From positions 930,001-994,000 of the forward strand of contig JARGXX010000096.1 in NCBI GenBank assembly GCA_030374765.1: a stretch of DNA of 64,000 nucleotides. The letters are read 5' to 3'. Origin of the DNA: Agarophyton chilense. Its lineage: Eukaryota; Rhodophyta; Florideophyceae; Gracilariales; Gracilariaceae. Below the pieces are notes generated by a model that saw nothing but the letters and a program-made list of their open reading frames with translations, ran no database searches and was not told where the DNA came from. This document shows positions 1 to 64,000 of this stretch, piece after piece. Each line of letters begins with the position of its first letter. Position 1 is the first letter of the stretch. The position numbers and the translations under genes are program-made.

Positions 1-1291
1 TGGTTCTCGCTGGTCTTGTTGCTCCGGTAAAAGGTTCATGCGGGGCTTCCCGGTAGGAACACGTCTGTATAAAGGCGCGATGCTTTGAGAACATGTAACG
101 GAGGTAAATCGGCTCCGACATCGAATGGGTTGAGCAGAAACAAAAAGTATGGGAAACATTGTCGTGGTCACCGTGAAAATCTCCTCTGTGGAGCTATATC
201 TACCCTGATAAGACTGCAGTTGTGAGCAGCTTGAAGCGGACGAAATAGGTGTCAAGAGAGGGATAGAACCGCTGCGTGTACTTGGGCTTCTTCCGTAGGT
301 TGCGAAATGGCCCCAAGTTAATGTGAGCACCCGTGCACTGCGTGCAGTAGGTTAGGTGCCGAACAACAATCACGACCTCCCATTTCAGGATCATGAAAAA
401 CCTCTCTGCAATCCAATTAAATTGGGCCATTTCGATTTTCTGGTCTGGTGCGGAGCCTTGGTTATTGCATCTCCGTTCCACTACCACCTCACGATGCTCG
501 TCATGAGCCGGCAACTGAGGTTATCATCGTCATGGATGGTGCTGATGGTTTGATCCTCAACGCTGCTGCTCCTTGAGAATGTGAAATAAAAATCCAAGGA
601 ATGCAAATTCGGGAATCTGGTAAAGCCAGGAAAAATGACCGTATGAAGGCAGTGAACAACGGCACATGGAGGCTGATATGCCTAACCTGTTACCATGTTC
701 ATACAGAATCTACCCTTCGGTAATACAGGTACAAGAACTTGATTTCGTTCGATCCTTTTTTGTAGAATTCGACCATGATATGTAGAGATCCGTCTCCGTT
801 CGTTACTTTCGGTGATTGCTGCTCGTAGATCGCGTTGCTGTTAGGGGTCTTTTAAACACTACTGTACTGCCTTCGTCTACGAGGTTCTTAGATAAAGTTG
901 ACTCTGTTCTCAAACAAAAGTGAAGAAAGATTCCCAAAGGATTCGGCTCTTGCGTAAAGTTGTACATTTAACATCTGAAATTACAAAACTAGCTAGTGCA
1001 CCTGAAAAACTAAACCTTTTTGCAGTTGGCATGATCCAACATCTCACGTGCAGTCCACAGTCCACTGCCGGTGATGCAAGTTATCACAAGCCGTTGCGGA
1101 GCACATTCTGTGTTTCTGTATTTCTTGCTTTCTACAATCTCTGCCTGGAGATCCAGAGCGTGCACGTCCATGATTTTCTCGCCTTCACCTTAAGGATCTA
1201 CCTTTCACAGTTTGATACCAAGAATACATTTCATTTGTCTTGCATGCATTTTGTGCTGTGCTTCAAGATCTAATACCGTACCTACACACTG
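1..1291. other. Left edge, no confident gene
   Basis: I see no recognisable gene here. A minus-strand open frame at 200-514 (about 104 codons) has a plausible protein-like composition, including a CTQC motif and a basic tail. It lacks an ATG, opening only with TTG, and no family is recognised. It could be an exon of a gene with introns or chance. The stretch just before 1292 would hold the promoter of the carrier gene. Confidence 0.3.
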
Positions 1292-2197
1292 ATGACCACG
1301 ACGAATGCAAATCAGGGACAGAGCAAACTTTCCGTGCTTCCATTTGTGCGGGGTGGAATTTCTGGAGTTCTATCATGGCTTGTCATTCACCCCGCCGATG
1401 TAGTCAAAGTGCGCATGCAGATCGCTGGTGAGGGAACCAAGGAAACCCCGTATAAGGGATTCATACAAGCCGCGCGAGTGATATCCAAGTCGGAGGGCGT
1501 CAGCGCATTGTATTCAGGTTTGTCGGCCGCTCTTACTCGACAGATCTCATATACTACCTTACGACTTGGATTGTATTCCAGCCTTCGAGACCATTATGCA
1601 AAGGATGGTAATTCGATATCGATGGGCGCAAAATTTGCTGTCGGTACTGCTGCTGGAGGTATAGCAAGTGCAATATCTACTCCTGTGGAGCTGTCGATGG
1701 TGCGTATGTACAGTGACGGAGCGGCGGAAGCATCAAAGAGGCGCGGGTATCGAAACATATTCGACGCTTTATGGCGAATTGCGAAAGAAGAGGGTATTTC
1801 TGGGTTGTGGCGAGGTGCTACTCCCACGGTCACAAGAAGCATGGTTGCAAACTGTGTACAGCTTGGAACATACGATCAGGCGAAGGAAGTTTTCAGTGAA
1901 ACCGGGATTAACTTTCTCCAGGAAGGCGTTTCGCTTCACTTGGCTGCATCCATCACCTCTGGCTTTTGTTACTCGGTCGTCACACTTCCAATCGATTCTG
2001 CAAAGACTCGCGTTCAAAATCAGCGCCCAGTAAACGGGGTTATGCCGTATCGCAGTTTATTCCATGCCATGGTGAAAGTAGCGAGCTTGGAAGGTGCATC
2101 TGCACTGTGGAAAGGATTCACCCCCTACTTCTCAAGATGCGCTGGGCATACAGTGGTAATGTTCTTGGTCTTGGAACAAGTCAAGAAGATCTTGTGA
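1292..2197 (+). CDS. SLC25A11: Mitochondrial 2-oxoglutarate/malate carrier
   Basis: A 301-aa mitochondrial carrier family protein of the usual length, with three repeats of about 100 residues. Each repeat opens with the carrier signature: HPADVVKVRM (Pro34), TPVELSMVRM (Pro131) and LPIDSAKTRV (Pro233). The second signature has a hydrophobic residue where most carriers have Lys/Arg. That is a hallmark of the oxoglutarate carrier group, and the following RRGYRNIFDAL and GLWRGATPT stretches also fit that group. Known family role: exchange of 2-oxoglutarate for malate across the inner mitochondrial membrane. It is intronless, starts at ATG 1292, and has an AATAAA 11 bases past the stop (2208). 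A related dicarboxylate carrier is the main alternative. Subfamily is inferred by eye. Confidence 0.92.
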   Translation: MTTTNANQGQSKLSVLPFVRGGISGVLSWLVIHPADVVKVRMQIAGEGTKETPYKGFIQAARVISKSEGVSALYSGLSAALTRQISYTTLRLGLYSSLRDHYAKDGNSISMGAKFAVGTAAGGIASAISTPVELSMVRMYSDGAAEASKRRGYRNIFDALWRIAKEEGISGLWRGATPTVTRSMVANCVQLGTYDQAKEVFSETGINFLQEGVSLHLAASITSGFCYSVVTLPIDSAKTRVQNQRPVNGVMPYRSLFHAMVKVASLEGASALWKGFTPYFSRCAGHTVVMFLVLEQVKKIL

Positions 2198-2957
2198 AGC
2201 CCTGCAGAATAAACTCATGCTAATGTGCACTTTCTAGCCTCAAGTGTCTGAAACGGAAGCATCAGCAGCATTGTTTGTTCCACGGAGAAACGGTGCGTTT
2301 TGATGTTTTTGAGGACATGTACCGTAGATGAGTAAAAACACTGGCTTTTTGGTTCTTTTCAGTATAATAACTTTCATTTATCTCACAGCATCTTATTTCG
2401 AAGAGGGCGGCCTAAATGAAAGATATAGCTCGTGCAAACGGCTTCTCCAGTGCCGAAGCATTCTCTCTCTCTCTCTCTTTGGAATGTTATCTAGAGAGGG
2501 AATACTTTACTTGCGGTGTGGAATAGAATCACGGTTAGTGGTGTATAAAGGTTTAGAGCGGAAGAAAGCTCAAGCACAGCTGACGAAGGGCTAGATGGGA
2601 TCTCCCCAACTCGTAGATACCCTAACAGTTTCGTTTCTTCTCCATATGTCTTCGGCGGTGGACTTGCACCTTAGTGGAACGTTCCCATCTGGCTGTTGAA
2701 ACAAACCTGTCAAAATTCTCATTTGCAATTTTTTTTTAAAGTCAGTTGTGCTGACACAAGTCTGCTCATTGGGTGTCGCGTGGTGCACCCTGTAGGATTG
2801 CATCACAGTTTTCGTTCCCTCTTGTGTGCTCGTAGCGGCACATTTTGTTAAGGGATTGCTCTAGCAATCAATCACTAGCTAGCATTTGCTATCGCTAGCA
2901 TTTGCTACCCCTTTACTTTGCAGACTTCTACCTCTACTTCGCAGCACTACTTTTCAA
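2198..2957. other. Intergenic region between carrier and acyltransferase
   Basis: It contains a poly(A)-like AATAAA at 2208-2213, a CT microsatellite at about 2463-2480, and a run of CTAGC repeats at about 2860-2900 just before the acyltransferase leader. I see no gene. Confidence 0.5.
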
Positions 2958-4103
2958 ATGCCTGAAAACTCCACGAGTCCAAGTGACTCTTCCCAATCGG
3001 AGGCAGATGGAGATACTTCATTCATAGCCGAACACGGTCGCCTGCGTCGAGCAGTCTCACATTCAGCCTTTGACCCCTTTCGCAGACACTCATTGAAACC
3101 GCATTTTCTGGTCGACGCACTCATCAAATTATGCGCTATCATTCTCATCCCGTTTCGACTATTTGTGGCCTTTGTGTCTATTGCTAGTTCGTACATAGTC
3201 GTCAAGGTGTTCGGACCGAACATCACGAAGCGTAGTATCACTCATTTTGAACCGGATTTGTTGCCCAAGTGGAGACGACGTATCGTAGCGGCAGCCTCAA
3301 AGTTTTTAGGGCGTGCACTGTTATTCACCATGGGCTTTTGGTATGTTGAAGGAGGTGACCATCCTGATTATGACCACAAGAAAGCGGCCAAGGCGACAGT
3401 TGTGACAAATCATTCAAGTATCGCCGACCCTTGCTTGCTCGCATACTTATACGCACCCGCGTTTGTCGCCAAATCCGATGTATGGAAGATTCCTTGCATG
3501 GGCCTCGTTGGAGCAGGCCAGCATGCTTTCTACATTGATCGCATGGAAAACAAGGGTATCAGTGTTTCGCAAGCCATTGGGGTCCGTCAACGACTTGTGC
3601 AAGAATCTTCTCTCGAAATTCCACCGGTGGCCATATTCCCAGAAGGAACCACGACAAACGGAAGGTATTTGTTGTCGTTTAAAACTGGAGCGTTTCTTGC
3701 TGGACTGCCTGTTGCGCCGATACTCATTCAATACAAATACAAATGGTTTTCCCCAACATATGAATCTATACATACTCAACCGTATTTAATCGGTATTCTC
3801 AGTCAACCATGGAATAGAGTCCGGTACTACCGCCTGCCCGTTTACTATCCATCCGAAGAAGAGAAGAAGGACGCCAAGTTATATGCGCAAAATGTGCATG
3901 CGATGATGATACAAGAGAGCGAAGCCGCGTTTGGGAGTGGAAAACTCAGGGGCTCAGCCTCCAATTATGTAGATAAGCTGGAATTTCACTCTATAATACG
4001 TGGAACAAGGTTACGCAAAGGTTTGCAATTGAACAACGATGCATGCTCTGCTCTGAACAACGATCGTTCCCCAGGTTTGAACAACAACCCTGCCTCAGGT
4101 TGA
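2958..4103 (+). CDS. LPCAT-type lysophospholipid acyltransferase
   Basis: A 381-aa PlsC/LPLAT-family acyltransferase. The start is the ATG at 2958; the open frame reaches back to 2886 but only with a TTG. Order: an acidic/Ser-rich N-terminus (about 1-35), hydrophobic segments at about 55-85 and 115-130 that should anchor it in the ER membrane, then the catalytic blocks. Block 1 is NHSSIAD (His152, Asp157), the family's NHxxxxD pair. Block 3 is FPEGTTTNG (227-235). The KSDVWKIPCMG segment and spacing fit LPCAT1/2 or plant LPEAT enzymes, which reacylate lysophospholipids, better than bacterial-type PlsC. No EF hands follow, unlike animal LPCAT1/2. The exact acceptor lipid cannot be told from sequence. 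Confidence 0.88.
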   Translation: MPENSTSPSDSSQSEADGDTSFIAEHGRLRRAVSHSAFDPFRRHSLKPHFLVDALIKLCAIILIPFRLFVAFVSIASSYIVVKVFGPNITKRSITHFEPDLLPKWRRRIVAAASKFLGRALLFTMGFWYVEGGDHPDYDHKKAAKATVVTNHSSIADPCLLAYLYAPAFVAKSDVWKIPCMGLVGAGQHAFYIDRMENKGISVSQAIGVRQRLVQESSLEIPPVAIFPEGTTTNGRYLLSFKTGAFLAGLPVAPILIQYKYKWFSPTYESIHTQPYLIGILSQPWNRVRYYRLPVYYPSEEEKKDAKLYAQNVHAMMIQESEAAFGSGKLRGSASNYVDKLEFHSIIRGTRLRKGLQLNNDACSALNNDRSPGLNNNPASG

Positions 4104-4424
4104 AACTCTTCCGCGGCAGCATAATAACAACACTCTACCAAAACCATCTCAAAAAGTCTAGTCTTGCTCTAGCTTTGAGAGCCGTGAATAAATCGAAAGG
4201 TGGTTGGAAAGCAGTATTTGCTTGTTTGAAGCATGAAGATTCGTGTACGTTTTCTATTCTGGTGCGCTTTCTATGACCACTGCATTTCCAAACCTTGTTC
4301 GCAGTGTGGAGTCCAATTTCTACGAAGAACAGCACGACGCGAGGATGTGCATGCTACCTGTACAGCAATACACAACTGAGAAAGAGTTAGAGGAAAAACA
4401 TGATAAGAGATCCCGTGAGAGAAA
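4104..4424. other. Convergent 3' intergenic region
   Basis: Spacer between the convergent acyltransferase and RING genes. It should hold both 3' UTRs; I see no other feature. Confidence 0.5.
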
Positions 4425-5711
4425 TCAAACCGGAGATGAAGCAGGGGATGAATTGTGGGCGTCAATGTCTTGTTTGCATAGACAACATGCCTTGTCGAGC
4501 CGTAGCCACACGTCGACGCAATCCTTGTGAAAGTGGTGTTTGCAAGGCAGAAATCTGACTGTCTCACCATCCTCGTAATCACACAAACATATTACACAGC
4601 TGGCGTCGTCCAGACTATCAGTGCCCGCGTGGGCTACAAAGGTTTCAGGTGAAAAGGTGATGGAATTAAGATTTTGAACTTGAGCCGGATCGGCAGCGCG
4701 CGCACGGCGTCTCTCCCGCTCAGCGTACGGTAGCATTATTCGGTAAACGAGGATAAACAAAGGAAGGCAGCAAACAATGAGACAGAAGCACGCAAGCGGA
4801 AGGAAGAGCAGGGCATAGTAGATGATAGTGAGGGCAACGATTAGTCGATAGAGGTGCGGTGCCTCCGTGGCGCATGTTCCTCCGTCCGATACCCATATAG
4901 AACCAAGGATAAACCAAGCTAGGTACCACAGGTTGACAATGCGTATGAAACGATCAACAAACTGCGGTGAGACCATAGTGTAAGGCGGCGGGTCGGACTG
5001 TTGGTCGTACTGTTGGTCGTACTGTTGGTCGTACTGTTGGTCGTACTGTTGGTCGTATTGTTGATCGTATTGTTGGTCGAATTGTTGATCGTACTGTTGC
5101 TCGTACTGAATGAAATTTTGAGAGGAGTGCGGGGATGAGGCTGAGTGAGGGGATTGGGGAAGATGGTGGGCAATGTGTGGAGAGGAAGAGTTGGGGTTGT
5201 GGGCGGTTTCATGAGCTTCGGCTCGCGCGGTGGGATCATATGAAGGGTCGTGATCGAGCAAGGGCCTGCTATCGGTGTCAGTAGGAGGTGGGTGGTGATG
5301 TATAAGCTGGACGACGACATCGTTTGGGGCGGCGGAAGGGGGCGGGGGCGGGGCAGCAGGGGCGTCGGCGTACATGTCGAGTTCGGAGGAGGAGAGACCG
5401 TTCCTGTGATGGCGGAAGGAGTCCATTCCGGCGCGTCTCTGACAAATGTTGAGACAGTTTAGCAGGACGGTGGTGAGCTGGAGTAGGATGAGAACCAAGA
5501 GCCAGAAGCGGAGAGGCGGTTTGCAGGTGTGGCCGCGCGACCAGGCGAGAACGGCGAACTCGGCGAATAGTTCGCATAGGACGAGAAAAACGGAGAGCAT
5601 GCGACCTGCTGGGAGCAGGTCGCGCTGCACTTGGTCGGCGACGTTGGAGCGGAGGCGGGTGGATTCTACATCGAAGATGCCGCCGCGGCGGCGCGGCGTG
5701 CTGGGCGGCAT
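4425..5711 (-). CDS. Membrane RING-H2 finger E3 ubiquitin ligase
   Basis: A 428-aa protein from the ATG at 5711; the frame is open to 5969 but only with a GTG, and that extension is Pro-rich. Hydrophobic segments lie at about residues 38-58 and 67-89, and a second pair follows the low-complexity region. The middle is a Gln/Asp/Tyr repeat region (DQQY units). The C-terminus has a canonical C3H2C3 RING: CVIC, 14 residues, CKHHFHKDC, 10 residues, then CCLC. The layout of four TM helices plus C-terminal RING-H2 resembles a plant family of membrane RING ligases. Known role: recruiting ubiquitin-loaded E2 at a membrane. The substrate is unknown. It is divergent from the DUF1995 gene. Confidence 0.88.
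   Translation of the reverse strand: MPPSTPRRRGGIFDVESTRLRSNVADQVQRDLLPAGRMLSVFLVLCELFAEFAVLAWSRGHTCKPPLRFWLLVLILLQLTTVLLNCLNICQRRAGMDSFRHHRNGLSSSELDMYADAPAAPPPPPSAAPNDVVVQLIHHHPPPTDTDSRPLLDHDPSYDPTARAEAHETAHNPNSSSPHIAHHLPQSPHSASSPHSSQNFIQYEQQYDQQFDQQYDQQYDQQYDQQYDQQYDQQYDQQSDPPPYTMVSPQFVDRFIRIVNLWYLAWFILGSIWVSDGGTCATEAPHLYRLIVALTIIYYALLFLPLACFCLIVCCLPLFILVYRIMLPYAERERRRARAADPAQVQNLNSITFSPETFVAHAGTDSLDDASCVICLCDYEDGETVRFLPCKHHFHKDCVDVWLRLDKACCLCKQDIDAHNSSPASSPV
4992..5108. repeat. 12-bp minisatellite inside the RING gene
   Basis: About nine tandem copies of a 12-bp unit (CTGTTGGTCGTA on +), kept in frame and encoding (DQQY)n on the minus strand. Units at the 5082 end differ by single bases (GTATTG, GATCG, GAATTG), so the array is degenerate at one edge and homogeneous at the other. 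Confidence 0.95.
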
Positions 5712-6053
5712 GGCGCGCCGCCTGGGAAAGGTGGGCAGCACGATGGGAGCGTGGAGCGACGGGAGGGGGGAGGGGGGAGGAGGAGAAGCGGGTGAACGCG
5801 GGGGAAGGGGGAGGGGGGAACGGTAAGCGGCGCGAGGGGGGACGTGGCGGGGGGGTGGGAGGGAGGCGAGGGTGACGTTGGGAGTGCTGCCGGTGCGAGT
5901 GGCTGAGCGTACGCAGAAGGAGGAGGGGGGCTTTGGATAAGCGAAAGCAGCTTTGGGGGGACGTGTCACAAGTGGCTGGCGAAAATTTTGGATGGATACG
6001 TAACGAAGGAACGCGGGTGCGCAAGGCGCGCGTCGCAGTGCGAGCCTAACAGT
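5712..6053. promoter_or_regulatory. Head-to-head intergenic promoter region
   Basis: 342 bp separate the ATG of the minus-strand RING gene from the ATG of the plus-strand DUF1995 gene, so both promoters must lie here. The half nearest the RING gene (about 5757-5880) is almost pure G/A on the plus strand, giving the RING mRNA a C/T-rich leader. No TATA box is obvious. Confidence 0.6.
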
Positions 6054-7076
6054 ATGGCTCTAACTCGCCGCCCCGTGGCGCCGCGCGTCTCCTTCGCGGC
6101 CGCCGCCTCGCCGCGCGTCTTCTTCGCGGCCGCCGCCTCGCTGCGCGCTCCGCGCCGCGCCTGCGCCGCGTGCGCACACGCCGCCCTCCGCGGCGGGGAG
6201 CAGCCGCCCACCGACGTGGACGCCACAGTGCGCTTGGCGAGCGCGTCGCTGTCGGCGGCGCTGTCGCGCGGACACACTCGCGTGCGTGTGGACGTGCTTA
6301 TCCCGCAGCTCAACTCGCTGGTGGAGGAGAGCTTCGCGCTATCGTCGGCCACGCTCAATCGTGTGGCGCTACACACGGTGCTCAGCACGCCGCAGCTACG
6401 CGACGCGCCGCAATGCGCGCTGCTCTTCGCGTCGCCCGGCGCCGCTGCCGCCGCCGCCACGCAGTACCGTCGCGCCGATGTGGCGCTACCGTCTGGCCTG
6501 CACACGGCTGTCTTCGACCAGCCGTGCGCGCATGCCAACGTGCTGGTGGCGCCCGTTGCTTTGCGTGGCGACGATCTCTTGCCACAGCTATTGCGAGCCA
6601 CGACCGCCGCCCCGCACGCGCTGTGGCTGCTACTCAACGCTGACCTTAGCGCGGAGCGTGCCGCCGTGGGTATGCGTGAGAGCGAGCGTCGCGCCCGCTT
6701 TGAGCGCTCCTTTGAGCTTGCTTTCTACTTTCGTAACCTTTTCGAAGTGCGTCGCCCCTCGCTACGCGCCGACGAGAAGGGCGTTCTGCTCTTCACCTTT
6801 GCTCACGGCTGGCGTGCCTTCGCGCTGCACCCCACGCGCGGCTACGTGCTGCTGGCCGAGTGGCCGAGCCGTCCGCCTCTGGAGCTGCTGTCGCGTTTGC
6901 TGCGCGACCACGAGCGCCAAGTGCAGCGTCAACTTGGAGCTCGCCCCACCACCGACGTCGACGTCCACCCCGTGTCGCTCGTCGCCGCCGACGCGCGCTT
7001 TGTGCGCGTACTGGCGTTGAGCACCGTCCTCACTGCCGCCCTGGCCGCTGCGCTGCGCCTCCGCCACCCGCTGTGA
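6054..7076 (+). CDS. Plastid DUF1995 (LPA3-like) protein
   Basis: A 341-aa protein from ATG 6054. The first 35-45 residues are Ala/Arg/Ser-rich with two FAAAAS-type repeats, resembling a plastid transit peptide. The body starts with RVRVDVLIPQLNSLVEE, matching the N-terminal signature of DUF1995 (VDIPIPQLN). Later FDQPCAHANVLVAPV and the ending HGWRAF...YVLL also fit. Plant members include LPA3, linked to photosystem II assembly, but the biochemical role of the domain is unknown. A hydrophobic stretch at the extreme C-terminus could anchor it. The gene is extremely GC-rich, with runs of Ala and Arg codons, which creates long shadow ORFs in other frames. Confidence 0.78.
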   Translation: MALTRRPVAPRVSFAAAASPRVFFAAAASLRAPRRACAACAHAALRGGEQPPTDVDATVRLASASLSAALSRGHTRVRVDVLIPQLNSLVEESFALSSATLNRVALHTVLSTPQLRDAPQCALLFASPGAAAAAATQYRRADVALPSGLHTAVFDQPCAHANVLVAPVALRGDDLLPQLLRATTAAPHALWLLLNADLSAERAAVGMRESERRARFERSFELAFYFRNLFEVRRPSLRADEKGVLLFTFAHGWRAFALHPTRGYVLLAEWPSRPPLELLSRLLRDHERQVQRQLGARPTTDVDVHPVSLVAADARFVRVLALSTVLTAALAAALRLRHPL

Positions 7077-7231
7077 GTGACGCCGCCAATACGCCGCCAA
7101 TACACTGCCAATGCCCCCAATTGCGTCTTTTTGGAGCGCAGCTCGCTTGCGGGAGATCGCGCTTTTCCTACGTGTACCGCCCTTCGCCCATTGGCACTCT
7201 CTCGGCCGTCCTTCTGGCGTGTGCTTCGTCT

Positions 7232-7367
7232 TTCCCCCCCCCCCCGATCCTCCCCACCCAACCACCTTCCCGAACCGTCCATCCGGTTCTTCCATTCCGC
7301 GCCCCCCGTCTTCAGCGCCTGTCCCCCTTTCCCCCTCCCCTTCCCCCTCCCCTGTCTGTCTTAGAAA
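7232..7367 (+). promoter_or_regulatory. Pyrimidine-rich leader upstream of the GNAT-like gene
   Basis: A dense C/T tract with a run of C at about 7238-7250 and repeated CCCCT/CCCTTT units, ending one base before the ATG at 7368. Similar tracts precede the RING and PIP5K genes, always C/T on the coding strand. Confidence 0.5.
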
Positions 7368-8078
7368 ATGGAATTGCAGTCCGTCCAAGCCTTCGTAGCC
7401 GCCCCGCTCGTGTTCCGACAAACGCACGCGCTGCCGCGCCCTGCCGCGCGTCCCCCCGCCGCGCGTGGCGGCCGCCGCGTCAAGCCGGCGCGCCTCGTCA
7501 TGCAGGAGAGCGCACGCGCCGGAAAGGAGAAAAAGAAGAGCCCGCTCACCTTTGGGCGTGACATCAAGGGAAACGTCGTGTGGAGCCTGCGTTCGGCCGT
7601 GCGCGACGACATTGAGCTCGTCGGTCGCATCGTGGGCCCCGTTCTCCCGGAATCCATCATCACGTCGCTGGTGGAGGATTCGGAGTTCTGTACTGTGTGT
7701 GACGTCTCTGTCAAGGGCACCAAGGAAGGCGAGGGTTATCGCAACATTGTGATGGGCTGCGCTCTTGTTGATGTCGGAATCGTACTCAGGGGTAGTAACA
7801 TTGTGAAGCATGCCGATTTCATCACTGTGATGACACATGACCAAATGCCGGATGATTTGCAAGTGCGGAGAAAACTGGTGTTGGGCTCGCTGAAAAAGAT
7901 GAAGGACGCTGGAGTGAGCCAGGTCACAAGCACGGTAGCTTCCGACAACAGTGATAGAATTGACTTGCTCACTAGTTGCTTGTTCAAAACCGAAGGTGCG
8001 AGCGATGTGGAGGGCGGCGTCCGCCTGGTGTGCAACCTGAGCACTGAGAATCCTGATCCCGAGAAAAAGATGCTCTAA
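7368..8078 (+). CDS. Plastid-targeted GNAT-like protein
   Basis: A 236-aa protein. The first 45 residues are Ala/Pro/Arg-rich with few acids, ending near RLVMQ, which is typical of a plastid transit peptide with a cleavage site. The mature part begins near WSLRSAVRDDIELV and ends with RRKLVLGSLKKMKDAG plus a strand and DNSDRIDLLTSCLFKTEG. The spacing is like GNAT acetyltransferase motifs A and B, although the acetyl-CoA loop (normally RxxGxG/A) is poorly kept. It could be a divergent N-acetyltransferase or a non-catalytic GNAT fold. The substrate is not predictable. The start follows a long pyrimidine leader. Confidence is high that it is a gene and moderate on the fold. Confidence 0.7.
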   Translation: MELQSVQAFVAAPLVFRQTHALPRPAARPPAARGGRRVKPARLVMQESARAGKEKKKSPLTFGRDIKGNVVWSLRSAVRDDIELVGRIVGPVLPESIITSLVEDSEFCTVCDVSVKGTKEGEGYRNIVMGCALVDVGIVLRGSNIVKHADFITVMTHDQMPDDLQVRRKLVLGSLKKMKDAGVSQVTSTVASDNSDRIDLLTSCLFKTEGASDVEGGVRLVCNLSTENPDPEKKML

Positions 8079-8246
8079 CTACTATATTTTGTTCGCATTC
8101 GCTCTGGCGCTCTAGAAACACAATCCACACACAGGTTGGCAGTAATGCTACAACTACACTCGTTTGTTGGTGTGCGCAATGACGTTTACAAACATGTAAA
8201 AAGCGTTACTAACGAGCTCACCATTTCTGTTGAGGCGCGCAGTGTT

Positions 8247-8811
8247 CTAGTGATCTTGTTGCGCGTGCGCTTTTGCGTGGCGCTCGTAGCTAGTGCCGAT
8301 GAGATCGTCGTCTCCCCACGGGAAGCGAGGGACCTTTTTGTGTTGTTCGGGTGCGTTGGGTTAGTTGCTGGTCGGCAGGGGGGGGGGGGAACGAGAGTTG
8401 TCTTCCTCAAGTGAGGCACGTGAGGGTTTGGATGCTTTTGCGTGCAGGACATACCTTGTTTCCAATCTTGAGATAGGGGTATTCTGGCGGCGGTTCGATG
8501 TGCTTGTGGTCGTTCATGGACTGAATGATGGCGTAACCCAGAACCGGCAAGGCGAACACCATGGAGATTAGACGCCACCTGTTGGTATCGGCTGCGCCGA
8601 CGACGAAGACAAGCGGGTTAGAAGAATGAGGCGTTCCTCCGTACAGCAAGTAGTAGGCGGATGACGTACCGAGCGCATGGTGCGAGCCGTGCGAAGCGGA
8701 GGGATCGTTTCCGGGAGGAAGCTTGGGACCCTTCGTGGCGTTCTTGTCGATGGTCTCGGCCAGGGTGGAGAGACGGCGCGAGAGCACGCGGGACGGGAAG
8801 CGAAGCGCCAT
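8247..8811 (-). CDS. COX6A: Cytochrome c oxidase subunit 6A (two exons)
   Basis: A respiratory complex IV subunit of the inner mitochondrial membrane. Exon 1 runs 8811 to 8455 and exon 2 runs 8333 to 8247, giving 147 aa. The N-terminus MALRFPSRVLSRRLSTL is an Arg/Ser-rich presequence. One TM helix follows (WRLISMVFALPVLGYAIIQ), then the family signature PPPEYPYLKIGNK at the exon end. The expected FPWGDDDL motif appears only after removing a 121-bp intron, in the same phase. Exon 1 without splicing would read through into a nonsense tail, so the intron is well supported. It is divergent from the beta-galactosidase gene. The longer open frame to 8928 is upstream of a better ATG at 8811. Confidence 0.87.
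8334..8454 (-). other. Spliceosomal intron in COX6A
   Basis: 121 bp, phase 0. The donor is AAG|GTATGT and the acceptor is AAAAAG|GTC on the minus strand. It includes a long run of C (minus strand) as a pyrimidine tract near the middle. Splicing joins IGNK to VPRFPWG, restoring the COX6A C-terminal motif. Confidence 0.82.
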
Positions 8812-9281
8812 TTGTGTGTGGCAGTGGCGCGACGGAGACACACGACGAACGGATGGACGCGATGGCGGGATGGACGCGATGGCGTTGGTCGAGAAGTGAC
8901 AACGAATGGTGCTGTGGTGCAGCCCCAACTAAAACTTTGCATGTGAGCGCTTCCCCCACGTGTGCCACGTGTCCACAAAGATGTTCGTTTCGCCACGTCG
9001 TCAACGCGACACACGTGGAAAATGTCCGCCATTTGCGCGACCGCCACGCGCGACTGCCGGGCGCGCAACACGCAGTGAGTGGGACATGTCGCAACCGCCG
9101 ATGTGCTGCAATGCATGCGCGACCGCTAGTTAGCTATAGCTAGCTACCAGATTCTGTCGCCTTCGCCGCGGCGCACTCCGTCCATGTACTTACTCCACGC
9201 CGCCTGCTGCCCCGTCGCTGCGCGCTCTTCGCCTCTCGTTTCGTCGTTTGCTCGTGGCGAACCCCGCGCTCTCACGCCACC
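8812..9281. promoter_or_regulatory. Head-to-head intergenic promoter region
   Basis: 470 bp between the COX6A ATG (minus) and the GH35 ATG (plus), which must hold both promoters. It contains repeated CACGTGT/CCACGTGG-type motifs at about 8958-8970 and 9011-9016, which are ACGT-core (E-box/G-box-like) elements. Their function is inferred only from sequence. Confidence 0.55.
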
Positions 9282-12200
9282 ATGTCCATCCCCACCCCGC
9301 TGCCGCTGCGCTCCCCCGAGATCACCGCCTTCGACTCGGCGCGCTTTGCGCACGTCCTCGACTGGACCAAGACTGCCATCCTGCTTAACGGAAAGCCTGT
9401 CAACATCATTTCTGCAGAGTTCCACTACTTTAGAGTGCCCGACCACCTCCGATGGCGCCCCATACTCGCCGATATCAAGGCAATGGGCTTCAACACCGTG
9501 CGCTTGTACATTCATTGGGGCTATCACTGCCCCGCCGAAGGCGTCTACAACTTTCGAGGCAACCGCGACATCGTCTACTTACTCAAGCTCTGCACAGAGC
9601 TCCACCTCTTTGTCGTCGTCGCCCCAGGCCCCTACATTTGTGCCGAGGTGCAGGCGGGTGGCTTTCCGATATGGCTCGTGGCAAAGAGACACCTCAGAGT
9701 ACGTCACATGACTTTTGCTCCACTGGGTCTCATCAAGAAGTGGGATCAGCAGTGGCACGAGTACTGTGCTGCCTATATGCATGACATTGTCACCATGTTG
9801 CTGCCGTTTGAACGAACCACCAACCCCAACGGCTGTATTATCGCCTTGCAGGTTGAAAACGAACTGCGCGAAATGCCCTTTGTTGGTTTTGGTGGAGGCT
9901 ACGATGATGAAATTAGGCTCTTGTGCAATGTCGCGCGCCAAGCCGGATCCACTGTACCATTCTTTCATAATGACGATTCTCCCATTGGCTCGTGGTCTGC
10001 GGGAGAGGAGTATCGCAGCTTAAAACGCGTGGGCGCCAAGACCAACCACAAGGCCTATCGAACAGACTTTTATGGATTCGATCTGTATTTCACCTTTCCA
10101 CCAGGCGACCGCTCAGGAGACCTGTCCTCCTGTCAGGTCGGTATGCTCGAATTGTTTGGCGTATCAGCCTGTGTCAATTGCTGTGGAATCGGTGGGGCGG
10201 GTGTAGGCGGTTCCGATGAAAAATGTCTCTCGTGCTTGTACGAGAATCAATCGAGACATGCCGCGCCCCCGCCGCTGGGCTGGGCTACGGCAAAGCAAAT
10301 GGAACCAACTGTCGATGTTCTGGAAGACAAGTTCGAAAAGTTTGGCGGAAGTGCAACGTTTGGACCTCCCGTGTTGGCTGAAGCCCAGGTAGGATGGATT
10401 AATCAGTGGGGTAGAATGAGAACTTATGACGATGTCTACAATTTTTTCGGCGATCAGTTCTCCGCTACTTTTCAATTTTCGCTCATGGCGCAAGGGCTTA
10501 CCTTTGTGAATCATTACATTGCGTACGGCGGAACAAATCATGGAACAATAGGTGATACTGAGGTCTACTCGTCGTACGATTATTCGGCCTTTATTCGCGA
10601 ATATGGTCTGTTGAGCGGGCGCGGACGTGTCATGAGACAAGCTGTTTTATTCGCTCGGAGCTTTTCTGACGTTGGTTTGTCACAGTCCTTACCAATGCAG
10701 GAACGTCGTCGATCCAAGGCTCTGGCTAGGGTGAAATCCACTGTGCCTCAAGCCCTAATTAAGGTTCGAACTGTTGGTTCTGATAATCCGCGCTCATTCA
10801 GCGAAAATCCCAGCGACCTTTTGCCTCCTTCGTTTGCGTTTCTGCGCAATCTCAAGGAAGAAAAGCTTCGTTTCAATCTCATTGTGGATAATCTCGTTCT
10901 TCCGCTCTTCATGAAGAAGTGCGAGAGTTTTGCCGTGCCATTGAGCCATGCGCTAACCAAATCATTATCTATTTTTGCTTGCACCGTACCCGTGTTATGT
11001 AGAGCTTCATACGAAGATTCGGAGCTATGGGTTTTGAGACTGAGACCAGCAGAAGTTGGCCGTCTCGTCTTAAATGTTGCTGACAAGACCAGCACGAGAA
11101 GGCACTCATTGTCTATTGTCTGGGCGAAGCTCAAAGGACCGAACAACCAAGAGGATGACACTTGTACCGGAGAAGCAACTGTAACGGACCAAGATCCGGG
11201 TGCAGCAACATCCATTCTATCAGCCCCGCTTGAAGAACTTCCTCTCGGAGACCAAGATTCCAGTGATGCTCCGTTAGCTGCGAGGGCGAGCACGGAAGAA
11301 ATCGGGGTTTGCTTCTCGTTATCGTTTGCAATGAACGAAGCTTATGTCGTAACTGTTCAGGATATTAGCGAATCTCCATCCAGCTCTCCAATTTTGCGAT
11401 TACTGTGCTTGACAGAGACTGATGCGAGAACGTTCACTGCCAACCTGTGTGGCAATGATACTTTTGTGGATCATTCGTCTGCTTCTCCTTTTGCAGCTGC
11501 GTGGGGTGCGAGCAATCTTTCATTCACAACGAATGGCCGCTTGGATGCTGGTCTGAGTCAAAACGATGGGAACTCTACCATTTATGTTCTTCAAGACAAG
11601 ACAAGCGCTATTCCAGAAGCCTTTGAGCACGCATCCCCTACCGCGACAAAACTGCTGCCTGGTCTCTCCAGCTATCAAGTTCAAGAGCAGACTTTATCGA
11701 CAGCGATTTCTCAAGGATGGAAGGGGACGCAACCACTGTCGAAGGCTTTTGAGATTGAAATTGAAAGTTTGGCCAAACGTTCAATCAACTGGACAGAAGA
11801 TGCAGAATGGAAGAGAATATCCTACAATGATCGTGATCCTCTCGACCACTTTATGACTTCTGGTCATATTGCTTATCGCCTTCGTTTCCGGTCTTCGTCG
11901 CAAAGAGGTGCGTTGGTTGTGAATATACGTCATTCTGCTGTCGTGTGGTGCAATGGTAAAGCTGTAGGAGATCAAGTCTGCTTTTCACACAATTTCATGT
12001 CTGCAGGTGCAATGCACGGTGTAGATTTGCATCAGGCTGGTAAGAAGCGTCACGATTTGAGCGAGGGTTTGAGAATTGGTCCCGACGGAAGTGGTTTCCA
12101 CGAGGTGATTATCCTTGTCCTGAGTATGGGCCAGAGCAGGTCGCCGTTTTTGCTCAACGATGTTCGTAACAAGCGTGGGCTTCTTTCCGCTCGGCTTTCG

Positions 12201-12740
12201 CATGGAACGAAGGCCAGTCGTGTGACATGGGATATAGCAGGAGTCGACATTACTCGGACGGATGATGCTTACGGAAGTGCTGGGCTGCCTCTGGAAAATG
12301 AAGTCAACACGTTAGGGTACAAAGATGGGTTTGTCCCTGTTTCACGGGTTGAAGTGGAAGCGGACGCCGGAGTAGTCTACTACCGAGGGACATTCAGCGT
12401 ACCACCCTCCACAGTGGTGGGAGGTGCTGTTCGCTTTCCCCTCCGAATAAAGGTTCTGTCAGGGGCCAAGGTACGTATCATGTTGTGGGTCAACACGTTG
12501 TTCTTGGGCCGATATGTGGAGCCGTTGGGGCCCCAAAGCAACTTTTATATACCGGAAGGGTTGATTACGGATTTCAAAGGTAATAGTATAGTTTTCGCAG
12601 TGTACGGATCAACCGACACCAATCTGTCCATTAGTATTTTACCGTGGGTAGTGAGTATGGACTCTGGAAATCTGGATGAAACTGATGGTCAGGTTTATAT
12701 GTTGAAGATGGATTCATTTGCTCTCAGCGGAACTAAATAA
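9282..12740 (+). CDS. GH35 beta-galactosidase
   Basis: A 1152-aa intronless protein whose ATG has an ideal context (GCCACCATG). The GH35 TIM barrel covers about residues 30-470. It shows SAEFHYFRVP near 44, the acid/base motif QVENE (Glu194), the nucleophile region AEAQVGW (Glu367), and YGGTNHG at about 415-421. The C-terminal 600 residues are beta-rich jelly-roll-type regions, ending with LGRYVEP and a final domain, as in large GH35 enzymes. Known role: removal of terminal beta-galactose. In a red alga this could act on galactan wall polymers or galactosyl glycosides. I see no N-terminal signal peptide, so it may be intracellular. An unusual Cys-rich insert (Cys284, 297, 300, 301, 315, 318) sits between the two catalytic residues. 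Confidence 0.9.
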   Translation: MSIPTPLPLRSPEITAFDSARFAHVLDWTKTAILLNGKPVNIISAEFHYFRVPDHLRWRPILADIKAMGFNTVRLYIHWGYHCPAEGVYNFRGNRDIVYLLKLCTELHLFVVVAPGPYICAEVQAGGFPIWLVAKRHLRVRHMTFAPLGLIKKWDQQWHEYCAAYMHDIVTMLLPFERTTNPNGCIIALQVENELREMPFVGFGGGYDDEIRLLCNVARQAGSTVPFFHNDDSPIGSWSAGEEYRSLKRVGAKTNHKAYRTDFYGFDLYFTFPPGDRSGDLSSCQVGMLELFGVSACVNCCGIGGAGVGGSDEKCLSCLYENQSRHAAPPPLGWATAKQMEPTVDVLEDKFEKFGGSATFGPPVLAEAQVGWINQWGRMRTYDDVYNFFGDQFSATFQFSLMAQGLTFVNHYIAYGGTNHGTIGDTEVYSSYDYSAFIREYGLLSGRGRVMRQAVLFARSFSDVGLSQSLPMQERRRSKALARVKSTVPQALIKVRTVGSDNPRSFSENPSDLLPPSFAFLRNLKEEKLRFNLIVDNLVLPLFMKKCESFAVPLSHALTKSLSIFACTVPVLCRASYEDSELWVLRLRPAEVGRLVLNVADKTSTRRHSLSIVWAKLKGPNNQEDDTCTGEATVTDQDPGAATSILSAPLEELPLGDQDSSDAPLAARASTEEIGVCFSLSFAMNEAYVVTVQDISESPSSSPILRLLCLTETDARTFTANLCGNDTFVDHSSASPFAAAWGASNLSFTTNGRLDAGLSQNDGNSTIYVLQDKTSAIPEAFEHASPTATKLLPGLSSYQVQEQTLSTAISQGWKGTQPLSKAFEIEIESLAKRSINWTEDAEWKRISYNDRDPLDHFMTSGHIAYRLRFRSSSQRGALVVNIRHSAVVWCNGKAVGDQVCFSHNFMSAGAMHGVDLHQAGKKRHDLSEGLRIGPDGSGFHEVIILVLSMGQSRSPFLLNDVRNKRGLLSARLSHGTKASRVTWDIAGVDITRTDDAYGSAGLPLENEVNTLGYKDGFVPVSRVEVEADAGVVYYRGTFSVPPSTVVGGAVRFPLRIKVLSGAKVRIMLWVNTLFLGRYVEPLGPQSNFYIPEGLITDFKGNSIVFAVYGSTDTNLSISILPWVVSMDSGNLDETDGQVYMLKMDSFALSGTK

Positions 12741-13041
12741 CTAATCAACTACAACACTTTTTAACTGGAAGGACGAGTTGTATTTCTCTAGAATAGCATC
12801 CCGCGTTAAAGAAACAATTCGCAATCTTCATGAGAACAAAGTTGACGTACCCATGTGCAATGAACGTACTAGATCGATACTATCAGTCTCCATATCCCTA
12901 GATTTATGTTTGCCTCGCTTCCGACGAAAATACATTAGGCTGATGTTTTATGACACCACGTTCTGTGTTTGAAAACCCGCAACTTGGGGAAGAACTGAGC
13001 GAAACAGAGCATTCTGTTCTTTAGTTAACAGTAAGAAACAC

Positions 13042-14790
13042 TCACAAGACGGGTTTGGAGTTGTCGTCGCTTTTTTCCTTGTCACTTCCGCTACCATCCT
13101 GGCTTCCAGAACCATCCTCGTTTTCATTCGCAAGTTGGGTTGAACAAACGACGGTTGACTCTAATGTTGATACATCCAGATTGGGATCTGGCAAAAATTT
13201 CTCGCGCAAGAAAGACATGAATCTATCCTTGTACAAATGCGGTGGGGCGACGGAGGCTGCTGTGCAAGAACAGCTTTGCAGAATACGTGCGCTGTACTCG
13301 AGACGTTTCCTAAGACGAAAGCGCTGCAAAAAGTCTATGATTCCCATACAGACACGAATTCCTGATTTCCGGCCTTGGTCATCAAGTTGATACCCAACAT
13401 AATGGGGCGCACTCTCCTCAAGTTCTCCGAATTCTGCTCTGAAGTAAGGTTTCTCCTCCGATAGCATGTGTGACAACCCAACCAGCAGCGAATAGTCCAT
13501 TACGTGATGCGACTCCAAGTAGGCCGAATCTCGGTCAAGTTGTTTCATTATTTGGTCGAGTTGCTCTGGTCTGAAGAAGATTGGCTTTTTAAGGTCTTGG
13601 TCTTTTAGAGTCACGTTTTCACTCTTGAGTTGCTCCTCAGATGCAAAGCGATGAAAAGTAGACCCCTTGAGATCGTACTTTTGGTCGATGAAGACCTTGT
13701 CGTTGAAGATGGAAGCCATGACGACCATGCGAATATGACGATCTCTACGAGTTTGCACGCTAAAGTGGGCCATGTACTTGGTCAAGAAGGTACGAGGGTT
13801 GCTAGCGACGTGTCGGTAGTATGAAGGAAGCATGGAGACTAGCATTCTCTCTTCCACTTGTTGAATGGTCTTCATGAAGTACTTCTCGTCATCAGTGATG
13901 TAGAAGAGTGCGCCGGATTTTCCCGGAGTCGGGAGTTCGCGCACTCTTGATTCGGCGCATGTAGAATCAAGAAAGTCGTTTTCTTCAACCCCAAAACGCT
14001 GGCGAACGAGTTTATACACATAAGGCGCCGGGTGCACCCAGCGGGCGAAGGAATTGAGCTCAATGGAGGAGCGATCGTCGTTTGGATTAAAGTCGAAAGC
14101 AAGACTTTCTTCGTAATCTTCTGGGGTAGGCTCACTGTCCGTAGCGTCATCTAATAATTCTGAGGTAAACTTTAAACCAAACTGGATGGATAGGACAATC
14201 TCCCAGTTCTTGTGGCCTTTGAAAACGACCTGGCCGTCTTTGACCTTCTTTCGGTGACCGTGTCCGATGCGAGGGAATTTGGCGACGTGCTTCTTGATGG
14301 TCATGGCGCCTGTGCTACCGCTGAGCTTTTGGGCGAGATCTATATTTCCAGACTGGACGCGCTCCAGAGTTGCGCGATTCGCGGGAACTGCTTCGGCTTC
14401 GAGACGGGCCTTTGCTGCCTCGGGGGGCATCTCAATGGGCTTTGAGAAATGGCTGGAGGGGGTAAGAGCGGCGGCGCCACTGAGACGGCGGCTGTGCATG
14501 GTGTTGCGGTTGCTTCGAGCTTGCAGCAGTGCAGGTGGGGCGGAGTGAGGCGGTTTGTCCAAATGGTCTTCCGCATGTGGTAGCAGGGAAGGAGGGACGG
14601 AAGAGGCGGAAGTGACGTGCTCCAAGCCGGGAAGGTCTACGGGCAGGCGAAGGTCAATGGGCGTAGAGCGTGCATGGCGATGGGACGGGTCTGTAAGAGA
14701 GGGTGGGGTGGTGGGGGAGGTGACGCCGTTAATGGAAAGTGGGAGAGAGTTGGCGGACGGTGGAGGGTCGGGGGGCGTGGCGGCCCCCAT
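13042..14790 (-). CDS. PIP5K: Phosphatidylinositol-phosphate kinase (PIP5K type)
   Basis: A 582-aa protein from the ATG at 14790 (context GCCATGG). The frame stays open to an ATG at 15384, but that extension is Pro-rich low complexity and is probably the leader. Order: a Pro/Ser-rich disordered N-terminus (1-160), then the PIPK catalytic domain (about 165-550). The domain shows GALFYITDDEKYFMKTI (glycine-rich segment and ATP-binding Lys), YDLKGSTFHR, HHVMDYSLLVGL and MGIIDFLQ, all family landmarks. The end is acidic and Ser-rich. Known role: phosphorylation of PtdIns4P (or 5P) to PtdIns(4,5)P2 at membranes, feeding vesicle traffic and signalling. No MORN repeats or FYVE domain are present, unlike plant type I/II and Fab1 enzymes. 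Type I versus type II is not decided. Confidence 0.9.
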   Translation of the reverse strand: MGAATPPDPPPSANSLPLSINGVTSPTTPPSLTDPSHRHARSTPIDLRLPVDLPGLEHVTSASSVPPSLLPHAEDHLDKPPHSAPPALLQARSNRNTMHSRRLSGAAALTPSSHFSKPIEMPPEAAKARLEAEAVPANRATLERVQSGNIDLAQKLSGSTGAMTIKKHVAKFPRIGHGHRKKVKDGQVVFKGHKNWEIVLSIQFGLKFTSELLDDATDSEPTPEDYEESLAFDFNPNDDRSSIELNSFARWVHPAPYVYKLVRQRFGVEENDFLDSTCAESRVRELPTPGKSGALFYITDDEKYFMKTIQQVEERMLVSMLPSYYRHVASNPRTFLTKYMAHFSVQTRRDRHIRMVVMASIFNDKVFIDQKYDLKGSTFHRFASEEQLKSENVTLKDQDLKKPIFFRPEQLDQIMKQLDRDSAYLESHHVMDYSLLVGLSHMLSEEKPYFRAEFGELEESAPHYVGYQLDDQGRKSGIRVCMGIIDFLQRFRLRKRLEYSARILQSCSCTAASVAPPHLYKDRFMSFLREKFLPDPNLDVSTLESTVVCSTQLANENEDGSGSQDGSGSDKEKSDDNSKPVL

Positions 14791-15694
14791 GGCGCCGCCG
14801 TGGGGTAGAGAGGCACGGATAGAAGGTGAGGAGCGCGGACGGTACGGAGAACGACGCGGCCGTTGGTGAGATGGAGGCTGACGGAGAGGGAAAGGAGTCG
14901 GTGGGGGGGGGGGGGGGAGAGGTGACGAGAGGAAGTGTCGGCGAACAGGAGCGATGCTGGGAGGGGGGAGGGGGGGGCTACGGGACAGGGATGGGGACGG
15001 GGAAGGGGTACGAGGACGGGGATTGAGGGGGTTGAACTGAAAAGTATAGCGCTGTGCGCAAACAGCAACAAGTGCGCAAGTGATGAACTGGCAAGCGTGC
15101 ATGGGGGCAAACGCATGCGCGGGGGCGGCAGCGCACATTACAGTAGGCGCGTGGGTTAGGATTGCTAGCAAGCTAAATGACATGACGGAGCGCACAGTGG
15201 CGGGCCCAACGTCACCAAAACGTGTGTACGAAAGGGTACAAGTTGTATAAGCGTGTCTTCGCGAAAGGTGTGTACACTGACGCCGCCGGTTAGCGCCCGT
15301 TCGGGCGTCGTGCGAGACGAGGCGCGTTGAGTGCCTTCGCTCCCGCGTCGTCGCGCTCCCAAGTGTTCCCCTGTGCCCTCTCATGCTCTGCTACCGGTCC
15401 CCGTCGTGTCTCACACTGTGGGGGGTGAGTGCGTTCGGCACAACGCAGACGCTCCGCCCCGCCACACCCGCAACTTGCCCGGTCCCGAGAGCCTAGCAAT
15501 TCCGATAACCATTATTCGTGCTGTCTCTTTGCATCATCACATCATTCGACACTCATACATTCATTCGTTCTAGGCCGCCTCTCAATGGGCCACTGCACTT
15601 TCCATAAACCCGATTGGCTCGCTTCACTTCTTCCACACCCCACCTGCGCTTTGATCCTTCGCCTCCACCAAACGTCGCCTCGCACACTCAACAC
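14791..15694. other. PIP5K leader and intergenic region
   Basis: The stretch 14830-15030 is G/A-rich on plus, so it is a C/T-rich leader for the minus-strand PIP5K mRNA. It includes runs of G at about 14905-14919 and 14971-14978. The rest, up to the 3' end of the CHID1-like gene at 15695, shows no recognisable gene. Confidence 0.5.
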
Positions 15695-16891
15695 TCAAAA
15701 CTCTTCGAAAAAGTTGTTCAGCCCTTGGCCCAAGTCCCACACAGCCACCCCCCCGCACCCCATTTCATCAGCCACTTCCATTCTCAACCTGATGCTTTCA
15801 CGTGACGGGTACACAACTATGTGATCCTTCCCATCGCGATACCCGAACCCATGTTCTCCGTATTCATCCCACCACATCATTTCCGGCTTATGCCTCTCGA
15901 GCAATTTCACCACCTCATGTCCGATAATATGCCGATCTTCGCCGTCGTTGCAAAAGTCCACCCCGTAAAAATTCAACCCGAGCAGCACCTTGCCCCACAG
16001 TTCACACTCTTGTGACAGGTATTTTGCAACGCGTCGCACCCACGGAAGGGGTGCTACGGGTCCAGGCCCGGACCCTGGTGTGCTGTAGTCATATGTCATC
16101 GTGATCACCGCGGAATATCCTTTGGTAAGCTCTTGAAGGTTTGAGCATGATATTCCATGTTGCGCCACGTCTCGATCGTACGGCAATAGAACAAGCACCG
16201 TCTTTAGCTGCTCTTGTCGCAACCCTTCCCCCATCGTTCTCATCAACTTGAGGGCATCCTGTTGGTGGTACATCAACGTCCCTGTCGCAAGAAGAGCTTG
16301 AAATATCTCTAGTACCACTCCTTCAAACCCATTAGACTTGCAAACATCAGCGATGGCTTCCACAACCTTGCCTGCATCATGGAAAAGTGCTTTGAACTGT
16401 TCTCGGTTCCACTTTTCGAATAGTATGCGAGGAAACACCCGAGTTCCATGCTTGGACAACTTTTGATAGTAGTAACTCTCGAAATCCTGGCCTCCAGCCA
16501 ATCCATCGGGGTGCATTTGCCATGACACTGGTACTGCTACATCTAGGCGCCCTTTTTCCGCCTCAGACAGCGACACCAACTTTCCCTTTTCGTTCCATGG
16601 AGTCACGAACCCATATATTTGCAGAAGAGGAAACTTTCGAGTCGGTGTAGTCTCCGTTACGGCGTTGCCGTCCACAATCTCGCTGTACTTGAGGGAAGAT
16701 ATGATCGGCGTCGACAATTTTGTCGCATGGATGTTGACAAAGCAAGTGAAAACAACCAGCAGGGCGAGCGAAGCGCAGACTGCCATTCCCGCCATAGTGC
16801 TTGTGATGCTGTCATGGGACTGCTGCAGAGCCGATTCAAACAGCTCTTCGGTTGCAATCGGACCAAAATGTCTTTGAGTTCCTGACCTCAT
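15695..16891 (-). CDS. CHID1: CHID1-like secreted GH18-fold protein
   Basis: 398 aa from ATG 16891. A second ATG at 16795 gives MAGMAVCASLALLVVFTCF, a good signal peptide ending near VNIHA, so the true start may be there. The mature part reads as chitinase domain-containing protein 1: LLQIYGFVTPWN near the start, SWQMHPDG, GFEGVVLEIF in the place of the GH18 catalytic strand, MTYDYSTPGSGPGPVAPLPWVR, and LLGLNFYGVDF. The canonical DxxDxDxE chitinase motif is absent, so it is probably a lectin-like or otherwise non-classical GH18. Animal CHID1 is a lysosomal/secreted saccharide-binding protein. It is tandem with PIP5K on the minus strand. Confidence 0.85.
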   Translation of the reverse strand: MRSGTQRHFGPIATEELFESALQQSHDSITSTMAGMAVCASLALLVVFTCFVNIHATKLSTPIISSLKYSEIVDGNAVTETTPTRKFPLLQIYGFVTPWNEKGKLVSLSEAEKGRLDVAVPVSWQMHPDGLAGGQDFESYYYQKLSKHGTRVFPRILFEKWNREQFKALFHDAGKVVEAIADVCKSNGFEGVVLEIFQALLATGTLMYHQQDALKLMRTMGEGLRQEQLKTVLVLLPYDRDVAQHGISCSNLQELTKGYSAVITMTYDYSTPGSGPGPVAPLPWVRRVAKYLSQECELWGKVLLGLNFYGVDFCNDGEDRHIIGHEVVKLLERHKPEMMWWDEYGEHGFGYRDGKDHIVVYPSRESIRLRMEVADEMGCGGVAVWDLGQGLNNFFEEF

Positions 16892-18379
16892 TCAGTTCCC
16901 AAGCACTGGCAATATTCGCAAAAACCCCCAATTGCGGCTGCTCCTAATCGAGTACCACCGCAGATACAGAACCCCTCTGGAAGCCATCACAAAGCGTCTG
17001 GCCTTCACTTCAATCTCCTTCGCAACCTGCGTTGACCTCCCTTGACGCGCATTCATTTGACGGCAAGTGCAACCGCAGAACACAATCCAGCGCAGACGGT
17101 TCTTTGAAAGCGAGAGGTTTCAACTGTAGCTTAAAACAGACCAACTTTCGGAAATGCATTTGTCATCATGTCAGGTCGAATCCGATCCCAGAGCAAATCT
17201 GCAGAGGGCGCTTGCGAAGTGTGTGGCGAAGTAACCACAAACGACCAGTGTCAAAAGAAATGCTCACTCTGCAAAAAGTTTCAAAAAGAGCAAAAATTGA
17301 CACCAGCCCTTTAGGAAACTCATTTCTTAGAAGGGATCCTGTTCCAAGTCTTTGAAGCACTACATGTCGCTCCCCAAACTACGACTACACAATCATTTAT
17401 GATCCTAAACATCACCGGAAAAAAGCAGTCACAGCCCTACCCAGTTGTAAAAGACATGGGGGTCCAATACATTTTCAATACTTTTAGAAGAAAACGGTCT
17501 CGACTTTGACATTTTCTTTTGCACAAAGACAACAAAAACAATAACACAAACGACGGGAACTCCCCTTCGTCTGAGAGTCAGCGTATAAGTACACACAACT
17601 ACTACAGTACGATGAATCACAATGGTGACGTAATTCTCGGAATACGTTCACGATCGCTCAAGCCAGATTCGAATGTAGTTGAAATCAGAGGTGCTGCCCT
17701 TTGTTGCGTCACCTTGTCTCACAAAAGAGGCGCACCTACTATCTTACATTCAACTTTCTTTGATTTCGGTGTCCCCGTCAAACATTCAAAATCGCAAACC
17801 CGACCCAAACAATTCTTCAAGCCCGACTTTCTAAATCGCATTGACTTTATTGATGGTTCTCTGTCAAATCTTACTAGCCGTTTTTAAACTAGCGTTTCTT
17901 CTTTGCCGATTAACACCTGGTTTCTGGGCAATTGTCAATTCGCCAGTTAGGGCAAAGACCCCAGAATTAAAATTGATGTAATATTATTCTCAACATAAAC
18001 CGAGACTCAGGGCCTTTCTCCGAGTTGACGCAGATGATAACAGGAAAGTTTGTGAATTGTTTATTACCGCTATCCCAAAATAAAAATTTCTCTCAGTTTT
18101 CCAAACAATTCTGTTAATAATCATTCGTATGCATGACATGAGAGTTCGCACATGCATGACTGAGAGTCCGGCAGCTGCTTGACGCCCAGCACGAGGGACC
18201 GTCAACTTGAACGTGTTATCAAACTCTTGCAGCTTACTTTTTTACGAAAGCCGCCCTCTCGCCGAAAACATAAGCAAAGGCTTTTCAGAGTAGCTCGCAA
18301 TATTAAATACCTTTCCCTAAGGTGTACGACAACAAATCAGTCCCTGCGTGAATCGCAGCATATTTCTCCACGGTATTCT
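16892..18379. other. Junction between gene cluster and repeat tract
   Basis: Low-information, AT-richer sequence. A 122-codon plus-strand frame at 17519-17887 starts without ATG (TTG), with an internal ATG at 17612, and matches nothing I know. A Harbinger-like remnant begins beyond about 18380. No confident gene. Confidence 0.4.
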
Positions 18380-19395
18380 TTTGATTATCGCAGACACATA
18401 TCTGGATTAACTAACCCCATGTTTAATTGTATGTACCAGCTAAAAAAAACACAATATTTTCTACTGCATTCAGTGTTGTTTGTATCACTGAAACGTAGAC
18501 AAATACAAGATTCAGCGGTTGTTAGTGCGGTTTCCCCTGCGGTGATGCTATTTGTGCCACGACGGCTTTTGGCAGGTGCCAGTTATTGGGACTGGTAATG
18601 GCCGTACAATATGGCTGTATCTACGGTTTATCATGTATTTGAAGAAACGCCATGCGCGTTAGGCAGAGTGTTACCGATTATATGTTTTTCTACAACATAA
18701 ACAGAATTTTTGGAGAGCGCAAAAATTTTCAGACCCTAAGAAAGAGTCCCTTCGATGGCCTCATATCAGCACTGGACGGGATTGCAATTGAATTAATCCA
18801 ACCTTCTATATCAGAAGTTACCGACCCACGTAAATACTACAATAGGAAAGGGTTCTCTGCCATTTTCATGCAAGTTGGAGTTGCAGCGAATTATAAGTTC
18901 TCGTTTATATCACCGCGCCATGCCGGGGGAACTCATGAAGCAACAGAATTGGCAGCTACCAAACTATATGATTTATTGATTAGTGACCGTCTTTTTCGTT
19001 GGGCTACAGCGTTTGTAGATGACGCTCATTCGAAAAGACACAAAATCTTAACCCCGCACTGCAGGAAAAACTTATCCGTGAAAAAGGATTCTTTCAACTA
19101 CTATCACTCATCCGTTAAAATTCGTGCAGTGCAAGCATTCGGGATGTTTGTTTCCCGTTTCAATATATTTTGGTCGGCGGTGTGGTATCCCATTGCGGAG
19201 GCAACATTTATCATTATTGTTGCAGCCAAGCTACACAACTATATAATCCACAATGAAGATTCCTCTTTGTTTGATATGATTCCACCTCATATCATGAACA
19301 ATGTACATGGCTATCCTGTAGTACCTTTTCAAAATATACTACAAACTGAAAGAGAGAACAAAAGGTCAAGAAATCGGAAGCGTGATAACTGGTAA
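18380..19395 (+). pseudogene. Harbinger/PIF-type transposase remnant A
   Basis: The 18652-19395 frame encodes a DDE_Tnp_4-like core: SALDGIAIEL (first Asp), KYYNRKGFSAIFMQVGVAANYKF, ISPRHAGGTHEATEL, and later RAVQAFGMFVSRFNIFW. The last segment normally reads ERAFG, so the third catalytic residue (Glu) is replaced. The second Asp region is also poor (FVDDAHS). An N-terminal piece (about 18380-18450, YRRHISGLTN) lies in another frame, so at least one frameshift or intron separates them. Known family role: cut-and-paste transposition together with a Myb-like partner. I judge it inactive. Confidence 0.72.
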
Positions 19396-20179
19396 ATCAG
19401 AGATGTACTCGCCGGAGAGCTTGAGAAGTTTTGATATTTGCGCAAGAGGCATCGTCGAAACCAGTAACAATATAGCACCACAATTTAATCGTAACACGCC
19501 TTTGTGCCACTATGGTTCCCACATCTCCTTGTAAATCGCTAACTGCTACCAGTTGATCCCTTCTCCGACAGTTCGATGCGCCAGGATGGTGTGGACTGGT
19601 GGCTCGCTTGTCATGAAGCAACTGAATTGTAACTTAACAGTAATTTACAAACCTCACAAATATTTCTCACTTTAAGTGTGCGAGGGGGCGTACGTCTTTC
19701 ATTCCAACGCTTCACGAGTGTCGTAATAAATATCGTCTCCGGGTTTTCTGATAACAGAAGTCCCTTTTCGTTGAATATCATTCACATCAACCAGCTTCAA
19801 ATTTCGGGCTGTTCTCACCTCTTCAAGGTGGTGCTGTCAGTTTTTTTAGAGGCCTTGCGATTAGATCCTAGACCTCTTCAAAGAGTTGTTCAATTCTCAA
19901 GCGAGAGGAAACGGTTGCTGCATCTCTGCCCGGACCGCAGCAACCAAGAGCTCAGTCTTGCTCTCTCAATTCCACGATCCGTCTTGCGTACGTCACAGCT
20001 TGTTCTCCTTTTCCATGCTTGAGTCTTATATCGACCAATGCAAAACATACAATTGGCGCTCCTTTGCCTTGCCAATCTCCGTTCGAAAAAGCTTCAACAG
20101 CCTTAAATCCCCGATATCAGCCATAGACTTCAAGCACATCCAGAAGAACCACCGTTCTAGCATCCTCTGTTGACGGCGT
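19396..20179. other. Unassigned decayed sequence
   Basis: Only short open frames occur on both strands, with no domain I recognise. It lies between Harbinger remnant A and a decayed minus-strand gene. Confidence 0.35.
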
Positions 20180-21060
20180 TACCGAAGGAAAATGTCTTCT
20201 TTCTTTCCAGAATCGGTAATGTTTTGAATCGCTCTTGCAAGAATTTCATCATCGTTTGCATATTGCAGAGATCCAGGTTCCACCTTGGCTCTTTTCTACA
20301 GCTCTATAGCGTTCGATGCTTCTGCGGCTACATGCTGCATAGCCTGAACTTCGAAACGACAGGATCTCCGATAAGTTTCTTTCCCAATACTTATTTTCGC
20401 CTTCTCTAAATCGTCTAATCGTTTCCGTGGATCAAGAAGTAGATTAGGATCATGTATATCGGCCATTGTAGCTTCTCTCCAGCGATTGACTTGTAAATAC
20501 AAAGTTTTGAGCCCACCAGAGCTCCCGATTTGCTTCAGATGTGTGGCTAGAAGGCTGTTTCCTTAGTGCTTATGTTTCTTTGTATGCTTCGAATCATTCT
20601 TACGGTTTCACTCACATTCTTGGCTTCTAGTATATATCCAAGCACTTCAAGAAGAGTCCCAGAATCACATGATGCTACGGCTGATGTAAGTGCTCGTCTT
20701 TCTCTTTCTATGTTGAGCAGCTTGTTATCTTTTGGTGCCGGGCGGGTCTCTTGACGTGAAAGCAACTCAGCGCACTTTGGACGTTTAGCTGCATATTCTG
20801 CTTCGGCTGCAATTTAATAAGTCAATGCCTTGTTTCTTCTACTGGCGTGATGTTCAACGGCAGTGAATGACTGAGTAAGGCCTTCGTATTTCTTCTCTGT
20901 ACGAGCCTCGAAACGCTCGTCAGTTTCATTTGGGCAGAAACAAATACAATCTGCAGACCCTTCGGCGAGGACGTCGTTAAAGGAAATGACCAAAAACGAG
21001 CCAGGTCGAATCGCCAGCCTCTGCTTCTTGTCTCGTGACAAGCGAATCACTAGTCCAGGC
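20180..21060 (-). pseudogene. Decayed unknown gene, charged helical protein
   Basis: Several adjacent minus-strand frames read as one degraded gene: 21050-20814, 20820-20547 (IAAEAEYAAKRPKCAELLS, then ERERRALTSAVASCDSG and LLEVLGYILEAKNVSETVR) and 20502-20180 (DPRKRLDDLEKAKISIG). They are rich in Lys, Arg, Glu and Leu, as in coiled-coil or Myb/SANT-type nuclear proteins. Stops and frame changes separate them. Function not recognised. Confidence 0.4.
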
Positions 21061-21878
21061 CATCCTACTGCATCACACTATTGTTTAGTAATCGGAACAC
21101 CAGAATCTTGAACAGAAGCATCATTCAAACCCCGGAGAGTTGCAATAGAGGTCGGATTCATGTGAACATCTCGATTACGAGCATCTCTTCTTTTCCTCAG
21201 CACGCCAAGTTCCGAACTAGAGTTAATTGCGCTATCTTTGTCGTCGGCAAATACTGTCGCGTATCGCTCTCCATATGCGGCGGTGAGGAGGAAACGTTTC
21301 TAGATAGTGATATCGAGTTCTAGGTATGCGGCGCCAACGCAGTTTCAAGCAGCTTCAAGAAGAATTCCTTCTTTGCGGAGCTCCAGTAGCAACCTGTATC
21401 TAGTAATGGCTTGCTTGGAAATTTGCTCCAGCTTGGACGTGAGTCCAGAGCTTTTGAAGTGACTTGTGACGTTCGATGTGACGCAAATATGTGACGCACA
21501 TACCAATGCCTCGATGAGCACCCTAAATCAAACGCGAACCGTCAGAAATAACAAAACAAGTGATGACCGCTCCAGCAAGTACTGCGACTGCGCCAAAAAA
21601 CAAACATGGTTGTGTCGGATGGCACATATGCGTACGATATTCAAATTCACACAAAGGGGAGGCTGCTGCACACCCACGGCATTGTGTATATGACGGGCAG
21701 TTGGTGATGGCTTCGCACTCTTCCCCATCCTTTTAAAACCCTAAGAGCTTCTTCTTTTGATCGTACTTCGTAGCATAGCAAAGAAGCATACACCAACAAA
21801 TTAACGTGAATCAAGATTGTTCATGAGGTTCTACAGCATTCTTTGAAAAGCCGCGTTTTACTCATCACTCGATGCTTG
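21061..21878. other. Unassigned sequence
   Basis: Short frames only; nothing recognisable between two decayed minus-strand genes. Confidence 0.35.
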
Positions 21879-23164
21879 CTACAGCATCACATTTGTTTTA
21901 GAAATATAATTCAGTGTAGAACACGCGGGACGCGCTTTGGCTTCGTGAGCTTCGAACTTCATTTTTTCTCTCTCTGCTTTCTGCAACTCTTTAGAAATGT
22001 AACTGTCAGGAGCCTGTAATGCAGGAATAAGACTTTTTATCCCAAGCAACGTGATTTCATTATGATTAGACTTCCTCTTCTTTTCAGACGTTCGGTATTC
22101 ACTTCCCCGACTACCATGACAACCCACGCCACTACCCACACCTTCTTCTCTTTGCGCATTAGATTTTAGCGCACATGTCACAAGCGGTTGTAAAATCGGG
22201 TGTATCTTAAGGAAACACAAAGCGTACATAATATAAGACTTACCGTCGCATAATTCGCAAAAATGTCCGGATCTCCTTGCCCTGAAGACTCATAACGCGA
22301 TAAACAAGTTCCATGCAAGCTTTTAAATCAAGCCCATTTCCTTTTCAACACACCATCATCTCTTAAGTGTGGCCGGAGTGTGGTGTTGATCATAGAAATG
22401 TCGCTAAGCGTAATCTCACCGGCTAAAACGGTGTTAGGTTTTGGCTTGAAATTGGCATCGTTAAAAAGAGGTGCAATGTTCTCCGTCCACGGGTCAATAG
22501 TTTCCTGATCAAGCTGCTCTCGATCGAGGCATTCCATTAGCTTTTGTCTGGTACTGGTCATTCTCGTATCAGCCAAAATATGCAACATTCTACAGTACTC
22601 AACCGCATCAAAGTCTGGGCGACGGGCGTCCGCCGAGACACTCATTGTGGGTTCCACTTCAGTTGGATAAGGCTTATTTACGACAACTTCACCATTTTTT
22701 GTGTCGGGTACGTCACCACGACCCCAGTGTATTGTTTCCGATTTGTCTGTAGCTCGGCTTATTTTAACCGTCGTACATGGTCGACGGTGCAGGAAGTTGA
22801 GGTCCTTGATTTGTTTGGATTCAGGTGCTATCAATTTTTTCAATTGGTTTAGCGATACCTGTCTTTGAGCCATTTTGTATGCGATGACTCTACGTTTTGT
22901 TTCAACTCTTGCATTTTGAGCTCCGATAAGTTTTAGTGCTTTGAAGGTATGTTTGCACTGGTTGTTATCAAAATCAAATTCGGTGAGTACTTTGAAAGCT
23001 TGTGACAGAGTCAACGGGAGTTTTGTCGAGTTGTGTACATCTTGAATTTCGGTGTGGTTTGATTCTTTGTTTGGTTGAACGCAGCTGTGCGTAGAGACAT
23101 TGTCATAGTTCTCTGCGCATTGTGACAGGGCGGGCTCGTGGCGGGAAGGTGCTTGTGCTTCCAT
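21879..23164 (-). pseudogene. Broken Myb/SANT-like DNA-binding family gene
   Basis: It begins with an ATG at 23164 and runs 278 codons to a TGA at about 22328. Just past this stop the same frame continues with SRYESSGQGDPDIFANYA. After what looks like a one-base deletion near 22240, the frame at 22229-21879 carries KSYIMYALCFLKIHPIL, EKKRKSN and SKELQKAEREKMKFEAHEAK. The order (W...FNDANF, R...LKRKW, aromatic helix segment, basic linker, charged coiled coil) resembles GT-1/Myb-SANT-like nuclear proteins that are expanded in some lineages. The family assignment is an inference from pattern, not a domain hit. Two lesions make it a likely pseudogene. Confidence 0.5.
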
Positions 23165-23289
23165 TGAGCCAAAAGAAAAGGGAAGAGCACGGAGGGTAAT
23201 ATTTCAGTAATAGAGAGCTCATTCAATGTCATTGTCTTCATCATCTTGTAGGCGGAAACTTTTGGGCTGCCGACACAGCAAGTTCTCCA

Positions 23290-24274
23290 CAATATTTGTG
23301 ATTTTGATCCTGAGATTATGCTGTTTCAAAAAACGATTAGCATGAGTCGTGAAAAGTTGCAAGCACTACATGATATGGTTTTATTTAAAATTTCTGGCTT
23401 TGTAGATGCACGGGCGAAAAAACTTTCTCTGTTCTGTTTGTTTTCCATAAAGGCAATTCAAGTAGTGGGAAGATTCTTTTCATGTGCTGAGATCAACTTT
23501 GTGAGAGCGACGATGGCGCTCTGAGAGTCGGTCGTGTTTTACATAAGTACGAATTATCAACGAGCACGGTATCAATCTATTTCCGTCACGTCTTGGAGTC
23601 CGTTTCTTTTACACTTGAGAGCATCACATTTAGACTCATTAAATGGCCGTCAGATATGGAGCGAACGGATATGAAGAGTTCGATCATAGGCTTTCCAAAA
23701 TGCTGATTTTTTGTGTACGAGAACAAGACCAAGCGCTGGAGACCTTACAATGAGCGGTAAAAAGAGCGATCGTACGACGGTTACAAAAAAGCAAATTCAT
23801 AGACGATTGTGGTGTTCTGCGACTTCTTCGGACGCTTTATGTTTCTGGAGATTTCAAAAAAAGGCGCTGAGAGCGACCGGAACCTTTATACAAACTTGGA
23901 AATGTATCGAAACCCCTTCAAATTTCTACAGAATAGTCAGCATGAGATGGTAGGCATGGCATTTTGCGGAAGATGGGGCGTTGGTTGTACCGTACAAACC
24001 CAAAGATAGCACAAATTGGACTCGTCTAGTTCTGCACAATTTTTATCTTCGCAAGCAAGGAGAGTTGAATGAATGGCGTATCGGGTTTCTGAACATTAAT
24101 TACAGGCTTTTCATAGGACGGTGGCTGTTTCAGAACGAGCTCTTTTCCCTTGCCTACAATACCGCAGCCATGTTTTGTAACTGGCAATTCGGCAAACTCG
24201 GATACGCCCTGCAATCAAGGAAAAGGTTTGCGGCTAGGATCAACGCGCATATGAACAGATCGGACTTGGAGTGA
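23290..24274 (+). pseudogene. Harbinger-type transposase remnant B
   Basis: Spread over three frames: 23293-23420 (FDPEIMLFQKTISMSREKL, the N-terminal helix), about 23548-23980 (LSTSTVSIYFRHV, then KTKRWRPYNER, KERSYDGYKKAN, FCDFFGRFMFLEIS, LYTNLEMYRNP) and 23981-24274 (VVPYKPKDSTNWTRLV, NEWRIGFLNINYR, GRWLFQNELF). This order is the DDE_Tnp_4 core of another Harbinger family, clearly different from remnant A. The first Asp position reads Tyr-Glu-Asn and the second is lost (GMAFCGRWG), but the NEWRIGF acidic residue remains. Several stops and frame changes make it inactive. Confidence 0.72.
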
Positions 24275-24635
24275 GAGCACGATTAAGAATAAAGAGTAAC
24301 ATCTTACTTCAATTTAATGTTAGCGCGGATGTAACCTCATTCCGAGACATCTACGGGTGATGCAGCTGCAGCGCAGGCCCCAGCTACTGAGACATCGGCG
24401 GGATAGTTGAAGGTTTCCTTCGGGGCCGAGGTCGCTTCCATCGCATGATCCATCAAAAAGGGTCTTCAGGAACGGAAGACGGCAAAGGGGAGGCAGGCTG
24501 CGGTTGAGGGAGGTTGTTGCTCTGGACGAACAGATAGGTGAGTATGCCGAAGTGCTCGCTTTGGCGCCTCTGCAGGGCAGCTCTTGCGTTTGGGGCGTTT
24601 CAAATTGGATTTTGAACTCGCAGAAGCTGCAACTT

Positions 24636-24998
24636 TTACGCCGACCGACGTCGGTCGCGCTCGTACCTCGGTTGTGCACGCCGCCTTTTGTTTCTCGCAA
24701 ACGTCTTGTTTCGTTCGCGAATGAGCTTCTGCTTCTCCGTTCGTGGCTCTTGCAGGTTGGGAAGCGCTTTTCATGCGCTGTCGCCTGAAGTCACCGTCCG
24801 CTTTGAAGATGCATGCTTGTATTTCAGTAATTCTCGATCGAGAACGCTCTACGCGTCGCCATCTTTATCACGCACTTTCGCAATCGGCCCCTCAAAGTCG
24901 CTCTCCACCTCACCCATGACGTCAACAACCACCTTCTTGGCCAACCCACTGATCCTGTTGACCAAATGGCGGACGTTCTCGGGACTGATGCCTGCCAT
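24636..24998 (-). pseudogene. Small broken basic protein gene
   Basis: From an ATG at 24998 one frame reads MAGISPENVRHLVNRISGLA, then DVMGEVESDFEGPIAKVRDK, a TAG, RELLKYKHASSKRTVTSG, a TGA, then EKQKLIRERNKTFARNKRRR to a stop at 24636. The three pieces share one frame and a similar charged composition, so a gene with two nonsense mutations is likely. A small intron that removes part of it cannot be excluded. No family recognised. Confidence 0.4.
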
Positions 24999-25400
24999 TT
25001 AATCTCTCCTCCACCTTATTTCATGCTTGTTTTGCTCCTCGGCGATAGCAGACCCCGTAATGTGACGCAACTAGGCCTTTCTTGCTACTCGAGCGCATGT
25101 CGCATCAAGGGTTTTCATTTTCTACAGCTGTGCTTCAAGATCTATCTATTGCAAAATGATACACACCTTCTCCACCTTGTTCATGATAAACCGAATCGGT
25201 TTCTGTTTTTAAGGTATGTATGCAGGCTTATTTGGAGGCATGCAGGCGTTGGCATCAATGATGTCTGCATTGTTCGCTATGGAAGGTCCTCGAGCTGTAG
25301 AGTCCTGAATCGAAGCGTTAACCTTGATGTTAGTGCAGCAGATAAGGAACGGCGGGGGCGCGGGGTGGAGGGAGGGGAGTGGCGTAGTCGATGGCTGATG

Positions 25401-25405
25401 ATCTG
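25401..25405. repeat. Target site duplication (left) ATCTG
   Basis: 5-bp ATCTG immediately before the 5' LTR, matching 35682-35686 right after the 3' LTR. Confidence 0.85.
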
Positions 25406-25851
25406 TGTGAAGGAGCAATGATTAAGATTGAGTCCTGTAAGCCGTCAGGACCTGAGGTATCTTGCAGACGCCACGTGGACTGGACGACCTCAGCTGGACA
25501 TGTTTAGATGCTTATTCTATTTTGTTTAGTGTAATAGAATATCTTCAAAGTGCAAGGGAGATCCCAGCCGCTCTCCATTGATCTTTACTTGGCTTGAGTA
25601 ACGCTTCCCCCTTAGAATCAGGTAGGAACCGTTAAGATACTAAATTACCCTCTTTGGGACATTAGTTTCACCAATTGGTCTTCAAGCCATCGTTTCCGTA
25701 GCTTCGATCTGTAGGACTACGCAGTAAACTCCAGCCCATTGCACCAAGTACTCTGGGAGTGCTGCCGTCAAGGATACGGACCTTCGGACCCGCTCTAACA
25801 CACTACCTCAGGTTGAGACCAGTACGCTGACCCACCAGTCATTGCGTTACA
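25406..25851 (+). repeat. 5' LTR
   Basis: 446 bp, starting TGTGAAGGAGC and ending GCGTTACA. It is co-linear with 35236-35681 along its whole length. Confidence 0.93.
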
Positions 25852-25854
25852 TTT

Positions 25855-25872
25855 TGGTCTCCCGACTTAGAA
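25855..25872 (+). promoter_or_regulatory. Primer binding site
   Basis: Three bases after the 5' LTR comes TGGTCTCCCGACTTAG. The TGG start complements a tRNA CCA end, as expected for the minus-strand primer site. The tRNA identity is not determined. Confidence 0.65.
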
Positions 25873-26721
25873 TACCTTAGGAATAATTGAGCTGACAACT
25901 GGAAAGAACAGTTGAACGAATTCTAGCCTTTCGATTAATTACCCAACGGAACAGAAGTACATAAGCAACCGCCATCATGGATGCAGAAAACACACTCAAC
26001 CGACCATATCATAGGACTCCTACGGCAGGACCAGTTGCAACTACAAAGCTCACGATGTCGCTTGACCCTCAGGTTGATACCCTTAGCTACAGCAAAAGCA
26101 CGAGAAGCTAGCCTTAAGAAGTACTGACTCCCCTGGATAACCCTGAAAGAATTTGCCGAGAACCCACGGTGGCAGCGCGTTTACGAGAACGCCTCCCCAG
26201 AGCCCTCTCTACGGCAGGGAAACCAAAAGGAAGGAGAACCCCGCAAGACCGAAGGAATTAGAGAGAACATTCCCGTAGGCCTTGTCGACCTTCCCTGGCC
26301 CCGTCTCCGGGAGCTCTGCTCAGCCCATGTGGATTCCACTGTAAACATGTGAATAGCTACGGCGATCGCGAACTATACGGATTACCTCGTTACTCTAATC
26401 GTTCCTAAGGTAATAGAGACTGAGTCATTCATAGATTCCCTCCTAATGGCCGTTCAAGAAGCAGACACCAGCCGGTCAGGCAATGCGGTCCTTACGACAA
26501 CACCACAAGTCAACCATCCAGTTTACATATGGAAACCCCCTACCGAACCCCCCGGAGTGGCAGTATTACCCGCCCTTCGCCGGGAACAACATCAGAAGAA
26601 TCCAATGTAAGGACAATCTAGTTGCAGAAGAGAAGCTCTGCGTCTAAAAGAGAGACAGATTGCTCAACCCAAAGGACAATATGAAGTACAGACACCTCAG
26701 CTCTCCATCAGATCTGATAGC

Positions 26722-27525
26722 ATGACCGATCAGTTAAGACCCCATCCAGCTGAGGAGAAACGAAGTAACCGCAGGAAAAAGAAGAACAGAAAGAGTAGAA
26801 GAAGAGACGATTCGGACACGAGTGATTCTGAATCGGCCTCGACCGGAACGACCGACTCGGAAGTGATTGAGGCTGCCGGTCGAGGCCTCAGACCACTGAA
26901 AACAACTAACAAACTTTTCCATAAGGTTTTAGAGAACCGGAATCACTGATGGGTTGACAGATATTCCAAATATTTTGGTTTGCAGGCTCGGAGTGTCGCC
27001 AAATAGACCAAACAGATGCAACTAACCATTACGGACACTTTCTGGGGTTCCGCTCCCAATGCTGTCCTTAGGTTTCTTAATTTGTTCCGTATGGCCTGTG
27101 ACCAGAACGGTGTCAACGAGGGCGCCGCTCTGTACCTTTTCCAATTCTTCCTCACAGGACAGGCGCGCGACCGAGTGGTTTCGAAGATATCTAGCACAAC
27201 TGATCTCGTGGATGCTCAGGATCGTGAGCTCCCCAGGTCATATCTGCAGGTTGTTCAATACCTCACGGGAATCTACGGCATAGGTGACGTTATCATGGAT
27301 GCCCACCAGGAAGTGAAATTCTTCAGGCAGAGCTCCAACATGACCGAATCGACTTTCGCAAACGACCCATGGAAGAAGGCTTACCGATGCGGAAACGCAT
27401 TTTCCGAAAAACGGCTTAAACTTCATTTCACCACGGGATTTCTCTCTGCCATTTGGACACATGTCCGTAACTACCACACAAAAAGCCCACAATACTCCTT
27501 CCGACGGCTTGTCACCTATGCCTAA
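26722..27525 (+). pseudogene. gag region of the gypsy element
   Basis: The first part (26722-26949) is a highly basic/acidic linker (RRKKKNRKSRRR, then Asp/Ser-rich). It is followed in another frame (27016-27525) by a capsid-like helical region: FRMACDQNGVNEGAALYLFQ, LTGQARDRVVSK, YLTGIYGIGDVI and LKLHFTTGFL. It lies in the gag position and has gag-like hydrophobic spacing. A frame change between the parts and a stop at 27525 break it. No zinc knuckle is visible downstream. Confidence 0.6.
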
Positions 27526-28241
27526 GGTTATGCCGAAACCTACAGGACCTCCAGGCGCAATGCTGATATATCCAGAAAATACATAACTGCATTGCGTAAA
27601 AAAAAACCTATTTGGCTAGCTCCACGCAAGCGGACATGGATTCACCACTCCATTATACCAACTCAAGAGATATCCGTGCGGATAATTTCAGTGCCCCTCT
27701 ATCTGGGCCCCCATCATATACCTTTTTAGGAAACTACAGCGAACACTGGATCACCTAAACCCAAGTATTTCCCCTTTTCACTCCGCAAGGACGTTTTTGT
27801 TCGCTGAACAAGGGCTTGCTTCCTCTGCCTTTCTATATTCCAACCCTTTGACTGCACGAAGTATTTGCCTTACAACGCACGCAAACATTTCTTAGCCCTA
27901 AGGAAAGAGAATTAAAAGGTGCAGAGATCCGAAAGAATGTTTAACAGGGCCTAGAAACGAGCCACAGGAACACCTGGAAGCTCCTGCTATGTCACACCTC
28001 CCGATACCCAAATGAAATCCCCACAGTTTCGTGCCATTGTAGACCCTACGGATGACCTCGAAGAGGAACCCCATCCTCAGGAAGAAACGGAAACCCCATC
28101 GGAAAACGCTTAAAAGGTCGACGCGAGGCGAATCTTCCCTCTTTAAGTACATGCCTCAACCAAGTGGACAGTCAGATGTAAAGTAACTCCTCAACTCCCA
28201 ATACAAACCACAACCATTGGGCCACTCAGAATGAACCAGAA

Positions 28242-28700
28242 TTGGGAGACATTAACGACCTTGTGTGTATTCTCAGAAAGGAGATTTATAAAGTTCGGGT
28301 AACCATGAGACTACGTTCCAACGGCTTTCGAGTGGCCACAGCCATATTGGGCACATTCGCTGGTCCCAATTTGGTCCATTCTAAGCTACTCCCACTGGGT
28401 TGGAAATATTTCGTTCAGGCAAGGAAGACCTCTCGGATCACCGATGCATCACGTATACCAATGTACATTAAAGGAACAGTACCACTTTACCTACAATTCG
28501 GGAAATTCAAAGTTAACACGTGGATCCTTGTATGTCCTAACTTGGGCGCTGAAGAAATCTTAGGGACCTCCTTTATCGATCGATACATTAAGATTTATCC
28601 AGGCCTTAGGAAAGTCGCATTCTACTGCGCGCCTTCCATCTCCATAACTGGTTTTCCCCCAGGGTCAGAAGCTAACTGCAAGAGAGCGATTATCTCCTAA
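28242..28700 (+). pseudogene. Retropepsin-like region with altered active site
   Basis: A 152-codon frame between gag and RT. The ATAILGTFAGPNLVHSKLL segment sits exactly where gypsy proteases have xxxLxDTGAxxNxV. The catalytic Asp is Gly and the following Gly is Phe. The later EEILGTSFIDRYIKIYP matches the C-terminal ILG(M/T)xFL protease motif. Processing activity should be lost in this copy. Confidence 0.65.
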
Positions 28701-29199
28701 AACACGAAGTCCAATAAGGTTCACTTGTCGAAGACCATAAAGATACCCCCGATGACCCAAATCACTGTATCGGTCCATTACCAGAGCTCAGGACTCGTAA
28801 CGATTCAGAACCACCCGAAAACGGTTCTGAAGCACCTTATCTTATTTGCCAATGAAGTAATGGACATCCGCCCCATCAGGCCGTTCTTGGTTACAATCAG
28901 CAACTTCAGAGATAAACCCGTACAGTTACCTAAAGGTACAGTGATTGGCATCACTCTAAATGCGCACGTGGCCAGTATGGAGGCCCAAATATATAACTTT
29001 GCAACGCCAACTCCCAACGAGCACGTCTAATCTTGGGAGGGGACAGTTGCTATCGGCGCACAATTCGAATCCTACAGACCCCAGATACTTGATCTTCTCA
29101 GAGAATACCAGGCCATATGGTCCGGTAGAGCGGGAAAAATTAGAGCCATTGCACAAGGCATTTACATTCAGGAGGATGCTAGACCACAGTTCCAGCACC

Positions 29200-30173
29200 C
29201 ATACTGTACCGGCCTCAAAGGTAGGGAAATTGTCGCCGACCAGATGGACAAGATGCGCAAAGCTCAAGTCATAGAACTGCCGCCTCCAAACCAATCCAAA
29301 TGGGCAAGTCCCCTTGTCCTTGTGGCGAAGAAAGATGGCTCCGTCAGGTTCTGTGTCGACTACAGGAATCTGAAAGCAGTAACCAAAAGGGAGTCATACC
29401 CGATACCCTGAATGGACGACTGCCTAGATTCCTTAGGCGAAGCTGTTCTATTTACCACACTGGACGCTAACTCTGGATATTGGCAAATCCCGTTGGCCGA
29501 AGATGCGAGAGCGCTGACAACTTTTACCACTCATGAAGATCTGTTCAGATTTACTCGCATGCCCTTTGGTTTGAGGAATGCACCAGTCACTTTCCAACGG
29601 CTGATGGACACTATACTGTCCAGAGTCAAATCGAAGTTCTCCCTGGTCTATTTGGATGACGTTAAAATCTTCTCACGTACCGTAAAGAAACACCTTCGCC
29701 ACGTGGGGAAGGTGCTAACAATCCTACAGGACGCTGGAGAAACACTGAGACTCCGCAAATGCGCTTTTTTCCAGGCCTCGGTGGACTATCTCGGTCTTGG
29801 TCACATCGTCCTCCCAGGAAAGCTAAAGATGGCCACACGGACCACAAATGCGACTCGCCAGGCTAAGCCTCCTAGAACCCACACGGAACTATGATCCTTC
29901 GTGGGCTTGTGCAACGTTTACCGACGATTTGTCCAAGGGTTTGAAAAGATCTCGGCCTCTCTCAACTTGATGCTGAAGTGGGTAACACCTTCGAAGTTCG
30001 AAGCCCTTACCGACGACCAGTACGAGGCATTTCAGACCCTAAAGGACAAATTGCTGAACCCACCCATATTGGCTTCACCGAAGCCCAATAGGCCTTTCGT
30101 CCTGGACACAGATTCCTTTGATGTCCAAGTGGGTTGTGCACTGTTACAGGAACAAGATTCACCAAAGGCATAA
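29200..30173 (+). pseudogene. Reverse transcriptase and RNase H start
   Basis: From about 29200 the frame shows KWASPLVLVAKKDGSVRFCV and DYRNLKAVT, then a TGA at 29409-29411. It then shows DANSGYWQIPLAED, FTRMPFGLRNAP, and LVYLDDVKIFS with an intact YxDD. The connection (VGLCNVYRRFVQGFEKIS) and the RNase H opening (PFVLDTDSFDVQVGCALLQE) follow after another stop near 29893. The stop at 29409 falls where related proteins have Arg (PIPR), consistent with CGA to TGA. Known role: copying of element RNA. Confidence 0.85.
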
Positions 30174-30753
30174 TGAACAATTTCATACCGGAACAGAAAG
30201 CTAGTCAGCGGAGAGAAAATAAAGTACTACCGAAAAGGAATTTCCAGCCATCGTATGATCCGTATTGACACTCCGTTTATACCTCGAGGTAACAAGGTTT
30301 GCCTTAAGGACAGACCACGATTCATGCCGCTGGTTACTCGATATGACCGATGCATTAAGTCGGCTCACTCGATGGCGCCTCTGGATGTCAGAGTATGATT
30401 AAGATACAACATATAGGCCAGGCATCAAGCACCAGGCAGCAGATGCCCTCTTGCAAATCATCACCGACGGAACTGATGACACGCCATTGGAGGAACTCTT
30501 TCCTACTCCCTTCACAGATGATGTACTTCAGGACAATACGGAAACAGATTACCTTCTGGGTACGGCCAAAGTGGATGATCCTGAAATAAAGGAGAATGAA
30601 GTCTACTTCTTGGAATGAGAGACAGTACCACCCAATTCGACACCACCTATAGTTAACGCAATAACCCCAGAGGAAAAAAAGCTCCTCCCTATAACTATTC
30701 AGGAGCTCCTACAGGCCCAAGTCGAAGACGAGGACTGCAAGGAAACAGCCCAA

Positions 30754-31790
30754 TTGGTAGGAACCCCTGGATGTTTTTTCGACTACGATCCACTCGGACT
30801 ATTGTGCCGCCGCTCACCACTAGATGGCGCACTTCAACGGATAGTTCCAAGGTCACTGAGGAAAAGATTTCTATACCTCGCCCCTTTACCTCTCTTGGCT
30901 GGTCACCCTGGAGGCCGACGAATGTACCAGACCCTAAGGAAGTTCTTCTACTGGCCACTAATAGCGCAGGACCTACGGAAACCCCCACGGAACTGCACCT
31001 CGTGCGCACTAATCCGAAGGTCTCGCGCCAACTATCAGGCCAAATTGAAACTTTTCCCCGCCGCAGGCTCGATGAAATTAGTGGCAGTAGATGCGACTTG
31101 GACCTTTTTCAAAGTCGTCCCATTGGAATTGGGTTATTCTAGTAATAACCCATAGGTTCGCCAAACCTACCAGAGCCCTACCTTTAGAAAAGACAACAGC
31201 CACGGGTGTCGCCATGGCATTCTTGCCCCACTGGGTATATCTCTATGGCATGCCACTCTACCTCCTTACAGATAACGGAAGCCAGTTTGTACCCAAATTC
31301 TTTTCGTACATTTGTGCTACCTTATGTATCAAACATGTAATCACAACGGCATACCACCCTCAAACCAATGGCTAAGCCGAACGCTTCAACCATACCCTTC
31401 GGAACTGATTGGCACAATACATATCGGAGCACCAATGAGACTGGGACGACTACGTTGAGCCACTGGTTTACGCCTACAACACTCAAGTATATGCGTCCAC
31501 GGGGACAACACCTTTTGCTTAAACGCTTACGAGATCACCACCGCCGATAGCTGTTGACCTTCAGGAGTCCATTATATCCCAAGACATATCCGAAGAAATG
31601 CCTTTTACGCAGGCGAAGTACTACTTGCGCCGACGCATTGACCGCATTTTCGCATCGGAGAGAGCTGTACTGTCAAAAGACGAACGACGCTACAAGGTCA
31701 ATATCGACAAAGCTGTCTGGAACACACCTACTTTTATGAAAGGAGAATCGGTTTACCTGGACCGGCCATCCCAAAGACAGTGATGACCTC
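30754..31790 (+). pseudogene. Integrase region
   Basis: Zinc-binding HHCC domain at about 30895-31010 (GHPGGRRMYQTLRKFFYWP then CTSC). The catalytic core follows in other frames: VAVDATW (first Asp), LTDNGSQFVPKFF (second Asp), then AYHPQTNG. A GPY-like C-terminal part ends with KGESVYLDRPSQR at about 31735-31780. Frame shifts and stops divide it. Confidence 0.75.
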
Positions 31791-32150
31791 GAGGATACTA
31801 CGCGAGAACTCCTACCGTGCTCGAAGAGACCATAAAAAGTCCCTAAGGCCAGTCAACACACAACTACGATAGTAATTAACAGCCTACAGGACACCGTGTC
31901 TATTGGTCGGATGACACAAGCTCCCAGTTCCTCCGGACCACCAAAGTTCCAGCCCATCGATCCAACGGAATCACCAAGACCTCAGGTAGAGGCTCAGGTC
32001 CCCACAGCTCCTAAAGCAATACCCACGGACTCGACTGTACCCATGAACCCATTAGTCATTGCCAATGACGATGAACCATCTTTCCCAACCAACTCCGATG
32101 GATTCGCCCCTCTAGACCACACTCTCCTTCCAGAGGAGGGACACCAAAAT

Positions 32151-32307
32151 GAATACGTTATTGAACGATTCATCTCCGCCGGTCACGGAGAAGATGGGAT
32201 AATGTGCAATCGCGTCCGATGGTCTAGCTATTCTCCCGAAGAAGACACTTGGAAAAAGCTTCAAATAATTCCGGCTAATTCTATTGCCCAGTATTGGCGT
32301 AAAATCG
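32151..32307 (+). other. Chromodomain at the end of pol
   Basis: Within the 31896-32447 frame, EYVIERFISAGHGEDGIM, then RVRWSSYSPEEDTWKK and PANSIAQYWRKIG, matches a chromodomain (Y-V-I-E-R, W-x-x-Y, E-x-D-T-W). In chromoviruses it directs integration to histone-marked chromatin. It is preceded by a Pro-rich linker and followed by a basic tail. Confidence 0.75.
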
Positions 32308-32624
32308 GCAGCACGGAGCGCAGCCTTCGGGAATGGGCACCCATTGGCCCGATTAATACTAAAACGCCTCTCGAAACGCCTCCTGACAAGACGGTCCGCC
32401 GTAGCTCCCGTATCAAGGAACAACGACAGTTTTCAGGCGATGCCTGAGGAAGACCTGAGGAAGCTCTCAAGTTTCAAATGCCGTTAGAGGGCATATACAT
32501 TTGAGAAGTACAGGATCTAATTTCGAAAATCACAAGCATTTCTTTATTTGACAAACTAGCAGAGGCTTAACAGCTCTCTCAATTCCATTAAGGTTCGCAA
32601 AAGCTCTGCAGACACCAGCAGGAC

Positions 32625-33824
32625 TCACTGGGGCGGCTCAGTAGTAACCTCGTCGTCTTCAATGGAACCTGCAAGAGCAAAACCGGGGCTGGGATAACCC
32701 GAGGAGCCTATTATACCACTAGGACCAGCACCAGCGAGCCTAACACGCTTCTTCGGCAGAGATTCACCTGAGGATCTATTGTCACCCTCGGAAGCCTCCT
32801 GGTCGCTCAAATGTAGACCATACCAGGCATCCAAGTGGGCTGTAACCCTCTGGGACATCACTAGGGTGTTCTGTGGCAGGAGATTGACGATAGCTGTCTT
32901 TATATCTTGATTCAGTTGAACAATCGAGGTGCAGCGCGTCGAGCGACGCACCCAGGAGCAAGTTTCACCCAGAACTGCCGCAATGTTCATCAAAACAGTA
33001 ACACCAACGGTACGGCAGACATGACGGAGATCCGAAGCTGCAGCCGTGACCGAAGCGGGAATATGGGGCAATGGAGAGGGCGGAGCGATGTTGACGCCCA
33101 CAATGGACGTCTGAGCCATCGCATCACCTACAGAACTAGCGGCATCGACAGTAATCTCTCCAGAATGCATGTTCACTAGGGCGACGGGTGGCTCATATGA
33201 GAGTTCGTCCTGAGGAGCAGAGCCTGGAGGAGCTGGAGGAGGGTAGGCGGTCGGCAGCAGAACATTAAAGTCTGCCGGAAATTGGACGCCCTCCACGGGT
33301 AGGATGAAGTGATCTTCACCGAAGGACTCTCCATCGGACATAACAGCAGGAACCAACGGCGTGGCTTCCAAACCAGGCTCGAAGCACTGGGGATCAAAAC
33401 CAATGGCCTTCGGGTAGTATTCAGTCCCATGACGTCTCGGAATGTCCGATTGTAAATTCCTCAAAAACTTGACGTGATAGGCACGAGTTTCATCCAGACT
33501 GTGCGGAGGTAGCGGAATCAACGTGAACCAGTCAATATTGTGATCATACCAAAGCAACCCGGAAGTCTTGCTCCACTTCAATTGTGGGACATCATCCAAA
33601 AAAGTCTAGGCCTTCTCGAAGGCGAACTGGGTCCCACGAAGTATATTATGGATGCCCAGGTTCCTTCGTGAATAGATCATGATGTCCGGAAGTGGAATTA
33701 GACAATCTCTAGGATCGGGTATGTGCTCGTCGTGCCATACCCTCCAATCATCCGAACGGACACCACCACGGACTCTGTATTTCTCGTGGTATCCAAGAAG
33801 CCCATAAGAGAAATCACGCGGGAT
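32625..33824 (-). pseudogene. Long antisense ORF inside the gypsy element
   Basis: On the minus strand a single frame is open for 400 codons between 33824 and 32625, interrupted only by one TAG at 33606-33608; a TGA at 33825-33827 is in the same frame. The N-terminal part reads naturally across the TAG (RVWHDEHIPDPRDCLIPLPD, IMIYSRRNLGIHN, LRGTQFAFEKA, stop, TFLDDVPQLKW). The C-terminal half is Ala/Pro-rich, ending acidic. It lies between the chromodomain and the 3' LTR. It matches no family I know and has no ATG at the open-frame limit (an in-frame ATG lies near 33680). Function unknown; gag, pol or env homology is not apparent. Confidence 0.5.
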
Positions 33825-35235
33825 TCAAGAAAGAGTACCTGTGAGGACTACCAAGACCTTCGGTCATTTTCATCGCCCATAAGCTGGGACGAAGGGACGA
33901 ATGATACGTCTCTATGGACGGCGTGGGAACCAAAACGAGCGGCGAGATACGCCAGTAGAGAGCCCATGGGTTCTCATCCACGCGGGGAAGCGACAGTTAT
34001 AGCGCAGGATGTTTATTTGATCTCATGCCTTGAAATTTCACCTGGTTTCAACAGAAGAAGAACTCCAGGGATTGACGCCAACGACCATCGGGCTCATGCA
34101 TCTAGTTCCATTTGACACTATTGGACATCCAAAACAGGCGGTCATACGGCGGTCTAAAGCACATGAGCGCCAAGAGGTTGTAACCCGCCGGGGAAAATCT
34201 CACGTGAGGCGAAATGAAGCCCTCGTATAGGTCCAAAAAGAGTTAGTTAACCCTGAACTGGTACTTGGCTTCCTCTCAACAGCGAATATAAGGCATGTAA
34301 GCTTAGACGAGGGTACGACAGCGCGTCGTCGAACGCGGATCCGCAAAACCATGCAACCAACGGGTATATCACGAGATGTTGCGCGCTTTCTTACTGCCCC
34401 TCCGGAAATTGGGAATCTAAGCGAACCTCCAGGAATCGAGATACAAGTGAAAAAATCTCTAGTATTCTTCCACAGAGTTCGGCAGAATAGCATGACACAC
34501 TGCTCGCTTGTTTTGCCCGATGGTATGGTCATAACGGTCCCCGGGGCGCTCATACGCCACTTGTCATCCCGAGGAGCTCCCCGTTCGGTTGTTCGAAGCC
34601 ATTGGGCTGCTGCCCACAGATTGGTCTGTCGAGAAATGAATAGGGAAACCGACGAACGGGACAATGGCTGGAGGGAGATTGGCGTATTTGGCGGGCTTGC
34701 AAGGCGAGTTCGGTATCGCGCGTGATCAATGGAGGAATAACACAAAGGGAAGAAGGGAAGATGGGACGAAATTGGGCAGGATGAACGACGGAAACTCGAA
34801 TGGACGAAACACGCTCCGTAATTCACTGCGGACGACGCGGGTAGAGACGCCAAAGTAACAGCGGATAATACGGAAAGCAGCGATGACCACACTCAGTGAG
34901 CGTAAAGTACCTCAAGCGAATTAATTTCCAATCTGGCGCAAAGGGTCAGCCCGTTCGTATTCATCTTCCCGAACATGGTGGCAACGCGACACCCCGTGGC
35001 GCCTAATGGTAACTAGAGCAACCAAGCACTCTCGTCCCCAGATTGTTCATGGGACGCCGACATGTCCGATACGGCACCGCTTGTGTCCATGCCATTAGGA
35101 TGTTGATGATCACGAGGTTTTGACCCTGAAGGCAGGATTGAGCTTCACCTATACACCTAATTACTGCCAGACTCCCAGGAAAGTGTGAGGCAATTTGGAC
35201 TTCGCCGTGACGGTCGAATCCTAAGGCGGAAGGTA
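33825..35235. other. 3' internal region of the gypsy element
   Basis: Frames on both strands (plus 34351-34725, minus 34892-34200) have protein-like stretches but no recognisable domain and no clear strand. A purine-rich tract, AAGGCGGAAGG (about 35223-35233), directly before the 3' LTR is the likely plus-strand primer. Confidence 0.45.
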
Positions 35236-35681
35236 TTTGAAGGAGCGACGATTAATGTTTAGTATTGTAAGCCACCAGGGCCTGAGGTATTTTACAGACG
35301 ACACGTGGACTGGCCAACCTCAGCTGGACATGTTTAGATAATTATTTTATTTTAGTTTGTGTGATAGAATAGATTCATAGTTCAAGGTAGATCCCAGCCC
35401 CTCGCCATTGATATTTACTTGGCTCGAGTGACGCTTCCCCCTTAGAATTAGGTAGGCACCGTTAGGATACTAAATTACCCCCTTTGATACATTAGTTCCA
35501 CCAATTGGTCTTCAAACCATCGTTTCCTTAGAGTCGACCTGTAGTACTACGCATTAAACGCCCGCTTATGGCATCAAGTACTCTGGGAGTACCACCTTCA
35601 AGGATATGGACCTTAGGACCCTCTCTAACACGATATCTCAGGATGAGACCAGTACGCTGACCCGAAAGTCATTGCGTTACA
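35236..35681 (+). repeat. 3' LTR
   Basis: 446 bp, co-linear with 25406-25851. It starts TTTGAAGGAGC (one base off the TG start) and ends GCGTTACA. Confidence 0.93.
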
Positions 35682-35686
35682 ATCTG
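35682..35686. repeat. Target site duplication (right) ATCTG
   Basis: Exact copy of 25401-25405. Confidence 0.85.
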
Positions 35687-36199
35687 CAGCGGCGTGGACG
35701 TTGCCTGTAATGAAAAAACAGCTTTAGTGAAGAGTGGCAAGTCTGGCTCCTAAACCCTTGCTTGTTTGTAATAAAGACCAGAAAAAAGAGTTATAGGTTT
35801 GTTACTTAAACACGAAACGTTCCGAAAGCGTCCTTTATTCCAGAAACAAGGACACTTTTCCCTTATTTGAAAAGGGCTGCTAGATACATGACTCAAATCC
35901 GAATCTCTATTGAATAAAATGACCATAAAGACTGCGTGCTTGGGAAACAAGACGTCCTGGAACAGGAAGGACGATTTTTGATCATTGATTTAGGCACATG
36001 TTGGAATAAGGATTCCTCTTTTCGACAGCTTGTCCAAAAATAAGAATACTGTGTTCGTTTTCCCTTTTCCGTAAGAAAAAATAGGCACAGAATCAGCCTT
36101 CACTTCCTACCAACATCTAAGAGGGATGTTTAACGGTTGCAGTATTACATGGGGGCTTCACACTGGGTATCTTATTGACAATCATCACACGAAGCGGCG
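35687..36199. other. Flank between gypsy elements
   Basis: Right flank of the complete gypsy insertion. On the minus strand a pyrimidine stretch plus ACAG at about 35706-35720 looks like a splice acceptor in front of a frame that would continue into 25400-25200 once the element is removed. No recognised protein. Confidence 0.3.
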
Positions 36200-36627
36200 T
36201 ATTCAACTACATCTCCGTAAATTCCAGGCCAGTATTCATATCAATCTATGGTGTGGAATATCTTGTTACTTTCAAGATGACTGCTATCATGGCGCTCCGC
36301 CATTGCTTCTCTCCTTTAATTTCCTTCCATCGTCATTTACAGTCTTCCCTCGTTGGATTCTGATCAATATAGACATTTTCAATCGAAATGGAATTTCATC
36401 GCATGCCACTTTATCTTGTTGTCAACAGGCTTGTCTGCAATGTCCCTTTGAAACAATTTGATCATCTTCCGCGTTCAAAAGGTCTGTGCGTACCCATCTT
36501 TTACGCGCTTTGCCATATATTTGCTCTCCAATTTCATCATTTTCAATGCGGGGAGGTGAACGACCCGTCTGCTCAACGCATCAAGAACTACGTTCAGTCC
36601 TCCAGGGACGTTTGGAATCTCAAAGTT

Positions 36628-36942
36628 TTACTCGTGGATGTCTTTTGGCCACCTGGCTTGACGTCTTGAAAGCCTTGCCTTTGATTGAAGATACTTGATG
36701 GCTTCGTGATCGGTATAGAAGATGAACCTCCAGCCTCTCACATAAACACTCCAATCTTCCAATCCTATCATAAAAGAAACCAACTCTGGGTCCACAGTGT
36801 CTCGATTTGACTCCGTGTCAGACAACTTGTATGATAAAAACGATACAGAATGCCCATTCTGGTCCAGTGATGCCCCACCCACATACTTGAAGGTATCTGC
36901 CGACACTACGAATATCTCATAGGCTCTTGCATGCACAAGCAC
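36628..36942 (-). pseudogene. RNase H of gypsy element 2
   Basis: EIFVVSADTFKYVGGASLDQ, VSFLSYKLSDTESN, ELVSFMIGLEDW and FIFYTDHEAIKYL follow the Ty3/gypsy RNase H pattern (Asp, Glu, Asp/His positions), ending with SRRQARW. Confidence 0.82.
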
Positions 36943-37119
36943 AGGAGCGAAACTTTACGCGGTCTTCAAAGCAAAGAAAGAGCTTTCCAGCCCTTGTTCC
37001 CAAACAAAAGACTTTTCTCGCACAAGATCTTGCATTGGTCTGATAATGCCGGCAAATATCTTGATAAAGCGACGATAGAAGTTGGCCAAGTCTATGAAGC
37101 TCTGAATATCATTGATGCT

Positions 37120-37994
37120 CTATGGGGTCTTCCACTCGTGAAAAGCATCCATTAGGAGATGCTTCACAGAAACTCCATTCATCAATACACGGTACCCCAA
37201 GAAGTACACTTCGCCGCCCCCGATAGAGCACTTGCTGCTCTTCGCAAAGAGTTTATCTAGGTGCTTTATTTGGAAAAGGCGTCTTAAATGCTCCCGGTGC
37301 TCTTCAATAGGCTTAATATACACCAGTACACCGTCCAAAAACGCACTAGACACTCTCCATTTAGATCCCGAAAGATAATGGACATAAGTCTTGTGAATGC
37401 CGCCTGTTTTTTTGCGAGCACGAAGCACAGTACCCTCCACTCGACTGACCCAAGGCTGTCCGAATGCCTGTTTTGGCCCATTCTTACTCCTTGACCCAGT
37501 ATTTGATGGTAAGCTCCAATCAAGTCTATTTGTGAAAAGATCCTGGCACCGGACACTCCATGTAAAGCTTCATTGAGGAGAGGTAATGGATTTGCGTCTG
37601 GTATGGTGATCTTGTTTAACGCACGATAGTCGCATACAAATCTGAGCGACCCGTCTTCTTTCTTCCTAAAAAGAATAATGGCGCTCCGCAAGGAGATGAA
37701 TGGTCTTATAAAGCCCTTTTGAAGAAGGGACTGCTATTTCTTCTTCAGTTCCTGAAGCTCTTCGGTCGACAACCTCATAACCAAACGCACTGGCGGAGAC
37801 TCGTCCGACATCAGCTTTTCTTCGAAATCCACGTATCCTCGGGGTGGTAGCTCGTTCGGTAACTCTTCCACAAATATGTCACTTAAATTATCAATCACGT
37901 CTTGAAACTGTTCCTTGACTACCGCACTGCTTGCACTCGGTAGCAAGCTGACCACATACAGCTTGCACAGTTTCTTTTGGACGAATTTCCTCAT
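37120..37994 (-). pseudogene. Reverse transcriptase of gypsy element 2
   Basis: Three overlapping frames. One has PNELPPRGYVDFEEKL and LSTEELQELKK (N-terminal). One has AIILFRKKEDGSLRFVCDYR, KITIPDANPLPL and FSQIDLIGAYHQI. One has SSAFLDGVLVYI and LFAKSSKCSIGGGEVYFLGY. The YLDD catalytic box reads FLDG, so the second Asp is lost. Confidence 0.82.
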
Positions 37995-38521
37995 TTTCTT
38001 CGAAGAAATGAGTTGGAATTCAACAGTATCAGATCTGCTGTACTCTTAAGGGTAAATGATTCATTTGAATCCAATATCGCGTACCACTTGAATATTGTTG
38101 GTCTTCTAGTCGATAGCTGGGTTGAATACACAATGCCATCGTCGACCGGCTATGACTGTCATATTGCGCTCAAAATTATTGTCAGAAGGTAGGAATAGCT
38201 TTTGCTCTCTTGCAAGTCCTCGCACGAAAAAGGTTCCCTCCGCCTTACAAACAATCACGACGATCAACATATCACCTGGCTCAACCCAAAATGCATCCTT
38301 CTTTACTGATACTCCACACGATTGCGCAGTTTTGCTTGACGTAAAAATGCGGTAGGCTCTGGAATTGACAAAGATATTGACCGTTTATCCCTTTAGCAGT
38401 TATATATACGTCTCCGAAATATCACCCCCTGCCTCCAAGGACGATAGTTTGAGCGGATATTCTTATGATCGCTGAATTAGTAGTTGCTTGTTTCATCAGA
38501 AGGCTTTTAGGAAGCCCTCTT

Positions 38522-39290
38522 TTAACGGAGTGAGTAGCTCGGGTCCCTCCATCTATTCCGGTAGTAATCTATGCAGCGCTCATAATTGAAATGCAGAGGC
38601 TTCTCTCCAATCTGCGCAGGACCCCGGCTCTCAAAGGGAGTCGTCTTTTCTTGGTTTCTTGTCCTTACCCTTCTTCCAATTAGCTGTGCTTCTTGACTCT
38701 CCTGACCCACCATAGCCCTTGCTCTTTTCTTCCCAGCAGCCTGCTTCGAACTGAATTGAGACTGCTTCTCTGCACTCTCGTGTTAAGTGGTGGTCACATC
38801 GCCCACGAGCTCGAATAAATCTGACATTACAGTATCCGCTCTTGGTTCCCCGCGTGGAAATTCCTTGTGTACCTTCTCTTTATATTTCTTCAACGCACTC
38901 AAGGAAAAGCACACGCATGCCTCTTTCAGAGGCGTGCCAGGAATTTCGATCAGCTTCTTGAATCTCATAACATCTTCATTCATGGAAATTTTCATCTTTC
39001 AATCCATGAGCTCGATCTTGGCCCTTGTGGTATCATCTGAGTTTACTAGTTCTCTCTTCATTGCATTACAGAGTTCATCTATCCTTTGAGGTATGATGTC
39101 CTTGTCTTCTATCCTCTCTAACCACGAAGCGGCTGATTCCGTAAATTAATACTCTGCCAGCGCCAGAATCCTAGCCTCATCGAAGTTTTAGAAAACACGT
39201 GCTTTCTTGACATTGTAGATGAAACTACTGGTTATGGCAGATGTAAAATTGTCTTCTTTCTCCGAAAAGAACTGAATACTGGACGTGCGG
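38522..39290 (-). pseudogene. gag-like region of gypsy element 2
   Basis: Decayed frames carry FTESAASWLERIED, RIDELCNAMKRELVNSDD and MNEDVMRFKKL, then a basic tail. The Trp and helix spacing are like Ty3/gypsy capsid (AxxW then long helices). The position just upstream of RT supports this. Confidence 0.5.
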
Positions 39291-39295
39291 GATAC

Positions 39296-39944
39296 TGTAA
39301 TATTTTTAACATGTCGGTAGAAACGATAGGTTGATTTCCCGTGAAGTCGTGGTTAAAGCTCACAAGGGAGTGGTATAGTCAGTATTATTATATGAAGCGG
39401 CATCTTGCATAGAATGCAACTGGACAGCATGTATTGGTGGAATACGTGGTGGCACGAGTTGAGTAGCTGGCCACGGCGCCTACGCGTTAGCGACACTTTC
39501 TTGGGAAATGCCATATTGGAAACGGCACATTTAGTGTCGATCGAGGTGTCAGACTTTACAACCCTTCATAGCTAAAGTTCATTAGGGACCATACGAGTAC
39601 AGTTATTTGGCTAAGCGGCTAACCACCGGGTATTATTTACGTATTATTTGGGACCTCACCCTGTTACGCAGTGTATAATGTATCAGAGTTGAGTCCTAAC
39701 TCCAAGTAAAGGAGAAAACATATGGTATAATGACTCTTCTGTTCGTCGCTTAGGTCTCATTAACCGGAGATCCGGAGGAGGTACAATACAGAGTTATCCC
39801 ACAATTATTTCTCGAACGGTCTCGTTTCTTACGTTTCATCTACATTCTACAGTTGCACTATTCACCCTTGCTGTCTAGTAGTGTCCTTTCAACCCACTTC
39901 CAGCTCCCTGGTGTTGTAGATCTACCACCTCTTTTACCTTCGCA
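39296..39944. repeat. LTR-like repeat, copy A (649 bp)
   Basis: Co-linear with 42836-43485 over its whole length (about 75-80% identical by eye). It runs TGTAATA to CCTTCGCA on plus. On the minus strand it would lie directly upstream of the gag of gypsy element 2, so it may be that element's 5' LTR. I find no target duplication. Confidence 0.65.
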
Positions 39945-41172
39945 CCCAGCACCACCTCGGTAAGTAACTCTGGATGCCACAGCCGATAACTCTGCCCTTA
40001 AGTTTTACTTTCCAAAGTGATCCTGTTAGTCGTGAGACGATCTTTTCGCATTTCTGGAATTCTTAGTCTTCTTCTTTTCCCTAACTTTCAGGACAACACG
40101 GGAGACTAAGGAAGTACAATTAACCAGGGCGTCAATGTCCATCAAGATACGGCGAGGTTGCTTCTGAAGGGCCTGCCGATCCGCATTCCTGTTCTCGGTG
40201 GAAACAACATCTTTCGCAGTACTTTTTTGTACCACTGCGACATGATCGACTAGATCTATCTTCTTCAGCTTCAACCCATCGATCGACTAAGACCTTGCGC
40301 CCCCGAAACCGACGGCACGAGTGTCGTCCCTACTTATTTTCGACCTACAAGTGATCTCCGAGTGACTAATTTTCCCAAAACGGCCAATCGCTTGTCTTGA
40401 TCACGATAGACGGGAAACGGTTTAAACCATGCCCCTACTTTTTGCAGAAACTACACGTACATTCTTTGTCCGCGGAAGCTTCAGGAGTTTTGAACTTCTT
40501 CCCGATAACCAGAGAAAGCTTCGTGAGTTGCCCCGTCAACTTGTCAATCTCACTCTCCAACTGTTGAGGGGTTTCAGGGCAAGCGTTTGGTCTCGAGAGA
40601 ATCTTCTGTTTCCAATCAGGGACGACAGGATTATAGAAAAGAAAGTTTTGTTACTCATTTAATACTCATTGACTGCTTTCTAAAACGTTTCGTAGTCTCT
40701 CTTGGACCGATACCTAACGAAACCATTCATATCCGATATGTATGCGACTGAATTGCGAACCAAACAGAAGAAGGCTTGTCGTTTAATTCAGAGCGTTTAT
40801 AAAATGTGTCTACATATGCTTGAGAGCCCAGCACATCTATTGAATAGAGCTAAGCATCCACAACTAAGCGTAATTCTTCATCAGGAGACGCTTTTTCTTA
40901 ACTTTCGCCAGAAGCTTCGACTTTACGATGGTGTACTCTTTGGTGTTTTTGGTCAAGATAGGTTCTCGTGCAAAGTTCTCATAGAAGAAATCAAACTCGG
41001 TTCCTTCTAAACAGCACAAAAGTTGTAGGGCATTATCTATGTCACACTTACCTTGCATGATGACATTTTTGTACGAGAAGAAGAACCTTCCGAAATCAGC
41101 TGACGAATTAACGGTGAACAAAACGCGGGGAATTCTTGAAGACAAAGTTGAAATTGTTGTTTCTTCGAACAT
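39945..41172 (-). pseudogene. Third gypsy remnant: gag capsid, zinc knuckle, protease piece
   Basis: On the minus strand, 41172-40864 carries a gag capsid-like stretch (DIDNALQLLCCLEGTEFDFF, YENFAREPILTKNTKEY). About 40620-40400 carries PETPQQLESEIDKLTGQL followed by a degraded CCHC knuckle (CSFCKK-stop-GHGLNRF, last Cys replaced). The frame at 40274-40026 has RRILMDIDALVNCTSLVSRV, a possible retropepsin remnant. It is distinct from the gag of element 2. Confidence 0.6.
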
Positions 41173-41215
41173 TACATGCGGTACCGTGAAAGCTTTTCAT
41201 TTTTTGGCAAGCATA

Positions 41216-41270
41216 TATGCAGTATAGGGAACACATAAAATGGCATTTTATGTGTTCCCTATACTGCATA
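41216..41270. repeat. Near-perfect 27-bp palindrome
   Basis: Arms 41216-41242 and 41244-41270 are perfect reverse complements with a single-base spacer. The sequence contains TATAGGGAACACAT, which nearly matches TATAGTGAACACAT at about 41467, close to the end of the following transposon copy. Confidence 0.95.
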
Positions 41271-42835
41271 CAAATTTGTATGGCATAGTAGTTAGGCCAG
41301 TTTCGGTCTTATCTGAAACAAATTATATGTCGCTCAAACTGAAATTTAGCCCGATCGGTACAACGAATTGCAGAATGTTTTGGTGAGGAACGTTTGAACA
41401 CCAGACGGACGAACTTGACGACATCAACACATGTCGAGAATTCTCAAAATTGTCTAATGATTCCTATAGTGAACACATGTTGTTTCACACAAGCTATCTA
41501 ATATGGACGACACGCGCGATTGTTTACCGAAAAACATACACACTACTCAACACGCCCTTTTTGAGAGGGTTTTTGATTTGCTCTACCTCCAGAGGATAAA
41601 CGGCGCCTTGTTCTACCTACCGAAATAGACTTTTCATTTCCAGTTTCTAGTACTCCTTCATCGTTACCACCACTGTCTCGAGCAATCGGAGCATTTGTAT
41701 GTCTTTTTTTGAGCTCTCCGGCCGAAAGCAAAACTGTCCAACAGCTTTTGCAGAGCCCAGGGTACGTACAAATGCACAATGGTATAAAACAGAGAGAACG
41801 GCTGTATGAAGTTCTATGCCCCCTCCATCCTTCCCTATGCTGACCGCAAAGTGCACAATACTGCCCTATTTTTTTCCTGCTTTGGCGTATGACCTGCGAC
41901 AGACAAACGAAGACAAGTTCCATATATAGAATTGAAAAAGTGGAGCCGATTCCGTTTCCGTCCTTGAGCCAATTCAATCAACCTTCGACCTTCCCCGCTT
42001 TCAACCTCGAAGTCATTATGTGCTTCTAGCTTAACAGGGTTGGATTATAGTTTCTCGGCGTTACTCAGCAGCTCTTGAGAAACATCAAACATAAAATCCG
42101 CGGTAGATTGTACTTTGTTCAGGCCGTTCCGACAACTTTCTAAAAATTTTAATACTTCAGAAGAATCCAGAAGCTCTTTTCTTTCAAAAATCCTCCATGC
42201 AAGGAAGGCATTGAGGGCTACAGTTTTGAGACACCGGGAGACAAGCTTTTGCTCCCACTTCAGGTGTGATGTTGATGATCTGAGAATTGAACGTTGTTGG
42301 GTAGCACCATCCACACCCGCTTTAGTTTTGAAGTAGATGGTTTGAGCTGCGTGCTTGAAAAGCTTAAATGAAACTTAGGATCTCTTTGCTCTTACGTAGT
42401 TTTCAACAATCTGCCGGAATTTATGACGCGATCGAAGCGTCTCAAACAATTCTATGTCCACGAAAACCGGAAATGTACTGATCTACTCATAAGCCCATTT
42501 CAAAAGCGGGGCTACAACCTCTGCTAGAACAGTTGTGCATAAACCCAAAACACTTTTGGAGCAACATGCTACAACCACGTACAAAATGCCGGTCTCCGCG
42601 GCGGCCACATAAATGGAGCATATTAAACGGAGGACAATCAGCTGGTGCATTATTGGAGCCATGTTCTCTGTTGGAACGTGCTTTCGAAACGTTTGGTCTC
42701 CGACTTCGCAAAAAATTACATCGCTTGACGACAGGTGTATTGCGTTATAAAGACTTGTTGGGGCCACGCGAGTTTTGATTTCGATACGAATGGACACAAA
42801 CCTCCACCCATCGACCACCAGAACATGGTCCTCGT

Positions 42836-43485
42836 TGTAGTATTCTACTATGTCGGGGAATCAGATAGGTTGGTTTTTCGCGAAGTCGCGGTTGGAACTC
42901 ATAAGTGAGTGTTATCATCAGCATAGTGATATGAAGCGCCATCCCGCATAGGATGCCTAGAAGCAGAATGTCTTAGTGGAACACGTGGCGTCATGGGTCG
43001 AGTGGCTTACCACGGCGCGCGCATAGATGCGACCCTTCCTAGGGGAATGCCATATTGGCAACGGCGCATGTAGTGGCGATCCACGTGGAGGGCTTTACTA
43101 CCCTTTGTAGCTAGACGTCCATTTGGGACCATACCCATACAGTGGTTTGGCTATGTGGCTGACCACTGGGTATTATTTATATATTTATTTGGGCACTCAC
43201 CCTGGTACACAGTATATAGTGTACCAGAGGTGAGCGCCGACTCTAAGTAAAGGACACAACATGGGCATCATGACTATTCTGTTCCTCGCTTAGGATTCCT
43301 TCACCGGAGATCCGGACGAGCTATAATAGATAGTCAGCCCCCAACCACTTCACGAGCCGTCTCGTACCTACGTTCCATCAACGTTTTACAGTTGCACTGT
43401 TCACCCTCGCTGGCGAGTAGTGGCCTTACACCCCATTTCCAGCTTGCTGGTGTTGTAGCTCTACCACCCCCTTTCCTTCGCCGCA
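42836..43485. repeat. LTR-like repeat, copy B (650 bp) inside the transposon
   Basis: Homologous along its length to 39296-39944. It splits the YqaJ domain of copy 1 between the SPDG and EIK motifs. Ends are TGTAGTA and TTCGCCGCA on plus. No clear target duplication. Confidence 0.68.
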
Positions 43486-45393
43486 AGCGATCCATCGGCA
43501 GTCCGAACGCTTTCGCAGGTGTCTGCTCTCTCCGTTAGAGCGGATACTACACTCGTTGTCGTTATTGTTTTCAAACTGATTGACGTCAAATAACGAAATG
43601 CCGTCTGGTGAGCACGCCAGGTATCGTTGATTTTTCAGGGCTATCACGCCGATCTCGAACACGCCGATCTCGAACACTACGATGACGAAAGGCAAAGAGG
43701 AAATGGCGTTGAGAACTGCAGATTCGTAAGCGCTCCCCCTCATCATCGGTTCAGTTGAGAGCTTTTGGCTAAGCCACATGCTCTGAACCACATTAAACCA
43801 TTCCTTCAACTTCCGCTTCTCTACTGTATCTAAAGCTTGAACTCCTAGCTGAAACGGCACAGAATTGCTCCGCATCAGCACCTTACCCGCATTGGTCCCA
43901 GTTACTTGGAATTGATGGAGCACAAACCAGTCAGCACATCGCTGTCCTATACTTAACATCTCACACGTTTCCATCAACGCAGCTTCGATTGCTTCTTTCA
44001 GCAAGTGTACTTAGGGCTCCACCCATTTTCGGCTAGTGAACAACTTCATTTCGAAGTTCACACTGTATTTCAGAACTGCAACCCAGGTATTTAGTCTCTC
44101 CTGGATGCTATCTGGTACAGTGTATAAAACTCGTAACATATTGGCGAATTCCCCTGTACTTTGCTCACGAACTGCAATGGCTGTAATTGTTTTAAAGCCA
44201 ACCCGTGCACCATCGGACCATATGTGCTTTGAAACGAAGAAGCGCTCCGGTCCAAGATGGGGCCCGTCATCAATGACGAATCGAGAATGTAGGTCGTTAA
44301 GGGCGTTCTTGCTATGCCCCCGAAGAAGGGCTTCAACGTCTGTCGTTCTCTTTCGAGATGTAGCTTGCTGATGTGTCCTAACGTCGCCCATATTTCCAAC
44401 TTGGACCATAGTTGATTCCAAATCTGAGTTTTTGTCATACTCCACAACTTCATTGTTCTCCAGGACAGTGCCTTCCAACTTATAATCCCTGAAAGAGCTC
44501 AAAAACAACCCCCCCATAAAAAGGTGGCATCGATTGAGATGCTCGGGCATTACGAAAATTGAAGCAAGGCCACGTTCTCTTAGAAAAAGTAGAAACTCCT
44601 CCTTTCCGTACCCTCTGTCGGCAGTGATAATGCATCCGTTTAATGCCTGCTCCCCGCGCCCATTGAAAAAGTTTCGCAATTGTTTTTTCACAGACTCCGT
44701 CTGCTTCTCCCCTCTACGACGAAACCTCAGATCCAAAATGATGCTGAAGAAGGCGTCTGCAATGGCATCAGCAGAATGCCCCTCTTTGTCTGCTTCCGTG
44801 CGCTGAGCATTTTTATCTGATTGTCTGACGCACGTGTGCCAAAGAGATCGTCATCAAGAGTGAGAAAAAGAAAAAATGGCGAGGAAAATACTTTCTAACT
44901 CTCTCTGAACGGAATGCGCTCGAACTCAGACAACTGTCTGGTTTCGTCCCTTTGTGAATTCCACGAAAGCCGACCTTTGTTGCCCCTTCCCGTGGGTGGA
45001 TACGATAGGATATTACCTGCAATGAATTGTACTATCTCTAAGGATGGTGTGGTGCTTCGTGCATTTCGGAGAATAGAGACAGTCTTCTCAAAACTAAATC
45101 CAGAACAATGATAAAGAAGAAGCACCGCCACGTAACCGTACGTAGTGGCCACTGTCACAACAGTTTTCTGAGTGCTGCGAAGTTAAATGACCTCATTTAG
45201 CCACTCCATGCATTTATTTATTACATCGTTCATAAAATATACAACGAAACCCCCTCTTGTTGGTGAGATCACTTGAACCGTGAACTCCTCCTACAATTTA
45301 TCTATTGCTGGAAGAGAAAACATTCTCGTGCGCTCTTTGATCAAAGACGTGGAAAATCCTTGCTCCATTATCACAGAGGAGCAGACTACCGCG

Positions 45394-46209
45394 TATAGAG
45401 CAATGCGTGCGCGTAGAACTGGTCGGGGCACCATTCATATGGCGTTTGATATATCGGAGACCACGTTGGTGATTTTATGAGTAATACTAGTTTTTAGTTT
45501 TTTAAGCACCTTAGAAGGTATGTTAGTTAAGTGTCTACAGTAGCACCGTAGTGGACGGATGAACGTGCAAGGCTGGTATTACACGAATGATATGTGCATG
45601 GACCAGGATAGGATTGCACCACTATGGTCTACACGTGTAGTTCACGGTCTAGAATAGACTGAAGCAATGGCTTCACCGCCATCGCTACCACCAAGAAAAT
45701 GGTAACCGAGTGCTTTGCTCTAGACCATGTCGCCTACGTGAGTCTCCATCTCTTCACGGGAGGAACTGCGACCGGTTTGGCTAAACTATCCCCTCGGGAA
45801 GCTCAGCCCTCACTGTACCATCGTTATTGGTGTGTTTCTTTCTTTTTTTGGTTTTCCTGTGTTTAGGTCAGTACACTGCCCCTGCATATGGTTGTTTTTA
45901 CCCGTCTTTCTTTTGCTTATCCAGTGTGGATACTCCTTACATAGGTCTGTACGCTTGTTCGTGCGTACTATTTCGCCCTACATTTTCACCCTACACTTTG
46001 CCGTTGTCCGCGGAATATCCTTGTCCTTGAATCCTCCTTTGATTCTTCCCTTTTTCCTGGGTTTCTCACCTTCGTAGGTACTGCCTGAACCACCGTGATC
46101 TTACACCCACGAATTGGTGGCACGAAGGCTCGTTCACTGAGATACCCCTCTTCACTAGAGCGGGACTCGAACACCCGAGAGGTATTTCCCCATCTGAGAT
46201 TGCTCTACA
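45394..46209 (-). repeat. Solo LTR D, 816 bp
   Basis: Flanked by the exact 5-bp repeat CCGCG (45389-45393 and 46210-46214). On the minus strand it starts TGTAGAGCAATCTCAGATGG and ends TTGCTCTATA. Removing it plus one CCGCG joins SLWWKLGA to VVCSSVIMEQGF in frame, matching the paralogous copy at 60 kb. Its start resembles solo LTR C. Confidence 0.85.
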
Positions 46210-46483
46210 CCGCGCCTAGTTTCCACCACAGACTAGGGTCAGGTAACCCAGTCGAAGAATTCCGACTTCGACCACGACTGCGACTACGACCGCGGCCACG
46301 ACCATTGTCACGACTGCGATCACTGGTTTGGTGGCCTTTTCGACCTCTATCTCTTTCATATGAGTAGCGTGACATCCGTTCAAGAGTACTACCATGGATT
46401 GTGACCCTGACACGCTGTCCACCAGTTCCAGAAGCAACATCAACTTTTCGCTCCGCATTATAAACGCTACGAACCCTATGCAA

Positions 46484-48587
46484 CGTAATCGAAGGGGATT
46501 GGGACGCGCTTTACGGGTCCAAATCTATTTTGGACAACGGTTGTGGAAATTGAAGCACAATGCCCTTCAAGGGGGTTTCATGGCAGGACTTAGAAGTTTC
46601 GCTCGCTTAAAGAATAGCTTGGGCTATGACAAGCTATACCGCTATTGCGTGCTGACGGCCGGTTAGAACCGGAAGGGCACAATGGTGGAACACATGGACT
46701 GCACGGATGCCAACGCTCGAGTACGAGGCGTGCCACACGTGGCCCGGATTCTACCTAATGGTTAGTATTATTTAGTAGTTTTTAGTATTTATGTAGCTAC
46801 GCTATCGCTATTTAGTGTCTATTTTTCGGGCGCGCGCCCACTGTCAGGGGCCGCACGCCACACTTCTTAGGAGGTTGAGCACTGGTCCCCAGTAAACACC
46901 CTCTTGGGAGATCCCAAGGAGGGAGTCTTGGCTCTGAAATTTTCGCCTTCGGCGCGTCTTCACTTCATACCGCGTGAGCGCCCGTCGCACGTTATTTCAT
47001 CCACCCTCCTGTCTACCAGAGTGCTACCACCACCATGGGTTCATATTTAATCGCCGACACTTGTCGTAGTCTCGCCCCTGTATAGGGTTTCGCCCCCGTT
47101 TTCTTCTTGTTCTCCTTTTTGCCTCTCGTGAGTGGCTGCACCACTCACCCCGCTCTTCCACCTCATACGAGTGTTTTCTCGCTCTTTTTCCGACAATCGC
47201 CGTGGTACCGCTCCGCTAAGGACTGGTCACAACCCGGACTGTGCCGTGCACACCTAAACACTCTAGGTATATCCCGCCGGATTGGCCTCGGTCTTACAGC
47301 CGACTTCTTCGTTCCTTTCCAGAGTGGCTTTGTTTCTGTGCTGCGCTGGAACGCGTCTCCTCCACCTGAGCCGTGTCTTTCAAGAGAGAAAAATCCCGAA
47401 CATCTTCGAGGTATCTCCAGTCCAAGCGGTGTTCTACAGAAATTGGCCGGCAACAAAAAAAGGGAAATGCAGTTGTGTTCGGAGATTATCGGTCCAAAGA
47501 CCATAGAAGACGTCTGACCAAGAAAAGGTGGAACGGATGGTGTGCGAAGAACTGCATTTTAGATGGCGCTTTGGCTTAACGAGTTTCGAACCGATTTAGC
47601 ATCTGGAAAGCCGATTTGAAACTGGAGACAGTGCTGGTAGAGAAAGGTAACCCATATCTACCGTTCCTGTCAAGGCTGCAGCGCAGCGCCTGCATTTATA
47701 GAGCCCTATACGGGCCTTTTGTGATTGCTATACTGGAAATGATGACTAAATCTGTAAAGCTTTTATTTTTGCTATTGTTCACTATAGTGAACACACCGGG
47801 CATTAGGGATATAAGATCAAATTCTTTGTCGAATAGACAATAGGGTGTCGGATGTGAACAGAGTGTGTCGAGATCCGGCGTCTAAAATAGACGTGTGGTC
47901 ATTTTTGTACTTTTGTTTGAAACTTTGGTGCACTTCTGATACCACAGGCACGGAATTCAATCAGCTCTTTTTGTGTTCCAAATTGAACCCTTTTGATTGC
48001 TATCTACCGTGTTGGTACTTAAAAGACAATAATATAAATTAAACTTTAATGGAAGCATTCATGGCTGCCGAATCTATTTCAAAGATATTGCACGACCAAC
48101 TGAGTATTACGATAGTACACACCTACACCTCTTTATGCACCCATTCTTAACATTTAGAAGAAAGCAAATGCTATTGGTGGCACTTACAATCAGCAAGCGG
48201 TCACTCCTCAAATCGCATAATCTCCCTTTCTGAAACACACCCAAATTATCAATATATGAAAGCGATGACTTATCTGAAGTTTATTGAAGGGTCGGATGTT
48301 TTGTGCATGAACTCTCGACCACACCAGCTGCAGATTCTGCAGAGTTGTGGAAGAACTGGGCTCTCAAGCTCTCAAGGGTTTCAGTTCGCGGAGTTGGATT
48401 GAGGAAAGGCCTCTCCGTGTGAGTCCCAATCGTGGCGCTGTTTAAATTGGTACGGGGACCTGTACTTCTGAGTTTGATTCAACGTGTGGCGATTTCTTCC
48501 TGTGGACTTGAGCAAGCACAGAAACCGGGAATTAAACTTTGTCGGAATTCTAGCTCAGCTTTCGGTCAGTCGTTTGTTTCCCTCGTC
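46484..48587. other. Unassigned repeat-like region
   Basis: No gene recognised. It contains a 14-bp palindrome TTCACTATAGTGAA (about 47777-47790) that could mark the far end of transposon copy 1. A stretch at about 47060-47100 (TCGCCCCTGTAT-GGGTTTC) resembles part of solo LTR C, hinting at another decayed LTR. Confidence 0.35.
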
Positions 48588-49061
48588 TTACAAGTTTTTG
48601 GTTGCCCAGATGCCAAACAGCACCGTTGCAAGCAAGCCCACTAACGAGAACACTAGAATCGGCACATTTGAAGTCCCGGCCGTCTCCGCAATGTAATCGC
48701 CCGCCTTCTTCGCGAATCTCCTCTTTGGCGCGTTGCACTGCGGGCATTTCCATGATGCAGGCAGGTCCTCGAACTTCACCTTCCGTCCCGGTTTGTACGT
48801 GTACCCACAATCCACGCAAAGCCAGTCGCCCTGCCAATATCTGGAGCTATCGCGGCGAGACCCAGGCGCCGGCGCTTCCTTGGGCTTTTCTGGCGGCTCA
48901 GTAGATGACATCTCCACCGATGTGCGCGCGCGTTGACGCGGGAGCGATGTCGCATTCTGCTGCGGAAGACGCGGTCGCACTGGCGTAAGTGCAGAGAGTG
49001 AAAGCCCAGACCGCGATATTGGAATGAACGACGCCACGAACGCTCCCCTTCGATGAGTCAT
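48588..49061 (-). CDS. RBD1: Plastid membrane-anchored rubredoxin
   Basis: 157 aa from ATG 49061. Order: an Arg/Ser/Pro-rich transit-like N-terminus (1-50), an acidic/Pro linker, the rubredoxin domain with Cys82-x2-Cys85-GYTY and Cys106-x2-Cys109, and a C-terminal TM helix (about 133-153). Four Cys bind one iron. This layout (rubredoxin then C-terminal TM) is that of RBD1/RubA, known in photosystem assembly in cyanobacteria and green algae. The frame is intact although both flanks are transposon debris. Substrate or redox partner is inferred from the family. Confidence 0.9.
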   Translation of the reverse strand: MTHRRGAFVASFIPISRSGLSLSALTPVRPRLPQQNATSLPRQRARTSVEMSSTEPPEKPKEAPAPGSRRDSSRYWQGDWLCVDCGYTYKPGRKVKFEDLPASWKCPQCNAPKRRFAKKAGDYIAETAGTSNVPILVFSLVGLLATVLFGIWATKNL

Positions 49062-49559
49062 TGTCGTTGGTGGTAGGGTTAATGAGAAGGGAAAGATGTA
49101 GTGATGGAGCTACGCTGAATGGATTGTCAAAACTGCCTTCACTGCGCCATGAGCTCTTCTCGCATGAAGGGTTATTGGTTCGGCGAGATTCGCTGAATGA
49201 TGGTTGCATGGCCTGAAACAGGTCCACCACGATGTGCCACTTGTGTCGTTTTGAATGGCTTCTTGAAAGTGAAGTTTGCACGGCGCATGTGAGGATTTGT
49301 CACAGAGCCAATCTCACATAGATTATCCTCAGGGCATCCAACATGTCTTCGTCCTTCCCTCCGCGTCTCTCATTGTTGCACTCTGTTTCAATGCTCCTTA
49401 TGAGCTCCGATGAATCAAGAATTCTCTCCTTCAGAGTAGCGCTTTAACCTTCTGCTCAATCTACCAGCAATTGCGACACTGCGTCCAGAAGCCTTGAAAG
49501 GATCGGTGTATCTCCGCCAAGCCATCTGCACTGGCCGTCACAATCGGCCTCATTGATCT
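49062..49559. other. Upstream region of the rubredoxin gene
   Basis: Likely holds the rubredoxin promoter. No other gene recognised. Confidence 0.4.
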
Positions 49560-50526
49560 ACTTCCCAGCGAATTCTTCAAGTACGCTTTTGATACTGCCT
49601 CTGTTTGGCATCGCTGCAAAAAGCTTCACCGCACTGGCCGCTTTCATATTCGTTTCAAACCCTATCTGCAACGTCCGTATGCATTCGTCTCTACTGTCCT
49701 CTTAGTTGTGCTGCTCGCACTCACAATCGTGCTCGAGCTTTTCATCGATTCCGCTACGTTCCAATACTCAGCGCGAGTTCCGCTTTCCTGCCACATTCGA
49801 TGTTTTGGGCCCACACGCGATACACGACCCTTACGCCGACGTGGCCCTCTGCCAAGCGACTTAGACGACTGTAGAGTTGCGACTTATATCGCATAGACAA
49901 ACAGCCAAGACAGCATACTCGATTTTTCAATACAAGGCGCGACCGCATAGGAGCAAGGATATCCTGGCTGTCTACCACCTTTCGATTCCCGACGAGTAGA
50001 TGCGGTTCTCAAGTTCCAAGGAGGTGCTGTGGGCTTTGTGGGCAACAGCGCGGCTGGTGACCTTCATCTAGACTATGGAGTGGAACGAGTACCTTTACTA
50101 TGAAATCTAATCAAGAGCATAAACAAATTCAGATTGAATGGGTTCTCCCTGCGAAAGATAATGGACCAGGGTTGGAGGAGAGCAGTTAAAAGTACTGGAA
50201 AGTTAGGTTTGCGTATATGCAGTTCCGCATGTTACAGATATGCATGGCCAGCATGTAAAGCTTTCCCACCGGAGTCACTTGCACGCACATCCCCGTTTAT
50301 AGTCCATTCTTGGGAAGAAAATATTAACGTCCTTGAATATCCACTCAACAGTGATTCGAGAGGAGGACGTTGCTTTATTCATTGCAATTTGAGCCATGCA
50401 TTAGTTGATCGCATGATGCGGTACCTCCCAAAACCATCTTCTGCTGTAGACAGAGTCCCCGTATACGCAGCAACGCTTGTCATTTTGATCGAAAACAGCC
50501 AGCGGCACAAAGTCTCCATACTATAG
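49560..50526 (+). pseudogene. Decayed membrane protein gene, unknown
   Basis: One plus frame from about 49567 reads SEFFKYAFDTASVWHRCKKL, then YAFVSTVLLVVLLALTIVLE, a good TM helix. A second frame carries VDAVLKFQGGAVGFVGNSAA and HLDYGVERV, and 50134-50526 continues with IVHSWEENINVLEYPLNSDS and AATLVILIENSQRHKVSIL. The pieces are co-linear and protein-like, with stops between. No family recognised. It may be related to the membrane protein at 52254-53717, but only by general layout. Confidence 0.35.
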
Positions 50527-50834
50527 CGCACGTAGAGACACCGGGCCTAATGCGTGAGCTATCATGCCATTCAGCGTGATGACAGTTTGGGTCTTCAGTG
50601 CAGACTTGCGCTTGTGGACGTTATAGGCAGACACTTGTGTCATATACCCGCTCTAGAGAGAGGGCCTGGCAATACCGACTACAGTACCATCTTTGAAGAA
50701 CAACATTTGAGAACCCTTGCCTTTTGTCACGAACAACACAAGCGAAGCGGTTTAGATTCTGTAGGACACACAGCGACTGGACATATGAGGCGAAAAGATC
50801 GCGGAGGGACTCGTGCAATATCTCTACTTTCCTT

Positions 50835-51455
50835 TTAAGATTTCAGAAAGTTCAGATCCAAAGTATGCTTGCCGAGCACCGCTTCTGTGTCACACCATCG
50901 CTCTTGAGAGGCCAGTCTGCTCAGCACTATGCACGTTGCTACAGTAGCATCAGATGTACAGCCTCTCTAGAAGTTGCGAATAGTGTGCGTCTGGATCTCG
51001 GGCCATTCAAATGTTTTGACTACAGCTGGCATGTCCTGTTTCCCAAAGAGAAAGAGGGTTATGCCATCGAAGTCGCTCAGCGCAATGTAATTGAACGTGA
51101 TTCCAGCTGCGCTAATACGATTGCTTCGCTGGATTTACCTCTGCAAGTCCAGGTTTTGGCGCCCGTACTGCTTCGCGCCGAGCAAGAGTGGCGCTGCTTC
51201 GTCCTGATGCGCGCTACGGCGTTGCAATATCAGTTTGAACGCAATACTCCACGCACGCATTTGCTTCGCTGTGGAACACATTGCCAAGTCGCGCTGTCTG
51301 CCTCCATGCATAATGTGGAGCGTGAGTTCAACGCCTGTCGCGTCAACTAAGTCCGGCGAAGGGCGCCTAGAGCGGGGCGTCGCGCGACAAGAGTATCTGC
51401 GTGCTTCGATAGCACCAGGGTGTTGCAGCCGCTGCTGATGTGCCGCAGCGCGGGA
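50835..51455 (-). pseudogene. Decayed minus-strand ORF, unknown
   Basis: One minus-strand frame stays open for 207 codons with two internal stops (TAA near 51140, TAG near 50964). Segments such as SPDLVDATGVELTLHIMHGG, MRAWSIAFKLILQ and ITFNYIALSDFDGITLFLFG read like real protein. The plus strand also has frames here, so the strand is uncertain. No family recognised. Confidence 0.35.
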
Positions 51456-51879
51456 TTAAATCTCATGAAGAATCACCGCTCCAAGCGGAATGCCACTTCA
51501 ATACGAGCTGCTTACACCCCCGACCGCGGTATTGCAGAATTCTTCTTCACATCTGCCGTGACGTAAACGATCCAATCTTTGTGGACTCATTAGATCAAAC
51601 CGAAGTTTGCAGACATTGGGTTGTTTCTTGTGTTGAAGGAAACGTTTTGAGGGGTGTCCAACATCTCGTCGGGCTCGTCGGCGACTCGTTTGTGCTTGCA
51701 TTGGGCAGTCTTCTAATTAAATTGGGGTTAATGTCACTGCTTTATCCAAAGCTTCGCGCAGAAGTGCCCCAATTTAACCCTGCGCGGAAGGTAGAAGTTC
51801 CCCATAGCATGTTCCTGCACCTGCAACTCTCTCCACGGAATAACTGTTTAGTTGCCCTTGTCTCCTTTCTCCATTTCAG

Positions 51880-52170
51880 ATGGGCCATAAAAAACTCAAG
51901 AACCGCGTCGTGATGGCTCCACGCACTCGCAGTAGCACCAGACTATCTCATGATGCCAACCGTCTCATGGCAGATTACTATTCTCAGGGTGCTTAAGCAG
52001 GCCTCATCATTTCGGAACGCACTCAACCTCATCATGCGCCGTGGCTGGTTTCATGCCCCGATATTTTTGCGCCAAGACACGCCAAAGCTTGGAAGATAGT
52101 CATTCACATGGTTCAGCTCAGGGATGGTCTTATTTTATGACAACTTTTGCATTGTTGACGTGCCCACAAG
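51880..52170 (+). pseudogene. Old yellow enzyme N-terminal fragment
   Basis: From an ATG at 51880, KNRVVMAPRTRSS, ADYYSQGA, stop, AGLIISERTQ, PDIFAPRHAKAWKIVIHMV and QLLHC match the N-terminal FMN-binding part of OYE-type NADH:flavin oxidoreductases (NRxxMAPxTR, YYxQRAxAGLIIxE, QLWHxGR). Three stops interrupt it, and nothing after about residue 97 is found. A dead, truncated copy of a metabolic gene, perhaps carried here by a transposon. Confidence 0.78.
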
Positions 52171-52253
52171 TAAATGACTCAATTTAAAAAACTCGCAAAA
52201 GCTCCACCCGCCCCAGCTCCTACGCAAATACATTAGTAATCCCATGTATTGCT

Positions 52254-53717
52254 TCACGATTCTTGTCGCGTATTGTCGTGAATGTCTTCACCCCCAACTG
52301 CGGTACGGTCCAAGCAGTGCGCTGTGATTTCCCAGCCTGAGCTCAATAACCTGAGGTTAATCCTCTTGTCATCTGCCTGACCTGCCATTAAACACTGCTC
52401 AGAACAATTCGCCCAGCATTTTGAGAGCCCATCCACAGTATTCGGACGTGCATGGTGTCTGTATCTCTTTCGCCACAAGAACTGCACAGTCATTCCGAAC
52501 AGCAACACCAAGACAATCTCGGCCGCTGCAATGGTGATAAACTTCTCATCAAGTATCGTTCGAATTGCAACTTTCTCCCCTGGCACACTCACAGTAATGT
52601 TATCCGCCCTCGTGTACAAGACTCGTCGGAGCACTGAACGGAAATCCTGAACGCCAAAAGGGAGGACAGTTATGAAATCGACGTTTGGGAAGTGTCCGGC
52701 ATTCAAAAGGATTTCGTTCTCGAACTGTAACCTTCCCACAAAGAATAGGCTTGCATCAACCCTTCCAGTCACCATCGTAGTTGTCGTCGCGTTTGCATTA
52801 ATTCCGCGTGTTTCATTGTTGATTGCGTTTATTACAGCACTCTCTGCTGACATGTAATAGTCTACATTTCTTCCTGTTACATTCTGACACATCAATGACA
52901 TAACAATACCATCATCTGTGAACGAAGATTGCAAAGATCGGGACGTGAAACACTCAATTCCCTTTAAATTCGTCACGGTTATATTCTGCACTTCAAACAT
53001 CATACGCACATCGTCGTCATCAACAACGCCTTCTCTCAAAGATCGACCAGGCGAAGGTGCGAATGCAGCAAGAGGCCCTTCGATCCAACTAATCAATACA
53101 GTTATATTATTCTCATGTCTGGAAGCATAGCCCACAGTATCCGAACTATGAACAAAAGGTGGCAATTCATCAACCTGGCGAAAGACACGCTTCGCAGTAC
53201 CGTCAACACATTCCAAACTTTGGATGTACTTGTTGGGAGCATACGTTACATTTGCAACTCTGCCACTTACCCAATTGTCTCCGTCTGATTGGACACACTC
53301 ATCAAAAACGCGCTCCGAGTTCTCTCGGAGGATGAGGATGGGAACTTCGAAGCGGTCTTGGTATTGGTCCCAGTCATCTTGAGGGGAGACGACGAATGCG
53401 TTTCGAAAACCAGTGGAAACGTGCGTTGGCACCTCGCGAGATATAAGTCTTGTCTCAAGGTAGACAGGAAAGGCAATGCAAACAATTCTGAGCACCAGCA
53501 AAAACAAATGAGAGCGGTTACGATGAAAAAGACCCTCGCTCCAGAATGGAAATTTTAAAGCCTCCACTTGAATTTGGTTTCCCCTTTTAGCGCGCGCGTA
53601 AATAAAAAAGTATGCGACCTTGGCTGTAGCGTCTAGAAGCACTGGAAAGACCACCAGCTCGAAAAGGAGAAATATGATTGCGGCGGTAACACCGTTTCCG
53701 AAAGGAAGCTCCAGCAT
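52254..53717 (-). CDS. Lineage-specific membrane glycoprotein-like protein
   Basis: 487 aa from ATG 53717, an intact frame. Hydrophobic segments lie at about residues 8-40 and 69-88. Then comes a long polar region with many Asn-x-Ser/Thr sites (NVT, NIT, NVT, NET, NAT, NIT) and several Cys, which suggests a lumenal or extracellular domain. A TM helix follows at about 405-428 (AAAEIVLVLLFGMTVQFLW) with a basic stop-transfer KRYRHH and a cytosolic tail. I recognise no family; the layout suggests a surface or endomembrane protein. The long intact frame amid debris supports an active gene. Confidence 0.72.
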   Translation of the reverse strand: MLELPFGNGVTAAIIFLLFELVVFPVLLDATAKVAYFFIYARAKRGNQIQVEALKFPFWSEGLFHRNRSHLFLLVLRIVCIAFPVYLETRLISREVPTHVSTGFRNAFVVSPQDDWDQYQDRFEVPILILRENSERVFDECVQSDGDNWVSGRVANVTYAPNKYIQSLECVDGTAKRVFRQVDELPPFVHSSDTVGYASRHENNITVLISWIEGPLAAFAPSPGRSLREGVVDDDDVRMMFEVQNITVTNLKGIECFTSRSLQSSFTDDGIVMSLMCQNVTGRNVDYYMSAESAVINAINNETRGINANATTTTMVTGRVDASLFFVGRLQFENEILLNAGHFPNVDFITVLPFGVQDFRSVLRRVLYTRADNITVSVPGEKVAIRTILDEKFITIAAAEIVLVLLFGMTVQFLWRKRYRHHARPNTVDGLSKCWANCSEQCLMAGQADDKRINLRLLSSGWEITAHCLDRTAVGGEDIHDNTRQES

Positions 53718-54421
53718 TCTAGTCGAAGATCTGGTGGAGGGTATTGGTTTCGGAGAATGTCCATTTTAAGGGAAGGCGATGATATATGCACAACGAAAGC
53801 TTCCTGCTGGAAAAGCAGTGCTAGCATTAAAAAAAGACATCAAAGCAAAAGGTGCTCCGGATCGTGCCTTCGCACAGATAATCATGTGAAGCAATAGGGG
53901 GATTGACGGGGCGCAAGTGGATGTGAGGTGCTGCTGTCTGCTGCCTGTAGTGGTTGCAGATGCGTTATTGACGGGAATTTACTTACATGCGACGAGAAGC
54001 TACTTGTCCACGAACGTTTCGCTTGCGCTAGCTACAGTAGCTAGGGCAGTTTCGTCGGAGGGGCTGGCTCAAAATATACTGCAATGGATTTGGCTCAGCT
54101 TTTTCTCCGGAGTATTTATGTTTCGATCAGAGCGTTAGAATGAGGTGCGTGTAACGACTGAGCTAAAGGGAAGTGCCCGGTCAGGACACTGGAGGGGCGG
54201 ATACGACTGTACTGTAGCGAGTTCCCACAGTGTGCATTGTTTCGATTTCTGAAGCAATCGCATTCTGTGGGGCAAACCTCGGGCCTGGAGGGCGGAGAGA
54301 AACTACAGCAAGCAATGCCGCATTCGTGAATTTGGATGTGTGGTGGCTGGTGTGAGAGGCAGCGCAGAGCCCATGACGATGAGCGTGGCTTCGTGGACCG
54401 CGGGGTGACGCAGCGCGCAGC
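53718..54421. other. Divergent intergenic region
   Basis: Upstream of the membrane protein gene and of the metalloprotease pseudogene. No gene recognised. Confidence 0.4.
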
Positions 54422-55396
54422 GTGCGAGTAGCTGCGGGTGCGCGCGAGGGATTTGAAGCCACTCTGAGCAAGCACGTTCTCTCTCGAAGCTCCGCAAGCG
54501 TGCCAGTTTGCCCGGTGCAAGGAATCGGGCAGTTAAGGTCCCCCCTTTACTTTTCTTCCCCTCAACAGTGTATCTACGCAGGCGTCCCCATCAAACTGCC
54601 GGAGAAAAGTTGCGACGACGTTATCTACAACCCCGCTCTTTCAGCGTCATTATGGGGCATGGATCCCACTGACGATAGCGCTACGTTTCATATACATATG
54701 CTTCTCAACAGTGCCATCGACTGTCATGTGGATATCAGAACTCCTGCGCCTAGGAGAAAGTATGACCTTGCCATAACCGTCTTGCATGAACTCATACATG
54801 GCTTGTTCTTTACGGGAACTTCATATGTTCCTTAAAGTGGCAATCAAAAAGTCGCTCAGTCTTAGAATAGGCCCAGTCCCTTCCATCAGTTCATGCATGT
54901 GAAAGGCGACATTAGCGTAGTCAGATTCTGTACAGATGAAACCAATTTCTTCAAGTTTTGTCGACACGCAGAGTAGATCTATATTTTGGGGTGTTCGCTC
55001 CGTTTCCTTTGGCTTGTGCTTCTTCAGTATATCATATTGACAACACACGGTCTCTGAAAAACGACTGCGAACAAATGGGCATTCCGAATACTCAATGCTC
55101 TGGCCTCAAGACCCATGAACTTTTCCATAGGAATACGCAAAAAGATCTTGGAGAAACAACGCTCAGGGTAAATCGTACAGTGAAAAGTTCTGCAACTGGT
55201 CCTGTCAGAGGTGGTGTTTGTCGAATTCCAGACTATTCAAATAGACAGACTTCGCCGTCCACGGGTTCTAGAGAGAGTGCGGTGCCTGGGTCTGTTTAAT
55301 TTGCAGGTTTGGTCCATCGTTACTGTGGCCATCATTGGTGGCATTGGTGCTCTTATGGTGCTTGGTGCCGTTATTAGCACCATATCACGAAAGTAA
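54422..55396 (+). pseudogene. HExxH metalloprotease-like gene, broken
   Basis: Three co-linear frames. The first (54422-54835, no ATG) ends with YDLAITVLHELIHGLFFTG, containing the zinc motif HELIH, and then a TAA. The same frame goes on past stops with RPSPFHQFMHVKGDISVVRF. A second frame (to 55299) has NDCEQMGIPNTQCSGLKTHE and SATGPVRGGVCRIPD. A third (55211-55396) has a C-terminal TM helix, WSIVTVAIIGGIGALMVLGA, ending ISRK. A secreted or surface zinc metallopeptidase-like protein with a C-terminal anchor is likely. Active or not in its ancestor, it is dead here. Confidence 0.55.
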
Positions 55397-55993
55397 TAAT
55401 AGAGCTACCTTCGTAAAGAATCGTGAACGCATTCCACAGAGTTCCGTTGTTGTTTCGACCGCGTCGTCTTGAACTGCATAAATTATTTCGGATCACATCT
55501 CGACATTGCTATATGTAGGGGAACATGAAGAAAGAACGTTGCTTTAATCAGAAAAGAATGCCTAGTGCCTATGCGCCCGAGGAATTGGCCTCGATTGAAG
55601 GCAAGTTGACCTCCGTGACACCTGGTGGGGTGTGTGAGCGGCGTAACGGAACAGAACAATATCCCTAGTACAACATTTTAAGATCCATTTTTCTGCACAT
55701 TAACTTTGAGCTTCTGTGCTTAGAAGCCTTTGAGACGAATCGCAAAAGTAAGCCCGTAGCCTTGTTGGGGACGATAAGTTCCGTGTTTGTGCGAAGTTTC
55801 AGCGTAATTGGACAAGTAGTTCAAGTGTTACAGAGTGTCAAAGTTGGGCTCTTCAAACTACCTCAAACAGTCTCAAAATGCCTTATGTGCGATAAATTGG
55901 ACTTTACGACCACCCTCCTGCTCCCCAAACAGCGACATTTGCTACATCTCTCTATCTCTGTCCTAATTGCCTCGCCCTGGATTGTCACTCCCC
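55397..55993. other. Flank of transposon copy 2
   Basis: No gene recognised. It probably includes the 3' end of the transposon, but I cannot place its terminus. Confidence 0.35.
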
Positions 55994-58900
55994 TCATCTC
56001 CTCTTCGAATGCGGCCCTCGGCTTGCGTTTGTGCCTTCTGAAAGTCGTCTTGAAGACCTTAATGATACCATACTGGATCTTCTTTGGAGATTGCTACTAG
56101 CGGGCTCTATTTCATCCTCAACTTCCTCAACTTCCTCAGAGCTTCTCTGCACATCATCACCACTAAGTCTCTGGCCACTCCCATTCAGCCCTGACATAGA
56201 TCCTGAGGCACTTGTACCATCTCTGCTTTGAGAACGTGAGGGTGCTCTCGCTAGAATCCTGCGCGAATCTAGAAACTTGTTTGTGTGCCAGATGTGGGAA
56301 CAACTCTTCCTGAAACCTGGCGCTACCTTTAGGCAAAGGTGCACAAAGCAAGCTTGGCATTTCCACTGAGTCTGATGTCTTAGGTACCCTTGAGTTTGTG
56401 CTCCACACAACGCGCAGTGTTGCAATGGTGCTGCCTCAGCGTGATGGCACTTAACAGAAACTCAAAGTTTAACTCCATCAATATAGTTGAAGAAAGTAAG
56501 CTTGTATCGCTTCTTGGTTTTCGCAAGAGAAATTAAGCGCTTATTCTCAACATCATTTGTCTCCAATTGCGTTTCGTTGCAATCTTCGCTGTGTTTCTGT
56601 AGCTGGATAGTAGCCGCGTAGCTGAGTAGCTCCTGAGCAAAATCAAACATTAAATCCGAGGTTGATTGAACCTTGTTCAACTCGTGACGATAGCTATCGA
56701 TTGAGCGAAACTGTTCATCTGATTCCGACAACTCTTGGCGCTGAAACATCCGCCATGCAATGTGAGCATTTACAGCAAGGGTTTTCAGTGTTTGTGAGAC
56801 AATCTTCTGCTCCCACTTGAACCGAGAGATAGAACTGCGCAGGTTTGCTCTTTGCTGAGTAGCCCCATCAACTCTTCCCTTCGTCTTAGAATAAAGCTCT
56901 GCACAGCATGCTTGAATAGCTTCAAAGGCACAAAACAACCATTTCTCTGGACGTGCTCGTCAACCATCTTCCAGAATTTGAGCCGAGCCTTCAAACAGTG
57001 TTTTTCTTCCACTTTAACGAAGGATGGAAATGAACATTTGCTCTTATAGGCCCATTCAACCAACGTTTTGGCCATAGAGACGATACTTTGCTCAAACAGT
57101 TCACGAGTCGTCGATGATACCCGTATGATGACAGTGTACAGTACACTCGTCTCACCAGCAACAACGTAGACGCAGAACTCAACTGTCCAAACGACAGCTT
57201 GGTGAACAATTTGAGCCATGTGCTCGTGTGTGATGTACTTTTTGAATGTATCATCGCCAACATCGCAACGTACTATGTCCGGCGATGACAATTGTATAGC
57301 TTCTCCAAGAGTAGAAGAGGCAACCCTCGTCTTAATCTCCAGCGAAGCCAAGACAAGTGTCTCGGATTCAAACCCCTCTAGCAGCCTCGCGTCCCCCCAG
57401 TCCTCGTACAATTCGATGTCCAAAACCAACTCTGCATCGGGTGAACATGCTATGTAGGGTTCGTGTTTCATGGAGACCATTGTGGAGCAAAACCCGGCGA
57501 CGGGAAGTGCTCTCAAGGTGTTCGAAGCCTTGCTCCCTGGGGGAGGCAGACTCAGAGACAGAGCCCTCCGTTCCACCCGTAGTGTGGGGTGTAACTCCCA
57601 CGGAGGATTCCGGCAGTACCGACGGAGGTGAGGGGTAGAAACCGTTGGATCGGGAATGGGTATGGGTATCCCAAAGAATGGGGGAAAATCCGGCGAAGAG
57701 GAAAACCGGGGCGAGGGTCGGGCAATAACAGGCACCGGACCCGAGAACCAGAAAAGGGGCGAAACAACAAAAGAAACCCAATACAGGGGCGAAAACCTGT
57801 CCTCGAAAGGAAACACAAAAAGCACGCAACAAGTAAGCAGAACCCCCACGGGGTATCGTGCACGCCGGTCGTCTGAGCGGTCCCAAGGGGGTGGTTGCGC
57901 GGAACCCAAACGTGGGCACTCCCCAAGTGGAGTCGTGTCCCTACGCAGGCGTTGCTAACTAGAGCCCGTTCCGGGTTGTAAGGCCGAAACGATGGCGACG
58001 AAGAACCTCTAAAGGTATCGAAGACCAACCTTGGTTTCCATTTACTTTGAGCTTTGGACTGTCAGATCTCATCTCCCTAAGTAGGGCCCACTAACTAAAC
58101 TCTACAGTAGTGCACACCTGCTCAGGGCCATACACGTGGAGATCCCACTGTTAGGGCCCAAAAGTCCAACGTTCTAACAAATATCCGAAAATCGGTGCCA
58201 AAATTAAGCCACGTGTATCACGGGGCCAATCCAACCATGGGCCATCCGAATTGTCACTTCATAGGCGAACTCTAACCAGAAACCTGTGCCACCTCAGCAC
58301 ACCTTAGAGGGGATCATAGTCATAACCCTCGGAGGGTTCAATCCTCATTCTATGAGTTGCATCTTCAAGTATCCCCTAACTGGGAGTTGCTCTACAACCA
58401 TGCCGACCTCGAAGATAGCCTTCACGGCTTCCAGTCTTGTAAGGGCACTAACAACTGCAGACTTATTCGATGTAACCCTCTTCATGGCTTCAGTAGAAAC
58501 CTTCGAGCTAAACCAGCCGCCATGCAGCAGCGAAAACCATTCCGCCAAAGTCTTCTCATTCCCTCCCGACTTCAGTCCAAGTTGAGCTCTAACATCGTCA
58601 AGAGTCATCAAAAGGTGCCCCGCATTTGTACCAGTCACCTTGAACTGACGCAGAACGAAACAGTCAGCACATCGATGACCCAATGTCAGAACGTCGCAAA
58701 CAGCAATAATCATTCCTTCTGCCACTATTCTCATCTTCTCTGCCGCTTCATTCGGCTGCTCATTACTGCTGAACAGAGTCGATCGCAAAGAAACATTTGC
58801 CTTAGGCACTGCGAGCCATGTGTTGAGGCTTTTCTGCAGCGAAGACGGCACAGTATACATGAAACGGAGGATCTCTAAATACTTCTCTGTGCCGTGCTCA

Positions 58901-60534
58901 CGCACAGCAATAGCAGTGACACGGTTGCTTCCAGTTCTGGTTCCAACACCTGAGATAGCCTTCGATGCAAAGAAAACCTCTGGACCCAATTCTGGGTCGT
59001 CATCTATAACGAACTCCTTGCGCCGATCAAATGAGGTGATCTCAGTGCGCCATGCGGCCTGCTTGGCATCGCTTTCACTTCCCATGACTTGTTCAGAGTC
59101 CCTTTCTTCCTTTCGACAACTTCCGGTTGCCACCTGTATCGGGGTCGTTTCGCACCTTGCTGCCCCAGTTTGGGACACATCTGCTCCTGGATTTTGTTCC
59201 AATTGGTTCCTCACTTCTCCTGCACCCGACTCTACAATCCCGTCTTCAAGTGCCTCTCTGTAAGGGGTATAGTAAGAGTTATCCAGAAACGGTTGGCAGC
59301 GTTTAACATGCTCTGGTATGATAAAAATGGAGCACAGACCAAACTCCATCAAGATTCTTACCATCGCCTCCTTGCCATACCCTCGATCCGCCGTGACATT
59401 ATATCCCACCAACGATTCTTCACCCCGTCCATCTAACAGCTTCTCGAGCAACTTTGTAACTGCTACCGTTTGTCCTTCCCCCCGTCTTCAAAATCGTATG
59501 GCCAGTGTGACTCTGAACAACGCATCAGCCACAGCGTCAGCTGTGTGACCCTCTCGGTCTGCCTTGCGTGAGCTAAGAGTCTTCACCTGAGTATCACCAG
59601 CGCGTGTGCCAAATAGATCATCATCTAAAGTTATGATACTATGCAAGGGCTCAAAAAAGACCTTCCTAGTGTCTGCAAAAGCAATGGTCTCGAACTCTGT
59701 GAGCTTTTGCGTCTGGTCTCGTTGCGAATTCCATGTCGCCTGTCCACTCTCACCTCTTCTTGTTGTCGGATACGCCAGGACATGTGACGCTATGTATCTC
59801 ATTCTATCCAAATCGGGTGGAACACAACCTGCCTGTCTTAAGATAGAAATGGCCTTATGAAAAATGAATCCAGTTGTGTGAGAAAACAGCAAAACAGCGA
59901 CATAGCGATACATTTCGGGTAGTGAGAACGATGCTGCGGATCCACGCTCAGTGGGTTTCTTTAACCTGACATACTCATTGAGCCATTCCAATAACTGCCG
60001 TATCAAACGATTAAGAAACAGAACAAGCACTCCACACCTTGTTTGGGATAATCCTTTTACCTCTAGCTCCAACTTCAGATTCCTCATAGAGGCCTTACAG
60101 AAATAGCGAGCGCGGTGTTGTAAGACATTGTCAAAGAACTCTTTCTCCATCATCAAGCCGTTGCGTTGTGTCTTTCTCATAACCCAACCAGCGGTGGCAT
60201 CCTCCAACAATTTGTTTGATCTCCGTTTTGAAAACCCTCTGCCACGCGCTCTTCCACTCCCGCGTCCCCTTCCCCGCCCAATTGTAGCTCCTCGTCCTCT
60301 TCCTCGCCCTCTGCCGCGTAAAGTTGGCCGACAATCCACACATACGTCTTCATAAAGCAGAACAGTTGCCTCTAAAGGCGCTTGACGTGGTATTTGCCCA
60401 ACTCCTGCGGTGGAATTCGGCACAAACGGGGCAGCTTGTCGGGGACCATCTGTTGGGGCATCTGGAGTGCTTTGGTTGGTGTTATCCACTTTTTCAATCG
60501 ACAAAGGAAGATCGTCGAAAGGCATGGATGACAT
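55994..60534 (-). mobile_element. DDE transposase-YqaJ nuclease transposon gene, copy 2 (broken)
   Basis: Minus strand; likely start at the ATG 60534 (MSSMPFDDLP), with the frame open to 60729. Order: Pro/Gln-rich N-terminus, RGRGRGRG tract, helical region, YRYVAVLLFSHTTGF, WNSQRDQTQKLTEFE, ITLDDDLFGTRAG, TGA at 59488-59490, VTADRGYGKEAMVRIL, FVIDDDPELGPEVFFASK, IAVREHGTEKY, then RCADCFVLRQFKVTGTNAG (YqaJ start). Solo LTR C follows, then YIACSPDAE, ASLEIKTRVAS, VDGATQQRANL helices, a TGA at 56462, and a Cys/His cluster (CALCGAQTQGYLRH, WKCQAC, KSCSHIWHT). Frame is kept across the LTR, and one base is lost near 56894. The upstream nuclease Glu reads Lys here (SNKSAV versus AYESAV in copy 1). 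Confidence 0.82.
57481..58396 (-). repeat. Solo LTR C, 916 bp
   Basis: Flanked by the exact 5-bp repeat ACCAT (57476-57480 and 58397-58401). Plus-strand ends are TGTGGAGCAA and TTGCTCTACA, an imperfect 10-bp inverted repeat with TG...CA termini. It interrupts the nuclease between AIFEVGMV and SMKHEPYIAC; 921 added bases keep the frame. Confidence 0.9.
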
Positions 60535-60729
60535 GGTGGAAGACTTTGAGTAACTTGACCACAGACACGGCAATTGGGCTCCGATTGCAAAGGTTGGAAC
60601 CCTGGAAGGTCGGGAAAAGACCGCTAAACCCAGTCGTGAGCTCAGAATTGGATCAAAGTAAACGGTTAGAGAGCTAGAGGCCGTCAAAGTTGGGCGTTTT
60701 ACGGCTCTAAAGGCCAAATTATCGCACAT

Positions 60730-62499
60730 AAGAATAAAACGATATCATCTGCATTTCTCATAAAGTCCTTTTTTTGGACCTTATCGTACTAGTGATATAA
60801 TCCGGTCGATCGCAAAGTCATGAAACTATGCAAAGGTAGTGCGAAGCTAGCGTGTTTTTGCCATAATTACAACATTGATAGATTCTGTTAAAATTGTCAA
60901 TATTCCTAACTTTTTGCGCCTAGATGTTGTCAACACTTCTTTCTTCTCTGGCATCAACCTCTAACACAGCGAAAAAGTTTCCACATCTTTTAAACAACCT
61001 TATGTTTAATCCACGCTGTCACAAGTGATCAACTAGGTCACTAACCACTGATCTCCGACGTATGATCGAAATCATAGTCATCACCCGCGCACATGTAATT
61101 AAATCAGAAAGACACTGAAAGCATTTTTTGCACACAATAGACGATAAAACTTGTTAGCGGAAGTGTCGCAAAAGTCGCAGTTGTTGTAAAAAACCGTCGA
61201 CATACCCTCGTAACGATAATCTACAGGCTATCCGGTAGAGAGAATCTGTGCACTCTAAAAATCTAACATTTCAAAGCTGGTGCTCAATTCACAGTTCAAA
61301 AAAATTCCAAAAAAGCCGTACTACTTTGTACGGAGAGAAATGGTTCTCAACTTATTCATAGCGTCTTTTCGACTGGGAGATTTTCGCAAATATGTAGGTA
61401 ATTTGAAACGAATAATTCATAGCCGTATTCTAGCTTTATTGTAGATACAACAGTTTACGCAAAAACAAAATATAGCTACAGTACGAAGGTTGTATGACTA
61501 TAGGGGTCAAACTTCACCTCTGTGCCTTCCGTTTCTTCGTTTTCGCGACGACACCGTTGCTTTGCAGCTGCACGAAGGCTTTGCTGCCATGCATTCATGC
61601 TGCACTAACACGAGATGAAATAAGCGGAAAGGCTGCAGAACTAAATGCGTCGAAACGACTTTTGTCGCTGGCGAATAAAAATACGTTTCAAGAAGAAAAA
61701 GTTGGTCTTAAAGACTGCACCTGCAGTTAATTTAAGTTCTACTCTATTTCTTTGCCTCTATAAAAACGTAAGTTTTAAAAGACAAGAATTGACTAAGTAA
61801 CATATTTTTAATGTTTTTATCAGCTGCAACCGTTTTAAACTTAAAAAGAGAAAATCTGTATCTCTTCCGTGATTTTTGCTTTCGTTTTCATAAGACTCCA
61901 ATCATATTGGGCCTCATAAGAGTGATTAAACAGATCTACAGCTCGCTTTAGTTATCGCTGTGCCTGTATAACGTCAACATGTAAAGTACTAAGACTTTTA
62001 GAAAGCCCATATAGATGGACTGATCTAAGTAGCGTTTTCCCGGGGCCTTGTCGAAGTGTAACAGGCCGACTATAACAAGCGAACGAGTTCTGTAAAAGAA
62101 AAAGTAGGGTTGAGCTCCAAAAAGATCAAGTTGCATTTTATGACCTAAGAAATGAATAGGAAAGTGAAACTTCGGGAGTCCCCTGCTTTCATTCTATACA
62201 TCTGCTCAGTTCTGCTGTTTAACTTCAAGACGTGCCTAGGCCACAGGGGTCAGGTACCGGCTCGGTTCAAACGAATTGTGCCGGCTCTCTCTCAGTACAC
62301 CAGCCTTAAACCATCGAATGAGGATGCAGCAGGAACGAGTTTCATAGAGTGAGTTAGGGAAAATAAGGGCTCTCCGCTGAGAAGCAGGGCTTTGGACGGA
62401 GCCCGAGAAGAAGTGGCACAGGGTCTTTAGAATCCTGTGGAGGCATGTACTGAGTTTTGTACTGTTTGTAAAGCTATTTGAAACGTATTTTTTTGCAAA
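60730..62499. other. AT-rich region, no gene
   Basis: AT-rich with many short homopolymers. One 78-codon plus frame at 61494-61730 has an ATG and a hydrophobic, Cys-containing N-terminus that could be a signal peptide, but nothing else supports it. Confidence 0.35.
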
Positions 62500-63230
62500 G
62501 CGCTCTCAGGACATCGAATAAAGGTTTGCGCTCTGTCAACGTAAGAATGCACTCTTCTTTATCTTCTTTTTTTTATTTTAATATCTGCCTCGAATCGTCT
62601 CTCTTCAAGCTTCGCCCGTTTTTCTTTCAAATTAAGGCGCCTGGACTCCATGTGCTTCATCTTTTCGATTTTTCCTCCTCTTAGTCCATGCGCTTGTTTT
62701 CCAGATCAGGATGGCCTTATTTGAAGCACTGCATTGCGTTCTCGGCCACCTGTCGTGCTCCTATTTTTATTGCGATATCCTTAATCTCCGGATCGAAGTC
62801 GTTTGAGCTCACAAGGGCGCGAGGAGAGGAGCTGTTTTCTTGCTGAAGATGCTGACGCCTTAAAGCTTACTTACGCATTTGGTCTCCTGTCTTTTGCAGC
62901 TAAAGTTCCTTTGAAAGTTTCTCATCTTTGCCTAGCCGAGTAGCCTCCTGCCAAATATCTATTTTCAAAACTATATCGTCCAAGAGCTGATCCCTCTCCT
63001 CGTATTCCTCTTGAATTTCTGACGTGCAGGCGTTTCTTTTGTCCTCCGAAAGTCTATCCGCACAAATCTTTTTGAAGCGATCGCATATAGCCTTCCATGT
63101 CGGCTTCGTGAGGTTCGACATCGACTTAAAGAGAGAGATGGCAACGATAGAATCGAAGGTCTTTTCAAAGCACTCTTGTGTCTTTCCCCATGGTGCTGCG
63201 TGTGCACCACAGTTAAACACAGATCAAAAC
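62500..63230 (-). pseudogene. Decayed Myb/SANT-like gene with coiled-coil tail
   Basis: 63220-62900 (no ATG; GTG at the limit) reads GAHAAPWGKTQECFEKTFDS, KPTWKAICDRFKKICADR and SEIQEEYEERDQLLDDIVLK, a Myb/SANT-like trihelix pattern followed by an acidic EEYEE/LLDDI motif. After a stop, related frames give FDPEIKDIAIKIGARQ and MKHMESRRLNLKEKRAKLEE, a charged coiled coil. The parts are co-linear with stops between them. Possibly the same broad family as 21879-23164. The domain call is by pattern only. Confidence 0.5.
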
Positions 63231-64000
63231 AACAGCACATCTAGTTGATCGTTGAAGCCGAAGCGCTTTTGTTGTGGTGCTGCACGAGTCGCCGGTGTCG
63301 ACAAGTTATTGGGGGGTAAAGGTGTCGTGGGGTGGTAGCAGCTGGGCTCTAACGAGATTCGAAGGTGTGTCTGGGATTTGTGGGGGGTGATTCGTTAAGA
63401 GATGGCATTGTGGTGGTTCCGTAGACGGATAAGGTGGAGGAGGGGGAGAAATATAGGGAGAAGAAGTGGGATGAGACGATAGTGGTAGAGATGGATGTAT
63501 TAGGTTTCATATGTTGAGAAAGGGGGGCAGGCTGAAGCGGGAAGGCAGCTGGAAGTGCTTAGATCGAATGTTGTACTTGCTCATTGCCACAAAACGAATG
63601 TGTCCTATTCGCCTCAATTGGGACACCCCCATCACTTGAGCCCTTTTCCATTTCGTTATTAAACAGGGTTGAAGGGCGGAATGGCTCCCGTAAAAATCCA
63701 ATACTCGCCATATAAGACAAATATCATTACACGTGGAAGAAGTAGCGATCTCTATTCGATTTTTTTCAGGCGTAAAGACTCTATTGACGTTTCAAACGAT
63801 TAAAAACAATATATTGTCACGCATAGATATGAGAGTTACAATATTTCTCTGTCGAGCTTTTTTATTGTGACAAAAAGTAACATGAGAGCTTAAATGAAAG
63901 TTAATTTCGATTACATGGTCATCAGAAGATGTCTCTCTCGCTCTGAACATTTTAACCGCGCAAATGAATCACTAAAAAGACACAGAACCGGATATATATT
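63231..64000. other. Right edge, no gene
   Basis: A GT-rich stretch (63240-63500) and then AT-rich sequence. Only short frames, nothing recognised. Confidence 0.4.

Follow-up and report, generated by a model that had tools for sequence, protein, structure and literature searches.

The window analyzed here, a stretch of 64,000 nucleotides from the contig JARGXX010000096.1 of the red alga Agarophyton chilense, carries transposase-like motifs followed on the same strand by those of a YqaJ-type nuclease. This arrangement raises the question of whether the two belong to one protein and, if so, how they are joined.

Element copies and the shared reading frame

On the reverse strand, from 60534 to 55994, the order is an RG-rich N-terminus, LDDDLFGTR, TADRGYG, TGTNAG, SPD, EIK, helices, and a Cys-His cluster. 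The first-pass annotation had delimited the transposon gene by this interval; its coding order stands, but the whole element is larger (60798-55659), with ATAT at both ends. The limits of this copy (copy A) coincide with a sharp end of homology to other copies of its subfamily, S1. Specifically, the left end reads ATAT + CACTAGTAC and the right end ...GTACTAGGG + ATAT, and the following features are recognized:

55659..60798 (-), whole element, a degraded DNA transposon of subfamily S1, 5140 bp, of which a solo LTR makes up 916 bp
60795..60798 (unstranded), left target-site duplication, ATAT, called via the paralogous empty sites of two other copies
55659..55662 (unstranded), right target-site duplication, ATAT, on the same empty-site basis (two other copies)
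60511..60534 (-), MSSMPFDD, likely protein start (presumptive choice of start)
60295..60318 (-), RG-rich N-terminal tract (RGRGRGRG)
59614..59631 (-), TLDDDL, proposed first catalytic Asp, D1 (alignment conservation and D1-D2 spacing)
59488..59490 (-), in-frame TGA, attributed to decay
59374..59394 (-), TADRGYG, proposed second catalytic Asp, D2 (conservation; sub-threshold DDE_Tnp_1 in relatives)
58618..58635 (-), TGTNAG, start of the YqaJ nuclease domain (Pfam YqaJ in relatives; alignment)
57481..58396 (-), solo LTR (TGTAG...CCACA) within the nuclease, with a 5-bp ATGGT duplication
57436..57447 (-), CSPD, nuclease motif with the presumed catalytic Asp (D in 29/34 copies)
57328..57339 (-), EIKT, nuclease motif with the presumed catalytic Glu and Lys (E in 34/37, K in 30/37 copies)
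56864..56893 (-), YSKTKGRVDG, proposed third catalytic Asp, D3, 3' of the nuclease (D in 29/30)
56285..56416 (-), C-terminal Cys/His cluster similar to the cysteine-rich domain of piggyBac (zf-Tnp_2 sub-threshold)

A further in-frame ATG lies upstream of MSSMPFDD, at 60729. The frame of copy A also shifts near 56.9 kb and meets a stop at 56464-56462, and the 0.92-kb repeat of its solo LTR is also present at C28 and C105. The window holds a second copy:

41546..47812 (-), copy B, degraded and diverged, with its left end ATATCCCTAATGC at 47812 and further insertions

The right end of copy B was looked for and not found. Between about 45.4 and 41.5 kb, this copy shows the motif order of copy A, with frameshifts and insertions, and the order that the first-pass annotation had read in both window copies is indeed present in each. 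The nuclease is uninterrupted in neither of them.

Other genomic copies are better preserved. An uninterrupted frame of 912 codons (L065) runs from the RG region to beyond the third-Asp region, stopping short of the Cys cluster, and another of 883 codons (L066) extends from upstream of D1 into the Cys cluster. They are 39% identical, lie on different contigs, and both hold transposase and nuclease in one frame; in these two longest-framed copies, no stop/start or separate gene divides the two parts, in keeping with the single polypeptide previously proposed. A third frame (L002, 688 codons) spans from upstream of the nuclease to past the Cys cluster. Pattern searches of the genome for the motif order returned at least 69 (a lower bound, with 65 of 192 candidates scored) and 86 matching stretches. 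Chaining the matches listed, per strand and within 3 kb, yielded 77 loci, 36 of which contain the DDE half and the nuclease together, in the same order in 36/36; the strand agreement is a product of the chaining method, while the order agreement is not, and its recurrence in many loci indicates that the order is not due to chance. Three of the 77 loci hold the DDE N and C parts without a detectable nuclease, one of them through an internal deletion, and catalytic residues are lost in some copies, L065 among them (CLPD, RTDRVYG). Overall, the family comprises elements of about 3.9-4.2 kb in three subfamilies, with a protein of about 1000-1100 residues. Stops, frameshifts, and insertions disrupt the window copies, as separate neighbouring genes or an assembly artefact might appear. 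Even so, the long unbroken frames of two diverged copies from different contigs and the constant order among the listed loci make such an explanation hardly credible, and separate genes are rejected on the 912- and 883-codon frames.

Termini and target-site duplication

Among the copies picked, 8 of the 11 left ends and 10 of the 11 right ends carry CCCTA termini, and the terminal inverted repeats, measured in seven copies, are 8-10 bp long in six and 1 bp in copy A. In 42 regions, the exact pattern of four A/T letters followed by CCCTA[AG]T identified 19 left ends, with ATAT at all of them, and 20 right ends, with ATAT at 19. The paralogous empty sites of two insertions carry a single ATAT, which establishes a 4-bp duplication. 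Inside the ends of subfamily S2, a 24-bp near-palindrome is repeated, farther from one end than from the other, and recalls the internal repeats of piggyBac. The S2 score was reached by 5-7 of 300 shuffles and that of S3 by 10-71; in S1, none occurs on the left and the right score was reached in 48-63/300, and these palindromes serve as a hint only.

The inverted repeats of the piggyBac superfamily begin with CC[C/T]T and are usually 12-19 bp long, according to excerpts of PMC2872659. The element shares this type of terminus, with shorter repeats, and a 4-bp palindromic A/T duplication, but it duplicates ATAT, whereas TTAA is the defining target of piggyBac. Conversely, it is very improbable that the element is of the ISL2EU/Harbinger type with a YqaJ protein fused onto the transposase. 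ISL2EU elements are indeed DDE transposons carrying a YqaJ-domain protein; in the excerpted text of PMC4482050, however, this protein is a separate ORF, next to an HTH/THAP transposase, in elements with GG termini and AT duplications. Here, the termini are CCC, the duplication is ATAT, and no DDE_Tnp_4 match at E<=1 occurs in the 34 ORF pieces scanned. Harbinger/ISL2EU identity was rejected on the ends, the duplication, and the absent DDE_Tnp_4, and the first-pass view of a core outside the Harbinger group, in an arrangement distinct from ISL2EU, is upheld.

The transposase core on both sides of the nuclease

Asp occupies alignment columns 249, 250, and 251 at D1 in 24, 29, and 30 of 32 copies, respectively, and column 249 is separated from D2 by 79 positions, compared with 78 in piggyBac (D268-D346). 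The D2 Asp is kept in 28/33 copies, and sub-threshold DDE_Tnp_1 matches span its place in three relatives. The Asp of the YSKTKGGVDG motif is invariant in two further alignments (A2, A3); Y-x-x-TKGGVD is the same as piggyBac 439-447, as are W at +18 and N at +33. The score of the C-part profile against piggyBac 431-481 was reached by 0/1000 shuffles and that against piggyBat by 5/1000. Moreover, hhalign related the third-Asp segment to piggyBac with P=1.7e-4 (0/500 column shuffles), on short segments picked after the motif had been noticed, and a run with two of four rows off by one gave P=0.0054 (0/300 shuffles). One ORF carries YqaJ (residues 8-97) followed by positions 300-349 of 349 of DDE_Tnp_1_7 (residues 227-275) at a sub-cut-off E=0.0014; this match, the best at 18.5 bits against a cut-off of 22.4, was the only one among the 34 pieces and involves the C-terminal end of the model only. 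Since unrelated families appear at like E-values in the same scan (Surp 0.0079, EBNA2_Core 0.041), a single weak Pfam match means little alone. The C-terminal Cys/His domain, a candidate counterpart of the cysteine-rich cross-brace zinc finger of piggyBac, gave sub-threshold zf-Tnp_2 matches in 2/34 pieces (best E 0.011), and the genome-wide search yielded four, all sub-cut-off, the best two of which are inside copies of this family.

Broader comparisons did not recover this relationship. In the genome-wide search with DDE_Tnp_1_7, 116 of 298 candidates were scored and at least 119 stretches retrieved, and none of these coincides with a fused locus. When the DDE N and C parts were compared by hhalign with four canonical piggyBac sequences of the same genome, the result was not significant (P 0.2-0.6), and the C-part profile failed to single out canonical copies L068, L070, and L071. 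When profiles of the DDE N, DDE C, and nuclease alignments were run against PDB sequences, neither a piggyBac nor a nuclease came up; single-sequence searches of the PDB with two fused proteins returned nothing relevant, and no full-length piggyBac sequence match was obtained. An AF2 model of the copy A DDE N-half, built on a 4-row alignment, was discarded (pLDDT 35). Candidate relatives of the C-part comprised 27 pattern-matched stretches in viral contigs and 102 in prokaryote contigs, none of which was confirmed.

The location of the proposed third-Asp motif behind the nuclease is well supported. The helices 3' of the nuclease, listed separately by the first-pass annotation, seem to complete the catalytic domain and to supply its third Asp. 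The described order of core, nuclease, and helices holds, but the transposase probably encloses the nuclease, which would then not be an appendage. The catalytic domain of piggyBac spans 263-457 and is itself split by an insertion domain at 372-433, as an excerpt of PMC7351741 describes. The transposase is probably most like that of piggyBac (T. ni; PDB 6x67/6x68; PF13843, PF13842), with the nuclease nested in the catalytic domain at the insertion-domain position, a fold and a nesting that we infer; it differs in that D2 and D3 lie about 430 residues further apart, a stretch that includes the nuclease.

KolobokE and ISL2EU are the nearest precedents. In KolobokE, a single element with a 4-bp A/T duplication carries a lambda-exonuclease-like PD-(D/E)XK nuclease along with its DDE transposase (PMC9587614, in excerpt). 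A tandem of this kind, in which a complete DDE domain with Glu as third residue (column 491) precedes the nuclease and GGVD belongs to an unrelated C-terminal domain, would account for the A/T-only 4-bp duplication and for the Glu, a candidate third catalytic residue kept in 30/32 copies ahead of the nuclease. Yet we judge it improbable: published descriptions set Kolobok and KolobokE apart by 5'-RR ... YY-3' termini and TTAA, versus 5'-CC and ATAT here, and by a C/DxxH motif between D2 and E, whereas no C/DxxH column pair exceeds 30% between D2 and the nuclease. Moreover, a single Cys column exceeds 60% between D1 and D2, which leaves no CCHC motif, and the GGVD segment, with its invariant D, is among the most conserved parts and matches the third-Asp region of piggyBac. 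It is likely, in our assessment, that the copies form a one-protein autonomous cut-and-paste family with an ATAT target, in which a piggyBac-like DDD core is split by a YqaJ-containing insertion.

The nuclease module and its possible role

Pfam YqaJ (PF09588) scores above the cut-off at 4/4 genome matches, all inside this transposon family; single ORFs reach 23.8 bits (E 5.8e-5) and 23.1 bits (E 1e-4) against a cut-off of 22 bits, and 8/34 ORF pieces match at E<=1. Alignment by hhalign to a phage-type YqaJ (L078) gave P=1e-7, the aligned part running up to SPDG. The nuclease is a YqaJ homologue, as the first-pass annotation had recognized. The Asp of CSPD and the Glu and Lys of EIKT, which we take to be the catalytic triad D ... 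E-x-K of the lambda-exonuclease family, occupy columns that outrank 83, 95, and 75% of the nuclease columns in conservation, respectively. Coding constraint is evident on both modules, with between-group pN/pS of 0.56 for the nuclease, 0.50 for the DDE N-half, and 0.41 for the DDE C-part, at pS near saturation; within groups, pN/pS is 0.82-1.08. The between-group value suggests selection on the nuclease. Alternatively, the nuclease fold may have lost cutting and serve as a DNA-binding or structural insertion domain, like the insertion domains of piggyBac that bind flanking or target DNA (excerpt of PMC7351741). Within the triad, conservation is lowest for the catalytic Lys (30/37), but the standing of all three columns renders this loss rather unlikely.

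In the nested piggyBac-like arrangement, the protein would consist of a disordered RG-rich N-terminus, a DDD transposase, and a C-terminal Cys/His domain, with a long insertion, including the YqaJ/lambda-exonuclease-type nuclease, separating the second from the third Asp of the RNase H-type core. By analogy with piggyBac, the DDD site would nick the ends and form 4-nt hairpins on ATAT, and the element would then be joined to a new ATAT, which is duplicated on insertion. Since the nuclease would sit where the piggyBac insertion domain lines the channel for flanking and target DNA, its substrates would be the donor DNA alongside the element, hairpins, or flaps. A part in the processing of ends or donor breaks, already suggested by the first-pass annotation, may be its function; the simplest role would be resection of the broken donor site, favouring repair from the sister copy and thereby raising the copy number. 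We are evenly divided on the fuller proposal that a phage-type exonuclease was inserted in a piggyBac-like catalytic domain and kept under selection in many subfamilies, while the target shifted from TTAA to ATAT, so that one polypeptide both cuts out the element and resects the donor break.

Our search of the published literature found no report of a piggyBac-like transposase with a nuclease in its cutting domain. Nucleases are carried by DDE transposons of several superfamilies (ISL2EU, KolobokE, KolobokD, and KolobokP), as excerpts of published accounts indicate. If the nuclease is built into a piggyBac-like catalytic domain, it would be physically coupled to the cut ends when it acts, and the role of transposon nucleases could be addressed with single-residue mutants in an excision assay. 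The piggyBac system is a genome-engineering tool, and a natural relative with an ATAT target and a large insertion would show what the insertion-domain site accepts.

Lastly, one of 38 candidate stretches in viral contigs is a relative of the nuclease. The phage-type L078 is a YqaJ-family recombination exonuclease that adjoins ERF and SSB; unlike the nuclease of the element, it is a stand-alone protein of 215 aa in an apparent recombination operon, and the two have in common the motif order VTGTNAG / STEAMKRGT / EVGMV..CSPDG / EIK.

Transposase and nuclease in one frame

Protein searches of the 79.8-Mb assembly G000, from which the window (G000:C96:930001-994000) comes, returned at least 69 matching stretches in one case (65 of 192 candidates scored) and 86 in the other (95 of 95 scored), and stops are present in 60 of the 69. 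Two copies retain long frames: L065 (C98:217500-226000) holds an uninterrupted frame of 912 codons that spans the RG tract, the DDE half and the nuclease and extends beyond the YSKTKGGVDG segment, and L066 (C33:374000-381500) a frame of 883 codons that starts upstream of the first proposed catalytic Asp (D1) and ends within the Cys cluster. They are 39% identical, and L065 has lost some motif residues (CLPD, RTDRVYG). Both match tables were chained strand by strand into 77 loci, a procedure in which strand agreement is inherent; the DDE N half and the nuclease occur together in 36 of them, in identical order in all 36, and are joined by the region of the third proposed Asp (D3) in 27. Nine loci combine the nuclease and the D3 region without the N half, 19 hold the N half alone, and three hold the N half and the D3 region with the nuclease undetected, including an internal deletion from C105:2062989 on. 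The two long frames and the constant order bear out the proposal of the first-pass annotation that transposase and nuclease form a single polypeptide.

Copy A of the window, on the minus strand, has the motif order RG tract, TLDDDL, TADRGYG, TGTNAG, CSPD, EIKT, YSKTKGRVDG and CALCG...IWH; a TGA interrupts its frame, which shifts near 56.9 kb and meets a stop at 56464-56462. Copy B repeats this order, also in broken frames. Copy A contains one insertion:

57481-58396, minus strand: solo LTR of 916 bp, starting with TG and ending with CA, with a 5-bp ATGGT duplication

TG...CA ends are the rule by which LTRs are recognised, and together with the ATGGT duplication they identify the insertion as a solo LTR. 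This 0.92-kb repeat also lies in or beside two other family copies (C28, C105). Elsewhere in the window, an ORF of 157 aa (48588-49061, minus strand) with two CxxC pairs (CVDCGY, CPQCNAP) appears rubredoxin-like.

Two precedents come nearest to the family: the lambda-exonuclease-like nuclease of KolobokE lies downstream of its transposase domain (PMC9587614), and the YqaJ protein of ISL2EU, correctly given as separate in the earlier annotation, is encoded by its own ORF (PMC4482050). Within the open-access literature, a scope outside which Repbase falls, papers that mention both YqaJ and piggyBac do not concern such an element, to judge from their titles and the first lines of their abstracts, and no paper was found that joins piggyBac to all of several nuclease or architecture terms; in the passages of PMC2872659 that bear on target sites, ATAT occurs solely in primers.

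Element ends and target site

Nucleotide homology ends at sharp boundaries, giving elements of 4220, 3862 and 4072 bp in subfamilies S1, S2 and S3. Among 11 copies with both ends, chosen from the nucleotide homology comparison, ATAT adjoins both ends in all 11, and CCCTA lies inside it at eight left ends (exceptions C109, window copy A and C13) and ten right ends (exception C13). Of seven copies measured, six have inverted repeats of 8-10 bp, and window copy A, whose left end is mutated, has 1 bp. An exact pattern combining CCCTA[AG]T with four A/T letters, applied to 42 regions, found left ends in 19, all with ATAT, and right ends in 20, with ATAT in 19 and ATAA in one.

When the eleven joined flanks were searched against the genome, joint-spanning places were obtained for three. 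The C33 insertion has one such place, which was fetched, and the C105 insertion 15, of which two were fetched; both reveal an empty site with a single ATAT, for which the one-ATAT model outscores those with no ATAT, with AT alone or with two copies. The third insertion has five places; in the three fetched, the repeat is diverged at the joint and model scores differ little, one ATAT leading by 3 points at two sites and AT only by 1 at the third. Since the C33 and C105 empty sites hold a single ATAT, we conclude that the target-site duplication is 4-bp ATAT.

The S2 ends carry a 24-bp near-palindrome, TAATGTACGGTGTATCGTACATTA, at unequal distances from the left and right ends, which recalls the internal repeats of piggyBac. 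Numbered from CCC, it occupies in the L066 element:

66-89, left end: near-palindrome
16-39, right end: near-palindrome

The fused element at C105 sits in a repeat that includes the regions G000:C68:2608000 and C79:503097, and, of the 15 other places where this repeat occurs, about 9 have canonical piggyBac transposase stretches no more than about 1 kb away (by eye comparison of coordinates); this case is one transposon family inserted into another.

Likeness to piggyBac and its limits

The YSKTKGGVDG segment is among the best-conserved parts of the family, with a mean column identity of 69%, next to 66% for the DDE N half and 58% for the nuclease, in alignments of differing row numbers. It reads YSKTKGGVDG...KW...VNS where piggyBac 431-481 reads ...YYNQTKGGVDTLDQ...RW...INS, with identical Asp-Trp (18) and Asp-Asn (33) distances. 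Under an HMM of 15 family segments the piggyBac segment beats 1000 of 1000 shuffles and that of piggyBat 995, and hhalign of the D3 segment against a four-row profile (piggyBac, piggyBat and two canonical copies from the same genome) yields P=1.7e-4, with none of 500 column shuffles doing as well, or P=0.0054 (0 of 300 shuffles) with two of the four rows out of register, all on a short segment selected once the motif had been noticed. The HMM of the DDE N half beats 1000 of 1000 shuffles against piggyBac 135-327, only across the helical part 138-185, and does not match piggyBat.

Pfam was scanned with 34 ORF pieces, a selection from a longer list in which several derive from one copy. DDE_Tnp_1 matches three weakly (best E 0.026), from behind D1 past D2, zf-Tnp_2 two (best E 0.011) and DDE_Tnp_1_7 one (E 0.0014), all below cut-off and alongside unrelated families at comparable E-values (Surp 0.0079, EBNA2_Core 0.041). 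The DDE_Tnp_1_7 match in ORF L014:1573-2451 appears telling through its place, as the nuclease occupies residues 8-97 and positions 300-349 of the 349 in the profile follow behind it at 227-275.

Several results stand against an assignment to piggyBac itself. A genome search with DDE_Tnp_1_7, in which 116 of 298 candidates were scored, gave at least 119 canonical stretches, and among the matches listed none overlaps a fused locus; profile searches of PDB sequences retrieved neither piggyBac nor the nuclease; hhalign against four canonical piggyBac sequences from the same genome was not significant; an HMM of the C part did not find the third-Asp region in the canonical copies L068, L070 and L071; and the family is without the TTAA by which piggyBac is defined. 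Moreover, the third catalytic residue may be a Glu at column 491, upstream of the nuclease and kept in 30 of 32 copies, in which case the domains would stand in tandem. Owing to the absence of TTAA, the negative profile tests and this Glu, the family is named piggyBac-like, outside piggyBac as defined.

Canonical piggyBac-type transposases are numerous in the genome (L068-L071, L079-L090) and of at least two types; six full stretches with stop-free frames of 690 codons (two on C16, one each on C28, C27, C96 and C77) look recently active.

The nuclease, its possible role and its constraint

PF09588 (YqaJ) has four genome matches, all over cut-off and all in the fused family. Among the 34 ORF pieces it matches eight at E<=1, and the single ORFs from L002 (E 5.8e-5) and L018 (E 1e-4) are above cut-off. 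A scan of viral contigs for relatives confirmed one locus among 38 stretches, with a YqaJ protein of 215 aa (Pfam 1.7e-26) flanked by ERF and SSB genes. In hhalign the family's nuclease alignment matches this protein with P=1e-7 and 31% identity over 98 columns, as far as the SPD motif.

According to PMC7351741, an insertion domain (372-433) splits the piggyBac catalytic domain (263-457, with D268, D346 and D447) behind its fifth strand; this insertion domain is positioned as in other DDE transposases, lines the target-DNA channel and contacts the hairpin. If YSKTKGGVDG is D3, then D2 and D3 would be separated by about 430 extra residues, nuclease included. At the insertion-domain site, a lambda-type exonuclease would meet flanking DNA once the element is excised, and could resect the donor break, the role we prefer; it may instead remove hairpins or flaps, or be purely structural. 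The nuclease triad, which we take from lambda exonuclease, is retained as D in 29 of 34, E in 34 of 37 and K in 30 of 37 copies.

Between 19 sequence groups, with one representative each and pS near saturation (0.73-0.79), point estimates of pN/pS are 0.56 for the nuclease and 0.50 and 0.41 for the DDE halves; within groups pN/pS ranges over 0.82-1.08, as would be expected of copies in decay. The nuclease is thus apparently maintained by selection, which seems to have acted during element mobility and slightly less strictly than on the DDE parts.
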